Shown: in pieces, positions 1-64,000 of the stretch
How positions within the stretch are numbered: the stretch's first letter is position 1
Layout of the letters: each line of letters opens with the position of its first letter
Source of the DNA: a bacterium
GTDB lineage: Bacteria > Desulfobacterota > Binatia > HRBIN30 > CADEER01
Length of the DNA: 64,000 bases
Direction of reading: 5' to 3'
NCBI GenBank assembly: GCA_019637795.1
Contig: JAHBUY010000002.1
Span: forward strand, 496,001 to 560,000
Program-made: the position numbers and the translations under genes
Notes under the pieces: model-generated
Seen by the model: only the letters and a program-made list of their open reading frames with translations
Told to the model about the DNA's origin: nothing
Databases searched by the model: none

Positions 1-261
1 GGCACGGCGATGAACGGCGGCCCTCCGCCGCTCGCCTTCGGCGCCTCGCCGCGCGCCTCGCTGGCGCTGGTGCAGGCGGCGCGCGCCCTCGCCTACGTGC
101 GCGGCCAGGACTACGCCAGCGCGGCGATGGTGCAGGCACTGTTCGGCGATGCGGTCCGCCATCGCGTCGGACTCACCTACGAAGCCGAGGCCGAGCAGGT
201 GACCCCCGACGCCGTGCTGCAGCGCGTCCTCGCCACGACGCCGATTCCACCCCGCACCTGA
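1..261 (+). CDS. MoxR-family AAA ATPase, C-terminal fragment
   Basis: Only the last 86 codons lie in the window; the reading frame is open from base 1 and ends with TGA at 259-261. The sequence matches the C-terminal lid domain of MoxR ATPases: the short segment GASPRASLAL followed by ARALAYVRGQDYA is the usual lid signature. The Walker motifs would be upstream of the window. MoxR proteins are chaperone-like AAA+ ATPases that usually precede DUF58 and VWA (Bat) genes, which is the order seen here. The gene is separated from the DUF58 gene by 363 bases and a strong terminator, so it may form its own transcript. Confidence 0.85.
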   Translation, partial: GTAMNGGPPPLAFGASPRASLALVQAARALAYVRGQDYASAAMVQALFGDAVRHRVGLTYEAEAEQVTPDAVLQRVLATTPIPPRT

Positions 262-385
262 TCCCTCCCACCACCTCCCCCCATCGCGGGAACGCAGAGG
301 CGACACGCACCCAGCGCGCGTCCTCCTCCCACGCGCGCACCCTCCCTCCCCGACACGCACGTCTCGTGCGCCCGCGATGATCGAC

Positions 386-426
386 GGCGCCCCGGCCCCC
401 TCCCGGCCGGGGCGCCTTTTTTCTTT
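386..426 (+). terminator. Rho-independent terminator after the MoxR gene
   Basis: A perfect 12-bp stem (GGCGCCCCGGCC at 386-397 paired with 405-416) with a 7-base loop is followed directly by a T-rich run at 417-426. This is a textbook intrinsic terminator on the plus strand. It lies 125 bases after the MoxR stop and 199 bases before the DUF58 start, so the downstream Bat genes should need their own promoter, unless the hairpin acts as an attenuator. Confidence 0.9.
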
Positions 427-451
427 TCGCGCTTCGGCGGCGCGGCGTGCT

Positions 452-469
452 GGCGATGTCTTCATCGCC
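452..469. promoter_or_regulatory. perfect 7-4-7 dyad, possible enhancer site
   Basis: GGCGATG (452-458), a 4-base spacer, then CATCGCC (463-469) form a perfect inverted repeat. It is centred about 147 bases upstream of the -12 element of the putative sigma-54 promoter at 594-609. That distance is typical for binding sites of NtrC-type activators with a Fis-like HTH. The role is inferred from position and symmetry only; no second copy was found upstream of the kinase gene. Confidence 0.35.
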
Positions 470-593
470 GAGGAGCGCGGGGCCGGATCCGTGGACGGTT
501 CAGGTTCCTTTCGCGCCATCCGGCCGGCTGCTTTGAGCCACCGCGTTTTCGATGGGCGCGCGTATCGCCGCACCGCCGGGTCCGTTCCGCACC

Positions 594-609
594 TGGCACA
601 ACCGTTGCC
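594..609 (+). promoter_or_regulatory. sigma-54 (-24/-12) promoter-like sequence
   Basis: TGGCAC (594-599), five bases, then TTGC (605-608) match the sigma-54 consensus with GG and GC exactly 10 bases apart. The site is immediately upstream of the DUF58-Bat genes, and a sigma-54 activator is encoded at the end of the same cluster (8867-10276). Against it: the predicted transcription start (about 620) would leave only about 5 bases before the ATG at 625 and would exclude the GGAG at 612-615 from the mRNA. Confidence 0.45.
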
Positions 610-624
610 TTGGAGCATCGCGAC

Positions 625-1515
625 ATGAATGCGCCGGCTCCCCATCCCGTATCGCTGCTCCGCAAGCTCGAGTGGCGGGTCCGCCACACCGCGGACTCGC
701 TGCTCGGCGGCGAGTATCGCTCCGCCTTTCGCGGCCGCGGCCGCGAGTTCGACCAGGTCGTCCAGTACGAGTGGGGCGACGACGTCCGCGACATCGACTG
801 GAACGTCACGGCGCGGCGCGGCGAGCCCTACCGCAAGAAGTACGTCGAGGAACGCGAGCTCACCCTCGTCCTGCTGTTCGACGACAGCCCGTCGTTGCAG
901 TTCGGCTCCGGCGCGCGCAGCAAGCGGACCGCGGTGCTCGAGCTCGCCGGACTGCTGGCGCTGCTCTCGGCCGGCAACCGCGACCGCGCCGGCTTCTGGC
1001 ACGCCACGCCGGAGACCCATCTGGTGCGCGAGCCGGTGCGCGGCCGCACCGCGATCATCGAGACCGCGGCGCGCCTGTTCGCGCAGCCGATCCCGGACCT
1101 CGACCGCGGCGGCGAGGTGGCGATCGACTGGCAGCGCTTCTTCCTCGCCTTCCCGCGCCACAGCGTGGTGCTGTGGCTCGGCGACTTCGCGCCCCGCCCC
1201 ATGCCGCCCGCCTGGTCGGCGCTGCGCCGCCGCTACCAGATGGTCGGCGTGCGGGTCGAGGACGCCTGGGAGCGGGTGCTACCGGCGCGCGGCCGCATGA
1301 CCGCCGTCGACCCGGTGAGCGGCGCGCTGGTGCCGTTCGATCCCAGCTCGCGCGCCAGCCGCGCCCGCCACGCGATGTGGGTGCGGGCCCGCGACGCCTA
1401 CTTCAAGCAGCTCTTCCCGTCGCCGCTCGATTGCCTGACCGTCAGCACCGATGACGACCTGCTCGGCGCCCTGGTTCGATTCTTCCGCGCCCGCATGCAG
1501 GGGGTGAAGGGATGA
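625..1515 (+). CDS. DUF58 domain-containing protein
   Basis: 296 residues. The DUF58 core DDVRDIDWN-TARRGEPYRKKYVEE runs at about residues 52-77, and FDDSPS (85-90) is a MIDAS-like DxSxS motif, as in VWA-type folds. DUF58 proteins accompany MoxR and Bat/VWA proteins and probably present or receive client proteins at the membrane; the exact job is unknown. No signal peptide or membrane segment is evident, so it is likely cytoplasmic or peripheral. The ATG at 625 was chosen because GGAG lies 9 bases upstream; a TTG at 610 is an alternative. The stop overlaps the BatA start as ATGA, which indicates translational coupling. Confidence 0.85.
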   Translation: MNAPAPHPVSLLRKLEWRVRHTADSLLGGEYRSAFRGRGREFDQVVQYEWGDDVRDIDWNVTARRGEPYRKKYVEERELTLVLLFDDSPSLQFGSGARSKRTAVLELAGLLALLSAGNRDRAGFWHATPETHLVREPVRGRTAIIETAARLFAQPIPDLDRGGEVAIDWQRFFLAFPRHSVVLWLGDFAPRPMPPAWSALRRRYQMVGVRVEDAWERVLPARGRMTAVDPVSGALVPFDPSSRASRARHAMWVRARDAYFKQLFPSPLDCLTVSTDDDLLGALVRFFRARMQGVKG

Positions 1516-2555
1516 CGCCGGGTTGGACGCTCGCCACGCCCGCCTGGCTGCTGCTGCTCGCCGCGCTGCCGCTCATCGCCTGGCTGCGCGCCCGCCGCGG
1601 CCGGCCGGTGCTGGTGGTGCCATTCGTCAGTCAGTGGACCGGCCACGATCTCGTCACCCGGTCGCGCCTGCCGCAGGCACTGGTGCTCGCCGGCCTGGCG
1701 TTGATCGCCGTCGCCCTGGCGCGGCCGCAGCACGTCGACGAGCAGCGGCAGGTGACGCAGGACGGCTACGACATCGTCCTCGCCATCGATCTCTCCGGCA
1801 GCATGCTGGCCGAGGACTACGCGCGCGACGACGGAACGCGCATCAACCGCCTGCAGGCGATCAAGCCGATCATCGACGCCTTCATCCAGCGCCGCCCGAG
1901 CGACCGCATCGGCATCGTCCCCTTCGCCGGCCGCGCCTACACACTGGCGCCGCTCACCGCCGACCACGACTGGCTGCACCAGCAGGTGCGGCGGCTGAAG
2001 GTCGGCCTGATCGAGGACGGCACCGCGATCGGCGACGCGCTGTCGCTCGCCGTCGCCCGCCTCGGCCAGCCGGCCCGCGAGACGGACGGCAAGCGGCTCG
2101 GCGGCTTCGTCATCCTGCTCACCGACGGCGCCAACAATGCCGGCGCGGTGGCGCCGCTCGAAGCCGCGGCGCTCGCCAAGGCGAAGGGCATCCCGGTGTA
2201 CACGATCGGCGCCGGCACCGACGGCGTCGTGCCGATGCCGGTCTTCGATCCGAGCGGCCGCAAGCTCGGCTATCGCGACGCGGTCTCCGACCTCGACGAG
2301 GCGACGATGCGCGCCATCGCCGACGCCACCGGCGGCGGCTATTTCCGCGCCACCGACTCCGACACCGTCGAGGCGGCCTTCGCCGCGATCGATCGCGAAC
2401 GCAAGATCACCTTCGACGCCAGCGCGGCGCGGCGCGCCGAGGAATTCTACGCCTGGGCGGCGTGGCCGGGCATGGCCCTGATCGCCGCCGGCTATCTGCT
2501 GGCGCTGGTTCCGACCTCCCTCGGTCGCGGCAGCCGCCGCGAGGTGCCCGCATGA
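1512..2555 (+). CDS. batA: BatA-like VWA domain membrane protein
   Basis: 347 residues. Two membrane segments near the N-terminus (about 10-26 and 54-71) are followed by a von Willebrand A domain with an intact MIDAS DLSGS (93-97), and a third membrane segment closes the protein (about 317-335). This is the BatA/BatB architecture: membrane-anchored VWA proteins with the A domain exposed on the periplasmic side. The family is linked to stress or oxygen tolerance in Bacteroides and Leptospira, though biochemical function is not settled. Start and stop overlap the neighbours by four bases each (ATGA), so it is part of a tightly coupled operon. Confidence 0.88.
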   Translation: MTPGWTLATPAWLLLLAALPLIAWLRARRGRPVLVVPFVSQWTGHDLVTRSRLPQALVLAGLALIAVALARPQHVDEQRQVTQDGYDIVLAIDLSGSMLAEDYARDDGTRINRLQAIKPIIDAFIQRRPSDRIGIVPFAGRAYTLAPLTADHDWLHQQVRRLKVGLIEDGTAIGDALSLAVARLGQPARETDGKRLGGFVILLTDGANNAGAVAPLEAAALAKAKGIPVYTIGAGTDGVVPMPVFDPSGRKLGYRDAVSDLDEATMRAIADATGGGYFRATDSDTVEAAFAAIDRERKITFDASAARRAEEFYAWAAWPGMALIAAGYLLALVPTSLGRGSRREVPA

Positions 2556-4639
2556 CCTGGCAGCATCCCCTCGTCCTCGTGCTCGTCCCGCTGGCGCTGG
2601 CCGGCGCCTGGTGGCTGTTCCGCGCTCGCCAGGCGGCGACCGACGAGCGGCTGCCGAACGTCGCCCGCCGCTGGGCCGACCGCCTCGGCCTGCACGCCGC
2701 GGCGCCGCTGATGTCGCGCCGCGGCCGCGGCGCCGCCCTGGCGCTGGCGCTGCTGCTCACCCTGGCGGCGCTGGCGCGGCCGCAGTGGGGCGAGATCCCC
2801 GAACAGACGGTGTCGCGCTCCCGCGAGGTGATGATCGCCCTCGACCTGTCGCAGAGCATGATGGCGGACGACGTCTCGCCGACCCGGCTGGCGCGCGCCA
2901 AGCTGCTCGTCGACGCGCTGCTCGACGCGCTGCACGGCGAGCGCGTCGGCCTCATCGTCTTCGCCGGCACCGCCTTCGTGCAGAGCCCGCTCAGCGCCGA
3001 CTACGAGGTGCTGCGCGAATTCCTCGCCGCCCTCGACACCTCCTACCTGCCGCAGGGCGGCACCGAGTACGGCGCCATGCTGCGCGCCGCCAGCGAGGCC
3101 TTCGGCGCCCAGGGCGACGGCGACCGCTACCTGGTCGTGCTGAGCGACGGCGAGGCGCAGGACACCGACTGGCAGCAGCTCGTGCCGACGCTGCGCCAGC
3201 GCGGCATCCGGGTCATCGGTCTGGGCGTCGGCACGCCGCAGGGCGCTCTGGTTCCCGCCGCCGATGGCGGGATCCTCGAGGACGAGTCCGGCAAGGCCGT
3301 GCTGTCGAAGCTCGAGCCGGCGACCCTGCAGGCGCTCGCCGAGCAGACCGGCGGCACCTATCGCGACGCCGCGACCTGGGTCGACATCGCCGATCTGGTC
3401 AGCGGCACCGTCGCCACGGGCCGCGCCGGCACCTACGTCGAAGAGCGGCGCGTCCGCCTCGAGGACCGCTTCCAGTGGTTCCTCGCCCCGGCGCTGCTGC
3501 TGTTCCTGCTCTCGTACTGGCTCGAATTCCCCCTCGCGCCACTCGCCCGCGCGCTCTCCACGCGCGGCCGCCGGCCGCTCCGGGTCCCCGCCCCGGCGAT
3601 CGCGGCGGCGTTGATCGGGCTGGCCGCCTGGCCTCCTCCTCGCCAGGCGCTGGCGGTGGCGGCGGACACTCCTCCTCCCCAGTCCGCCGCCACCATCTCC
3701 CCGCCCGCGGATCTGGCGGCGACCATCGCCGAGCTGAGCGCCAGGCCGACGCTCGACGCCGCCGACTATGCGCGCCTCGCCACCGACACCATCGGCTTCG
3801 CCGCGCAGCCCGCGGCGCCGCGCGGCGCGCCGCGCGACGGCATCATCGACGACGCGCTCGCGGCGGTCGATCGCGGCGCGCAGCGCGACGCCCACGCCGC
3901 TGATTGGCCGGCGCTCCGGCAACAGCTCGAGGCGCTGCGCCAGCCACCCCAGCCACCGCCGAACCCGCCGCAGGAGCAGCAGGGCCAGCAACAGGAGAAT
4001 CAGCAGAACCAGGAGCCGCAGCAGGGCCAGCAGCAGGAGAGTCAGCAGAACCAGAAGCCGCAGCAGGGCCAGAGCGACCAGCCGCAGCAGAACCAGCAGA
4101 GCGCCGGCGGCGCGGAGGCGGACCGGCAGCAGAATCAGTCGGGCGGTGGATCGTCAGCGCCGGACCAGCAGCAGGCGCGGGACGAGCAGCGCTCGCCCGC
4201 CGACCACGGGGACTCGTCACAGGCCAACGATGGCAAAGCCCAGGACCGCCGTGAGGGCGAAGCGGGCGCGGAGTCCGGTGGAGAAGATCAGCAGGCGCAG
4301 TCGCCGCGCCAGGATCGGAAGACCGGCGAGGTGCAGCGGCAGCAGGACGCCAAGCCGGTGGACAGCGCCGGGCTGGGCGACGACGAGACGCCGCCGCAGC
4401 CCGAGTCGGCGCCGCGGCAAGAGGCCGGCGTCCAGGAGCAGGCGGCGCCGCCGGGCACGCGCCTGATCGGCGGCGGCCAGGTGGTCGCCAACGCGCCGCA
4501 GAGCGACGACCCGGCGACCGCCGATGCGCTCGCCCGCATGGAACAGGTGAAGGACGGCGACGCCCCGGCGGTGCTGTTCGACCGCATGAACCGCGCCGAG
4601 GGCCAACCGAAAGCGAAGAACAACGGGAAGAACTGGTGA
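2552..4639 (+). CDS. batB: BatB-like VWA protein with BatC-like glutamine-rich tail
   Basis: 695 residues, about twice the usual BatB. Residues 1-330 look like BatB: two N-terminal membrane segments, a VWA domain with MIDAS DLSQS (98-102), and a membrane segment at about 306-327. A further hydrophobic stretch at about 349-363 leads into a long Pro/Gln-rich acidic region (roughly 465-670) that contains 14-codon repeats. In other genomes BatC, a small TPR protein with a low-complexity tail, is a separate gene in this place, so a BatB-BatC fusion is the likely explanation; TPR motifs in the tail are not obvious by eye. The ATG at 2552 overlaps the BatA stop. Confidence 0.82.
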   Translation: MTWQHPLVLVLVPLALAGAWWLFRARQAATDERLPNVARRWADRLGLHAAAPLMSRRGRGAALALALLLTLAALARPQWGEIPEQTVSRSREVMIALDLSQSMMADDVSPTRLARAKLLVDALLDALHGERVGLIVFAGTAFVQSPLSADYEVLREFLAALDTSYLPQGGTEYGAMLRAASEAFGAQGDGDRYLVVLSDGEAQDTDWQQLVPTLRQRGIRVIGLGVGTPQGALVPAADGGILEDESGKAVLSKLEPATLQALAEQTGGTYRDAATWVDIADLVSGTVATGRAGTYVEERRVRLEDRFQWFLAPALLLFLLSYWLEFPLAPLARALSTRGRRPLRVPAPAIAAALIGLAAWPPPRQALAVAADTPPPQSAATISPPADLAATIAELSARPTLDAADYARLATDTIGFAAQPAAPRGAPRDGIIDDALAAVDRGAQRDAHAADWPALRQQLEALRQPPQPPPNPPQEQQGQQQENQQNQEPQQGQQQESQQNQKPQQGQSDQPQQNQQSAGGAEADRQQNQSGGGSSAPDQQQARDEQRSPADHGDSSQANDGKAQDRREGEAGAESGGEDQQAQSPRQDRKTGEVQRQQDAKPVDSAGLGDDETPPQPESAPRQEAGVQEQAAPPGTRLIGGGQVVANAPQSDDPATADALARMEQVKDGDAPAVLFDRMNRAEGQPKAKNNGKNW
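3977..4102 (+). repeat. 42-base in-frame tandem repeat (Gln-rich)
   Basis: Two near-identical 42-base units (3977-4018, 4019-4060) and a diverged third (4061-4102) encode Q-Q-G-Q-Q-Q-E-x-Q-Q-N-Q-x-P. Differences between units 1 and 2 include both silent and replacement changes. The period is a multiple of three, so gain or loss of units would keep the BatB frame open. It encodes a hydrophilic, probably disordered linker. Confidence 0.85.
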
Positions 4640-7203
4640 TGAATCGCCCCCGCTCGATCACGACCGAGGCCCCGGAGGCCGCCGCTGGCGCGGCGCCGGG
4701 CAGACACCCCGCATGGCGAGCCGGCCGCGCGGCCCTGATGGCCGCGCTGCTCGTCGGCCTGGCGACGCCCGCCTTCGCCGCGCGGGTCCATTGGCTCGAA
4801 CCCGACGCGATCGGCGCCGGGCAGACGGCGTCGCTCGACCTGGTGTTCGAGGACACCGCGCCGGCGGGACCGATCGCGCTGCCACACGTCGACGGCCTGC
4901 GCGTCGTCGGCGCGCCGGCCCAGGCGAGCGACATCTCGATCGTCAACGGCCACCGCTCGGCGAGCCTGACGCTGAGCTATCCGGTGCGCGCCGAGCGCAC
5001 CGGGACGCTGCACGTCCCCGCCTTCGACGTCGAGACCAGCGACGGCACGCAGCGCGTCGCGGCGCTCGACCTCGAGGTCGGCCGCGCCATGGTGCGCGAC
5101 CGCAGCGGCGCCGCGCGCGCGCTCGAGGACGCCGTGCAGGCGCGCCTGACGCCGTCGACGCTGACGCCCTACGCCGGCGAGGTCGTCGACCTCGACCTGC
5201 GCATCACCCTCGACGGCAACCACAGCGGCCAGGTGGTCGGCGCGCCGACCTGGGACGCCGGCGGCCTGGCGGTCGAGCCGTGGAGCGACGGACACGCGGT
5301 GCGCACCAGCGGCGGCAACGCCGTGCGCTTCCACACCCGCGCGGTGGCGCCGCAGGCCGGGCGGCTCGAGGTCGCGCCCGCCGAGCAGGAGGTCCAGTTG
5401 GAGACCGGGCGGGGGCGCAACCCGCTCGCCGACTTCGATCCGTTCGGCGCCATGCAGCGCATGGGCGGCAGCCGGCTCTTCGACTCGTTCTTCGGCGCCC
5501 CGCAGATGACCGCGGTGACGGCGCGCAGCAACGGCGTCCAGCTCGACGTGCGTCCGCTGCCGCAGCCGGCTCCCGCCGGCTTCAGCGGCGCGGTCGGCGA
5601 TTTCACCCTCGAATCGACGCTCACCCCCGACCATCCGAAAACCGGCGAGCCGGTGACCTGGACGCTGACGCTGTCGGGGACCGGCAACTGGCCCAATGGC
5701 GTCGCCCTGCCGGCGCGCGCCGTGCCGGCCGACCTGCGCACGCTGCAGCCGAAGCAGCGCAGCTCGTTCGGCGACCACGGCCGCTTCAGCGGCGAGGTCT
5801 CCGAGGACCTGGTGATCGTCCCCAATCAGCCCGGACCCCTGGCGCTCGCGCCGGTGCGCTTCGTCTACTTCAATCCGACCAGCGGCCGGTACGAAACCGC
5901 CGAGGCGACCCCACCGACCCTCGAGGTCACGGGCGCGCCGCTGCCAGCCGCCAGCGCGCCCGCCCCGGCGCCGGCCGCCGTCGCGGCGCCGAGCAGCGAG
6001 CCGGCGCCCCTGGCGGCGCCGGCGCTCGGGTCGCCGCTCGACGGCCGGGCGCCGACGCTCGCGCCCCTGCCATGGACGACGCTGCGCTGGTGGCTGATCG
6101 CGCCGTTCGCGCTCGCCTTCGGCCTGCGCCTGGCGCGCCGCGCCTGGCGGGTCTGGCACGACCATCCGCGCCGCCGGGCGCGGCGCACCGCGCGACGGAT
6201 GCAGGTCGCGATCCGTGCCGCCCGCGACGCGGCCAGCGTCGAGGCGCGGCTGGCGGCGCTGCTCGATTGGCAGCGCGCGGCGGCGCGGCTGCTCGACATC
6301 GATCTCGCCGCGCCCACCGCCGAGCAGGTGCGCGGCATCGGCGATGCGCGCTGGGCGGAGGTCTGGGCGGCCAGCGAGCGCGCCCTCTATGCGCGCGGCC
6401 ATGGCCTGCCCGAGCAGTGGTATGCCGCGGCGCTGGCGCTGTGCGCGCCACCGCGCGGCGGGCGCGCGGCGCGGCGCGGGCGGCGCAGCCGTCCGCTCGT
6501 GGCGACCGCGGCGACGGCGTCGCTGCTGCTGCTGGCGCTGGCCATGCCGAGTTGGGGCGACGAGCGGGAGGCGCTGCGGACGCAGGTCGAAGCGGCCCCC
6601 CTCGACTGGATCGCGCGCTACAACCTCGGCCTGGCCGAAGCGCAGGCGGGCGACAGCGGCCGCGCCCTCGGCGAGACCGCCGCGGCGCTGGCGCTGGCGC
6701 CGCGACAGGCGGTGGTTCGCGCCAACGCGCGCGCCCTCGCGGCATCGGTGCCCGGCGCCGAGGCGACCCTGGCGCCGCTGCTCGACCACCGCCTCGCAGC
6801 GCTCGCCTCGCCGGCGCACTGGCAGTTGACGCTGCTCGCCGGCGCGGTCCTGGCGGCGGCGGGCATCGCCGTCGGTCGCCGGCGCCCGAGCTCGCTGCTG
6901 CTCGCCGCCGGCGCCCTGGCGATGGCGGTGGCCGGCGTCGCGCTGCGCGCCCAGGGCGCCTTCGCCGATCCGCGCGCCGCGCTGGTGGCCCGCGCCGCCG
7001 CGCTCCACCCCCTGCCCACCGAGGCCGCGCCCGCCGCCGACGCGCCGGCGCTGGCGCCGGGGAGCCTCGTCATCGCCGGCGGCGACTTCCTCGGCTGGCG
7101 GCAGGTGCGGCGCGCCGACGGCGCGACCGGCTGGGTGCGCGGCAGCGATCTCGTGCCGCTGTACGCACCGCCGGCGCGGCCACGCGGCGAGACGGCCGCA
7201 TGA
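4639..7203 (+). CDS. batD: BatD-like protein fused to BatE-like TPR/SH3 region
   Basis: 854 residues. A signal-like segment (about 30-47) precedes a long extracytoplasmic BatD region. A membrane segment lies at about 476-498, a second at about 618-640, then a short TPR-like stretch (about 650-720), two more hydrophobic segments (727-770) and a C-terminal SH3-like segment containing GATGWVRGSDLVPLY. The second half resembles BatE (TPR plus SH3), so this looks like a BatD-BatE fusion. The ATG at 4639 overlaps the BatB stop by one base (TGATG); a GTG one codon earlier is possible. As the last Bat gene it precedes a two-component system on the same strand. Confidence 0.8.
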   Translation: MNRPRSITTEAPEAAAGAAPGRHPAWRAGRAALMAALLVGLATPAFAARVHWLEPDAIGAGQTASLDLVFEDTAPAGPIALPHVDGLRVVGAPAQASDISIVNGHRSASLTLSYPVRAERTGTLHVPAFDVETSDGTQRVAALDLEVGRAMVRDRSGAARALEDAVQARLTPSTLTPYAGEVVDLDLRITLDGNHSGQVVGAPTWDAGGLAVEPWSDGHAVRTSGGNAVRFHTRAVAPQAGRLEVAPAEQEVQLETGRGRNPLADFDPFGAMQRMGGSRLFDSFFGAPQMTAVTARSNGVQLDVRPLPQPAPAGFSGAVGDFTLESTLTPDHPKTGEPVTWTLTLSGTGNWPNGVALPARAVPADLRTLQPKQRSSFGDHGRFSGEVSEDLVIVPNQPGPLALAPVRFVYFNPTSGRYETAEATPPTLEVTGAPLPAASAPAPAPAAVAAPSSEPAPLAAPALGSPLDGRAPTLAPLPWTTLRWWLIAPFALAFGLRLARRAWRVWHDHPRRRARRTARRMQVAIRAARDAASVEARLAALLDWQRAAARLLDIDLAAPTAEQVRGIGDARWAEVWAASERALYARGHGLPEQWYAAALALCAPPRGGRAARRGRRSRPLVATAATASLLLLALAMPSWGDEREALRTQVEAAPLDWIARYNLGLAEAQAGDSGRALGETAAALALAPRQAVVRANARALAASVPGAEATLAPLLDHRLAALASPAHWQLTLLAGAVLAAAGIAVGRRRPSSLLLAAGALAMAVAGVALRAQGAFADPRAALVARAAALHPLPTEAAPAADAPALAPGSLVIAGGDFLGWRQVRRADGATGWVRGSDLVPLYAPPARPRGETAA

Positions 7204-7386
7204 CGAGATCCCGCTCGCACCTCGGGCAGGGGCGGGCGGGCCAGGGCGAGAGGGCCGCCGGCGGATCCCCACTTCGCGGTGGCCGATCCAGACAGAGAAG
7301 GAACCGGCGGCACTCTCGTCCGTTTCCCTCGCCGACCCACCACGCGCGCGCTGCCCTCTGGCGGCGCCCTGTGCTTTGATTCCCCG

Positions 7387-8811
7387 GTGCCGGCCCAACC
7401 GTCCATCTTCCGCCGCGTTCGACTGGCGACCTTCGCGTTCCTCGCGCTGCTGACGATCGGCCTGGTCGTCTCGGCGGCGTTGACCGTGCGCGAGCAGCGG
7501 CTGCTGCGCAATGCCGCGGCCGAGATCGAGCGCCTGCACGAGTTCCAGCGCGTGCACGTCGTCGTCTCGCAGCAGTTGACGCGGCTCGGCGTCGATCCGG
7601 CGCCCGATCCCGAGACGCGCCAGGACACCGAGCAGAAGATCAACCTGCTGATCGGCCTCACCGTCTCGGCGAAGACGATCGAGAAGCTCGCCGCCGTTCG
7701 GGTGCGACTCGAGCTCATCGACACCGGCGGCGCCAGCCACTTCGCCGAGGGCACGGCGCTGCTGGCCGAAGCCGAGAGCGCGGAGCAGGAACATCAGGCG
7801 ACGGTGCTGGCCAGGCTGCAGCGCGAGAACATCGCCCAGCAGCAGCTCGAGCTGGCGGCGCCGATCGCGGTGCTGGCGGTCGGCGTGCTGCTGCTGCCGC
7901 TCGCCCGGCGGCGCATCATCAAGCCGCTCGACGCCTTCGCGGAGCGGCTGTCGCGGCTGGCCGACGGCGACTTCGGCCCGGCGCCGCTGCACGGCGTCGA
8001 TCCCTTCCTGCTGCCACTGCACACCCAGCTCAACGCCGTCGCGGCGCGCCTGCAGGAGCTCGAGGCCGCGCACCAGGCGCGCGCCGCGTCGCTGGAGGAA
8101 GCCGTCGGGGTCGCCGTCCGCCGCCTGCTCGAACAGCAGCGCGAGCTGGCGCGCGCCGAACGGCTGGCGGCGACCGGCGAGCTGGCGGCGTCGGTGGCGC
8201 ACGAGCTGCGCAATCCGCTGGCGGGGATCCAGATGACCCTCGCCAACCTGCGGGCCGAGATCGACGACCGCGAGGTCGGCGAGCGTGTGGAGCTGGTGCT
8301 GAGCGAGGTCGACCGGCTCACCCGACTGCTCAATTCGCTGCTCGACTCGGCGCGCCATCAGCCCGAGCCGCTGCGCGAGGTGCGACTGGCGACGCTGGTG
8401 GAGGAGCTGCTGACGCTCACCCGTCACCAACTGCCGGCGGGCGTGCGCATCGACATCCAGGTCGATCCGCAGCTCACCTGTCGCGCGCCCCAGGATCGCC
8501 TGCGCCAGGCGCTGCTGAATCTCGTGCTCAACGCCGGCGCCGCCCTCGGCGAGCGCGGCGGCGTGATCACCATCGCCGCCCGCGGCGACGGCGATCGGGT
8601 CCGCCTGACGGTCAGCGACGACGGACCCGGTTTTCCGGCCGAGGTGCTGCAGAACGGCATTCGCCCCTTCTTCAGCACCCGCGAGCAGGGCACGGGCCTG
8701 GGGCTGTCGCTGGTCCGCCGCTTCGCGCGCGAGATGGGCGGCGAGCTGGCGCTCGCCAATCGCGCCCCGCACGGCGCCGAAGTGACGCTGACGCTCCCGC
8801 TGCGCGACTAG
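7387..8811 (+). CDS. sensor histidine kinase (HAMP-HisKA-HATPase)
   Basis: 474 residues from the GTG at 7387. A membrane segment (about 9-32), an extracytoplasmic loop, a second membrane segment near 155-175 and a HAMP-like stretch ending in RLADGDFG lead to the phosphoacceptor His272 in VAHELRNPL. The ATPase domain has an N box (NLVLNAG), G1 DDGPGFP, F box PFFSTREQ and G2 GTGLGLSL. It should autophosphorylate and pass phosphate to the regulator encoded 55 bases downstream. The form HELRNPLAG is typical of NtrB/AtoS-like kinases that pair with sigma-54 activators. A GTG at 7279 would add 36 residues without similarity to a membrane anchor, so the later start is preferred with moderate confidence. 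Confidence 0.9.
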   Translation: MPAQPSIFRRVRLATFAFLALLTIGLVVSAALTVREQRLLRNAAAEIERLHEFQRVHVVVSQQLTRLGVDPAPDPETRQDTEQKINLLIGLTVSAKTIEKLAAVRVRLELIDTGGASHFAEGTALLAEAESAEQEHQATVLARLQRENIAQQQLELAAPIAVLAVGVLLLPLARRRIIKPLDAFAERLSRLADGDFGPAPLHGVDPFLLPLHTQLNAVAARLQELEAAHQARAASLEEAVGVAVRRLLEQQRELARAERLAATGELAASVAHELRNPLAGIQMTLANLRAEIDDREVGERVELVLSEVDRLTRLLNSLLDSARHQPEPLREVRLATLVEELLTLTRHQLPAGVRIDIQVDPQLTCRAPQDRLRQALLNLVLNAGAALGERGGVITIAARGDGDRVRLTVSDDGPGFPAEVLQNGIRPFFSTREQGTGLGLSLVRRFAREMGGELALANRAPHGAEVTLTLPLRD

Positions 8812-8866
8812 CGCGCCGAGCAGCCGCCGTGGCACGGCGTGCGCGGCCCTGATACGAGGCCGGCAG

Positions 8867-10276
<1,410 letters not shown>

Positions 10277-10297
10277 CGCGCGCCCGCCGGTCGCGGG

Positions 10298-11503
10298 TCA
10301 CGACGCCGCGGCCTCGAAGGATGCCCGCATCGCGGCCCGCAGCTCGGGGGCGCAGAGGACGTCGATCGCCGTCAGCGCCAGCGCCTTCGCGCCGTCGATG
10401 ACGCCCTGCTGGCCGCGCTCGCTGGCCGCCCAGGTGGCGAACTCGGGCGTGTGCAGCGCCACCTGCGGCGGGGCGATCGCCACCATCGGGTGGATCGAGG
10501 GCACCAGCTTGCTCACGTTGCCCATGTCGGTGCTGCCGCTGATCAGCTCCGGCGGAGCGTGCTCGACGCGACGGCCGAGCTGCACGAGGTTCGCCTCGTA
10601 CGCGGCGGCGAGCGCCGCGTTGGTCCACATGTCCGAGTAGTCCTCGCCGTGGGTGTGCGTGCACAGCTCGGCGCCGCTGGCGAGCGCGCCGGCGCGAAAG
10701 CAGTCGTGGACCCGCTGCTTCAGGCGTTCGAGGCGGCGCTCGTTGGCGGCGCGGACGTAGAAGAGCCCGGCGGCGTGCTCGGGCACGATGTTCGGCTTCT
10801 GCCCGCCGTCGGTGATGATGCCGTGGATGCGCTCGCTGGGCCGGATGTGCTGCCGCAGTTGGGCGATCGCCTGGTAGGCGGTGACCAGCCCGTCGAGCGC
10901 GTTGACTCCGGCGTGTGGAGCTGCCGCCGCGTGCGCGGCGCGGCCGCGGTACTCGACCTCGACGGCGTGGATCGCCAGCACGTTCATGCCGATGAGCTCG
11001 AGGCTGGCGGGATGGATCATCATCGCCGCCGCGACGTCGGCGAAGGCGCCCTCGCGCCCCATGATCACCTTGCCGCCGCCGCCCTCTTCGGCCGGCGTGC
11101 CGAGCACGACGACGCTGCCGCCGGTCTCGGCCACCACTGCCGCCAGCGCGGCCCCGGCGCCGGCGCCGGCGGCGGCGATGACGTTGTGCCCGCAGCCGTG
11201 GCCGATGCCGGGCAGGGCATCGTACTCGCACAGCACCGCCACTCGCGGCTCGCCGCTGCCGGCTCGGGCGGCGAAGGCGGTCTTCAGGCCGTAGGCGCCG
11301 CGCTCGACGGCGAGTCCACGGCTTTCGAGGTAGTCGCACAGCCAGGCGGCGGCGTGCTGCTCCTCGAAACACAGCTCGGGGTGGGCGTGGATGCGGCTGC
11401 TGAGATCGACCAGCGCGGCGCGCTCAGCGTCGATGCAGGCGCTGGCGCGCGCCTTCAGCGCCGCCAGATCACGGGCGGGCGGCGGTTGGCTGCGCGGCGG
11501 CAT
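10298..11503 (-). CDS. M20-family amidohydrolase/peptidase
   Basis: 401 residues. Metal-binding landmarks of M20 hydrolases are visible: HAHPELCFEE near the N-terminus, GIGHGCGHN, the catalytic pair in GTPAEEGGGGK, and IHPAS. The central dimerisation domain has YRGRAAHAAAAPHAGVNALDG. The overall pattern is closest to the PM20D2/AbgB-type aminoacyl or aminobenzoyl-glutamate hydrolases, but the substrate cannot be read from sequence. The ATG at 11503 was preferred over a TTG at 11536; it overlaps the 3' end of the upstream HEAT-repeat gene by 35 bases, suggesting co-transcription. Likely cytoplasmic. Confidence 0.88.
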   Translation of the reverse strand: MPPRSQPPPARDLAALKARASACIDAERAALVDLSSRIHAHPELCFEEQHAAAWLCDYLESRGLAVERGAYGLKTAFAARAGSGEPRVAVLCEYDALPGIGHGCGHNVIAAAGAGAGAALAAVVAETGGSVVVLGTPAEEGGGGKVIMGREGAFADVAAAMMIHPASLELIGMNVLAIHAVEVEYRGRAAHAAAAPHAGVNALDGLVTAYQAIAQLRQHIRPSERIHGIITDGGQKPNIVPEHAAGLFYVRAANERRLERLKQRVHDCFRAGALASGAELCTHTHGEDYSDMWTNAALAAAYEANLVQLGRRVEHAPPELISGSTDMGNVSKLVPSIHPMVAIAPPQVALHTPEFATWAASERGQQGVIDGAKALALTAIDVLCAPELRAAMRASFEAAAS

Positions 11504-12242
11504 TCTTGGCGGTGGTGTCGGTGTCGTCGTCGGCAAAGTCGAGGATGCCCGCCGCCAGGTTGCGATTGTCCTCGTCGGGGTCGTGCAGCGCCTCCTTCAC
11601 CAGCGCCAGGGCCTCCGGGTCCTCCATGTCGCCGAGCACGCTGATCGCCTCGAAGCGGACCTCGGCATCGGGGTCGCGCAGCGGCTTGGCGAGCAGGCCG
11701 GGGGTGAGCTCCTCGACGCGGTCGCCAAGGGCCTCGACGGCGGCCAGCCGGACTTCTGGATCCGGGTCGTCCATGCTCTCCATGAGGAGGCGCATGGACT
11801 CGGGCCCCTCGTCGCCAGTGAGCATCAGGATGGCGCCGATGCGCTCGTCGGGATCCTGGTTGTTCTGCAGCGTGTCGCGCGCCTCGGCCAGCTCCTCGGG
11901 ATCATCGTCGCTGTCGTCGACGGCGAGGTCCTGCTCCGCGCGCTCGCGCATCTTGTCGGCTTTCGCCGACGCGGTCGGCGCCTCGCGCCTGGAGGCGCCG
12001 GGGGCGTCGGCCTGGCGCTTGTCGTAGTCGGCGCGGAGCTGGTTCAAGCGGTCTTCCACCCGCGAATTGCCGCTCTTCGCATCGGCATTCGCCCCCGCCG
12101 AACCCGTCCCGGCACGCGGGCGGGCCGCCACGCCGGCGTCCGTGCCCGAGCTGGTACCCTCGTCGCCGCCGCGCATCAGCACGGCGATGGCGAGCAGAAC
12201 CGCTGCTCCGGCGGCGATCACCGCCAGTGTCACTCCGCGCAT
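11469..12242 (-). CDS. membrane-anchored HEAT-repeat protein
   Basis: 257 residues. An N-terminal hydrophobic segment (about 5-22) is followed by a Ser/Gly/Ala-rich linker and then at least three HEAT/PBS-lyase-like repeats with the recurring DPDPEVRLAAVEALG and DPDAEVRFEAISVLG pattern. Very acidic overall, ending in a low-complexity tail. Such repeats usually form protein-binding scaffolds; no enzyme motif is visible. The ATG at 12242 has GGGAGG five bases upstream on the coding strand, whereas the GTG at 12248 would sit on that ribosome site. It overlaps the M20 gene. Confidence 0.75.
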   Translation of the reverse strand: MRGVTLAVIAAGAAVLLAIAVLMRGGDEGTSSGTDAGVAARPRAGTGSAGANADAKSGNSRVEDRLNQLRADYDKRQADAPGASRREAPTASAKADKMRERAEQDLAVDDSDDDPEELAEARDTLQNNQDPDERIGAILMLTGDEGPESMRLLMESMDDPDPEVRLAAVEALGDRVEELTPGLLAKPLRDPDAEVRFEAISVLGDMEDPEALALVKEALHDPDEDNRNLAAGILDFADDDTDTTAKNAAAQPTAARP

Positions 12243-12489
12243 CGACACCTCCCGGCCGAGCGGACTACTGATTGCTCTCGCACTGTTGGATCTCCCTCGA
12301 CGCGGGACACCGCCCGGGAGGACGGCCCGCAGGATCTGACCACCCAGCTAGGCTGAGTTGTCAGCCACGGTCAAGACTTGCTTTGCGTCGCCTCCGGGCC
12401 CATTGGCCGAGCCCGGCCGGCGCGCGGCGGCGGAGGGCGGGACGCGGCGCCCCACCGGGCGGACCCCGCGACCCGCGGCCCAGGCGGGC

Positions 12490-12936
12490 TCAGTTGTCGA
12501 TGCGGGCGATCAGCAGGCGGTAGTCGGGCAGGTCCCCGACCGCGCGCAGGAGCTGATCCACCTGCACGGGCTTGCGCAGGAAGGCGACGGCGCCCGATTT
12601 GTAGCTGCGCGCCATGTCCTCGTCTTCGTCGGATCCGGTGAGGACGATGACCGGCAGATGGCGGAGCCGCCGGTCGCCCCAGATCTTGGCCAGCACCTCG
12701 CGGCCGTCGATCTTCGGCAGCCCGAGGTCGAGCAGGATGAGCCCGTAGCGCCGGTTCCCCTCGAGGGCGGACGCGTAGAGCATGTCGAGTCCTTCCTGCC
12801 CGTCGCGCGCGACCGAGAGGTGGTTGCCGATGTGCGCCCGTTCCAGGGCGCGCTTGGTGAGGAGCACATCGTCCTCGCTGTCCTCGATCAACAGGAGATT
12901 CGGGACCTGGGCGTTGGTGGACGGTGGGTTGCCCAT
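12490..12936 (-). CDS. single-domain response regulator (Rcp1/CheY-like)
   Basis: 148 residues consisting only of a receiver domain. The acidic cluster EDSEDD, phosphoacceptor Asp in LLDLGLPKIDG, conserved Thr in VLTGSDED and Lys in FLRKPV are all present. The spacing and the LTKRALERA helix resemble Rcp1-type regulators that pair with phytochrome-like or hybrid kinases. There is no output domain and no kinase gene adjacent. The ATG at 12936 is fixed by a strong AAGGAGG just upstream on the coding strand; the open frame extends further but without support. It is divergent from the RND exporter gene, with about 100 bases between the starts. Confidence 0.9.
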   Translation of the reverse strand: MGNPPSTNAQVPNLLLIEDSEDDVLLTKRALERAHIGNHLSVARDGQEGLDMLYASALEGNRRYGLILLDLGLPKIDGREVLAKIWGDRRLRHLPVIVLTGSDEDEDMARSYKSGAVAFLRKPVQVDQLLRAVGDLPDYRLLIARIDN

Positions 12937-13036
12937 TGCTCCTCCTTGGTTTTCATTATCGCGAAAGCCCCGCAATTCAAGAGCCCGGCGTTTCCTTTGG
13001 CCGATCCCGCGCGTGCGCTATACGCCGCGGACGGAG

Positions 13037-15793
13037 ATGCGTGACAGCGCGGATATCGTCGTCCGGTACCCTCGCACGGCCATCGTCATCGGCCTGCTGG
13101 CGACCCTGCTGTTCGGCATCGCGGCGCGGCACGTGCGCATCGAGGCGTCGATGGGCAGCATCCTGCGCGCCGACGATCCCGGCGTGCGGTATTACGACGA
13201 TGTCCGCACCGCGTTCGGCAGCGACGACATCGCCGTCGTCGGGGTGCGGGCGGATGAGATCTTCGCGCCCGGGACGCTGACCAAGATCGCCCGCGTCACC
13301 GACCAGCTCGCCGCGCTGCCGGGCGTCGAGCGGGTGCTCAGCCTGACCAATACCGTCGATCCGGCAGCCGACGTCTTCAATCCGCCGCCGCTGCTGCCGT
13401 CGATCCCACCGCGTCCCGAGGACATCGCGGCGCTGCGGGCCAAGCTCGCGGCGACGCCCTTGTACGCGCAGAATCTCGTCGCGCCGGACGGGCACGGGGC
13501 GGCGATCAATGTCGTCCTGCGGCCGATGACCGATGCCGAGTACGCCGACCTGCGGCTCGACGAGCGCATCGCCGATATTCTCGCCGCCGCGCAGGGACCG
13601 GAGCAGTTCTTCTACACCGGGGTGTCGCGGATCACGCGCAGCGCCGTCACCCTGATCCGCCGCGACTTCGCGCGCTTCACGCCGATCGCGGTCGCCTGCG
13701 TCGTCGCCGTGCTCTGGTTCGCCTTCCGCCGCTTCCGCGCCGTCGTCCTGCCATTGGTGACGGTCACGCTGGCGGTGGTGTGGACGGTCGGCGTGATGGC
13801 GCTGGTCGGCATCCCCGTCAGCCTCGGCACGTTCATGCTGCCGCCGCTGCTCCTCGTGGTGGGCAGCGCGCAGGCGATGCACGTCATCTCGGCCTACTAC
13901 GAGCAGGTGCGGCGCGGGAACCGCGAGGGCGCGGTCGGCGAGGCGGTGCACGCGGTGTGGGCGCCGCTGCTGATCTCCAGCGTCACCCTCGCCGTCGGCT
14001 TCGGCGCCCTGACGGTGAGCGACATCGTGGCGGTGCGCGATCTCGGCCTGATGGCGGTGGTCGGCGTGCTGCTGTCGACGATCAGCTCGCTCGGCTTCCT
14101 CCCGGCGGCCCTGGCGGTGTGGGCCCAGGTGGCGAGCAGCAAGGAGACCGCGCCGTCGCCGCGGGTCGAGAGCCTGATGGTGAAGATAGGCGGCCAGGCC
14201 TACGCGGCTCGCGGCACCGTGCTCGGCGTGGCGGCGCTGATCGCCGCCGTCGCCGCGATCGGTACGGCCCGCATCGTCGTCGAATCCGACTTCCTCGCCT
14301 ACTTCGATCCCAGCTCGCCGGTGCGCCACGACCACGAGCTGATCAACCACACGATCGTCGGCAGCAATCCATTCTACCTGATCATCGAGGGGGGCGCCCC
14401 GGGCACATTGCGGCAGTGGGAGGTGCTGAAGAGGATCAAGGATCTGCAGACCTTCATCGGCACCCTCGACGGGGTGAGCGGTTCGATCTCGCTGGTCGAC
14501 TACCTCGAGCTGCTGGAGAAGGGACTGAACAAAGCCGGCGAAGGCGATGTGTTGATCGACGAGCACGGCAACATCATCGAGGGCACCGGCGGGGCGCCGC
14601 AGTCGTTCTGGGAGAACTCCGCCAACCTGCCGCCGGTTCTCAACCTGATGGCCGGGAGCCCCAGCACCTTCCGCGCCGTGGTCAGCGGCGACTTCTCGCG
14701 CGCCAGCATCGTCGTGCGCTCGAAGGTGTCGGGGTCGCGCGAGATCGAGGCGATGCTCGGCAAGATCCGCCACTACGTCGGCGAGCACTTCCCGGCCGGG
14801 CTGCGCGTGGTGCCGACCGGCAGTCTGGTGCTGATCACCGGCACCAGCTCGCGCATGGTCCTCGACCAGATCGCGAGCGTGTCGCTGGCGCTGCTCGGCA
14901 TCTTCGCGGTGATGGCGCTCATGTTGTTGTCGGCACGCATCGGGCTGCTGGCCATCCTGCCCAACGTGCTGGCGGTCGACGTCTTCTTCGGCATCCTCGG
15001 CTGGGGACGGTTGCCGCTGAATCTCGGCACCAGCCTGATCGCCACCATGGCGCTCGGCCTGGCGGTCGACTCGAGCGTCCACTACATGTGGCGCCTCAGC
15101 CGCGAGCTGCGCGGCGAGGCGGACCAGGCGGCCGCCATCCAGCGCACCCTGCGCGCCGTCGGCGCGCCGATGCTGTACACCACGCTCGCCCTGGCCACCG
15201 GCTTCCTCGCCTTCGCCGGCTCCAGCTTCCCCCCGATCCGCAACTTCGGCGTTCTGACCGCGATCACCCTCGCCACGGCCTTCGCCGCCAACCTGGTGGT
15301 GCTGCCGGCGCTGCTCGCGACCACCAAGATCATCACCCTGTGGGATCTGCTGCGGGTCAGGTTGGGGCCCGACTTCACCCGCGCCATCCCCTTGCTCGCC
15401 GGCCTCCGACCGGCCCAGGCGCGCATCGTGGTGCTGATGGGCGAGCTGCGCCAGTTCCCCCCCGGGGCACCCATCGTCCGCGCCGGCGAGGAGGGCAGCG
15501 AGATGTTCGTCATCCTGTCCGGCGCCACGGACGTCTACGTCCGGCACAACGGCGACCGCCGCCAGGTGGCGGAATTCCGCCGCGGCGACGTCTTCGGCGA
15601 GATGGCGCTGGTGCGCAACGAAGAGCGCAGCGCCGACGTCGAGGCCCGCGACGCGGTCGAGCTGCTCGCCGTCGACCAGCGCTTCCTGCAACGCATCCAG
15701 CGCCGCTACCCTCGCATCGCGGCCCGCGTCTTCCTCAATCTGACCCGCATCCTCAGCGACCGCCTGCAGCGCATGAACGAACGGATGGCGTAA
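13037..15793 (+). CDS. MMPL/RND-superfamily exporter with C-terminal cyclic-nucleotide-binding domain
   Basis: 918 residues. The first part has the two-fold RND/MMPL layout: a membrane segment near the N-terminus, a large extracytoplasmic loop, five or six membrane segments (about 210-370), then the pattern repeated. Residues from about 790 to 900 form a cNMP-binding domain: [21 protein letters not shown], then [10 protein letters not shown] with the Glu of the phosphate-binding cassette, and [15 protein letters not shown] proteins move lipids or hydrophobic compounds using the proton gradient; a cytoplasmic cNMP sensor on the tail is unusual. The ATG at 13037 gives an N-terminus suited to the first membrane helix. 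Confidence 0.85.
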
Positions 15794-15855
15794 CCCTCTC
15801 GCCTCGTCCCGGGGTCCGCGCTACTGTCTCCTCTTCCCTCTGGAGGACGATGCCG

Positions 15856-17264
<1,409 letters not shown>

Positions 17265-17265
<1 letters not shown>

Positions 17266-17885
17266 TGAGCGAGCTGGTCAGGATCACCAGGGTGAGCGGG
17301 CGGCCGATCCCGCTGCGCGGCAACGACATCGACACCGATCGCATCATCCCGGCGCGCTACCTGAAAGCGGTCACCTTCGACGGGCTCGGCGCGGCGGCGT
17401 TCTACGACGAGCGTTTCGACGCGCAGGGCAACTCGAAGGGCCACATCATGGACGACCCGCGTTTCCAGGCGAAGGGACCGCGGGTCGCGGTGGTGAACAA
17501 GAACTTCGGCTGTGGCTCGTCGCGCGAGCACGCGCCGCAGGCGATGCTGCGCTGGGGCGTCAAGGCGCTGGTCGGGGAGTCGTTCGCCGACATCTTCTTC
17601 GGCAACTGCGTCGCGCTCGGCATGCCCTGCGTCACCGCCAGCGAGGCCGACGTCGGCCGCCTGCTGGCGGCGGTCGAGGCGGACCCGAGCCAGGAGCTGA
17701 TCGTCGACGTCGAGGGCCAGACGGCGACCTACGGCCCGCTCACCGTGCCGGCGCGCCTGCCGGCGGGCATCCGCAATCAGTTCCTCGCCGGCACGTGGGA
17801 CGCGACGCGCGTCCTTCTCGAAGCGACGTCGAAGATCAAAGCGACCGCCGCCCGCCTGCCCTACGTCTCGGGCTTCGAAGCCTAG
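17265..17885 (+). CDS. leuD: 3-isopropylmalate dehydratase small subunit
   Basis: 206 residues, close to the usual length of LeuD. Signature segments include DIDTDRIIPARYLK, NFGCGSSREHAP and the SFADIFFGNC stretch. It forms the swivelling domain that completes the isopropylmalate isomerase active site with LeuC. Translation is coupled to leuC by a one-base overlap, with GGGGAGGG just upstream of the ATG inside the end of leuC. Confidence 0.95.
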
Positions 17886-17937
17886 CCGTTCGTTGCGCCG
17901 ACGCCGCGCGCGCGGCTGGCCTTGCTGTGACGAAACA

Positions 17938-18073
17938 TTTCACCACGGAGGCACGGAGACACGGAGTAACCTGGACAAGAGGGGGTTCGGGGGCGAGATC
18001 CCCAACGCCATCAGCAAGGGCCAGGGGATCTTCCCTCGCTGCACCCTCCGTGGCTCCGTGCCTCCGTGGTGAA
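17938..18073. repeat. long inverted repeat flanking a 79-base spacer
   Basis: The left arm at 17938-17966 (starting TTTCACCACGGAGGCACGG) and the right arm at 18046-18073 (ending CTCCGTGGTGAA) are reverse complements with one mismatch in 28 bases. Each arm is itself built from GGAGNCACG-type 9-base repeats. It sits between leuD and the convergent DUF971 gene. Similar accgcagagacgcggag-type sequences are common dispersed repeats in many GC-rich genomes; a diverged relative occurs at 52783-52862. Confidence 0.85.
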
Positions 18074-18093
18074 GGTGTCTTGTCGTGTCGAGG

Positions 18094-18411
18094 TCAGATC
18101 GCCGGCTTCCGGCACTGCGCGCACTGACAGAGCTCGCGCAGGTACGGGTAGGAGTAGATGCCCGTTTCGTGACCGTCGGCCCAGTGGAAGCTGAGTGCGT
18201 AGCGACCGACCGGGGCGATCCGCTGCAGGTCGTCGTTTCCGCCCTCGACGAAGCGCTTCGCTCCCGAGTGCCCCTGGCAGGCGGCGCAGGGACACCAGCC
18301 GCGCAGATGGCCGAAGGCGTAGTCGCTCTCGTGGCCGTCGCTCCAAATGACGCGCAACGCCCGGCGCTCGGGCTCGCGGCGGACTTCCAACGGGTACGGC
18401 GGGCGCGACAT
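18094..18411 (-). CDS. DUF971 domain protein with two CxxC-type pairs
   Basis: 105 residues, all within the DUF971 (GBBH-like N-terminal) domain. The pattern of conserved residues is WSDGHESDYAFGHLRGWCPCAACQG followed by a C-terminal CQCAQCRK, giving two Cys pairs that probably bind zinc. DUF971 proteins are encoded near Mrp/ApbC ATPases or cofactor genes elsewhere; none is adjacent here. No signal peptide. It is transcribed toward the inverted repeat at 17938-18073. Confidence 0.85.
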   Translation of the reverse strand: MSRPPYPLEVRREPERRALRVIWSDGHESDYAFGHLRGWCPCAACQGHSGAKRFVEGGNDDLQRIAPVGRYALSFHWADGHETGIYSYPYLRELCQCAQCRKPAI

Positions 18412-18542
18412 CGGGGAAGTCTTGGCGATGACCGGCCGCTTTACAACCCACCGCCGGAGCCATCCCGACGACGCCGCGACGAGCGCGCGCCGCGGCTACC
18501 CGAATTGACTTCTGCGTCAGCTCGTCGAGAGTGGCGCGCGTG

Positions 18543-19532
18543 ATGGGGGAGGACGGGCTGCGCCTGCAGCCGGACGGGTCGGCGTTCGCCTGGATGTCCC
18601 AGCGTCTTGCCGAGCGCGTCTTCCTGCTCAACCAGTATCGCCGCCGCCGGCGGGTGCGGCATCTGCGCCGGCCGCTGCGCGACCGCCAAGCGCTGCTCGA
18701 CGCCCTGCGACGCAAGCACCTGGTGTTCTGCGTCACCGCCGGGCGCACCGGCACCACCTACGTGACCCGCCTCGGCGAGCTCTTCCCGGACACCGTCAGC
18801 CTGCACGAGCCGCAGCCATCGTACGTTCACTTCCTCCGCCAGGCGCAGCGCCGTCCGCGCCTCGCCTACCACTTCCTCCTCGAATACAAGCTGCCGTTCA
18901 TCGCCAGCGCGCCGGCGACGCACTACGTCGAGACCAGCCATCTCTTCGCCAAGGGCTTCCTGGAGCCGATGCTGGATCTCGGTCTGCGTCCCGCCGTCCT
19001 GTTGCTGCGCCGCGAGCCGCGCGCCATCGCCCGCAGTCTGCTCACCCGGAGGACGGTGCCGGGACGCGGCAAGCTCGGGTTCAAGTACCTGGTGCACCCC
19101 GGCGATCCCGGCGTGCTGCCGTTGCCGCACTGGAACGCGTACAGCGACTACCAGCTCTGCTTCTGGTACGCGCTGGAAATGGAGCGCCGGCAGCGGGACT
19201 ACGGCGCGCTCCTGTCAGCCCACGGCTGCGCCGTTGCCGACGCGACCGCGGACGAGCTGCACGACTCGCACCGTTTCCTCGCCGTCGCGCAGGAGCTGGG
19301 CCTGCTCGACGGGCGGGTCGACCGCGAGGCGCTGCTGCAGCGACACGCCGAGGTATCGGGGCGGCTCTACAACTACAACCGCCGGCCACCGGCGGTGGTG
19401 GTGGACCCGGACGCGGCCGAGGAGGCGGTCTGGCAGGCCGTGGCGCCGGCCGCGCCATGGATGCGCGAGGCGGTCGCGCGACGGTACGCGCCGGCGGGCG
19501 AGGTCACACGCCGGGCGGCTTCCCGCTCTTGA
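18543..19532 (+). CDS. P-loop sulfotransferase-like protein
   Basis: 329 residues. VTAGRTGTTYVTRLGELFPD near residue 64 resembles the 5'-phosphosulfate-binding loop of sulfotransferases, and LLLRREPRAIARSLL resembles the 3'-phosphate-binding region. Sulfotransferases move sulfate from PAPS to alcohols or sugars; the acceptor cannot be predicted. No signal peptide is visible, so it is probably cytoplasmic. An ATG at 18543 was chosen; the open frame includes a GTG four codons earlier. The 3' end overlaps the convergent TPR gene by 29 bases. Confidence 0.75.
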   Translation: MGEDGLRLQPDGSAFAWMSQRLAERVFLLNQYRRRRRVRHLRRPLRDRQALLDALRRKHLVFCVTAGRTGTTYVTRLGELFPDTVSLHEPQPSYVHFLRQAQRRPRLAYHFLLEYKLPFIASAPATHYVETSHLFAKGFLEPMLDLGLRPAVLLLRREPRAIARSLLTRRTVPGRGKLGFKYLVHPGDPGVLPLPHWNAYSDYQLCFWYALEMERRQRDYGALLSAHGCAVADATADELHDSHRFLAVAQELGLLDGRVDREALLQRHAEVSGRLYNYNRRPPAVVVDPDAAEEAVWQAVAPAAPWMREAVARRYAPAGEVTRRAASRS

Positions 19533-19851
19533 GCTGCTGCTTCCAGTCGAGCATCCGACCCTTGGCCGCCCACTCCTCGGCGCGAGGCACGTCGCCGACC
19601 TTCTGATAGATCCGCGAGACGTTGGTGTAGGAGAGTATCTCGTCCGGCTGCAGCTCCGCGACCCGCACCGCGGCGGCGATCGCCTCGTCGAACCGGCCGA
19701 GGTCGGCGAGCGCCATCGACAGCCCCTCGAGCACGTCGGCGTAGTCGGGATCGATCGCCAGCGCCTCGCGGTAGACGCGCACCGCCGTTTCCAGATCGCC
19801 GTCGGCGACGGCATCGACGGCGCGGTCGAACAGCTCCTCTTTGGTCGGCAT
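19504..19851 (-). CDS. TPR-repeat protein
   Basis: 115 residues made of about three tetratricopeptide repeats: AVADGDLETAVRVYREALAIDPDYADV, then a second beginning EGLSMALADLGRFDEAI, and a third with the SYTNVSRIYQKVGDVPRAEEWAAK pattern. No signal peptide or enzyme motif. TPR proteins act as protein-binding adaptors. The ATG at 19851 is the natural start because the sequence before it has no family-like features. The gene is divergent from the lipoprotein gene at 19915. Confidence 0.85.
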   Translation of the reverse strand: MPTKEELFDRAVDAVADGDLETAVRVYREALAIDPDYADVLEGLSMALADLGRFDEAIAAAVRVAELQPDEILSYTNVSRIYQKVGDVPRAEEWAAKGRMLDWKQQLKSGKPPGV

Positions 19852-19914
19852 GCGAGAAACGCTATCGGAAAAGGGGCCTTCTGTCAGCGTCGCCGTCCGT
19901 CGCCGGAGGAACGA

Positions 19915-20898
19915 GTGCGCGACGGCACGGCCCGACCCGACGCGTCGATGACGATCCCGAGGATGCTCCTTCCCCTGCTGCTGCTCGCCGCGTGCACCCG
20001 CGTGGCGCCGGTGCAGGTCGATGCCGCGGTCGACGAGTCGCTGGCGCGCTCGCTGCTGAACGAGCTCGCCGAGCAGCAGCGGGCGACGATCGAGCGCTCC
20101 CGCGCCGAGGGGGCGGATGTCCTGTGGGCGAGCGACCCCGCCGACGTGCTGCGCCGCGCCGCCGCCGGCGAGCTGGCGCCGCTGACGGAGGCGATGATCG
20201 GCAGGCGTCCGCCGACGCTGGTCGACCCGCAGCACCGGTGGGCGGCGGTGGCGGCGATCGGACGGGTGATCGTCTACGACCCCGACCGACTGCCCGACGA
20301 TGGGTCGCCGACCCGCGTCCTCGACCTGGCGCGGCCGGAGCTGGCGCGGCAACTGGTGCTTGCCGAGCCGACCCGCGGCGCGGCCTTGTGGCACGCCGCC
20401 GCGCTGTCGGCGCGGCTCGGCGATGCCGACGCGCTCCGCTTCTTTCGCGGCCTGCGCGACGGCGGTGCGCGGCTGGTCGCCGACGAGGACACAGTGGGCG
20501 CGGCACTGATCGCCGGCGACCAGGCGCTGGCGTTGATCGACAGCGACCGCGCCTATGCGGCCCAGACGGCGCGGCCGCGGTTGGTCATCACCATTCCGGA
20601 TCAGGGCGACGATGGCAGCGGCGTCTTCGTGCTGCCGTCGGTGGTCGCACTGACCGCGCGCGGCGCCCGCAACCCCCGCGCCGTCGAGCTCGCTGCCGCT
20701 CTGCTCGCCCAACCGCAGGCCTTCCGCATCGCCCTTGCCGGCAACGCCTTCGTCGTCGCCGCCGACGGCACGTCGCCGCCCAGCCTGCTCAATGTCGACC
20801 AGATGAAGCTGATGCCGGTCGACTACGCCGACATCGTCGATCGCCTGTCCAAGGTGAGGACGGCGCTGGTGGGCGTTGATCTCGCCGCTGCGCCCTGA
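19915..20898 (+). CDS. solute-binding-type lipoprotein
   Basis: 327 residues from a GTG that has GGAGG five bases upstream; an ATG at 19948 is an alternative. Signal peptide with lipobox LAAC, modified Cys27. The mature part resembles periplasmic binding proteins of the iron/Fbp type: DVLWASDPADVLRRAAAGELAPL, a VIVYDPDRLP segment, and a late VPSVVAL-type stretch, but it is shorter and lacks visible metal-binding tyrosine pairs. There is no ABC transporter gene next to it, so it may act with a distant system or have a non-transport role. Its 3' end is convergent with the ParB-like gene. Confidence 0.7.
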   Translation: MRDGTARPDASMTIPRMLLPLLLLAACTRVAPVQVDAAVDESLARSLLNELAEQQRATIERSRAEGADVLWASDPADVLRRAAAGELAPLTEAMIGRRPPTLVDPQHRWAAVAAIGRVIVYDPDRLPDDGSPTRVLDLARPELARQLVLAEPTRGAALWHAAALSARLGDADALRFFRGLRDGGARLVADEDTVGAALIAGDQALALIDSDRAYAAQTARPRLVITIPDQGDDGSGVFVLPSVVALTARGARNPRAVELAAALLAQPQAFRIALAGNAFVVAADGTSPPSLLNVDQMKLMPVDYADIVDRLSKVRTALVGVDLAAAP

Positions 20899-21010
20899 GG
20901 CGGCCTCGGGGGGTCCTCCGAGGTCCAAGGCGCGCCGCCCGGCGGCCGTTCGTCAACTTGCTTCGCGATGCGCTCGCGCTGCGACGGCCGCGCGGGAGCG
21001 CGGCCCAGCG

Positions 21011-21820
21011 CTACGAGGATGGCGTCAGCGCGGCCAGGGTCCGCATGATGCGGCTGTTGGCCCGCCGCAGGAGGCGGTCGAGCTGGCGGCGCTCCTCGTC
21101 GGCGAGGACGGCGGTGTCGAGCGCGCGCAGCTTGCGGCCGAGACGGCGCAGCAGGCGGGCCACCTCCGCCACCTCGCCGCGCGCCACCGGCTCGCCGGCC
21201 TGCTCGGAGCGGAAGCGCTGCACCGAGAGGCGGCGCGCCCGGGTGAGGCGCCACAGCGTCTGCTGCTTTTCCGGCGACTCGGCGCGCGCCAGCGAGATCA
21301 GGATCTCGCGCGACACCTCGGGCGCGGCGTGCACTTCCCGCTTGATGTCGTCCGGCAACCGGCGCAGCGCCAGGGTGTTGCTGACGTAGGGGCGGCTCTT
21401 GCCGATCAGCTCGGCCAGTGCTTCGTGCGTGTAGCCGTACTGGTCGATCAGCGCGCCCAGCCCCTCGGCCTCCTCGAGCGGCGAGAGATCCTCGCGCTGG
21501 ACGTTTTCGATGATCGCGATCTCGAGCGGGTCGTCGTCGCGCACCAGCGCCGGGATCATCGTCAGGCCCGCGAGCTGGGCGGCGCGAAAGCGCCGCTCTC
21601 CGGCCATGATCAGGTAGCCGTCGCCGTCGCGCTTGACGATCACCGGCTGCAGGATGCCGTGTTGCGCGATCGAAGCGGCGAGCTCGGCGAGCGGCTCGTC
21701 GGCGAAGTGTTTGCGCGGCTGCTCGGGATTGGCGTGCACCTTGTCCACCGCCAGCGCGGTCAGGGTGGTGCGGGTGCCTCGCAGGATCGTTCCGGCAGCC
21801 ACGGTGCGCGATGCGGCCAT
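21011..21820 (-). CDS. ParB/Spo0J-family protein (orphan paralogue)
   Basis: 269 residues. The N-terminal CTP-binding ParB domain has PEQPRKHF, HGILQPVIVKR, the GERRFRAAQLAG motif and ENVQREDLSPLEEA. A central HTH region (YGYTHEALAELIGKSRPYVSNTLALRRLP) follows, and the C-terminal part is longer and more basic than in the parAB-linked ParB. A second, canonical ParB lies at 57659-58513 next to parA, so this is a paralogue without its own ParA. It may be a nucleoid-occlusion (Noc-like) or other DNA-spreading protein, but that is inference. It lies downstream of atpE, separated from it by an intrinsic terminator. Confidence 0.88.
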   Translation of the reverse strand: MAASRTVAAGTILRGTRTTLTALAVDKVHANPEQPRKHFADEPLAELAASIAQHGILQPVIVKRDGDGYLIMAGERRFRAAQLAGLTMIPALVRDDDPLEIAIIENVQREDLSPLEEAEGLGALIDQYGYTHEALAELIGKSRPYVSNTLALRRLPDDIKREVHAAPEVSREILISLARAESPEKQQTLWRLTRARRLSVQRFRSEQAGEPVARGEVAEVARLLRRLGRKLRALDTAVLADEERRQLDRLLRRANSRIMRTLAALTPSS

Positions 21821-21883
21821 GCGCGCGGACCTTTAGCGCGCCGCGCTCGACCCGGACAAGCACGGCGGCGGCCCGGGAGGCAA

Positions 21884-21917
21884 AGAAAAAGGGGCGGGCG
21901 CTCAACGCTCCCGCCCC
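21884..21917 (-). terminator. Rho-independent terminator after atpE
   Basis: On the minus strand an 8-bp GC stem (GGGGCGGG at 21891-21898 paired with 21910-21917), a short loop, and then a T-rich run (complement of 21884-21890) follow the atpE stop by about 25 bases. It should end the hemL-atpZ-atpI-atpB-atpE transcript and insulate the downstream ParB-like gene. Confidence 0.8.
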
Positions 21918-21943
21918 CTGTGTCCGCGTCCGGACGGTGTGGC

Positions 21944-22261
21944 TCAGCCGATCTTGCCCTGCAGCAGGAAGCCGATCAGCAGGCCGTAGATCGCCAGGGC
22001 TTCCATGAAGGCGAGGCCGAGGACGAGCGGCGTGAACACCTTGTCGGCGGCGTTCGGATTGCGGCCGATCGACTCCATCGCCGCCGCCACCGCGCGCCCC
22101 TGGCCGAGGCCCGGGCCGATCGCCGCGACGCCGATCGCGATGCCGGCGCCGAGGGCGATCATGCCGTCGCCGCCGTGGCCCGCGCCCTCCTGCGCCAGCG
22201 CCATGCCCGGTCCGAACATGGCCAGCAGGAGCGTCCCAATCATCCACTTCACTTTGCGCAT
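21944..22261 (-). CDS. atpE: ATP synthase F0 subunit c with signal-like N-terminus
   Basis: 105 residues. The c-ring hairpin has helix 1 ending in GPGLGQG, the polar loop RNP at about 66-69 and the ion-binding Glu87 (AFMEALAIYGLL). Glu is followed by Ala-Leu and not Ser/Thr, so the Na+-binding signature is incomplete and proton coupling is more likely. An extra N-terminal stretch of about 23 residues (MRKVKWMIG...ALAQE) looks like a cleavable signal peptide. The ATG at 22261 has AAGGAGG upstream on the coding strand. Confidence 0.95.
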   Translation of the reverse strand: MRKVKWMIGTLLLAMFGPGMALAQEGAGHGGDGMIALGAGIAIGVAAIGPGLGQGRAVAAAMESIGRNPNAADKVFTPLVLGLAFMEALAIYGLLIGFLLQGKIG

Positions 22262-22371
22262 CGTTCGTTTCCTCCTTTCGATGCGAGACAACGGGTTCGC
22301 TCCCGGCCACGCCACCTCTATCATCCTCGCCACGCCTCGGCCTCGCGAACCCTGGGTTGACGGTACAGTGC

Positions 22372-22389
22372 GCGGGACGTCCGTCCCGC
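22372..22389. other. perfect stem-loop between atpB and atpE
   Basis: GCGGGAC, four bases, GTCCCGC form a perfect 7-bp stem just after the atpB stop in a 132-base gap. No T run follows, so it is more likely an mRNA-processing or stability element separating atpB from the much more strongly needed atpE than a terminator. Function is inferred. Confidence 0.5.
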
Positions 22390-22393
22390 TCGC

Positions 22394-23125
22394 TCAATGA
22401 TGCGCGTGCTCCTCGTCGTGGTCGCCGTGGCCGGCGGTCGCCAGCGAGACGTACACCATGCTGAGCACGGTGAAGACGAAGGCCTGGATCAGCACCACGA
22501 TGCTGCCCAGCAGGTAGAACGCGATCGGCACGATCAGCCGGGTGAGGTCGGTGAAGATGTCCAGCACCAGATGGTCGGCGAACATGTTCATCAGGAGACG
22601 CAGATTGAGCGTGAAGGGGCGGAGCAGGTTGTCGATGATCTCGAGCGGCATCATCAGGAAGAAGAGCCACCAGATGGGGCCGACGAAGTGCTTCAGGTAC
22701 GCGATCCCGTGCGCCTTGAAGCCGAAGTAGTTGTACATGACGAAGGACAGGATCCCGAGACCGAGCGTCGTGTTCACGTTCGACGTCGGCGGCGCGAAGC
22801 CGGGGATCAGGCCGATGGCGTTGTTGGCGAGGATGAACAGGAACAGCGCGCCGTAGAGCGGTACGTACTGCTTCGCGTTCGCCCCCAGGATGCCGGTGGC
22901 GAAGCTGGAGAACCACTCGACGTACATTTCCATCGCGTTGCGCGCCGTGAGCGTGCCATCGGGCACGGCGGCATCGCTCGCCCGGGCGATCTGTCGGCGC
23001 GCGGCGACCGCGGTGCCGACGAGCAGCGCCGTCACCAGTCCCGCGGTCACGACGTGATCCGGGAAGTGATTCACCACCGGGACGATCTGCATCCAGGTGA
23101 AGCCGTGTTCCGTTCCTGCTGACAT
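22394..23125 (-). CDS. atpB: ATP synthase F0 subunit a
   Basis: 243 residues with five to six membrane segments. The family signature in the fourth/fifth helices is present: NLLRPFTLNLRLLMNMFADH includes the essential Arg that faces the c-ring, and QAFVFTVLSMVYV is the last helix. A His/Asp-rich C-terminal tail (HGDHDEEHAHH) is an odd feature. The ATG at 23125 has AAGGGG upstream on the coding strand, overlapping the atpI stop region. Transcribed with atpI upstream and atpE downstream. Confidence 0.95.
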   Translation of the reverse strand: MSAGTEHGFTWMQIVPVVNHFPDHVVTAGLVTALLVGTAVAARRQIARASDAAVPDGTLTARNAMEMYVEWFSSFATGILGANAKQYVPLYGALFLFILANNAIGLIPGFAPPTSNVNTTLGLGILSFVMYNYFGFKAHGIAYLKHFVGPIWWLFFLMMPLEIIDNLLRPFTLNLRLLMNMFADHLVLDIFTDLTRLIVPIAFYLLGSIVVLIQAFVFTVLSMVYVSLATAGHGDHDEEHAHH

Positions 23126-23136
23126 GGAGAAACCCC

Positions 23137-23499
23137 TTACGGATGCGCCGGCGTCGGCGCGCGGAACGACGAGAGGGTGATGGCGACGAGCAGCACCGTG
23201 GCGCCGAGCGCGAACGCCAGAACATCGATCGGCAGCCGCCAGATGATCAAGGCCAGCACGCCGACGAAGAGCACGAACTTTCCCAGCATGATGCCGAGGA
23301 CGGCGCCCGGGCTGCCGGCGCGGTCCGGCGAGACCAGGCGCCCCACCAGCACGCCGAGCAACCGCAGGTTGGCCAGCATCACCAGCCCGCCGAGCAGGAC
23401 GCTGCCCGGCGCGAGCCAGCCGGTGAGGTAGGCGACGCACGCCACCGCGACGAGCAGCCCGAGATGCAGGCGCTCGATCTCCCGTAGCCGCGAGCTCAT
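23137..23499 (-). CDS. atpI: ATP synthase-associated membrane protein (AtpI-like)
   Basis: 120 residues with four hydrophobic segments (about 12-28, 32-48, 66-86, 90-110), the layout of the AtpI/subunit I family, which helps c-ring assembly and possibly Mg2+ supply. Sequence conservation is low, so the assignment leans on position directly upstream of atpB and on size. Its ATG overlaps the stop of the AtpZ-like gene (ATGA). Confidence 0.75.
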   Translation of the reverse strand: MSSRLREIERLHLGLLVAVACVAYLTGWLAPGSVLLGGLVMLANLRLLGVLVGRLVSPDRAGSPGAVLGIMLGKFVLFVGVLALIIWRLPIDVLAFALGATVLLVAITLSSFRAPTPAHP

Positions 23500-23723
23500 G
23501 GAATCCGGTCAGAGCTAGGCTTTTTGATGGCCCAAAGCAACAGCCGCATCGAGCCGTAGAAGCCGCCCAACGTGAACACGGTGGTGAACAGCGGCTCGGT
23601 GCCGAAGTAGCGGTCGGCGTACCAGCCGAGGATCATCCCGCCGACGATCGAGCCGGCGATCTGGAAGCCGAGGGCGAGAAAGCGACCGCCCTTGGCGAGC
23701 ATCTGGGGATCGAGCAACGGCAT
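23496..23723 (-). CDS. AtpZ/AtpI-type small F0 protein
   Basis: 75 residues. Two membrane helices with Gly-rich GFQIAGSIVGGMILGWYADRYFGTEP match the AtpZ/'F0F1 ATPase chaperone' (AtpQ-like) family, in which a conserved Gly and Asp pattern lines the hairpin. It likely works with AtpI in F0 assembly or divalent cation uptake. The ATG at 23723 is 37 bases downstream of the hemL stop, so it is probably co-transcribed with hemL. Confidence 0.8.
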   Translation of the reverse strand: MPLLDPQMLAKGGRFLALGFQIAGSIVGGMILGWYADRYFGTEPLFTTVFTLGGFYGSMRLLLWAIKKPSSDRIP

Positions 23724-23760
23724 CGTCGCGCCCCTGGCGGCGTCCTTGCCCCGCGGCCGA

Positions 23761-25044
23761 TCAGGCGATCGCCAGGGCCTGGTCGACGGCGGTGATGGTG
23801 GCGTCGACGTCCCCCTCGCTGTGGGCGAGCGAGAGGAACGCGGCCTCGAACTGGGAGGGCGGCAGATAGACGCCGCGCTCCAGCATCGCGGCGAAGAAGC
23901 GCCCGAAGGCGGCGGTGTCGGCGGCGCGCGCGTCCTCGGCGTTGGTGACACGGTCGACGCCGAAGAACAGGGTCCACATCGAGCCGACGCGCTGCACGCA
24001 GGCGCGCCGGCCGTGCCGCCGCAGTGCCGCCGTCAACCCCGCTTCGAGGCGCGCTCCCAGCGTCTCCAGGCGCTCGTAGACGCCGGGTCGGTCGAGCAAC
24101 TCGAGGGTCGCGAGTCCGGCGCTGACGGCGAGCGGATTCCCCGACAGGGTCCCGGCCTGGTAGACGCCGCCCACCGGCGCGAGCTGCTGCATCACGTCGC
24201 GCCGGCCGCCCACTGCCGCCAGCGGCAGACCACCGCCGATCACTTTGCCGAAACAGCTCAGGTCGGGTCGGAGGCCGAACGGCACCTGCACACCGCCCCA
24301 GGCGAGGCGGAAGCCGGTCATCACCTCGTCGATGATCAACAGCGCGCCGTGTCGCTCGGTGACGCGGCGCAACCCGTCGAGAAACCCCGCCGCCGGCGGC
24401 ACCAGGCCCATGTTGCCGACCACCGGCTCGACGATGACGGCGGCAATGGCGTCGCCCTCGGCGGCGAAGCGGGCCTCCACCTCCCCGAGGTCGTTGAAGC
24501 GCGCCACCAGCGTCAGGCTGGCGATCGCCTCGGGCACGCCGGCGCTGTCGGGGATGCCGAGCGTCATCGCCCCGGAGCCGGCGCGTACCAGCAGCGGATC
24601 GGCATGGCCGTGGTAGCAGCCATCGAACTTCACGATCTTCGGCCGGCCGGTGAACGCGCGGGCGAGGCGGATCGCGGTCATCGTCGCCTCCGTACCGGAG
24701 GACACCAACCGGACCTGCTCGACCGACGGCACCGCGTCGACGATCCGGCGCGCCAGCTCGATCTCGCGCGGCGTCGGGGCGCCGAAGCTCGTCCCCTGCT
24801 TCATCGCGTCGTGGATGGCGCGCAGCACCTGGTGATGGGCATGGCCGACGATCATCGGTCCCCACGAGCCCACGTAGTCTATGTAGGCGTTGCCGTCGGC
24901 GTCGGTGATCATCGCGCCGGCCGCGCGCTGGATGAACCGGGGCCGCCCACCCACCGCCTTCCAGGCGCGCACCGGACTGTTGACGCCGCCCGGAATGTAG
25001 GCGCTCGCCTGCTCGAACAGCTTCGCCGAGGTCTCGTCCTTCAT
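23761..25044 (-). CDS. hemL: glutamate-1-semialdehyde 2,1-aminomutase
   Basis: 427 residues, the normal length. It is a class III PLP aminotransferase; the Schiff-base lysine is Lys267 in FGKVIGGGLP. Other signatures are IPGGVNSPVRAW, SSGTEATMTA, FDGCYHGHAD and IIDEVMTGFR. It makes 5-aminolevulinate from glutamate-1-semialdehyde in the C5 tetrapyrrole pathway, so a glutamyl-tRNA reductase is expected elsewhere. It is the first gene of a leftward run into the F0 genes and divergent from dnaA. Confidence 0.97.
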   Translation of the reverse strand: MKDETSAKLFEQASAYIPGGVNSPVRAWKAVGGRPRFIQRAAGAMITDADGNAYIDYVGSWGPMIVGHAHHQVLRAIHDAMKQGTSFGAPTPREIELARRIVDAVPSVEQVRLVSSGTEATMTAIRLARAFTGRPKIVKFDGCYHGHADPLLVRAGSGAMTLGIPDSAGVPEAIASLTLVARFNDLGEVEARFAAEGDAIAAVIVEPVVGNMGLVPPAAGFLDGLRRVTERHGALLIIDEVMTGFRLAWGGVQVPFGLRPDLSCFGKVIGGGLPLAAVGGRRDVMQQLAPVGGVYQAGTLSGNPLAVSAGLATLELLDRPGVYERLETLGARLEAGLTAALRRHGRRACVQRVGSMWTLFFGVDRVTNAEDARAADTAAFGRFFAAMLERGVYLPPSQFEAAFLSLAHSEGDVDATITAVDQALAIA

Positions 25045-25381
25045 GCGCTGCAGCTAGTTGCCGCGCTCGCCGCGGTCAACAAATCGAGCCCGTGCGCTGC
25101 CGCCCCAACGCTCCCGAGGACCGCGGCGCGACGCTCCCGGCGCCCGCCGCGCGAGGTTACATTGCACGCATCAAATTCTTCTTGCTCGCTTTTTCGGAAC
25201 ACGTTAAAGCTCTGCGCCCCGCCGCCGGCGGGGTTCCCTTCTTTCTGACAGCAACGAGTCGTAAGCCGCTGGACAGCCTGTGGATAGCGCTGTGGAGAGC
25301 CTGCGCGCAGCTACGCTAACCCTGCGATTCATTGATGGCTTTCTTCTCTTCCCCACCTGTTGACAAGTTCCCGCTGGAGCT
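25045..25381. other. hemL-dnaA intergenic region with DnaA-box-like motifs
   Basis: 337 bases between divergent hemL and dnaA. Two DnaA-box-like 9-mers are seen on the minus strand: complement of TGTGGATAG at 25279-25287 (8/9 to TTATCCACA) and of TGTGGAGAG at 25291-25299 (7/9). The right-hand side is less GC-rich than its surroundings (25165-25205 and 25320-25370). The dnaA promoter should lie here, but no convincing -35/-10 pair was found. It may be one half of a bipartite origin or a DnaA autoregulation site. Confidence 0.45.
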
Positions 25382-26716
25382 ATGGAAAAAATCTGGCGTT
25401 CCGCCGTCGAGGCGATTGAGCCGCAGCTCACCGAACCGGATCTGCACGAGGTCGTCATGCGTCTGCGACCGGTGGCGATGCGTGGCGACTCGATGGTCGT
25501 CGAGGTCCCCAGCAAGCTGGCCGCTGACGTCGTCCGCGAGCGTTGTCTCGCCGATCTCGAGCGCGCGCTGGTCGAGAGCAGCAACGGCGCCCTGCGCTCC
25601 ATCGCGCTGACGATTCCCTATCTCGGGCAGCAGGAGCTGTTTCCGGCAGCGGCGCCACCGCAGAAGCCGAACCGGTCCGAGCCCCGGCGCACCGCGTTGC
25701 TGCCGAAGTACATCTTCGACAACTTCGTCGTCGGCGCCAGCAACCAGTTCGCCCATGCGGCATCGAAGGCGGTCGCCAACCAGCCCGGCGACCACTACAA
25801 CCCGCTCTTCATCTACGGCGGAGTCGGTCTCGGCAAGACCCACCTGGTGAATGCGATCGGCCATCAGGTGCTCGACCGCAACGAGAACGCGCGGGTGGTC
25901 TACCTGTCGTCGGAATCGTTCATGAACGAGCTCATCGCGGCGCTGCGGCGCGATCGCATGGACGAGTTCAAGGCGCGCTTCCGGCGTATCGACGTGCTGA
26001 TCGTCGACGACGTGCAGTTCCTGGCCGGGCGCGAGCGGACGCAGGAGGAGTTCTTCCACACCTTCAACTCGCTGTACGATGGCCACCACCAGATCGTCCT
26101 CACCTCGGACAAGTTCCCGAAGGAGATTCCCGACCTCGAGGAGCGGCTGCGCAATCGCTTCGAGTGGGGGTTGATCGCCGACATCCAGCCGCCGGACGTC
26201 GAGACCCGCATCGCGATCCTGGAGAAAAAGGCCGAGTTCGAGGGCATCGAGCTGCCGGCCGAGGTGGCCAACTTCCTCGCCAGCACCATCGACTCCAACG
26301 TCCGCGAGTTGGAGGGATCGTTGACCCGTTTGGGGGCGTTCGCCTCGCTGAACAAGTGCCCGATCACGGTCGACTTCGCTCGCGACGTGCTGCAGAGCGT
26401 GCTGCGCGAGCGGGTCGAACGGGCCATCACCATCGAGTCGATCCAGAAGGCGGTGTGCGACTTCTACCGCATCCGCCCCAACGACCTGCGCTCCAAGCGG
26501 CGCACCCGGACGATCGCCGTGCCGCGGCAGGTCGCGATGTATCTCTGTCGCCGCTACACCAACGCCTCGTTCCCGGTCATCGGCGACCGCTTCGGCGGCC
26601 GCGACCACTCCACGGTCATCCACGCGGCCCAGGTGATCGAACGCCGGTTGCGCGACGAACCCGGCTTCCGCGCCACGGTCGAGCGTCTCGAGCGGCTCTT
26701 GGAACGGCCGGGCTGA
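25382..26716 (+). CDS. dnaA: chromosomal replication initiator protein
   Basis: 444 residues. Domain I occupies about 1-85, a very short domain II linker follows, and domain III has Walker A GGVGLGKTH (146-154) and Walker B VLIVDDVQF. Domain IV ends with the DnaA-box-binding motif GGRDHSTVIHA. It assembles on oriC and opens it. The ATG at 25382 begins MEKIWRSAVEAI, a normal DnaA N-terminus, but the nearest purine-rich site (GGAG at 25376) is unusually close. Followed by a 270-base gap and dnaN. Confidence 0.97.
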   Translation: MEKIWRSAVEAIEPQLTEPDLHEVVMRLRPVAMRGDSMVVEVPSKLAADVVRERCLADLERALVESSNGALRSIALTIPYLGQQELFPAAAPPQKPNRSEPRRTALLPKYIFDNFVVGASNQFAHAASKAVANQPGDHYNPLFIYGGVGLGKTHLVNAIGHQVLDRNENARVVYLSSESFMNELIAALRRDRMDEFKARFRRIDVLIVDDVQFLAGRERTQEEFFHTFNSLYDGHHQIVLTSDKFPKEIPDLEERLRNRFEWGLIADIQPPDVETRIAILEKKAEFEGIELPAEVANFLASTIDSNVRELEGSLTRLGAFASLNKCPITVDFARDVLQSVLRERVERAITIESIQKAVCDFYRIRPNDLRSKRRTRTIAVPRQVAMYLCRRYTNASFPVIGDRFGGRDHSTVIHAAQVIERRLRDEPGFRATVERLERLLERPG

Positions 26717-26986
26717 AGTGCCATGACTAGCCCGTCGGTCCGTCGTTCGGGGCGCCCTGCCGTGTGCCCTGTGGACGACATGCGGAGACGCGGTGGAGTG
26801 GATGTGAGGCGGAACGGAACAAACGCGGTGGCGGCCCGGATTCCGCAGCCGTTCTCCGCAGCACTGATGTCGTCCCTGCCCTGTGGGACAAGGCTTTCCA
26901 CAGATCCACAGCCCCTACTACGTACTGGTTTTCTATTCTTACTAAATAAAGAAAGAAGAAGTGCGGCGACGCACGGGCGGTGAGCG
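26717..26986. other. candidate oriC: DnaA-box-like cluster and AT-rich tract before dnaN
   Basis: The 270-base dnaA-dnaN gap holds DnaA-box-like 9-mers: CTTTCCACA at 26894-26902 and AGATCCACA at 26902-26910 on the plus strand (7/9 each), and on the minus strand the complement of TGTGGACGA near 26770 (7/9). Directly after these comes the most AT-rich stretch of this part of the window, 26926-26960 (TTTTCTATTCTTACTAAATA and on), which could be the DNA-unwinding element. The dnaN promoter is probably also in this tract. The location is typical, but box quality is modest. Confidence 0.55.
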
Positions 26987-28093
26987 ATGGAATTCAGCAT
27001 TCAACGCAGTGAGCTGCTCGCAGGCCTCTATCTGACGCAGGGCATCGTCGAACGGCGGACGACCATCCCGATTCTCGGCAATGTGCTGGTCGAAGCGGCG
27101 GGCGACGGAATCCTCGTCGCTGCCACCGACCAGGAGATCGCGGTGCGGCGGCAATGCACCGCGGCGGTGAAGAAGAAGGGCACGATCACCGTCGGGGCGC
27201 GCAAGCTCTACGAGATGGTGCGCGAGATCCCGGAAGGCGAGGTGCGGATCCGCCAGCAGGACAACAACTGGATCGAGGTGTCGGCGGGGAAGTCGCGTTT
27301 CCGCGTCGTCGGACTCGACCCGCGCGAGTTCCCGGCGATGCCGGATCCGCCGGCCGACGCGCCGAGTATCCGGATCAGCGGCGACACGCTGACGCGGATG
27401 ATCGAGTACACGTTGTTCGCCGTGTCCGGGGACGAGACGCGGGTCAACCTGAACGGGATCCACGTCGAGGCGACCCCCGACGGCAGGCTGCGCTTCGTGG
27501 CGACCGACGGGCACCGCCTAGCGATGGTCACCCGATCGGTGGAGCACCTGGCGCTGGCCGGCGCCGTCACCATTCCGCGCAAGGCGGTGATGGAGCTGCG
27601 AAAGGTTCTGGAGAGCGGCGAGGATCTGATCGAGCTGATCGTCCAGGGTGGCGTGGCGCACGCCAGCCGCGGTCGGGTGCAGATGTCCATGCGCCTCGTC
27701 GAGGGCGAGTTCCCGGACTACAACCAGGTGATTCCGAAGAAGTCCGAGCGGATCGCCGTCGTCGACGCGACGGCGCTGCACGCGGCGCTGCGTCGCGTAT
27801 CGGTGGTGTCGAGCGAGCGGACCCGCGGCGTACGCCTTCAACTCGACAACCAGAAGCTCGAGCTCAGCACGATCAATCCCGACGTCGGCGAAGCGGCCGA
27901 GGAGATCGAGATCGAGTACGACGGCAGCCCGGTCGGGGTGGGGTTCAACGCCCGCTATCTGATCGACGTGCTCACCGTGCTGCCGTCCGACAAACGGATC
28001 GAGCTCGGCCTCAACGACGAGGTCAGTCCGGGGGTCATTCGCTCGGTTGAGGATGCAGATTACTGTTATATCGTGATGCCGATGCGGCTCTGA
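26987..28093 (+). CDS. dnaN: DNA polymerase III beta sliding clamp
   Basis: 368 residues, the normal length for the three-domain clamp. It begins MEFSIQRSELL, has the ATDGHRLA motif in the middle domain and ends with the conserved YCYIVMPMRL C-terminus (the clamp family ends in M-P-M/R-L). It encircles DNA and holds polymerase III. The ATG at 26987 has GGTGAG seven bases upstream. Confidence 0.97.
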   Translation: MEFSIQRSELLAGLYLTQGIVERRTTIPILGNVLVEAAGDGILVAATDQEIAVRRQCTAAVKKKGTITVGARKLYEMVREIPEGEVRIRQQDNNWIEVSAGKSRFRVVGLDPREFPAMPDPPADAPSIRISGDTLTRMIEYTLFAVSGDETRVNLNGIHVEATPDGRLRFVATDGHRLAMVTRSVEHLALAGAVTIPRKAVMELRKVLESGEDLIELIVQGGVAHASRGRVQMSMRLVEGEFPDYNQVIPKKSERIAVVDATALHAALRRVSVVSSERTRGVRLQLDNQKLELSTINPDVGEAAEEIEIEYDGSPVGVGFNARYLIDVLTVLPSDKRIELGLNDEVSPGVIRSVEDADYCYIVMPMRL

Positions 28094-30738
<2,645 letters not shown>

Positions 30739-30744
30739 TCTGCA

Positions 30745-30766
30745 GGGCGCCGGTCCGTCGGCGCCC
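30745..30766. other. perfect GC stem-loop after gyrB
   Basis: GGGCGCCG, six bases, CGGCGCCC form an 8-bp perfect stem six bases after the gyrB stop. No T run follows. It may slow or process the gyrB transcript before gyrA, which starts 95 bases later; a Rho-independent terminator is unlikely. Confidence 0.4.
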
Positions 30767-30860
30767 GTGGAGTCGAACGACGACGCCTGGGTTCAACGGC
30801 GCCGACACGACGGCGCCGACCCCGGGGGTCGGGCATGAACCGTAGGACGCAAGGAACAGC

Positions 30861-33326
<2,466 letters not shown>

Positions 33327-33336
33327 CGGCGGCGGA

Positions 33337-33744
33337 TCAGAACGCCGGCGTGACGGTCGTGACGGGCACCCCGCCCTCGACAGACGGGGCGTCCGTCGGC
33401 GTGGGAATCGGCGTGGCCGGCAGGCGCCAGAGGAGTTGGGTGTTGTCGACCCAGCCGACCAGGCCGGCTTCCGTGGTCACGTTGGCGAAGCCGCGGGTGA
33501 GGCTGAGCCGGGTGACCGGTTGGTGCAGGGTCAGGCGCGCCACGACGTCGGACGTGGCCGAGGGAAGCGTGTACATGACGACCCCGTCGGTCGCCGCGTA
33601 GTAGAGGTCGGCGCGCTCCACCTCCGGCGCCGGCATCGGCGCCGGCTCCTCCCCGAACCAGGAGTCCCAGGTCTCGGTGACCGTCGCACAGCCGGCGACC
33701 TGCAGCCCGATCGCGACCAGCATCAGCAGCCCTGCACGAACCAT
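33337..33744 (-). CDS. SH3-like lipoprotein
   Basis: 135 residues. Signal peptide with lipobox VAGC, modified Cys19. The mature part has a single bacterial SH3-like fold: ADLYYAATDGVVMYTLPS, VVARLTLHQPVTRL, and GFANVTTEAGLVGWVDNTQLL. Such domains often bind peptidoglycan or partner proteins in the periplasm. The C-terminus is Pro/Thr-rich. It is convergent with gyrA with only ten bases between the stops. The ATG at 33744 was chosen because it starts the signal peptide. Confidence 0.8.
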   Translation of the reverse strand: MVRAGLLMLVAIGLQVAGCATVTETWDSWFGEEPAPMPAPEVERADLYYAATDGVVMYTLPSATSDVVARLTLHQPVTRLSLTRGFANVTTEAGLVGWVDNTQLLWRLPATPIPTPTDAPSVEGGVPVTTVTPAF

Positions 33745-34280
33745 AGCTGGGCGCCCTAGCAGCTCCGGCGCGTCGATCGTACCCCCCGCGGCGACCTTCC
33801 TCGCGCCGGCCCACGAGCGCGCGGACGTGTCGTCCCGCCGCCGGTAGTGACGCGAAACGGAACCGCCGCGAAACGGAACCGGTCGGTGACGCATGACGGC
33901 GTCAGATGCCGTGTCGTGTCACTTCGCAGCGGGTCCGCCATCGATGATGCCGTGCGCGACACGGTGGCATCGGCTGTGCATCGTGTCCTCCCCGTGGGGG
34001 GACCAAGTCTGCGGTCGGGCACGCGCCCGAGCCCGTCGTTGCGCAACGCGAGCGGCCGCAGGCCGCAAGCGCAACCGCGCGCGCCGGGCCGAAACGCGCC
34101 GCGCCGCGTTCGTCGGCCGCGCCGCCGGGCGCAACGGCGATCCAGACAGCACGGCGTGCCGGACAACCTGGTCCGCGGCGCTGTGCTCGGCGCGATCATC
34201 GCTGCCGCGGTCTGGCTGCTGTTCGGGTCGCCGCCGATGTGACGGCGGCGGCGCGCGTCGGGTCGCCCGGGGCGGCCGGG
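33745..34280. other. 536-base gap with no clear gene
   Basis: Between the SH3 lipoprotein and the LOG gene no long frame has convincing coding character. A short direct repeat CGAAACGGAACCG occurs twice (33851-33863 and 33867-33879). The only possible product is a 28-codon hydrophobic frame at 34156-34242, listed separately. No tRNA, terminator or promoter could be supported. Confidence 0.6.
34156..34242 (+). CDS. possible 28-residue hydrophobic peptide
   Basis: A GTG at 34156 opens a frame encoding MPDNLVRGAVLGAIIAAAVW then LLFGSPPM and stop. It forms one membrane-spanning helix. There is no good ribosome site and the frame extends upstream as low-complexity arginine-rich sequence, so it may be chance. 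It has no recognisable family. Confidence 0.25.
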   Translation: MPDNLVRGAVLGAIIAAAVWLLFGSPPM

Positions 34281-35273
34281 TCAGGATTCGTTGATGCGAT
34301 TGATCAGGCGCCGCAGGAGGCCGTAGCTGCGGCGGTCGAAGTGGAAGGCGATGCGCGGCAGGTGCAGGGTGGCGGGATCGTCGCGCTCGACGCCGAAGGG
34401 CGGGCAGGCCTCGATGTTGCCGCGGACGATGATCGGCGAGAACTCGTAGCTGAGCTCGACCAGCCGTTCGGCGGGCAGCGGCGTCGTGGTGCGGATCACC
34501 AGCAGGTCCTCGACGTAGCGGCTGGAGTGGTAGACGCGGTAGAAGCGGGTGATTTCCTCGACCGCGCGACCGACGTCGTCGGTGACCAGGTAGAGGTGCA
34601 GGTCCTCGGGCGAGATCAGGTTCCGGCGCAGGAGCTGGTCCTCGACGTAGCGCTGCCAGGTCTTCCAATAGGTGCCGCGCGGCTGGTCGAGCAGCACCAG
34701 CGGCATCATCTGGCACTTGCCGGTCTGCAGCAGGGTCAGGGTTTCGAACCCCTCGTCCTGCGTCCCAAAGCCCCCGGGGAAGAGCACCACCGCATGCGCC
34801 TCGAGGACGAAGAACAGCTTGCGGGTAAAGAAATAGCTGAAGGACCGCAGCTTCGGATCGTCGCGGATGATCGGATTGGCGCCCTGCTCGAAGGGCAGTT
34901 GGATGTTCACTCCGAAACTCCGTTCGCGGCCGGCGCCGCGCTGGCAGGCCTCCATGATGCCGCCACCGGCGCCGGTGATCACCATGAAGCCGTGCTCGGC
35001 GATGGCGCGGGCGAAGTGCTCGGCGGTGACGAAGAAGGGATCGCTCTCCTGGGTGCGCGCCGAGCCGAAGGTCGAGACCTTCCGTTCCCCGCGGTAGGGC
35101 GCGAACATCTCGAACGCGCGCCGCATCTCCTCCAGGGAACGGGCGACGATCTTGAGGTCGCCCAGGCTGGCGCCGCTCGCCTCGAAGGCCTGCCCGGTGC
35201 GGACGATTTCGGCGACCAGACGGGCGGCGCGCGCGCGTCCGCGCCTGGTTTCACGTGGTTCGGAGCTCGGCAT
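34281..35273 (-). CDS. LOG-family (lysine decarboxylase-like) protein
   Basis: 330 residues. The Rossmann-type LOG domain has VITGAGGGIMEACQRGA and the catalytic/nucleotide motif FPGGFGTQDEGFE. In the well-studied members this motif marks cytokinin riboside 5'-monophosphate phosphoribohydrolases or related nucleotide 5'-monophosphate nucleosidases. This protein is longer than plain LOG proteins (about 190), with an N-terminal extension and about 100 extra C-terminal residues, like the TIGR00730-type long bacterial members. It is just downstream of the DUF255 gene on the same strand (24-base gap). Confidence 0.88.
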   Translation of the reverse strand: MPSSEPRETRRGRARAARLVAEIVRTGQAFEASGASLGDLKIVARSLEEMRRAFEMFAPYRGERKVSTFGSARTQESDPFFVTAEHFARAIAEHGFMVITGAGGGIMEACQRGAGRERSFGVNIQLPFEQGANPIIRDDPKLRSFSYFFTRKLFFVLEAHAVVLFPGGFGTQDEGFETLTLLQTGKCQMMPLVLLDQPRGTYWKTWQRYVEDQLLRRNLISPEDLHLYLVTDDVGRAVEEITRFYRVYHSSRYVEDLLVIRTTTPLPAERLVELSYEFSPIIVRGNIEACPPFGVERDDPATLHLPRIAFHFDRRSYGLLRRLINRINES

Positions 35274-35297
35274 CGTATCCTCCGGGCGGGCGCATGG

Positions 35298-37346
<2,049 letters not shown>

Positions 37347-37435
37347 TCGATCAGCATCCGCACCCGGCTCCGCTGGTCAACCGCGCGGCCGGATGAAGCT
37401 GGTGCCGGACGGAGCGGAGTGCGGTAGAGAGCGGC

Positions 37436-38098
37436 ATGAGCGACATCGGTCTCTACGAAGCGCTGGCGAGCACGCGCGCGGTGCGCCGGCTGCGTCCCGA
37501 TCCGGTCCCCGAACCGGTGCTGCGGCGCGTGCTCGAGGCCGCGACCTGGGCGCCGTCCGGCGGCAACCGGCAGCCGTGGCGCGTCATCGCGGTGCGCGAT
37601 GCGGCGATCAAACAGGCGCTGGGCGCGCTCTACCCCGGTCCGTGGGCGCCATACGCGGCTCGCCAGCGGGCGCAGATCGCGCGTCTGCCCGAGGCGAGCC
37701 GCGCCAAGGGGGAGCGCGCGCTGGCCGCCGGCGACCACCTCGCCGCGCACCTGCACGAAGCGCCGGTGATCGCGGTGTTCTGCTTCCAACCCGAGCTCCT
37801 GACGATCACCGATTCGGCGCTGCCGCGGCCGTCGGTGGTCGGCGGCGCGAGCATCTACCCGGCGGTGCAGAACCTGCTGCTCGCCTGCCGCGCCGAGGGC
37901 CTCGGCTGCGTGCTCACCACGCTGCTCTGCGTGGTCGAGGCGCAGGTGCGACCGCTGCTGCGGATTCCCGAGCCGTGGGCGACGGCCGCCTTCGTGCCGA
38001 TCGGCTGGCCGGTGGGCCGCGGCCACGGCCGGGTGAGCCGCAAGCCGGTCGCCGAGATGGTGTTCAACGACCACTGGGGAACGCCCTTCGAGCCATGA
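37436..38098 (+). CDS. nitroreductase-family flavoprotein
   Basis: 220 residues. The FMN-binding nitroreductase fold is shown by ALASTRAVRRLRPDPVPE, the ATWAPSGGNRQPWR motif and, later, the GLGCVLTTLL segment and an Arg-Lys-Pro near the end. Members reduce nitro compounds, quinones or act in cofactor chemistry; the substrate cannot be fixed. Cytoplasmic. GAGAG lies six bases before the ATG. The stop codon lies inside a perfect stem-loop. Confidence 0.88.
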   Translation: MSDIGLYEALASTRAVRRLRPDPVPEPVLRRVLEAATWAPSGGNRQPWRVIAVRDAAIKQALGALYPGPWAPYAARQRAQIARLPEASRAKGERALAAGDHLAAHLHEAPVIAVFCFQPELLTITDSALPRPSVVGGASIYPAVQNLLLACRAEGLGCVLTTLLCVVEAQVRPLLRIPEPWATAAFVPIGWPVGRGHGRVSRKPVAEMVFNDHWGTPFEP

Positions 38099-38123
38099 GA
38101 GCCGTGCTCCGGCGCGGCTCTCA
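38096..38123. other. stem-loop spanning the nitroreductase stop codon
   Basis: TGAGAGCCG (38096-38104), ten bases, CGGCTCTCA (38115-38123) pair perfectly over nine bases. The stop TGA forms the foot of the stem. Without a T run it is not a classical terminator, but it is the only candidate 3' signal before the secreted hydrolase gene 75 bases further on. Confidence 0.45.
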
Positions 38124-38198
38124 GCGTCCGCGACCGGGCGGGAGCGCGGCCCGCCACGTCATTTGCCACCGCCGCAGTCGGGTGGATAGGAATCGGGC

Positions 38199-40166
38199 AT
38201 GGCTCGGCATGGCTTCCTGCGCGTCGCGGCGCTGATCTCGGCGCTGGCGCTGTTGTCGGGGGCGCATCCGTCATCGGCGCTCGACCGCTGTCCCGGCGAT
38301 TGCGACGGCGATGACGTGGTGAGCGTGGACGAGTTGGTGGCCGGTGTCCGGCGCGCGTTGGTAGGGGACGACGGACGCGCCTGCGAGGCGGCGGATGCGG
38401 ACGGCGACGGGATGGTGACCGTCGCCGAGTTGGTGCGCGCCGTCGCCGCCGCGCTCGACGGCTGTCCGCTGGCGCCTCTGCCGTTCACGGCGGCCATCGC
38501 GGACGGGGCGCTTCTGCTCACGCCCGACCGCGCGCTCCGCGGTGCCAGCGTCTACGCGGTGGTGCTGACCACCGCGGTGCGCGATTCCGGCGGCGCCCCC
38601 CTGCGCGCCGCGCCGGATTTCGCCCTGGCGCGCGGCGTTCCCGAGCTGCCGGGGGCGGGGCCCACCGCGCTCTTCGACGCCGACCCGACCGCCGACGGGA
38701 ACCCGTATCCCGACGGGCGGCTCGTCTCCGGCAGCGGGGTGATCATTCCCGATCGCATCGCCCGGCGTGGTCTCGCGGACGTGCCCGAGCTCGCGCCGGC
38801 GCGCGCCGCGCTGCGCCAGGCGGCCGACGCGATCGGCGCCGCCGGGGACTTCAGCACCACGGCGCCGATTCGCATCGCGCTGTCGTCGAGCGTCGACCTC
38901 GCCACGGTCGACCCGACGTCGGTGCTGCTGGTCCGCCGCAGCGATGGCGTGCTGGCGCTGGAACCGCTGCTGGCGCAGCTCGAGCGACAGGGGCTGCCGC
39001 GAGCGCAGGTGGCGCTGGCGATCTCGTTCCCGACCGAGCGCATCGAGGACGACCTGCTGGCGGCGCGAGGGCGGCTCGATGAGCGCGGCGGCATCGAACG
39101 GGTCAGCTTCGTCGATCCCGATCCCGACGACGACCTGGCGATCGGCATCTTCGCCGGCACCGCCGGTCCGTACCGCGATTTCCTCGCCGCCAATCCCGCC
39201 GTCGCGGCGGTGGCGCGCGGCGTCTACCCGGCGCCGGACTTCCGTGGCCCGGACGGCCTCTTCGATCCGGCCGCCCTCGCCGGCACGGCGGCGCCGCGCA
39301 TCGCCATGCTGGACTTCCTGCTCACCGTGCCGCGGGGCGACGGCCCACACCCGCTGGTCGTGGTCCAGCACGGCTTCGCCGGCGACCAGAGCTTCGTGCT
39401 CAGCGTCGCCGGCCTGCTGGCGCAGCACGGCCTGGCGGCGATCGGCATCGACGCGGTGTCGCACGGACGGCGCGGCAGCCCGCTCGACCTGCTGCGCGCC
39501 ACCGCGCTGCAGACGCGCGACCTCTTCCGCCAGACGGTGGTCGACCAACTGGCGCTGGTGCGCGCGCTGCGCAACGGCGTCGACGTCACCGGCGACGGCC
39601 ACTCCGACCTGGTCGCAGAGCCCATCAGCTATCTCGGCGTGTCGCTCGGCGGAATCATCGGCAGCGTCTTCATCGCCCTCGAGCCGACGGTGAACGCCGC
39701 CGTCCTGAACGTCGCCGGCGGCCGCGTCGCCTTTCTCGGCGACAACCCCGGCACGCGGCCGATCTACCAGGCGGCGCTCGCCGAGCAGGCCGCGCTGCCG
39801 GTCGGCGATCCGCGGTTCGAGGTCTTCATCCAGCGCATACTGACCCTCGGACAGCAGGCGCTGGATCCCGCCGACCCGCTGAACTTCGCGCGCCGCTGGC
39901 GCGCCGATCCGCTCCCCGGCAATGCTCCGCGGCGGGTTCTGCTCCAGGAGGGCATCGGCGACCTGCTGGTCAGCAACGAGAGCACCGAGGCGTTGGCGGC
40001 GGCGGGCGGCCTGATCGCGCAGACGCCCCAGCGCGACCAGCGGGGCGTCAGCGGCCTGTGGCGGTTCGACCCGCCTGGCGGACACGGCATCCTCTCCCGC
40101 GACGACGTGCGCCGCCAGGCGGTGGAGTTCCTCTTCAGCGGCGGCACCGAGATCGTCGCGCCCTGA
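38199..40166 (+). CDS. secreted alpha/beta hydrolase (lipase-like) with N-terminal EF-hand/dockerin-like repeats
   Basis: 655 residues. A signal peptide (about 1-27) is followed by two EF-hand-like loops with flanking cysteines: CPGDCDGDDVVSVDELV (31-47) and C-x4-DADGDGMVTVAELV (62-79), ending in a Cys at 89. The middle resembles the N-terminal region of bacterial virulence-factor lipases, with an FDADPTADGNPYPDGRL segment. The C-terminal hydrolase has the oxyanion segment VVQHGFAGD and the nucleophile elbow GVSLGG with Ser482. It probably hydrolyses an ester outside the cytoplasm. The calcium-binding repeats may anchor or stabilise it. No cohesin partner is in the window. Confidence 0.85.
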   Translation: MARHGFLRVAALISALALLSGAHPSSALDRCPGDCDGDDVVSVDELVAGVRRALVGDDGRACEAADADGDGMVTVAELVRAVAAALDGCPLAPLPFTAAIADGALLLTPDRALRGASVYAVVLTTAVRDSGGAPLRAAPDFALARGVPELPGAGPTALFDADPTADGNPYPDGRLVSGSGVIIPDRIARRGLADVPELAPARAALRQAADAIGAAGDFSTTAPIRIALSSSVDLATVDPTSVLLVRRSDGVLALEPLLAQLERQGLPRAQVALAISFPTERIEDDLLAARGRLDERGGIERVSFVDPDPDDDLAIGIFAGTAGPYRDFLAANPAVAAVARGVYPAPDFRGPDGLFDPAALAGTAAPRIAMLDFLLTVPRGDGPHPLVVVQHGFAGDQSFVLSVAGLLAQHGLAAIGIDAVSHGRRGSPLDLLRATALQTRDLFRQTVVDQLALVRALRNGVDVTGDGHSDLVAEPISYLGVSLGGIIGSVFIALEPTVNAAVLNVAGGRVAFLGDNPGTRPIYQAALAEQAALPVGDPRFEVFIQRILTLGQQALDPADPLNFARRWRADPLPGNAPRRVLLQEGIGDLLVSNESTEALAAAGGLIAQTPQRDQRGVSGLWRFDPPGGHGILSRDDVRRQAVEFLFSGGTEIVAP

Positions 40167-40291
40167 TCCGCGGGAGGCTCACGGCGGCCGACGAGCGGCT
40201 GGCGCCGCGATGCGACCCGCCCGACTCGTGTCCGTGACGCGAACTTGCTAGGCCGACACGGGCGCGAGGATCCCGTGGGCCTGGGAGAGAT

Positions 40292-41542
40292 ATGGATCTG
40301 CTGCACATCCTGCCGTTCGCGGCGATGCTGGTGGGCATCGCCCTCATGCCGATGCTCATCCCCCACCTCTGGGAGCACCCGCTGGCCCCGGCGATCCTGT
40401 CGGCGGCGTGCGCGATCCCGGCGATCGCCGACGCCGCGGTCTCCGGCCACCTCGCCGAGGTCGCCGAAGGGCTCGAGGAATACATCGCCTTCATCGCGCT
40501 GATCTCGGCGCTCTACGTCACCGCCGGCGGCATCCACATCTCCGGCAACCCGCGCGGCACGCCGCTGGTGAACGTGGCGTTCCTCGCCATCGGCGCCGTC
40601 GCCGCGAGCCTGATTGGCACCACCGGCGCCTCGATGCTGCTCATCCGGCCGCTGCTCGACGCCAACCGCGAGCGCAAGCACAAGACGCACATCGTCATCT
40701 TCTTCATCCTGGTGGTGTCGAACACCGGCGGCCTGCTCACCCCCCTCGGTGATCCGCCGCTCTACCTCGGCTACCTGAACGGGGTGCCCTTCTTCTTCAC
40801 GCTGCGGCTGTTTCCCGCCTGGCTGATCGCACAGGGGCTCTTGCTGACGATCTTCTTCCTCTGGGACAGCCGCACGATCCAGCGCGAGTCGGCCGCCGAC
40901 CTGCTGCGCGACCAGATCGAGCGCAGCGACCTCAAGATGGACGGCGCGGTCAACATCGGACTGGCGCTCGCCATCGTCGTCATCTCGGCGGCGGGCACGC
41001 CCTCGCCGTGGCGGGAGCTGCTGTTCGCGGCGGTCATCGCGACCTCGCTGTTCGTCACCCCGACCCGCGTGCGCGAGGCCAACACGTTCCACTACGGCCC
41101 GCTGCGCGAGGTCGCGCTGCTCTTCCTCGGCATCTTCATCACCATGGTGCCGGCGCTGGAGGCGCTGCGGCATCACGCGCCGCACCTGCCGGTGGGGTCG
41201 CCGACCGGGCTCTTCCTGCTCACCGGCGTGTTGTCGAGCGTCCTCGACAACGCGCCGACCTACCTGATCTTCGCCAATCTCGCGGCCGAGCGTTCCGGCG
41301 CCGGCGGCGATCTGGGCGTCCTCGCGGCGCACGCCCCGGCGCTGCTCGCCGCGGTCAGCGTCGGCGCGGTGTTCATGGGCGCCAACACCTACATCGGCAA
41401 CGGGCCCAACCTGCTGGTCAAAGCCGTGGCCGAGTCGGCGGGCGAGGCGCGCGTCGCGATGCCGAATTTCCTCGCCTATGCCGGCTACGCGATCGCGATC
41501 CTCGCCCCGGTCTACGTGGCGGTGATGCTCTTCATCCTCTGA
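40292..41542 (+). CDS. NhaD-like Na+/H+ antiporter (ion transporter superfamily)
   Basis: 416 residues with about ten to eleven membrane segments. The conserved half-repeats of the NhaD/ArsB/citrate-transporter superfamily are visible: TTGASMLLIRPLL and NTGGLLTPLGDPPLYLGY in the first half, and SSVLDNAPTYLIFANLA and GANTYIGNGPNLLVKAVAE in the second. This variant family is annotated as sodium:proton antiporter or citrate transporter, so the substrate is not certain. GGGAGAG precedes the ATG. It is convergent with the PhoX-like gene. Confidence 0.88.
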   Translation: MDLLHILPFAAMLVGIALMPMLIPHLWEHPLAPAILSAACAIPAIADAAVSGHLAEVAEGLEEYIAFIALISALYVTAGGIHISGNPRGTPLVNVAFLAIGAVAASLIGTTGASMLLIRPLLDANRERKHKTHIVIFFILVVSNTGGLLTPLGDPPLYLGYLNGVPFFFTLRLFPAWLIAQGLLLTIFFLWDSRTIQRESAADLLRDQIERSDLKMDGAVNIGLALAIVVISAAGTPSPWRELLFAAVIATSLFVTPTRVREANTFHYGPLREVALLFLGIFITMVPALEALRHHAPHLPVGSPTGLFLLTGVLSSVLDNAPTYLIFANLAAERSGAGGDLGVLAAHAPALLAAVSVGAVFMGANTYIGNGPNLLVKAVAESAGEARVAMPNFLAYAGYAIAILAPVYVAVMLFIL

Positions 41543-41556
41543 CGCCGGGCGGCGCG

Positions 41557-42735
41557 TCAGATCGTCGCGAACGGCCCGCGCACTTCGTAGGTGATGCCCT
41601 GGGTGATGAGTCCGCCCGGGCCGCGTTGCGAGCTGAAGTAGAGGCGGGTGCCGGAGGGGTCGAACGCCGGGCCGGTGATCTCCGAGTCGATGTGACCGAC
41701 GACCTGGGCGATCGGATACACCGGTCCGCCGGGCACGATCGCGACCACCTGCATGTCGCCGCCATCCTCGGCTACCAGCACCGAGCCGCCGGGCGAGATG
41801 GCGACGTTGTCGACGCCAGTGAGCACCGGGTCTTCGTAACGGTCGTCGTCGTAGAGGACGCCGATCGCCTGTCGGGCGAGGTCCAGCGCCCAGACCCGAT
41901 TGTCGTACTTGGTGGTGAAGTAGGCGACGTCGTCGTGGATGGCGATGCCCTCGGACCCTGGGAAGGCCGTGCTGGTCGACACCTGTTGCGAGGTCGAGGC
42001 CGCGATGGCGCCCGGATCGGGCACCGGACGCCAGCTCACCGGCCCGCTGACCAGACTGCCGCCGTCAGGCACCTCGGCGACCTCGAGCAGTCCGTCGGCC
42101 AGATCGTAGGCGCCCGAGTGGAACACCTGATGCGGCGTGAAGCGGTAGAAGCGGCCGTCGGGAGCGTCCTCGGTCAGGTAGAGCTGGCGCCGGACCGGAT
42201 CCACCGCCACCGCCTCGTGGGCGAAGACGCCGAGCGCCGGTCGCACGATGCCGGGCCGCTTGCCGAAGGGGTCGCACTCCCACACCCGCCCGAGCGGGAA
42301 CTCCTCGCACGACAACCAGGTGCGCCACGGGGTCGCGCCGCCGGCGCAGTTGAGCGAGGTGCCGTGCAGGATCGGGTAGGCGTCGACCACGGTGCCGGCG
42401 GCGTCGAAGCGCAGCGCGCCGGCGCCCCCCTGGCCGAAGTTCAGCTCGCTGTTGGAGACGTACACCCAGCCGCCGCGTGGTGCGGCGAAAACGGCGCCGC
42501 CGTCCGGCGAGGCGTGCCACCGATAGCGGCCGCCCCGCACCGGCGGCTCGCCGGCGCGCGCCACGATGCGCGAGGTGAATCCGGGAAGGAGACGGAGCCC
42601 GTTGGCATCCGGCGGCTGCAGCGCCGGCGGCGTCGGGTCGGCGCCGGCGCGCGCCCGCAGCAACGGGCCGGTGAGCGCCAGGCCGGCGCCGCCGAGCGCG
42701 GCGCGTAGGACGGCGCGACGCGAGAGCAGGGTCAC
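41557..42735 (-). CDS. PhoX-like (DUF839) Tat-exported protein
   Basis: 392 residues. The N-terminus SRRAVLRAALGGAGLALTG is a twin-arginine signal. The mature part is a beta-propeller of the DUF839/PhoX family: WVYVSNSELNFGQGGAGALR, TWLSCEEFP, FAHEAVAVDP, LYLTEDAPDGRFYRFTP, and late LVAEDGGDMQVV. PhoX enzymes are Ca/Fe-dependent phosphatases; the glutamates and Asp in CEE, HEA and TED fit, but this is a short member and activity is not assured. It lies 40 bases downstream of the O-methyltransferase gene on the same strand. Confidence 0.82.
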   Translation of the reverse strand: MTLLSRRAVLRAALGGAGLALTGPLLRARAGADPTPPALQPPDANGLRLLPGFTSRIVARAGEPPVRGGRYRWHASPDGGAVFAAPRGGWVYVSNSELNFGQGGAGALRFDAAGTVVDAYPILHGTSLNCAGGATPWRTWLSCEEFPLGRVWECDPFGKRPGIVRPALGVFAHEAVAVDPVRRQLYLTEDAPDGRFYRFTPHQVFHSGAYDLADGLLEVAEVPDGGSLVSGPVSWRPVPDPGAIAASTSQQVSTSTAFPGSEGIAIHDDVAYFTTKYDNRVWALDLARQAIGVLYDDDRYEDPVLTGVDNVAISPGGSVLVAEDGGDMQVVAIVPGGPVYPIAQVVGHIDSEITGPAFDPSGTRLYFSSQRGPGGLITQGITYEVRGPFATI

Positions 42736-42775
42736 GGCTGGACGCTCGCCGGCGGCATGGGGTGGCGCCGACGCG

Positions 42776-43426
42776 TCAGCGCTTGCGGACGATGGTGAGG
42801 CCGTCCGACACCGAGATCATCACCGCCTCGACGCGCTGGTCGGCGGCGAGGTGATCGTTGAGCTGCTGCAGCGCCCGGGTGTCGTCCGACGGCGTCTCCC
42901 GGTCGAGCACCTGTCCCATCCACAGCACGTTGTCGAAGACGAGCAACCCATTGCGGCGCAGGCGCGGCAGCAAGGCTTCGTAGTAGTCGCGATACGAGAC
43001 CTTGTCGGCGTCGATGAAGGCGAAGTCGAAGGTGCGGTCGGCCGGGAGCGCGCGCAGCGTCTCGAGCGCCGGCGCCAACCGCAGCTCGATGCGCTCGGCG
43101 ACGCCGGCCTTCTCCCAGTAGCGCCGGGCGATGGCGGTCCATTCGTCGCTGATGTCGCAGCAGAGCAGGCGGCCATTCGGCCCGAGCGCGCGGGCGACGC
43201 ACAGGGCGCTGTAGCCGGTGAAGGTGCCGATCTCGATCGCCGAGGTGGCGCCGATGGCGCCGACCAGGATCGACATCAGCGTTCCCTGCTCCGGCGCGAT
43301 CTGCATCACCGCAATCGGCCCGAGCGCCTCGGTTTCCCGCGCCAGCTCGGCGAGGAGCGGATCGCCGTTGTGCCCATGGGCGACGAGGTAGTCGTACAGC
43401 GGCTCGGACATCGGAATGAACTTCAT
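42776..43426 (-). CDS. class I SAM-dependent O-methyltransferase (family 3)
   Basis: 216 residues, typical of caffeoyl-CoA/catechol-type O-methyltransferases. SAM-binding motif EIGTFTGYSAL (65-75), the metal-binding aspartates in FIDADK (138-142) and D165-N166 (VFDNVLW), and the N-terminal APEQGTLM segment are intact. It is expected to need a divalent cation. The acceptor is unknown. The ATG at 43426 begins MKFIPMSEPLYDYL, the family's usual start. Confidence 0.92.
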   Translation of the reverse strand: MKFIPMSEPLYDYLVAHGHNGDPLLAELARETEALGPIAVMQIAPEQGTLMSILVGAIGATSAIEIGTFTGYSALCVARALGPNGRLLCCDISDEWTAIARRYWEKAGVAERIELRLAPALETLRALPADRTFDFAFIDADKVSYRDYYEALLPRLRRNGLLVFDNVLWMGQVLDRETPSDDTRALQQLNDHLAADQRVEAVMISVSDGLTIVRKR

Positions 43427-43482
43427 GTCCCTGCGCCTAGCACACGGCGGTTGGTGGAACGAGCCGCGCGGCGGCGGTCGGG

Positions 43483-44316
43483 TCAGCCGCCGCGCAGGGC
43501 GGAGAGGCTGGCGGCGAGCTGGTCGGCGCGGCGTTGGCGCAGCCAGGCGTGCAGCAACTGGCCGCGGACCGTCTCGAAGGGCGGCGGAGCGCCGGCGAGG
43601 CGCTCGTCGACCCAGACGATGTGCAGGCCGTACGAGCTGGCGATCGGCGCCGACCATTGGCGCGGCGGCAGGGCCAGCGCGGCGGCGGCGAAGGCCGGGC
43701 CGAAGATGCGGGTCAGCTCGGCCTCGGTCGCCGGACCGATCCGGGCGCCGCGCGCGAACGGATCGCCGAGCCCGCTGCCGGCGTCGGCGCCCTGGTCGCG
43801 CAGACGCAGCGCCAGCACGCCGGCGTCCTCGCCCAAGCGCGCGCCGTGGCGATCGCGGTTCAGGTAGACGTGGGCGAGGCGGACGCGCGGCGGCGGCGCG
43901 TAGTCGTCGCGGTGCTGGTCGTAGTACGCGCGCAGCTCCGCCTCGCTCGGCAAGGCCGAGGGCGGGAGCGTCTTGGCCGTCAGGTGCATGAGGTCGATGA
44001 GATGGCGGCGGATGATCGGATCGGAGTGCACCAGCCCGAGGGCGCGGGCGGCGCGCTCCGCCGCGCCGTCGTCCGCCGCGGCGGGAACGAGCGACAGATA
44101 GCGACCGAGGTTGGCCAGACGCGCGCGCACCAAGGGATCGGTGCGATCGACGGCTGCGTCGAGGGCGACATCGAACAGCAGCGCGTCGTCGGTGCCGGCG
44201 GCGCCGGCGTTCGCGTCCGCGGCAATTCGGGTCGCCGGCGCGGGCGCCGGCGAGCGATCGACGACGACGAACAGCGCGGCGCCGGCGAGCGCGAAGCGCA
44301 ATCCGGGCGCCCGCAC
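43483..44316 (-). CDS. parvulin-type peptidyl-prolyl isomerase
   Basis: 277 residues from a GTG that has GGGAG about seven bases upstream on the coding strand. One hydrophobic segment near the N-terminus (about 8-20) anchors or exports it. SEAELRAYYDQHRDDYAPPPRVRLAHV leads to a rotamase region ending SSYGLHIVWVDERL, the usual end of parvulin domains. Only two bases separate its start from the DUF3604 stop, so the pair is likely coupled. It may fold the neighbouring lipoprotein in the periplasm. Confidence 0.82.
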   Translation of the reverse strand: MRAPGLRFALAGAALFVVVDRSPAPAPATRIAADANAGAAGTDDALLFDVALDAAVDRTDPLVRARLANLGRYLSLVPAAADDGAAERAARALGLVHSDPIIRRHLIDLMHLTAKTLPPSALPSEAELRAYYDQHRDDYAPPPRVRLAHVYLNRDRHGARLGEDAGVLALRLRDQGADAGSGLGDPFARGARIGPATEAELTRIFGPAFAAAALALPPRQWSAPIASSYGLHIVWVDERLAGAPPPFETVRGQLLHAWLRQRRADQLAASLSALRGG

Positions 44317-44318
44317 GC

Positions 44319-46664
44319 TCAGCTCCCGGCGGGCGCCAGGCGGCGGTCGGCGTAGCGCCAGCGGCGCGCGTACGACGCGCGATAGGTGCCGATGGTCACG
44401 TCGACCGTGACCGTGTGATCGACCCGGGCGGCGGCGTCCAGCGTCAGGCCGGACGCCTCGACGTCGATCCGCAGCGCGCCATCGGCCCCGAAGCGGTAGT
44501 TGGCCGGCGCGATGGTGGTGGTGAAGATCGCGTCGTCGTCGGTCACCGCGACGGTCGCCGGCGTCGCGGCGAGATCGATGCCCGGCGGCGGCGCCGCCAG
44601 TCGGATGGCGAGCTGCAGCGCGTCGCCGTTCCTGCTGCCGCCGCCGAAGGAGATGCCGCCGGTGACCTCGGCGATGCCTTCCTGGCGGTACCAGATCGGC
44701 GAGGTCCAGGCGCGCTCCTGGATGGTCGGCGAGAGGAACGGGTCGTTGGTTTCGTTCAGACAGCAGTTGGCGAAGTCGGCGCCGGCGGCCGCGGCCTGCG
44801 TCGCGCAGTCGGACGCGAACGGATCGACCCCGGCCTCCTTGCACACGAAGGTGCTCCAGCGGCAGGTCGGATTCTCGAGCACGCGCGCATAGTAGAGGGC
44901 GCGCTGCTCCGGGTTGAAGTCGGGATCCTCCCAGACGGCGCAGAGCTCGGCCGCGCCGGCGCCGCGCGGGGCGCAGGTGGCGGGATCGACATCGGCCCCG
45001 TTGTCGGGATTGCCGGCGACGTCGTAGACGCGTTCGCGCGGCGCGCCGTCCTCGAGCCACGCTTTGACGATCTGGATGCGCTGCAGGTCGGCGCCGGGGA
45101 TGGCCTCGCTGCCGGGATCCTTCAGCGCCAGCACGGCGAAGCGCGGGCTGGCGGCGCCGCGCACGGCGCCCAGCTCGCCGCCCATCGGCGTGCCGGTCGC
45201 GTAGGCGCGGGCGATGAAGTCGGGCGCGCCACAGGCGACGCCGCTGAGATTGCCGGCGAAGAAGCGCACCACCGGGCGCGTGCCGCTGGTGGCATAGGTC
45301 TCGCGCCGGCGCAGGGCGCTGAACAGCGCGTCGCGCGAGTTCTCCTCCGCCCAGACCACGGCCAGGCCGCCGGGGTTGTTGGTGATGCCGTGGATCTGGC
45401 GTTCCGGGGTCGCGTCGTTGTTGCCGTCCTTGCCCTCGTAGCCCGGCTCCTCGGTGTTGCCCGGCGCGGCGTCGTGCGAGTCGGTGCTGGCGATGAAGCC
45501 GAAGCGGAACGGGTTCACCCCCAGTTGCTCCTCGAGCCGCAGGCCGTCGGCGACGGCGTTGCGCACCAGATTGCGGGCCGGATACGCGTCGATCGGCGGG
45601 TCGGACTGGCCGGGCACTTCCGACGCTTCCTTGATCTGCTCGAAGGTGCAGAGCTCGTCCTCGGTGCCGACGCCACGGCCGGCCAGGCGATCGAAGCGGC
45701 ACTCGGAGCCGCCCTTGCTCTGGTAGATCTCGACCAGCGGCTCCCGGTCCTGGCGCCGCTGCGCTTCGGCGGTGTCGGCCGGGTCGGCGAAATGCAGTCC
45801 GTCGCTGAGGTTCGAGTTGTGCGGGATGATCACCGCCTCGCAGCCGATGTCGGCGTCGAGGCAGTGCTGCTCGATGGCGCTCCACAGGCCCTGCGGCACG
45901 CCGCCGGACGCCGTGTCGAGCTGGCTGTAGACCTGCGGCGGCACGTGGGCGTTGCGGAAGATGACGTTGCGGTGCAAGTGGCGGCCGCCGCGGCTGGGGG
46001 TGTGCTCGTAGCCGATGAAGCTGGTGAAGCGACAGGCGCTGGTGCGGTCGTACGCCTCCTCCGCGGCGGCCTGCATCTCCTGCCACACCGAGACCGCGGC
46101 GGCGTCGCAGTCGATCCCGGGCGTCGAACAGAAGGGCAGCGAGGGGGGCGGGTTGTCGACGCCCGCGGGGTAGAGCCACTGCACGATCGTCCCGAACTGG
46201 CGCTCGGGAGGCTCGTACTGGCGCAGGATCTGGCACATGCGGATGTCGTAGACCGGCGAGTCGGGGCGGGTGCAGACATCGACCTCGCCGAAGAACTCGG
46301 CGTGGTCGGTGACGGCGGCGAAGTCGAGCGGCCGGTCGAGGCGAACCGGCCGCGTCGGCTGCTCGTCGGCGTCGGAGAACATGATGGTGCCGCCGCGGGC
46401 GAAGTCGTAGGCGTCGCGCGGTTCGGTCTTGGTGCCGTAGATCGAGGCGTCGGCGGAATAGCGGGTGTGGACGTGCAGGTCGCCGAAGAACGGCTGCCGC
46501 TGGGCATCGTAGTCGTCGCAGGCGGCGCGCTCCTCGGTGCGCTGCCAGGGCGCGCCGGTGGGCGCCGCGCTCGGGGTGGGCGTGCGGGCCGCCGGGTGCG
46601 AGACGTCGTCGCCGCAGGCGGGGAGCAGCAAGGCGACGGTCAGGATGGCGAGCGCACGGTGCAC
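44319..46664 (-). CDS. DUF3604 lipoprotein (PHP-like metallohydrolase fold)
   Basis: 781 residues. Lipobox LPAC with Cys17. The DUF3604 signature [15 protein letters not shown], then [13 protein letters not shown] and [18 protein letters not shown], resembles the metal-binding start of PHP hydrolases (H-x-H and DHAE). Later [11 protein letters not shown]-like [13 protein letters not shown] supplies another His/Asp pair. Family function is unknown; members are extracytoplasmic in many environmental bacteria. Start: GTG at 46664 or another GTG six codons upstream. Coupled to the parvulin gene. Confidence 0.88.
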
Positions 46665-46723
46665 TCTTCCCGCGTAGTGCACGGCGCCGGATCTGGCAAA
46701 CGGTTCAGGCGTCGGGCGGGCTT

Positions 46724-47530
46724 CTAGCGATCGGCCGCCGTGAAGGTACGCACCGTGACGCGCTGCATCGTCGGACGCAGGGGCGGACTGGCCCGCAGCG
46801 CCCGCCCGACGGCCCGCGCCCCCGGCGTCGGCCGGCCGAAGAGAAGGATGCAGTTGTGGTACTCGGCGTGAGTCAGGGCGGTCGCGGGTCGGCGCAGCGC
46901 CCGCGCGAGCGCCCGCGCGTCGCGGCGGTCGAGCGCGTTGCACACCAGGACGCCGCCCGGGCGCAGGCGCGCCAGCGCCCGGCGCAGGGTCGCGGGCCAG
47001 CCGCGCGGCTTGCGCATGGCGGCGCCGGCGCGCTCGTAGATGTCGTCGATGACCACGTCGAAGCGGGCGGGAGCGGGCAGGGAGCGGAGGTAGGCGTCCG
47101 CCTCGGCGCAGACGATCGTCGCCCCGAGGCGGTCGAGCGCGAAGGCGCGCCGCGCCACCGCGAGGACCTCGCGATCGAGGTCGATGGCCGTGACGGCCGC
47201 CGCCGGCCGCAGGGCGCGGATCACCCGGATGACCGTGCCGCCCCCGACGCCGAGCAGCAGGACCCGCGGCGCCTGGCCAGCGACCAGCAGCACCGGCGCC
47301 GCGAGGAGGTCCCAACTGCCTTCGGTGATGGCCCGGCCGGGCCGCCACACCGAGGCGCACGAGCCGTCGACGAAGAGGAACGTGCCCTCGCGCGTGCGCT
47401 GCACCCGGACGTGCGGTTCGCTGTGGTCGCGCGGCGCCTGGGACACGACGCTTGGCGTAGCGCGCCGGCGCCCGAGACGCGAGCCGGAGGGCGGCGCGCC
47501 CGCGCCGCCGTCGCCGTGCCCTCGCACCAT
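46724..47530 (-). CDS. spermidine synthase-like methyltransferase-fold protein
   Basis: 268 residues. The Rossmann core is clear: [20 protein letters not shown] (motif I), [17 protein letters not shown] (motif II) and [13 protein letters not shown]. The glycine-rich loop and acidic motif match the SpeE/methyltransferase superfamily, but the gatekeeper regions for decarboxylated SAM and putrescine are not evident, so it may be a stand-alone methyltransferase-like protein. The ATG at 47530 gives a low-complexity N-terminal 45 residues; a later start is possible. It is divergent from the metal transporter operon, with 42 bases between starts. Confidence 0.72.
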
Positions 47531-47572
47531 CAGGCAAGCGCCCGGGCAGTGGTTCGCCGCCCGCTGCGCGCC

Positions 47573-48277
47573 ATGGTAGTTCTGCGGGCGTTGACGACCG
47601 TCACCCGCCATCGCTGGAATCCGTTCGCGGCGCCGCGTCCCGAGGGGTGGACGGTCGAGGTGGCGCCGCGGGGCGAGGGGGACGAGGAGGTCTGGGTCTT
47701 CCTCACCGCCGGCTTCATCTGCCTGTGCGTGATCTACGTGCTGATCTTCCAGCTCTACGGCGGTCCGCGGGCGCAGACCCTGAACACGGCGCTGCCGTAT
47801 CAGGTGTTGTTCCGCGATCTGCCGGGCCCCGAGCAGCGGGTCTTTCGCGCCATGCAGGAAGGGACGGCCGAGGCGCTGCGGCTGCGCGGCGGCTCGGACG
47901 CCTGGCCGGCGGTCGAGGCGCTGGCGGCCGATGGCATTCCACCCTTCGCGCCCGACGTGCTCGACCGCGCGGGTCTGCGCTGGGAGCGGCGTGGCGACGG
48001 GCTGGCCACCGCCTACATGGGGATGCCGACCCGCGACCCGGCGGCGCCGGCGTTCCTCATTCTGATCGTCGAACCGCCCCCCGGCGGCGGCGAGCAGCCG
48101 GCGCCGGCGGTGGTCGACGAGGAGCATCAACTCCTGGCCGACGGCACGCTGGTGCACGCCACCTACTGGACGCGCGCCAGCGCGTCGGTGCCCGCCGGCG
48201 TTCCCGCCGACCCGGCCCTGCAGGGCTGGCAGCAGATCCGCGTCAACAGCCCGTTCCAGACCGTGGAGGCGCAATGA
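47573..48277 (+). CDS. single-pass membrane protein of metal ABC operon (DUF6162-like)
   Basis: 234 residues. One membrane segment at about 42-60 ([19 protein letters not shown]) separates a short cytoplasmic N-terminus from a larger extracytoplasmic domain. From memory this resembles the DUF6162 proteins encoded beside metal ABC transporters in pseudomonads; that match is tentative. Its stop overlaps the start of the binding-protein gene (ATGA), so it is the first gene of the operon. It might help metal delivery at the membrane; no metal-ligand cluster is visible. Confidence 0.72.
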
Positions 48278-49170
48278 TGGCGGTGCGATCGTTGATCGTC
48301 GCGACGGTGATGGCCTGGGCGATGGCGGCCGGCGCCGCGGCCGAGACGCCGGGGGCGCCGTTGAAAGTCGGCGTCACCCTGCACCCGTATTATTCCTGGA
48401 CCAGCAACGTCACGCGCGGCACCGACGTCGAAGTGCGGCCGATCCTCCCCGGCGAGGTCGACGCCGGCGACTACCAGCCGCGCCCCGAGGACATCGCGAA
48501 GATCGCCGACCTCGACGCCATCGTCATCAACGGGGTCGGGCACGACGATTTCATCACCGACATGATCAAGGCGTCGGGGAACGAGAAACTGGTCGTCATC
48601 CGCCCCAACGACGGCGTGCCGCTGCTCAGATCGGCGCACGGCGGGATGGTGAACTCGCACACCTTCATCTCTTTCTCGAACGCCATCCAGCAGACCTACG
48701 CGATCGCCCGCGCGCTGGCGGCGCTGCGGCCGGAGCTGGCGGAGCGGTTCCAGGCCAACGCCGCCGACTACGCGAAGCGGCTGCGCGCCATCAAGAGCGC
48801 CGCGGCGGCCAAACTGGTGGACGCGAAGATCAACCGCGTCGTCACCGTGCACGACGGCTACGCTTACCTGATGCAGGAGCTCGGCATCGACATCGTCGGC
48901 GTGGTCGAGCCGGCGCATGGCCTGGTGCCGTCGGCGAAGGAGCTCGGGGACATGGTGGACCTGCTCAAGCGCGAGCAGGTGACGGTGGTCTTCAGCGAGG
49001 AGAGCTTCCCGCAGCCGCTGCTCGAGGTGCTGCGCGAGAACGGGCGTGCCCGTGTCTACGTCATCAGCCACATCGCCTCGGGGGCGTTCACGCCCGACAA
49101 GTTCGAGGTCGAGATGGAGAAGAACGTCGGCGCGATGGTGCAGGCGCTGGTGACGGATCCGCGGCGGTGA
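48274..49170 (+). CDS. metal ABC transporter substrate-binding protein (cluster A-I, ZnuA/TroA type)
   Basis: 298 residues with a signal peptide (about 1-24). The TroA-like fold has likely metal ligands in VTLHPYYSW, NGVGHDDF, VNSHTFISF and FSEESFPQP, the H-H-H-E/D order common to Zn/Mn binders. It does not have the His-rich loop of many ZnuA proteins. GGAGG precedes two adjacent ATGs (48274, 48277); the second has better spacing. Its stop overlaps the ATPase start by GTGA. Confidence 0.88.
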   Translation: MMAVRSLIVATVMAWAMAAGAAAETPGAPLKVGVTLHPYYSWTSNVTRGTDVEVRPILPGEVDAGDYQPRPEDIAKIADLDAIVINGVGHDDFITDMIKASGNEKLVVIRPNDGVPLLRSAHGGMVNSHTFISFSNAIQQTYAIARALAALRPELAERFQANAADYAKRLRAIKSAAAAKLVDAKINRVVTVHDGYAYLMQELGIDIVGVVEPAHGLVPSAKELGDMVDLLKREQVTVVFSEESFPQPLLEVLRENGRARVYVISHIASGAFTPDKFEVEMEKNVGAMVQALVTDPRR

Positions 49171-49892
49171 GCGTCGTGTCGACCGCCGCGGTGCTCGAAA
49201 TCGAGGGCGTCAGCGTGGTGCGCGACGGGCATCCGCTGCTCGCGGACGTGCGCCTGACGGTCGACCGCGGCACCACGCACGTCCTCCTGGGCCCGAACGG
49301 CGGCGGCAAGACGACCCTGCTCGGCGCGGTCCTCGGGCAGATGCCGTTCGACGGCCGCATCCGCTTCCACTGGCGCGGCGCGGGCCGTCTCGGATACGTG
49401 CCCCAGGGCTTCCACGTCGACCGCACGCTGCCGCTCACCGTCGGCGAGTTCCTGGCGCTGCCGCGCCAGCGCTGGCCGGTATGTTTCGGGGTGGCGCGGC
49501 GGACGCGCACGCGCATGGAGGCGGTGCTGGCCCGCCTCGGCCTGCGCGACTGCTGGCAGCGGCCGCTCGGCGTGCTGTCGGGTGGCGAGCTGCGGCGGGT
49601 GCTGGTCGCCAATGCCATCGATCCCGCCCCGGAGTTCCTGCTGCTGGACGAGCCGGCGAGCGGCATGGACGAAACCGCGGTACAACAGCTCGAGGCGGCG
49701 CTGACGGCGCTACGGGCCGAGGCGGGCACCAGCGTGCTGATGGTGTCGCACGACCTCGAACAGGTGCGGCGCGTCGCCGACCGGGTGACGCTGCTCGATC
49801 GGTCGGTGCGGCGCAGCGGCAGCGCCGCGCAGGTGCTGAGCAGCGGGCTCGCCGAGGCGTTGGCCATCGGCGGCGGACATCGCGACGCGTGA
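49167..49892 (+). CDS. metal ABC transporter ATP-binding protein
   Basis: 241 residues from a GTG overlapping the previous stop. Walker A GPNGGGKTT, the Q loop in LGYVPQGFHV, the signature LSGGELRR, Walker B LLLDEPASGMD and the switch His in VSHDL are all intact. The closest pattern is ZnuC/manganese ABC ATPases. It powers the adjacent permease. The 3' end overlaps the permease GTG. Confidence 0.93.
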   Translation: MSVVSTAAVLEIEGVSVVRDGHPLLADVRLTVDRGTTHVLLGPNGGGKTTLLGAVLGQMPFDGRIRFHWRGAGRLGYVPQGFHVDRTLPLTVGEFLALPRQRWPVCFGVARRTRTRMEAVLARLGLRDCWQRPLGVLSGGELRRVLVANAIDPAPEFLLLDEPASGMDETAVQQLEAALTALRAEAGTSVLMVSHDLEQVRRVADRVTLLDRSVRRSGSAAQVLSSGLAEALAIGGGHRDA

Positions 49893-50773
49893 GCCCCCTC
49901 TACGATCACCTCGCGGCGCTGGCGGCGCGCGGCGTCCTGCCGGACGTGTTCCAGTACGCCTTCTTCATCCGCGGCCTGATCTCGGTGCTGCTGCTGGCGC
50001 CGCTCCTCGGCGGGCTCAGTCATCTCGTGGTGGCGCGGCGCCTGGCGTTCTTCTCGGCGGCGCTGGGACAGGCGGCGCTCACCGGGTTGACCATCGGCAT
50101 CGTGCTCGGCGAGCCGCTCAACGCCGCCTATGGCGGCATCTTCGGCTTCTGCTTTCTGTCGGCGCTGGCGATGGTGTACGTGCGGCGCCATTCCTCGCTG
50201 CCGCCGGACACGCTGATCGGCGTCTTCCTCGCGCTGTCGCTCGGCCTCGGCATCTGCCTGCTGGTGGCGGTCACCAAGCGCTTCAACATCCACCAGGTCG
50301 AGGCGGTGATGTTCGGCAGCCTGCTCACCGTCACTGACGCCGACCTGGCACTGCTGCTCGGGCTCGGCGCCGCCATCGCCGTCGTGCTGGCGATCGTCTA
50401 CAACCAGCTCCTGCTCGACAGCCTCGACCCGGCGCTGGGGCGGGTGAGCGGGGTGGCGTCGGCGTTCGTCGATTACCTATTCGTGATGCTGCTGACGGCG
50501 GCGATCGTCGTCAGCCTGAAGGTGATTGGCGCGTTGCTGGTGGAAGCGATGGTGGTGGTGCCGGCGGCGGCGGCGCGCAACCTGGCGCGCACCACGCGCG
50601 GCTATCTGCTGCTCAGCATCGCCGTGGCGCTGCTCGCCGGGGTCAGCGGCCTGTTCATCTCCAGCCGCCTGCAAGTGCCCAGCGGCGGCGCCGTGGTGCT
50701 GGCGATGAGCGCGCTGTTCTTCGTCACCCTGGCGATCGGCGGCCTGCGCGCGCTGCGCGGGACGCGGCGCTGA
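49889..50773 (+). CDS. metal ABC transporter permease (ABC-3 family)
   Basis: 294 residues with about eight membrane segments. The ABC-3 family features are the SHLVVARRLAFFSAALGQAALTG start region, the coupling stretch PDTLIGVFLALSLGLG, and late KVIGALLVEAMVVVPAAAARNLARTTRGY. It forms the channel for Zn2+/Mn2+-type ions. GTG start overlaps the ATPase stop. It is convergent with atpC across a 178-base gap that holds no clear terminator. Confidence 0.93.
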   Translation: MSPLYDHLAALAARGVLPDVFQYAFFIRGLISVLLLAPLLGGLSHLVVARRLAFFSAALGQAALTGLTIGIVLGEPLNAAYGGIFGFCFLSALAMVYVRRHSSLPPDTLIGVFLALSLGLGICLLVAVTKRFNIHQVEAVMFGSLLTVTDADLALLLGLGAAIAVVLAIVYNQLLLDSLDPALGRVSGVASAFVDYLFVMLLTAAIVVSLKVIGALLVEAMVVVPAAAARNLARTTRGYLLLSIAVALLAGVSGLFISSRLQVPSGGAVVLAMSALFFVTLAIGGLRALRGTRR

Positions 50774-50951
50774 GGACGGGCGGTCGCTGGTGCCACTTGG
50801 ATGGGGGCGAACTGATCCGTAGAGGAGGCGAAGCGCGACAAGGGCACGGCGTTGCGGGCGCGGCCCGGGGTCGGAACGTAGGCCGCCGCAGCGGCCCCGG
50901 CGCCGCGCCGCGCGATCGCTTCGCGCCGGCGGCGACGCTGTCCGCTGGACG

Positions 50952-51353
50952 CTACTTGGCGATGTCGAGCCGCGCCTGCGCCCAGCGGCGGCGGGCGTCG
51001 GCGGCGGGGAAGTCGGCGTCGACCGGCGCCAGGCGCGCGAGCTCGCTTTCGGCGGCCTGCAGCTCGGCGCGGGCGGCGACGGCGTTCACCTCCGCCGGCG
51101 CTTCCGCGGCCTCGGCGAGCACGGTCATGACGTTGTTCGCCACCTCGGCGAAGCCGTCGCGGATGGCGAGCACGTGCGCGCCGGCGGCGTCCTTGTAGGT
51201 GAGGCGGCCGCTGTCCAGCGAGGTGAGGAAGTTGGCGTGGTCGGGGAGGACCCCGAGCTCGCCCAGGGTGCCGGGGGCGGTGACCTCGGTGACCGCCTGG
51301 TCGACGACGAGGCGCGTGGGTGTGACCACCCGCAACTGGAGCTCGCTCGCCAT
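50952..51353 (-). CDS. atpC: ATP synthase F1 subunit epsilon
   Basis: 133 residues. The beta-sandwich start MASELQLRVVTPTRLV and the segment GELGVLPDHANFLTSLDSG are typical of AtpC; the C-terminal helical hairpin is Ala/Glu-rich. It couples rotation and can inhibit ATP hydrolysis. It is the last gene of the leftward operon, five bases after atpD. Confidence 0.95.
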   Translation of the reverse strand: MASELQLRVVTPTRLVVDQAVTEVTAPGTLGELGVLPDHANFLTSLDSGRLTYKDAAGAHVLAIRDGFAEVANNVMTVLAEAAEAPAEVNAVAARAELQAAESELARLAPVDADFPAADARRRWAQARLDIAK

Positions 51354-51358
51354 GGCGA

Positions 51359-52860
<1,502 letters not shown>

Positions 52861-52862
<2 letters not shown>

Positions 52863-53721
52863 AACCCTTCAGCGCCTCGGCGCCGGACACGATCTCCATC
52901 AGCTCGGTGGTGATGGCCGCCTGGCGGGCGCGGTTCATCGCCAGGGTGAGGCGATCGATCATGTCGCGGGCGTTGGCGGTGGCGTTGTCCATGGCGGTCA
53001 TGCGCGCCCCGTGCTCGCTGGCGATCGACTCGAGGAAGGCGCGGTGGATGAGCGTGGTGATGTACTGGCGCAGCAGCCGGTCGAGCAGCGTCGCCTCGTC
53101 CGGCTCGTACAGGTAGTCGAGCGTCTCGCCCGCGCCCTCGGAGCTCGGCGGCACCGGCAGCAGGCGCTCGACGGTCGGCACCTGCGAGAGGGCGGAGCGG
53201 AACTGGCTGTAGAGCACGTAGACCCCGTCGGTCCGCTCGCTGATGTAGTCGCGGGCGACGCGCGCCGAGAGCTCGAGCGCCAGTGCCAGGCCGGGGCCGG
53301 CGGGCATCTGGATGTGCTGTTCGGCGACCCCGACCGGTCGGCGGCGGAAGTGCATGTAGCCCTTGTTGCCGACCGCGGTCAGGCGCACCTCGCTGTCCGC
53401 GTGCTCGGCGATGAACTGCTCCGCCTTGCGGACGAGGCCAGCGTTGTACCCGCCGCACAGGCCGCGGTCGCTGGTGACGAGGATCAGGTCGATGCGCCGC
53501 TCCGGGCGCTCGGCGAGCAGCGGATGCGCGCTGTCCGCGGCGGCGCGCGCCGCCACCGTCTGCAACATGGTCGCGAGCTTGTCGGCGTAGGGCCGCGCCT
53601 GCTGGGCGGCCTCCTGCGCCCGGCGCAGCTTCGCCGCGGCGACCATCTTCATCGCCTTGGTGATCTGCTGGGTGCTTTTGACCGAGCTGATGCGTTTGCG
53701 GATGCTCTTGAGCGAGGCCAT
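52861..53721 (-). CDS. atpG: ATP synthase F1 subunit gamma
   Basis: 286 residues. Start MASLKSIRKRISSVKSTQQITKAMKMVAAAKL and the C-terminal AMDNATANARDMIDRLTLAMNRARQAAITTELMEIV-type pattern (only short parts are quoted: ATANARDMI, RQAAITTEL) are the conserved ends of the gamma coiled coil. GLCGGYN is also present. It is the rotor shaft of F1. It is 28 bases downstream of atpA. Confidence 0.97.
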
Positions 53722-53749
53722 CGGCGGTGCGGCGGCAGCGGGGCGCGGC

Positions 53750-55258
<1,509 letters not shown>

Positions 55259-55337
55259 TCCCTTGGTTCCTCCCTGGCGTGTCGCGAGGCGATCCAGCAG
55301 GACGCCGGCGCGCGGTCACGCGGTCCGGGGCTCGGCG

Positions 55338-55889
55338 CTAGAGCAGCGAGCGACCCCCGGCGATACGATTGGCGAGCGACTGCAGCTGGGTGCGGACGCT
55401 GCCGTCGTAAACGGTACCCTCGACGTCGACGACGACGCCGCCGAGCAACTGCGGGTCGACCGCCGTCTCGGCCAGCACCGTGCGGCCGAGCTTGCGCTCG
55501 AACGCGGCGATGAGGCTCTGGCGCTGCGCGTCGTCGAGCGGCGTCGCCGAGGTGATGGTGGCGCGGACGCGCTGCAGCTTGCGGTCGAGGATCTGGGTGA
55601 ACTCGCGCGCAATGCCGACCAGTTGGTCGAGCCGCCGGTGGTCGGCGAGCAGCGAGATGAAGTTGCGCGTCGTCGCGCCGAGCTTGAGGTTGTCGGCGAT
55701 GGTCGTGGCGAGATCGCGGCGCGCGCTGGCGCTCAACAGCGGGTTGGCGAGCGCGGCGGCGATCTGCGGATCGTCGGCGACGGCGCCGAGGAGCTGCAGC
55801 TCGTTGCCGATCTGGTCGGTCGCGGTCTGCTCCTCGGCGACGGCGAAGATGGCGCGGGCGTAGCGCCGGGCCACGGAGCCGACGATCAT
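55338..55889 (-). CDS. atpH: ATP synthase subunit delta
   Basis: 183 residues. The N-terminus SVARRYARAIFAVAEE and the late LGGVVVDVEGTVYDGSVRTQL are characteristic of the OSCP/delta family, which ties F1 to the peripheral stalk. The ATG overlaps the atpF stop (ATGA). Confidence 0.95.
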   Translation of the reverse strand: MIVGSVARRYARAIFAVAEEQTATDQIGNELQLLGAVADDPQIAAALANPLLSASARRDLATTIADNLKLGATTRNFISLLADHRRLDQLVGIAREFTQILDRKLQRVRATITSATPLDDAQRQSLIAAFERKLGRTVLAETAVDPQLLGGVVVDVEGTVYDGSVRTQLQSLANRIAGGRSLL

Positions 55890-56446
55890 CGGGTCACCTC
55901 GCGGACGAAGTCGTCGACGAAACGCGCCTGGTCGGCGGCGGCGAGCCGCTGCGGCGCGATCTTCGCCGCGATCGCCAGCGCGTGCTGCGCGACGTCGGCG
56001 CGGAGTCGTTCACGGGCCTGCCGGAGCTCGTTCTCGGCGGTGCGCTCGGCGTCGCGCTGGATCGCCTCCGCGGTGTGGCGGGCGGCGGCGAGGATCTGAT
56101 CGCGCTCGGCGGCGATGTCGGCGCGCGCCTGCTGCAGCATGCCCTCGAGCTCGCCGGCGAGCTTGTCGAGGCGCTGCTGCATCTCGGCGCGCAGGGCCTC
56201 GGCCTCGCGCCGCGCCCGCGCGGCCTTCTCGAGCGCTTCGCGGACGTGGCTGCGACGCTCGATCATGACGTTGCGGATCGTCGGCCAGAAGCGGCTCAGC
56301 AGATAGACGAAGATGCTGAAGTTGACGGCCGTGAAGGCGAGCTTCGTCCAGGGCACGCCGGGAATGTGGTGCGCCTCGGGGATATCCTCGGCGAGGGCGG
56401 CCAGCGGCAGGAGCAGGCCCAGGGCGACGGCGAGCAGACGGCTCAT
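55886..56446 (-). CDS. atpF: ATP synthase F0 subunit b with signal-like N-terminus
   Basis: 186 residues. A signal-like segment (MSRLLAVALGLLLPLAALAE) precedes a 14-residue polar stretch, the membrane helix (about 36-53) and the long charged dimerisation helix with EKAARARREAEALRAEMQQR. The extra N-terminal segment is like that of subunit c here. It forms the peripheral stalk with b'. Start ATG overlaps the b' stop. Confidence 0.92.
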   Translation of the reverse strand: MSRLLAVALGLLLPLAALAEDIPEAHHIPGVPWTKLAFTAVNFSIFVYLLSRFWPTIRNVMIERRSHVREALEKAARARREAEALRAEMQQRLDKLAGELEGMLQQARADIAAERDQILAAARHTAEAIQRDAERTAENELRQARERLRADVAQHALAIAAKIAPQRLAAADQARFVDDFVREVTR

Positions 56447-56874
56447 GCGCGGGCGCTCCCGGCGACGCGGTCGAGCATCTCGGCGGCGACCTGCTCGGCC
56501 TCGGAGGCGAGCGCGCGCCGCGCCTCGTCGACCTGGCGCGCGACCTGTTCGCGACGATGCGCGAGATCGAGCGCGATCTTGGCGCGTGCCGCGGCGATTT
56601 CGTCGTTGGAGGCGGCGATCGCGGCGTGGCGGGCGGCCTCGGCCTCCTGCGCCATCGCGTGCCGCTGCTCGAGCAGCTTCTGGTCGTACCGCGCGCGGTC
56701 CGCTTCCGCGGCAGCGGCCAACTCTTCGGCGTCGTGTGCTGCCTGCACCGTGCGCTGGTGGCGTTGGTCGAGCACCTGGGTGGTGGGGCCGAAGACGAAG
56801 GCCCTGAACACCATCCAGAAGACGATGAACAAGGCGACCTGCGCAAATATCGTATAGTCGGGAGCGAGCTGCAT
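56443..56874 (-). CDS. atpF': ATP synthase F0 subunit b' (second b-type subunit)
   Basis: 143 residues. One N-terminal membrane helix (about 8-26, TIFAQVALFIVFWMVFRAF) and a long coiled coil rich in Ala/Glu/Arg. A separate b' subunit is found in photosynthetic bacteria and several deltaproteobacterial-type and other lineages. The ATG at 56874 begins MQLAPDYTIF, a good family start. It is 110 bases downstream of the bactofilin gene and may share its transcript. Confidence 0.92.
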   Translation of the reverse strand: MQLAPDYTIFAQVALFIVFWMVFRAFVFGPTTQVLDQRHQRTVQAAHDAEELAAAAEADRARYDQKLLEQRHAMAQEAEAARHAAIAASNDEIAAARAKIALDLAHRREQVARQVDEARRALASEAEQVAAEMLDRVAGSARA

Positions 56875-56984
56875 GTGTCTCTGGCTGGGTTCCGCGTGGC
56901 CTGGCGGCGAGGTCCGCCGGCGCGGAACGGATCCGTGGTTTCTGAAGTTGTGAGGTGCGGGTACGGGCGAGCGCGGGGCTGCGC

Positions 56985-57494
56985 TCAGCCGGCGGCCTCC
57001 GACGAACGGCGGCCGCCGCCGCCGCGCTCCTCGGCCGGGAAGAGCGCGACGCGCTTGTCGCTGCGCTCGGCGCGACCCGCCGCCGCGCCACCCATGGAGC
57101 AGTGACCCTCGAACACGACCCCCTCGTGAATGACCAGACACGGCGTGCTGATGTTCCCCGCCACCGACGCGGGCGCCTTGAGCTCGACGCGCCTGCGCGC
57201 CGTCAGGTCGCCGGTGACGCGCCCCTGGACGACGATGGTGTTGGCGACGATCTGTGCCGAGACGTCGGCGGTCTCGCCGAGCACCACCATCTCCTGAGCG
57301 CTGATCTCGCCTTCCACCTGCCCGTCGATCCGCACGCTGCCTTCGAACGTCAATTTCCCTTCCACCCGGCTGCCCTGGCCGAGGTGCGCCTGCACGTCAC
57401 GCGCGCTCGCCGGCGCGCTCGCACTCGCCGGCGCGGCAGCCTGCAGAGGCTCGTCAGACTTCTGCGTCTTGTCGTCTTTCACGAACAACGCCAT
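56985..57494 (-). CDS. bactofilin
   Basis: 169 residues. The central bactofilin (DUF583) domain is a right-handed beta-helix with the recurring hydrophobic-Gly pattern: GKLTFEGSVRIDGQVEGEIS, VVLGETADVSAQIVANTIVVQGRVTGDLTA and VELKAPASVAGNIS (given here as short parts). Flanks are disordered and Ala/Ser-rich. Bactofilins polymerise into filaments without nucleotides and in several bacteria help place ParAB and cell-wall enzymes. Its position directly after parAB fits that. AGGAG lies seven bases before the ATG, and a sigma-70 promoter is at 57542-57570. Confidence 0.93.
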   Translation of the reverse strand: MALFVKDDKTQKSDEPLQAAAPASASAPASARDVQAHLGQGSRVEGKLTFEGSVRIDGQVEGEISAQEMVVLGETADVSAQIVANTIVVQGRVTGDLTARRRVELKAPASVAGNISTPCLVIHEGVVFEGHCSMGGAAAGRAERSDKRVALFPAEERGGGGRRSSEAAG

Positions 57495-57541
57495 CGTCTC
57501 ACTCCTGAAGTTGTCGCGCGGGGATTGCGGTGAACGGTGGG

Positions 57542-57570
57542 GCTATAGCGGGGGTTTACACGCAAGTCAA
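57542..57570 (-). promoter_or_regulatory. sigma-70 promoter for bactofilin (and possibly atp genes)
   Basis: On the minus strand TTGACT (complement of 57565-57570), 17 bases, TATAGC (complement of 57542-57547) matches the sigma-70 consensus in 5/6 and 4/6 positions with ideal spacing. A start near 57535 leaves a leader of about 40 bases to the bactofilin ATG at 57494. It is the best sigma-70 promoter I found in the window. Confidence 0.75.
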
Positions 57571-57658
57571 AACGGGGTCGCTCTCCCTCGGGGTCCGCCG
57601 CGAGCGGCTGCGGCGCGCCGCCGAGACTCGGCCGAGACACCCCGCCTCGCGGCGCGAT

Positions 57659-58513
57659 TCAGCGCGCCCCGAGGCGCGTCAACAACCCGTCCAACTCGTC
57701 GAGCGAGAAGTACTCGATGACGATGCGGCCGGAGCCGTCGCTGCGATGGCGCAGATGCACCCGCGTCGCCAGCGCCCGCGCCAGATCCGCCTCGGCGGCG
57801 CGCCGTTCGATGTCGTCCTCCGGCGCGCGCCGACGCTCGCGCACCAGCCGCTCGGTGTCGCGCACCGAGAGCTTGCGGCTCGCCGCCTCGCGCGCCAGCG
57901 CCGCCTGCGCCGAGGTGGACTCGAGCGCCAGCAGGCTGCGACCGTGACCAGCCGACAGCTCACCCGATTCGAGCTGCGCCAGCACGGACGGGGGGAGCTG
58001 CAATAGACGAATGCTGTTTGTTACAGCAGAACGTGTTTTGCCCACGCGCGCGGCGATCTGTTCCTGCGACAGATCGAATTCGTCTCCGAGCCGCTTGTAG
58101 GCGCGGGCCTCTTCGACCGGGTTGAGATTCTCTCGCTGCAGGTTCTCGATCAGCGCCAATTCGAGGGCTTCGATGTCGTCGGCGTCGCGGAGCGAGATCG
58201 GCACCCGCTCGAGGCCGGCGCGCTGGGCGGCGCGGAGGCGGCGTTCGCCGGCGATCAACTGGTAGCCGTTGCCGGCCGGCCGGACGAGCAGAGGCTGGAG
58301 CAGGCCCTTCTCGCGGATCGAGGCCGCGAGCTCTTCGATCGCGACCTCGTCGAAGATCTCGCGCGGTTGGTAGGGATTGGGGACGATCGAGCTGATGGCG
58401 GCGGTCCGCTCCGATTCCGCAGGCGTCCGAGTGCGGTCCGGCGTCGCTTGAGCCGCGCCGGGAATCAGCGCGCCGAGCCCCCGCCCGAGGCCGCGTTTAC
58501 GAAGGTCGTTCAT
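57659..58513 (-). CDS. parB: chromosome-partitioning protein ParB
   Basis: 284 residues. The N-terminal CTPase domain has NPYQPREIF, KGLLQPLLVRPAGNGYQLIAGERRLRAAQ (short parts) and ENLQRENLNPVEEA; the central HTH has LSQEQIAARVGKTRSAVTNSIRLL and a SAGHGRSLLAL stretch, and a C-terminal dimer domain follows. It loads and spreads at parS. The ATG at 58513 has AGGAGAG upstream and overlaps the parA 3' end by 17 bases. The cognate parS-like sites are at 59427-59480. Confidence 0.96.
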   Translation of the reverse strand: MNDLRKRGLGRGLGALIPGAAQATPDRTRTPAESERTAAISSIVPNPYQPREIFDEVAIEELAASIREKGLLQPLLVRPAGNGYQLIAGERRLRAAQRAGLERVPISLRDADDIEALELALIENLQRENLNPVEEARAYKRLGDEFDLSQEQIAARVGKTRSAVTNSIRLLQLPPSVLAQLESGELSAGHGRSLLALESTSAQAALAREAASRKLSVRDTERLVRERRRAPEDDIERRAAEADLARALATRVHLRHRSDGSGRIVIEYFSLDELDGLLTRLGAR

Positions 58514-59300
58514 CGGTCTCTCCTGGTGAGCCCTCTTCGCCCTGCTGCGCGGCGATCAGCTCGCGCGCCAGGTCGAGGTACGCCTGCGCGCCCTTTGACG
58601 CGGGGTCGTACAGAGCGGCCGGCATTCCGTGGCTCGGCGATTCGCTCAGGCGAACGTTGCGGGGGATCACGGTGCGAAACACCCGATCCGGAAAGTGTCG
58701 GCGCACCTCGTCCGAGACCTGGTGCGAGAGGCTGTTGCGGGTGTCGAACATGGTCAGAACGATGCCGTCGATTGCCAGGTCGCGGTTGAGCCCCTCGCGG
58801 ATCAGCTCGACCGTCTCCAGCAGCGCGCTCAGGCCCTCGAGCGCGTAGTACTCGCACTGCAGGGGAATGACGATCGCGTCCGCGGCGGTCAGGCCGTTCA
58901 AGGTCAGGAGTCCGAGCGACGGCGGGCAATCGATGATGATGAAGTCGAACTGGTCGCGAACCGACGCCAGTGCTTCGGCAAGCCGGAACTCGCGACGCGG
59001 CGCCGATACGAGCTCGACCTCGGCACCGACCAGATCGCGATGAGCCGGGATGAGGTCGAGCGAGCTCACCTGTGTGGCGATCTTTGTCTCCTCGGCGCGC
59101 CGCTCGCCGAGGAGCAGATCGTAGGTGGTGGGGCCCTCGCTGTCCCGCAGGCCGAGCCCGCTCGAGGCATTGCCCTGCGGGTCGAGATCCACCAGCAGGA
59201 CGCGTCGTTCCTGCAGGGCGAGACTGGTGGCGAGATTCACCGCGGTGGTCGTCTTGCCGACGCCGCCCTTCTGGTTCGCCACACAGATGATCCGCCCCAC
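58497..59300 (-). CDS. parA: chromosome-partitioning ATPase ParA
   Basis: 267 residues from a GTG at 59300. The deviant Walker A is KGGVGKTT (11-18); LVDLDPQGNAS and IIDCPPSLGLLTLN are the other Soj/ParA signatures. It drives segregation of ParB-parS complexes. GAGG lies five bases upstream of the chosen GTG; another GTG two codons before would sit on it. Transcribed with parB. Confidence 0.97.
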   Translation of the reverse strand: MGRIICVANQKGGVGKTTTAVNLATSLALQERRVLLVDLDPQGNASSGLGLRDSEGPTTYDLLLGERRAEETKIATQVSSLDLIPAHRDLVGAEVELVSAPRREFRLAEALASVRDQFDFIIIDCPPSLGLLTLNGLTAADAIVIPLQCEYYALEGLSALLETVELIREGLNRDLAIDGIVLTMFDTRNSLSHQVSDEVRRHFPDRVFRTVIPRNVRLSESPSHGMPAALYDPASKGAQAYLDLARELIAAQQGEEGSPGETDERPS

Positions 59301-59426
59301 GCGCACCTCGATCGCCGCGACGTCGCTAGCACAGGTGGCCCTTGCACACCAGAAATGCGCTGGGAACCAGTGCCGCAGATCACTCCGGTCGCCCTCCACC
59401 GGCGCCTTGAGCGTGCCCCAGGAGGA

Positions 59427-59442
59427 TGTTCCACGAGAAACC
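59427..59442. promoter_or_regulatory. parS-like site 1 (degenerate)
   Basis: TGTTCCACGAGAAACC matches the parS consensus TGTTNCACGTGAAACA at all but two positions (A for the central T and C at the end). It lies 127 bases upstream of parA. The palindrome is broken, so binding may be weaker than at site 2. Confidence 0.65.
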
Positions 59443-59494
59443 TGACGGTGAAACAGGGGGCAACCGTTCCACGTGAAACTTGACAGTGAAACAG
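59428..59494 (+). repeat. two 29-base direct repeats containing the parS sites
   Basis: The units at 59428-59456 and 59466-59494 start GTTCCACG and end GTGAAACAG and differ at three of 29 positions; the period is 38 bases. Each unit includes a parS core and an additional GTGAAACAG half-site. A TTGACA at 59480-59485 within the second copy could serve as a -35 for the gene downstream, but a good -10 is missing. Confidence 0.8.
59465..59480. promoter_or_regulatory. parS site 2
   Basis: CGTTCCACGTGAAACT contains the full GTTCCACGTGAAAC core of parS; only the two outermost bases differ from the consensus. It is 165 bases upstream of parA and 37 bases before the LAGLIDADG-like gene. ParB should load here. 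Confidence 0.85.
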
Positions 59495-59516
59495 CGCCGG
59501 AGTTAGGTCGGCGCCC

Positions 59517-59843
59517 ATGGAGATCAGCGAACGGGATGCAGGGTTCGTGATCGGTCTACTGCTTGGCGAGGGCCACTTCGGTGGCGACGGGCGCCAGCCG
59601 CAGGTGACCCTGCGCATGCATACCAAGCATGAGCGACTCTTCCGCTGGCTGGAACGGACCCTGCCGGGCGGACGCCTCTACGGTCCATATACCCACGGCG
59701 GGCGAAGCTACTTCCAGTGGATGATCCGTGGCGCTGCGCTTCGCGAAGAGTTGCTGCCGATCATCGACCGCAACCGGGATCTCCTGGACGAGCACACGGA
59801 GAGCCGCTACGCGGCGATGTGCGAGCGATACGGGCTCAGGTAG
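59517..59843 (+). CDS. small LAGLIDADG homing-endonuclease-like protein
   Basis: 108 residues. Residues 10-21 read FVIGLLLGEGHF, a single LAGLIDADG-type motif with the metal-binding acid (Glu19) in the last helical turn, followed by beta-strand-like VTLRMHTKHERLFRWLERTL and GRSYFQWMIRGAALREELL, as in single-motif members that act as dimers. It is shorter than active single-motif endonucleases (about 160), so it may be minimal, inactive or a DNA-binding relict. No intron or intein is apparent. It is opposite in strand to parA and rsmG, and its stop overlaps the end of rsmG by eight bases. Confidence 0.7.
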   Translation: MEISERDAGFVIGLLLGEGHFGGDGRQPQVTLRMHTKHERLFRWLERTLPGGRLYGPYTHGGRSYFQWMIRGAALREELLPIIDRNRDLLDEHTESRYAAMCERYGLR

Positions 59844-60459
59844 GACGGCGCTGCTCGAAGAGAAGGGTCCGGGGCGTACCGTCCGGAAGCGTGTAATCGA
59901 CGCGTCTCGCGCCGGCTGGGACGGCGGCGCTGGCGGCCCGCATTGCCAGCAGTTGCCCATGCGGGCGCAGAAAGGGCCGCGACAGTTCGCGCAACAGCAC
60001 CAGGTCGCCAAGGGCGCGGGACGTAGCCAGGTCGTAGGCGCCGCGCTGGTCCTGCTCCGCCGCCATCACCTCGATGCGAGCGTGCATCGGTCGGGCGTTG
60101 CCGAGACTGGCAACCCGGCAGACCTCCTCGAGAAACGAGACCTTCTTGCCCCGGGCCTCGATGAGGGTCACCCGCGCCCCTGGGCATACCATGGCGATCA
60201 CCAGTCCCGGAAAGCCGGCGCCGCTCCCCAGATCGACGATGGCGGAGGCATCGCGGCAATGCGCGGCCGCGAACAGCGAGTCGGCCAGGTGCTTGTTGAG
60301 CAACAGGTCGACGTCCTCGGCGGAGCCGACCAGTGAAACCCTTCGATTCCACAGCCGCAGGAGATCGACATAGGCGCGCAGCGCATCGACATGCGCCTCG
60401 TTCAGCTCGAATCCGGTGCTCCGGCGCGTCCAGTCCCGCAGCGCCTGCCAGTCGGCCAC
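59836..60459 (-). CDS. rsmG: 16S rRNA (guanine527-N7)-methyltransferase
   Basis: 207 residues. The SAM motif VDLGSGAGFPGLVIA and the sequence around it (HLADSLFAA before, TLIEARGKKVSFLEEV after) are diagnostic of RsmG/GidB. It methylates G527 of 16S rRNA. The GTG at 60459 has GGAG six bases upstream. The stop is 16 bases after the mnmG stop region, so it is part of the mnmE-mnmG-rsmG block. Confidence 0.95.
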   Translation of the reverse strand: MADWQALRDWTRRSTGFELNEAHVDALRAYVDLLRLWNRRVSLVGSAEDVDLLLNKHLADSLFAAAHCRDASAIVDLGSGAGFPGLVIAMVCPGARVTLIEARGKKVSFLEEVCRVASLGNARPMHARIEVMAAEQDQRGAYDLATSRALGDLVLLRELSRPFLRPHGQLLAMRAASAAVPAGARRVDYTLPDGTPRTLLFEQRRPT

Positions 60460-60475
60460 GAGTGCTCCGGCGATC

Positions 60476-62392
60476 TCAGGCGGCGCCGATCCGGCGCAGA
60501 TGGATCGACAGCAGCGACACGGCGGCGGGAGTAACGCCGGCGACCCGCGACGCCTGGCCGAGCGAGCGCGGACGGAGGACCGACAGTCGCTCCCGCACCT
60601 CGCGCGACAGGCCGGGAATGGTGTCGTAGTCGAAGGCGTCGGGAATCCGCGCATCTTCCATGCGGGCGGCGCGGCGGATGGCGTCGTTCTGGCGGTCGAC
60701 GTATCCGGCGTACTTGATCGCGACTTCAACCTGGGCCGCCGCATCGGGCGCCGGCAGCGGCGGCGCCTCGTTCAGGAGGCTCCAGACGCCCGCCAGATCG
60801 AGCTCGGGGCGCCGCAGCAACTGGGCGAAGGAGCAGGGCAGGCGGAGCGGCGTCGAGCCCAGGGCTTCGACCCGGCGGTTCAGCTCCGCCGTCGGTGTAG
60901 CCACCGTTGTCTGCAGCAACTCGATGGCGCGTTCGATCGCCGCCCTCTTCGCCAGCGTGCGCGCCCAGTCGGGCTCGTCGACCGCGCCCGCCCGACGGCC
61001 GATCTCGCGCAACCGCAGGTCGGCGTTGTCCTCGCGCAGCAGCAGGCGATGCTCGGCGCGCGAGGTGAACATGCGATACGGCTCGCCGCCGACGCCGCGC
61101 AGGACCAGATCGTCGATGAGCACGCCAATGTATGCCTGCTCGCGGCGCAGCACCAGCGGCGGCTCGCCGCGTAGGCTGAGCGCGGCATTGATGCCGGCCA
61201 TCAGCCCCTGCGCCGCGGCCTCCTCGTAGCCGGTCGTGCCGTTGATCTGCCCGGCGTGGTAGAGGCCGCCGACCAGCTTGGTCTCCAGCGACGGCCAGAG
61301 CTGGGTCGGGTCGACGTAATCGTACTCGATCGCATAGCCGGGCCGCATGATGGCCGCGTCCTCCAGCCCGGGGATCGAACGCACCATCGCCGTCTGCACA
61401 TCCAACGGCAGGCTGGTCGAGAGGCCGTTGGGATAGATCTCGACCGTGTCGAGCCCCTCGGGCTCGAGAAAGATCTGGTGCCGCTCCTTGTCGGCGAAGC
61501 GGACGACCTTGTCCTCGATCGAGGGGCAGTAGCGCGGCCCGCGGCTCGAGATGCGGCCGCTGTACATCGCCGAGCGATCGAGCGCGCCGCGCACGATCTC
61601 GTGCGTGCGCGCGGTCGTGTAGGTGATGTGGCAGGGGACCTGCTGCTGAGGGATGCGTTCGGTGGCGAACGAAAACGGCCGCGGCGGATCGTCGCCCGGC
61701 TGGACTTCCAGGCGGTCGAAGTCGATGGTGCGCGCGTCCAGACGCGGGCAGGTTCCCGTCTTCAGACGGCCGACGCGGAAGCCCAGCCCGGCGAGTTGCT
61801 CGCTGAGTCCGCGGGCCGCGAAATCACCCGCCCGCCCCGCGGCGCTGCTGCGCAGGCCGACGTGGATGAGACCGTTGAGGAAGGTGCCGGTGGTGAGGAT
61901 GACGCGCTGCGTCAGGATGGTCTCGCCGAGCTCGGTCTCGACGCCGGCGACGCGCCCGCCGTCGATCAGCAAGGCGACGACGCTCGCCTGGTAGACGGAG
62001 AGCGACGGCGCCGTCTCGAGCCGCGTCTTCATGCGATCGCGGTATCGGCGCTTGTCCGCCTGGGCGCGCGAGGCGCGCACTGCCGGGCCCTTGCGGGTGT
62101 TGAGCTGGCGGAACTGGATGCCGGTCTCGTCGATCGCCCGCGCCATCTCGCCGCCGAGCGCGTCGATCTCCTTCACCAGGTGGCCCTTGCCGATGCCGCC
62201 GATCGCCGGATTGCATGACATCTGGCCGATGTGGTCGAGGTTGAGCGTCAGCAGCGCGGTCGCGCAGCCCATGCGCGAGGCGGCGAGCGCCGCCTCGATG
62301 CCGGCGTGGCCGGCGCCGACCACGACGACGTCGAACGGCGTCGCGCGCGCCCGCGGCGCGCTGCCGGATGGGTCGATCGGAAAAGGGGTCAT
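60476..62392 (-). CDS. mnmG: tRNA uridine 5-carboxymethylaminomethyl modification enzyme, large subunit
   Basis: 638 residues. FAD-binding [10 protein letters not shown] (26-35), the conserved Cys60 in [15 protein letters not shown] and catalytic Cys289 in RYCPSIEDK are present. With MnmE it modifies wobble uridines of tRNA. The ATG at 62392 overlaps the stop of the small mnmE-like fragment (ATGA). Confidence 0.97.
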
Positions 62393-62610
62393 GTATCGAG
62401 AGGACGTTTGCGGACGATGGCGGCGACCGCGTGATCGCGGGTCACCGCCCCGATGTGCTCCAGCGCCGCGTGCAAATCAACGCCGCTCGGAACCGACAGC
62501 CGATGAATGGGGTGCGCGCACGTCCGCGCTGGCGTTCCCGAAGGCCCGATGTGGCAGCGAGCCCGGCAGGCCAACGGCCCGGCGCATTCAGCGGTGGTGG
62601 GCTGATCCAT
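62389..62610 (-). pseudogene. duplicated 3' end of mnmE (decayed fragment)
   Basis: A 73-codon frame (ATG at 62610, 20 bases after the mnmE stop) ends with [23 protein letters not shown]..., very close to [21 protein letters not shown] near the end of MnmE. The nucleotide match between 62440-62481 and 62694-62735 is 36 of 42 bases; four of the six changes are synonymous. The MnmE C-terminal CxGK motif is missing. The part before has five Cys and His residues (CAGPLACRARCHIG, then CAHPIH) and no recognisable origin. Its TGA overlaps the mnmG ATG. It is most simply a partial tandem duplication; expression is not excluded. Confidence 0.65.
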
Positions 62611-62630
62611 GACGTCTGGCGGCGGCACCG

Positions 62631-63980
62631 TCACTTGCCGAGGCAGAACTCGCGGAAGACGGCGTCGAGGACGTCGTCGCTGGTGACCGCGCCGGTCACC
62701 GTGCCGATGTGCTCCAGCGCGGCCTGCAGATCCACGGCGACGAGCTCCGGGGGCAGGCCGGCGAGCCGCGCCGCATCCGCGGCGGCGAGGCTCGTGGCGA
62801 CGCGTGCGAGCGCCTCGCGCTGGCGCATGCTGGTGAGCGGCGGCACGTTGTCGGCCCATTGCACGCCGGCCTGGGCGAGGATGGCCTGACGCAACGCGTC
62901 GAGGCCGCGCGCGGTGGTCGCCGAGACGCGGAGGCAGCGGTGGGCGGCCGCGGCCGCGGCCTCGTCCGCGGCCGACCACGCCGAGGGCAGGTCGCTCTTG
63001 TTGAGCACGGCGATGGCATGGTCGCGGCCGAGCAGGGCGGCCTGATCGGCGAACGGCCGCGCCGTGTCGAGCACCACCAGGACGAGGTCGGCGGCGGCGG
63101 CGGCGTCCGCGGCGCGCGCGACGCCGAGCCGCTCGGCGGCGTCGGCGGCATCGCGCAGCCCGGCGGTGTCGATGAGCGTCACCGGGACGCCGTCGAGGTC
63201 GACCATCGCCTCGATCACGTCGCGCGTCGTGCCAGGCTCGGGGGTGACGATGGCGCGTTCGGCGCCGAGCAGGGCGTTGAGCAGGCTGGACTTGCCGGCG
63301 TTCGGACGGCCGCTGAGGGCGACCCGCAGGCCGCGCCGCAGCAACTCGCCGCGAGCGGCGGTGGCGAGCAGGGTGGCGACCGCGAGGCGCGCCGCCGCCA
63401 GGTCGTCCGCCAGCACGGCGGGATCGAGCCCGACGTCCTCGTCGCCGAAGTCGAGCAGCGCCTCGACGTGCGCCTTGGCGCGCACCAGGCGCGCGCGGAT
63501 GCCGCCGAGGTGCGCCGAGAGCGCGCCGCCCAACTGCGCCGCCGCCGTCGTCGCGGCGTCCGCGGTGCGCGCCGTGACCAGCGCCATCACGGCCTCGGCC
63601 TGGGTGAGGTCGAGGCGGCCGTTGAGGAAGGCGCGTTTGGTGAACTCGCCCGCCAGCGCCGGCCGCGCGCCGCACGCCAGGACCGCTCCCAGCACCTGTT
63701 CGAGCACCACCGGGCTGCCGTGGCAGTGGAGCTCGAGCACGTCCTCGCCGGTGTAACTGCGCGGCGCGCGCATCAGCACCGCCATCCCTTCATCGACCGC
63801 GGTGCCGTCGGCGCAGACCCGGCCGGCGTAGAGCCGATGCGATCGCCACGCCCCGGCGCTGCGGCGGCGAAAGACCGCGTCGGCGATGGCGGGCGCGTCC
63901 GGCCCACTGACGCGCACGATGCCGATGCCGCCCGGTCCGGGCGGCGTCGCGATCGCGGCGATGGTGTCGGGTACGTACAT
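62631..63980 (-). CDS. mnmE: tRNA modification GTPase
   Basis: 449 residues. The N-terminal folate-binding domain begins [25 protein letters not shown]; the G domain has G1 GRPNAGKS (224-231), GTTRD, DTAGLRD and NKSD; the C-terminus ends in Cys446-Leu-Gly-Lys, the catalytic motif. It works with MnmG. Alanine-rich compared with most homologues. The ATG at 63980 is 20 bases from the window end. Confidence 0.97.
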
Positions 63981-64000
63981 GCGCTGAAGGGCCTACACGC

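Follow-up and report, generated by a model that had tools for sequence, protein, structure and literature searches.

What turns on a Bat operon that ends in genes for its own histidine kinase and NtrC-family response regulator? Bat operons are widespread, and their trigger and role are poorly known. The locus studied here lies at the start of a 64 000 nt stretch of bacterial DNA (the window), and our analysis indicates that its MoxR-Bat operon is probably controlled by sigma-54 together with the operon's own two-component system. If this is true, the signal of the dedicated kinase is the signal of the Bat system, which gives a direct handle on the Bat trigger.

Organization of the operon and its two-component genes

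The genes lie on one strand in the order moxR-[terminator, 363 bp gap]-DUF58-batA-batB-batD-HK-RR. The window opens inside moxR; positions 1-261 (+ strand) hold its 3' end, a MoxR AAA+ ATPase by profile match with the AAA_lid_2 domain encoded by bases 1-258. The full gene occupies C2:495227-496261 of the genome of the window (G000) and starts upstream of the window (open frame C2:495218-496261, conserved start 495227). Profile matches also identify the genes for the DUF58 protein (625-1515, +), a BatA-like VWA protein (1512-2555, +), a BatB-like VWA protein with a long Q-rich C-terminal part (2552-4639, +) and a BatD-like protein (4636-7203, +), whose C-terminal part, judged from G012, is BatE/SH3-like; G012 is the nearest relative carrying the full arrangement (DUF58 67%, HK 51% and RR 73% identical). 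The moxR, DUF58, BatA, BatB and BatD genes are thus contiguous on one strand. Separate TPR genes batC and batE are absent from the operon; BatB and BatD appear to carry the corresponding regions as fusions. The starts of BatA, BatB and BatD overlap the stop codon of the preceding gene, and their translation may rely on coupling, given these overlaps. The initial annotation listed DUF58, BatA, BatB/C and BatD/E, then a histidine kinase and a GAFTGA-containing activator of the NtrC family; genes for DUF58, BatA, BatB, BatD, the kinase and the regulator are indeed present. It also listed these genes without moxR and treated DUF58 as the first gene of the cluster, which is incorrect: moxR lies directly upstream on the same strand and ends at 261. 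Since moxR precedes DUF58 in every relative with a readable region, the locus is a MoxR-Bat operon. A small open frame of 83 codons at 377-628 runs through the terminator and reaches into the DUF58 start codon (ATGA); it is probably due to chance. Further along the window, at 13013-15793, is an RND-type exporter frame whose C-terminal part resembles a cyclic-nucleotide-binding domain.

The membrane histidine kinase (HK; 7387-8811, +) has HisKA and HATPase_c domains, and its GTG start at 7387 was set by comparison with G012. Its sensor is predicted, with modest confidence, to be all-helical; the structure model has a mean pLDDT of 60, too weak for a fold search. The proposed activator, an NtrC-family response regulator (RR; 8867-10276, +), combines a receiver domain (Response_reg, D55), a Sigma54_activat domain (3.6e-59) with GAFTGA and a Fis-type HTH (HTH_8), and both D55 and GAFTGA are kept in the two orthologues (G000 and G012). 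The closest NCBIfam models are AtoS/ZraS for the HK and AtoC for the RR, with the equivalog cut-offs missed in each case (RR 353/714 bits for AtoC and 262/760 for ZraR; HK 173/646 for AtoS). In G012 (L034:1469-5058) the genes for a DUF4215 protein, one uncharacterized protein and NnrU separate kinase from regulator; both genes stayed with the operon despite these three intervening genes.

Two predicted sigma-54 promoters

The gap between moxR and DUF58 contains an intrinsic terminator (386-422, +), in which a stem-loop at 386-416 with a 12 bp G+C stem (-31.3 kcal/mol, z = -3.9) is followed by a T-run. The strong terminator annotated upstream of DUF58 was therefore real, and its presence before DUF58 requires a new transcription start. 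A simple scan of positions 1-700 with the E. coli consensus (genome 70% G+C) found no sigma-70-like promoter. The gap does contain the -24/-12 element that the initial annotation had proposed: TGGCACAACCGTTGC at 594-608 (+) is an exact TGGCAC-AACCG-TTGC with GG at 595-596, GC at 607-608 and N10 between them, and it has 10 of the 10 core letters of the pattern (GG/GC with fixed N10 spacing in TGGCAC...TTGC context). We denote this predicted second operon promoter P2; its predicted +1 is at 620.

A second exact site, TGGCACGTCCATTGC at C2:495181-495195, precedes moxR (predicted promoter P1). It lies outside the window and so was invisible to the initial annotation. The conserved moxR start lies 31 bp downstream of it, and the first in-frame ATG 22 bp downstream; the site scores 10/10 core letters and 11/12 in the extended pattern, and its predicted +1 is at C2:495207. 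Both sites are on the same strand, 1.4 kb apart, and are two of the 14 exact TGGCAC-N5-TTGC sites on both strands of the genome. About 10 such sites are expected from composition for a genome of comparable size, so rarity alone says little. Location says more: 12 of the 14 sites are intergenic and just upstream of a same-strand gene (11 within 100 bp, one at 275 bp), or 10 of 12 when the two of the operon are excluded, with gene calls from a simple codon-score gene finder written for this analysis and trained on this operon. The reversed control pattern is intergenic in one of eight cases, and gene-upstream positions make up 3.9% of the position-strand pairs in the window (binomial 1e-15, Fisher 0.0015). 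An exact site in this genome is thus a good predictor of a promoter, and at the genome's own rate about 4e-4 exact sites would be expected in the moxR-DUF58 gap. The genome has a single copy of rpoN (Sigma54_DBD, E = 3.9e-63). Sigma-54 control of the operon, as predicted, is well supported by its sequence. Elsewhere in the genome, an exact site at L082:1501-1515 precedes the gene for an ANTAR-domain regulator, and sigma-54 dependence has been predicted for this class in other organisms (PMC12316311); further sites precede genes for a patatin-like protein, a histidine kinase, a CrcB-like protein and others.

The two predicted promoters differ in conservation. In G012, too, an exact site precedes moxR (TGGCACGCCGCTTGC, 41 bp from the start of the gene), and the joint expectation for two sites in one operon plus this recurrence is about 1e-7. 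Among the other relatives with a readable moxR upstream region (> 250 bp, n = 33, mostly from other phyla, with the shared ancestry of G000 and G012 as a confounder) matches that retain GG and GC reach at most 9/12. No HK/RR pair follows BatD in the 19 of these 33 whose contig extends at least 2.5 kb past BatD, and a search of 148 genomes from the class and 395 from the phylum gave no further genome with HK/RR besides G012; the arrangement is thus carried by two of the genomes searched. The site at 594 is absent from G012, the one relative found with matching HK/RR, and the conservation that the initial annotation proposed to look for is not seen there: the moxR-DUF58 gap of G012 is only about 60 bp, with neither a terminator nor a -24/-12 site, and in many other relatives as well the two genes are only 40-110 bp apart without such a site. 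We regard P1 as the firm one of the two predicted promoters, and P2 as probable and lineage-specific.

They differ also in their leaders. With a +1 at 620 and the ATG at 625, the predicted DUF58 leader spans 5 nt and leaves out the likely ribosome-binding site, GGAG at 612-615 (+), 9 nt before the ATG. This difficulty, raised in the initial annotation, stands for P2, from which DUF58 is perhaps translated weakly, and is absent at P1, where the predicted leader of about 20 nt contains AGGAGG.

G000 has a second, ordinary Bat locus (L073:8542-15707, C10; DUF58 39% identical) with no sigma-54 site, and the paralogous Bat loci of related genomes (36-38%) show no convincing site (one 10/12 match lies at a start codon in L030). 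DUF58 matches in the four same-family genomes compared are only about 36% identical, and the operon in the window is more like loci of Verrucomicrobia and Myxococcota MAGs than those of same-family genomes. This similarity suggests horizontal acquisition.

Candidate activator sites and the proposed circuit

The initial annotation had offered the perfect 7-4-7 dyad at 452-469 (GGCGATG-TCTT-CATCGCC) as the activator site. The dyad is real as sequence, yet a perfect 7-4-7 dyad is found in 6.4% of 170 bp stretches and a perfect dyad of 7 or more with a gap of 0-12 in 35%; in view of this chance-level frequency and its absence from the moxR promoter, we rejected it as the activator site. A better candidate is GGCTGCTTTGAGCCACCGCG at 526-545 (+), whose counterpart before moxR is GGCTCTGTTGAGCCACCGCG (C2:495092-495113). 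Their common 13-mer core, TTGAGCCACCGCG, lies upstream of both -24/-12 elements, at a distance of 80 bp for the moxR site and 61 bp for the one at 594. It is preceded by GGCT at both promoters, and before moxR sits inside the perfect dyad GTGGCTC-TGTT-GAGCCAC. The 6.16 Mb genome has three exact copies, two of them upstream of the operon's promoters; the third was rejected as a promoter element, being inside a dnaX-like ORF with no dyad and no site. A shared 13-mer alone arises in about 2% of random-piece comparisons, and the case for GGCTGCTTTGAGCCACCGCG as the putative activator site is good but not conclusive. Attempts to extend the motif gave no significant dyad shared by all three promoters (P1, P2 and that of G012): the best, GGTGGC-N8-GCCACC, has four mismatches in all, and shuffled sequences do as well in 7% of cases, random genomic triples in 9%. 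The regulators of G012 and G000 have nearly the same HTH, although the motif extended to G012 is not significant. Nor do P1 and P2 look like a duplication, as plain alignment gives only a 21 bp match and 2.8% of random pieces score as high.

In the mechanism that we propose, a signal at the membrane HK would lead to phosphorylation of the RR. Bound at sites 60-100 bp upstream, the RR would then use its GAFTGA loop to open sigma-54 RNA polymerase at two -24/-12 promoters, the conserved P1 before moxR and P2 before DUF58. P2 would restart transcription past the terminator that follows moxR, and its transcripts, together with any read-through from P1, would raise HK and RR and so provide positive feedback. 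Having two promoters would allow different levels of MoxR and of its VWA partners. The role of the RR as activator is suggested by gene order, co-occurrence and the shared upstream sequence; P2 activity and positive feedback are presumed. What had been annotated as a self-contained sigma-54 stress circuit gains on one side, with the second site before moxR (kept in G012) and the shared 13-mer speaking for sigma-54 and an own activator; its stress role would follow by analogy with other Bat systems. The more elaborate proposal of a self-activating circuit, in which two sigma-54 promoters split by a terminator let an operon-encoded NtrC-type regulator dose MoxR and its VWA partners separately, with a nearly leaderless DUF58 message, is tentative, if quite possible. 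The missing conservation of P2 in G012 and a leader that omits the likely ribosome-binding site count against the mechanism, as does the finding of the arrangement in just two genomes.

The unconserved P2 and its short leader would fit an operon in which only the moxR promoter is active, with RNA polymerase reading through the terminator into the genes from DUF58 to RR, translation using the GGAG at 612-615 and the match at 594 incidental. G012 kept P1 and not the gap, the terminator or the 594 site, and the close spacing of moxR and DUF58 there and in many relatives is in keeping with this. We consider it unlikely, given the low expectation for an exact site in the gap, the near-unique 13-mer that precedes the 594 site by 61 bp and the very stable terminator upstream of it.

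Other NtrC-family activators of the genome could act at the operon's sites, and a first look gave 93 candidate places for NtrC-like proteins. The operon might then be sigma-54 dependent and switched on by one of these, its own HK/RR regulating other targets; the co-occurrence of HK/RR with an exact moxR site in two genomes, and of neither in the 19 long relatives, makes this distinctly improbable. That both sites are chance matches, with housekeeping promoters in use and HK/RR mere neighbours, would agree with the number expected by composition and with G012 and two other genomes, where control matches equal or exceed the real ones. The matches in the window's own genome are overwhelmingly gene-upstream, however, two of them fall in one operon, and an exact site recurs at the same place before moxR in G012 against the joint expectation given above, which makes pure coincidence very hard to credit. 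Control by sigma-54 and the operon's own HK/RR remains our preferred reading.

Comparison with known systems

A search of the literature found no paper linking sigma-54 with a Bat operon. Oxidative-stress roles of Bat are reported in Riemerella, and no phenotype was seen after bat deletion in Leptospira biflexa (PMC3557215); in view of the latter, a 'stress circuit' is not established here. The Riemerella anatipestifer bat operon shares with ours the order moxR, then DUF58, VWA BatA/BatB and BatD, and a two-component regulator at the moxR promoter: PhoP of PhoPR binds there (PMC9603813, PMC11834572), the candidate here being the RR. Riemerella PhoP is a reported regulator of many genes and is not described as bat-encoded, whereas our candidate is of the NtrC family, encoded at the operon end and accompanied by sigma-54 sites. 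The sigma-54 systems ZraPSR and AtoSC provide the nearest models of HK and RR, but with scores far below the equivalog cut-offs, and ZraR reportedly can autoregulate its own operon (PMC12316311); the target operon here is moxR-bat, unlike in ZraPSR/AtoSC. In Vibrio cholerae, RavA-ViaA (MoxR + VWA) is functionally linked to Zra2/Cpx, a Zra-like envelope-stress two-component system (PMC10848872). There the two sit at separate loci, Bat genes are not mentioned, and CpxR is what the Zra-like regulator was compared with; this is not direct sigma-54 control of the MoxR operon. The MoxR-Bat operon is thus already known, also under two-component control; what is new here is the predicted sigma-54 regulatory arrangement.
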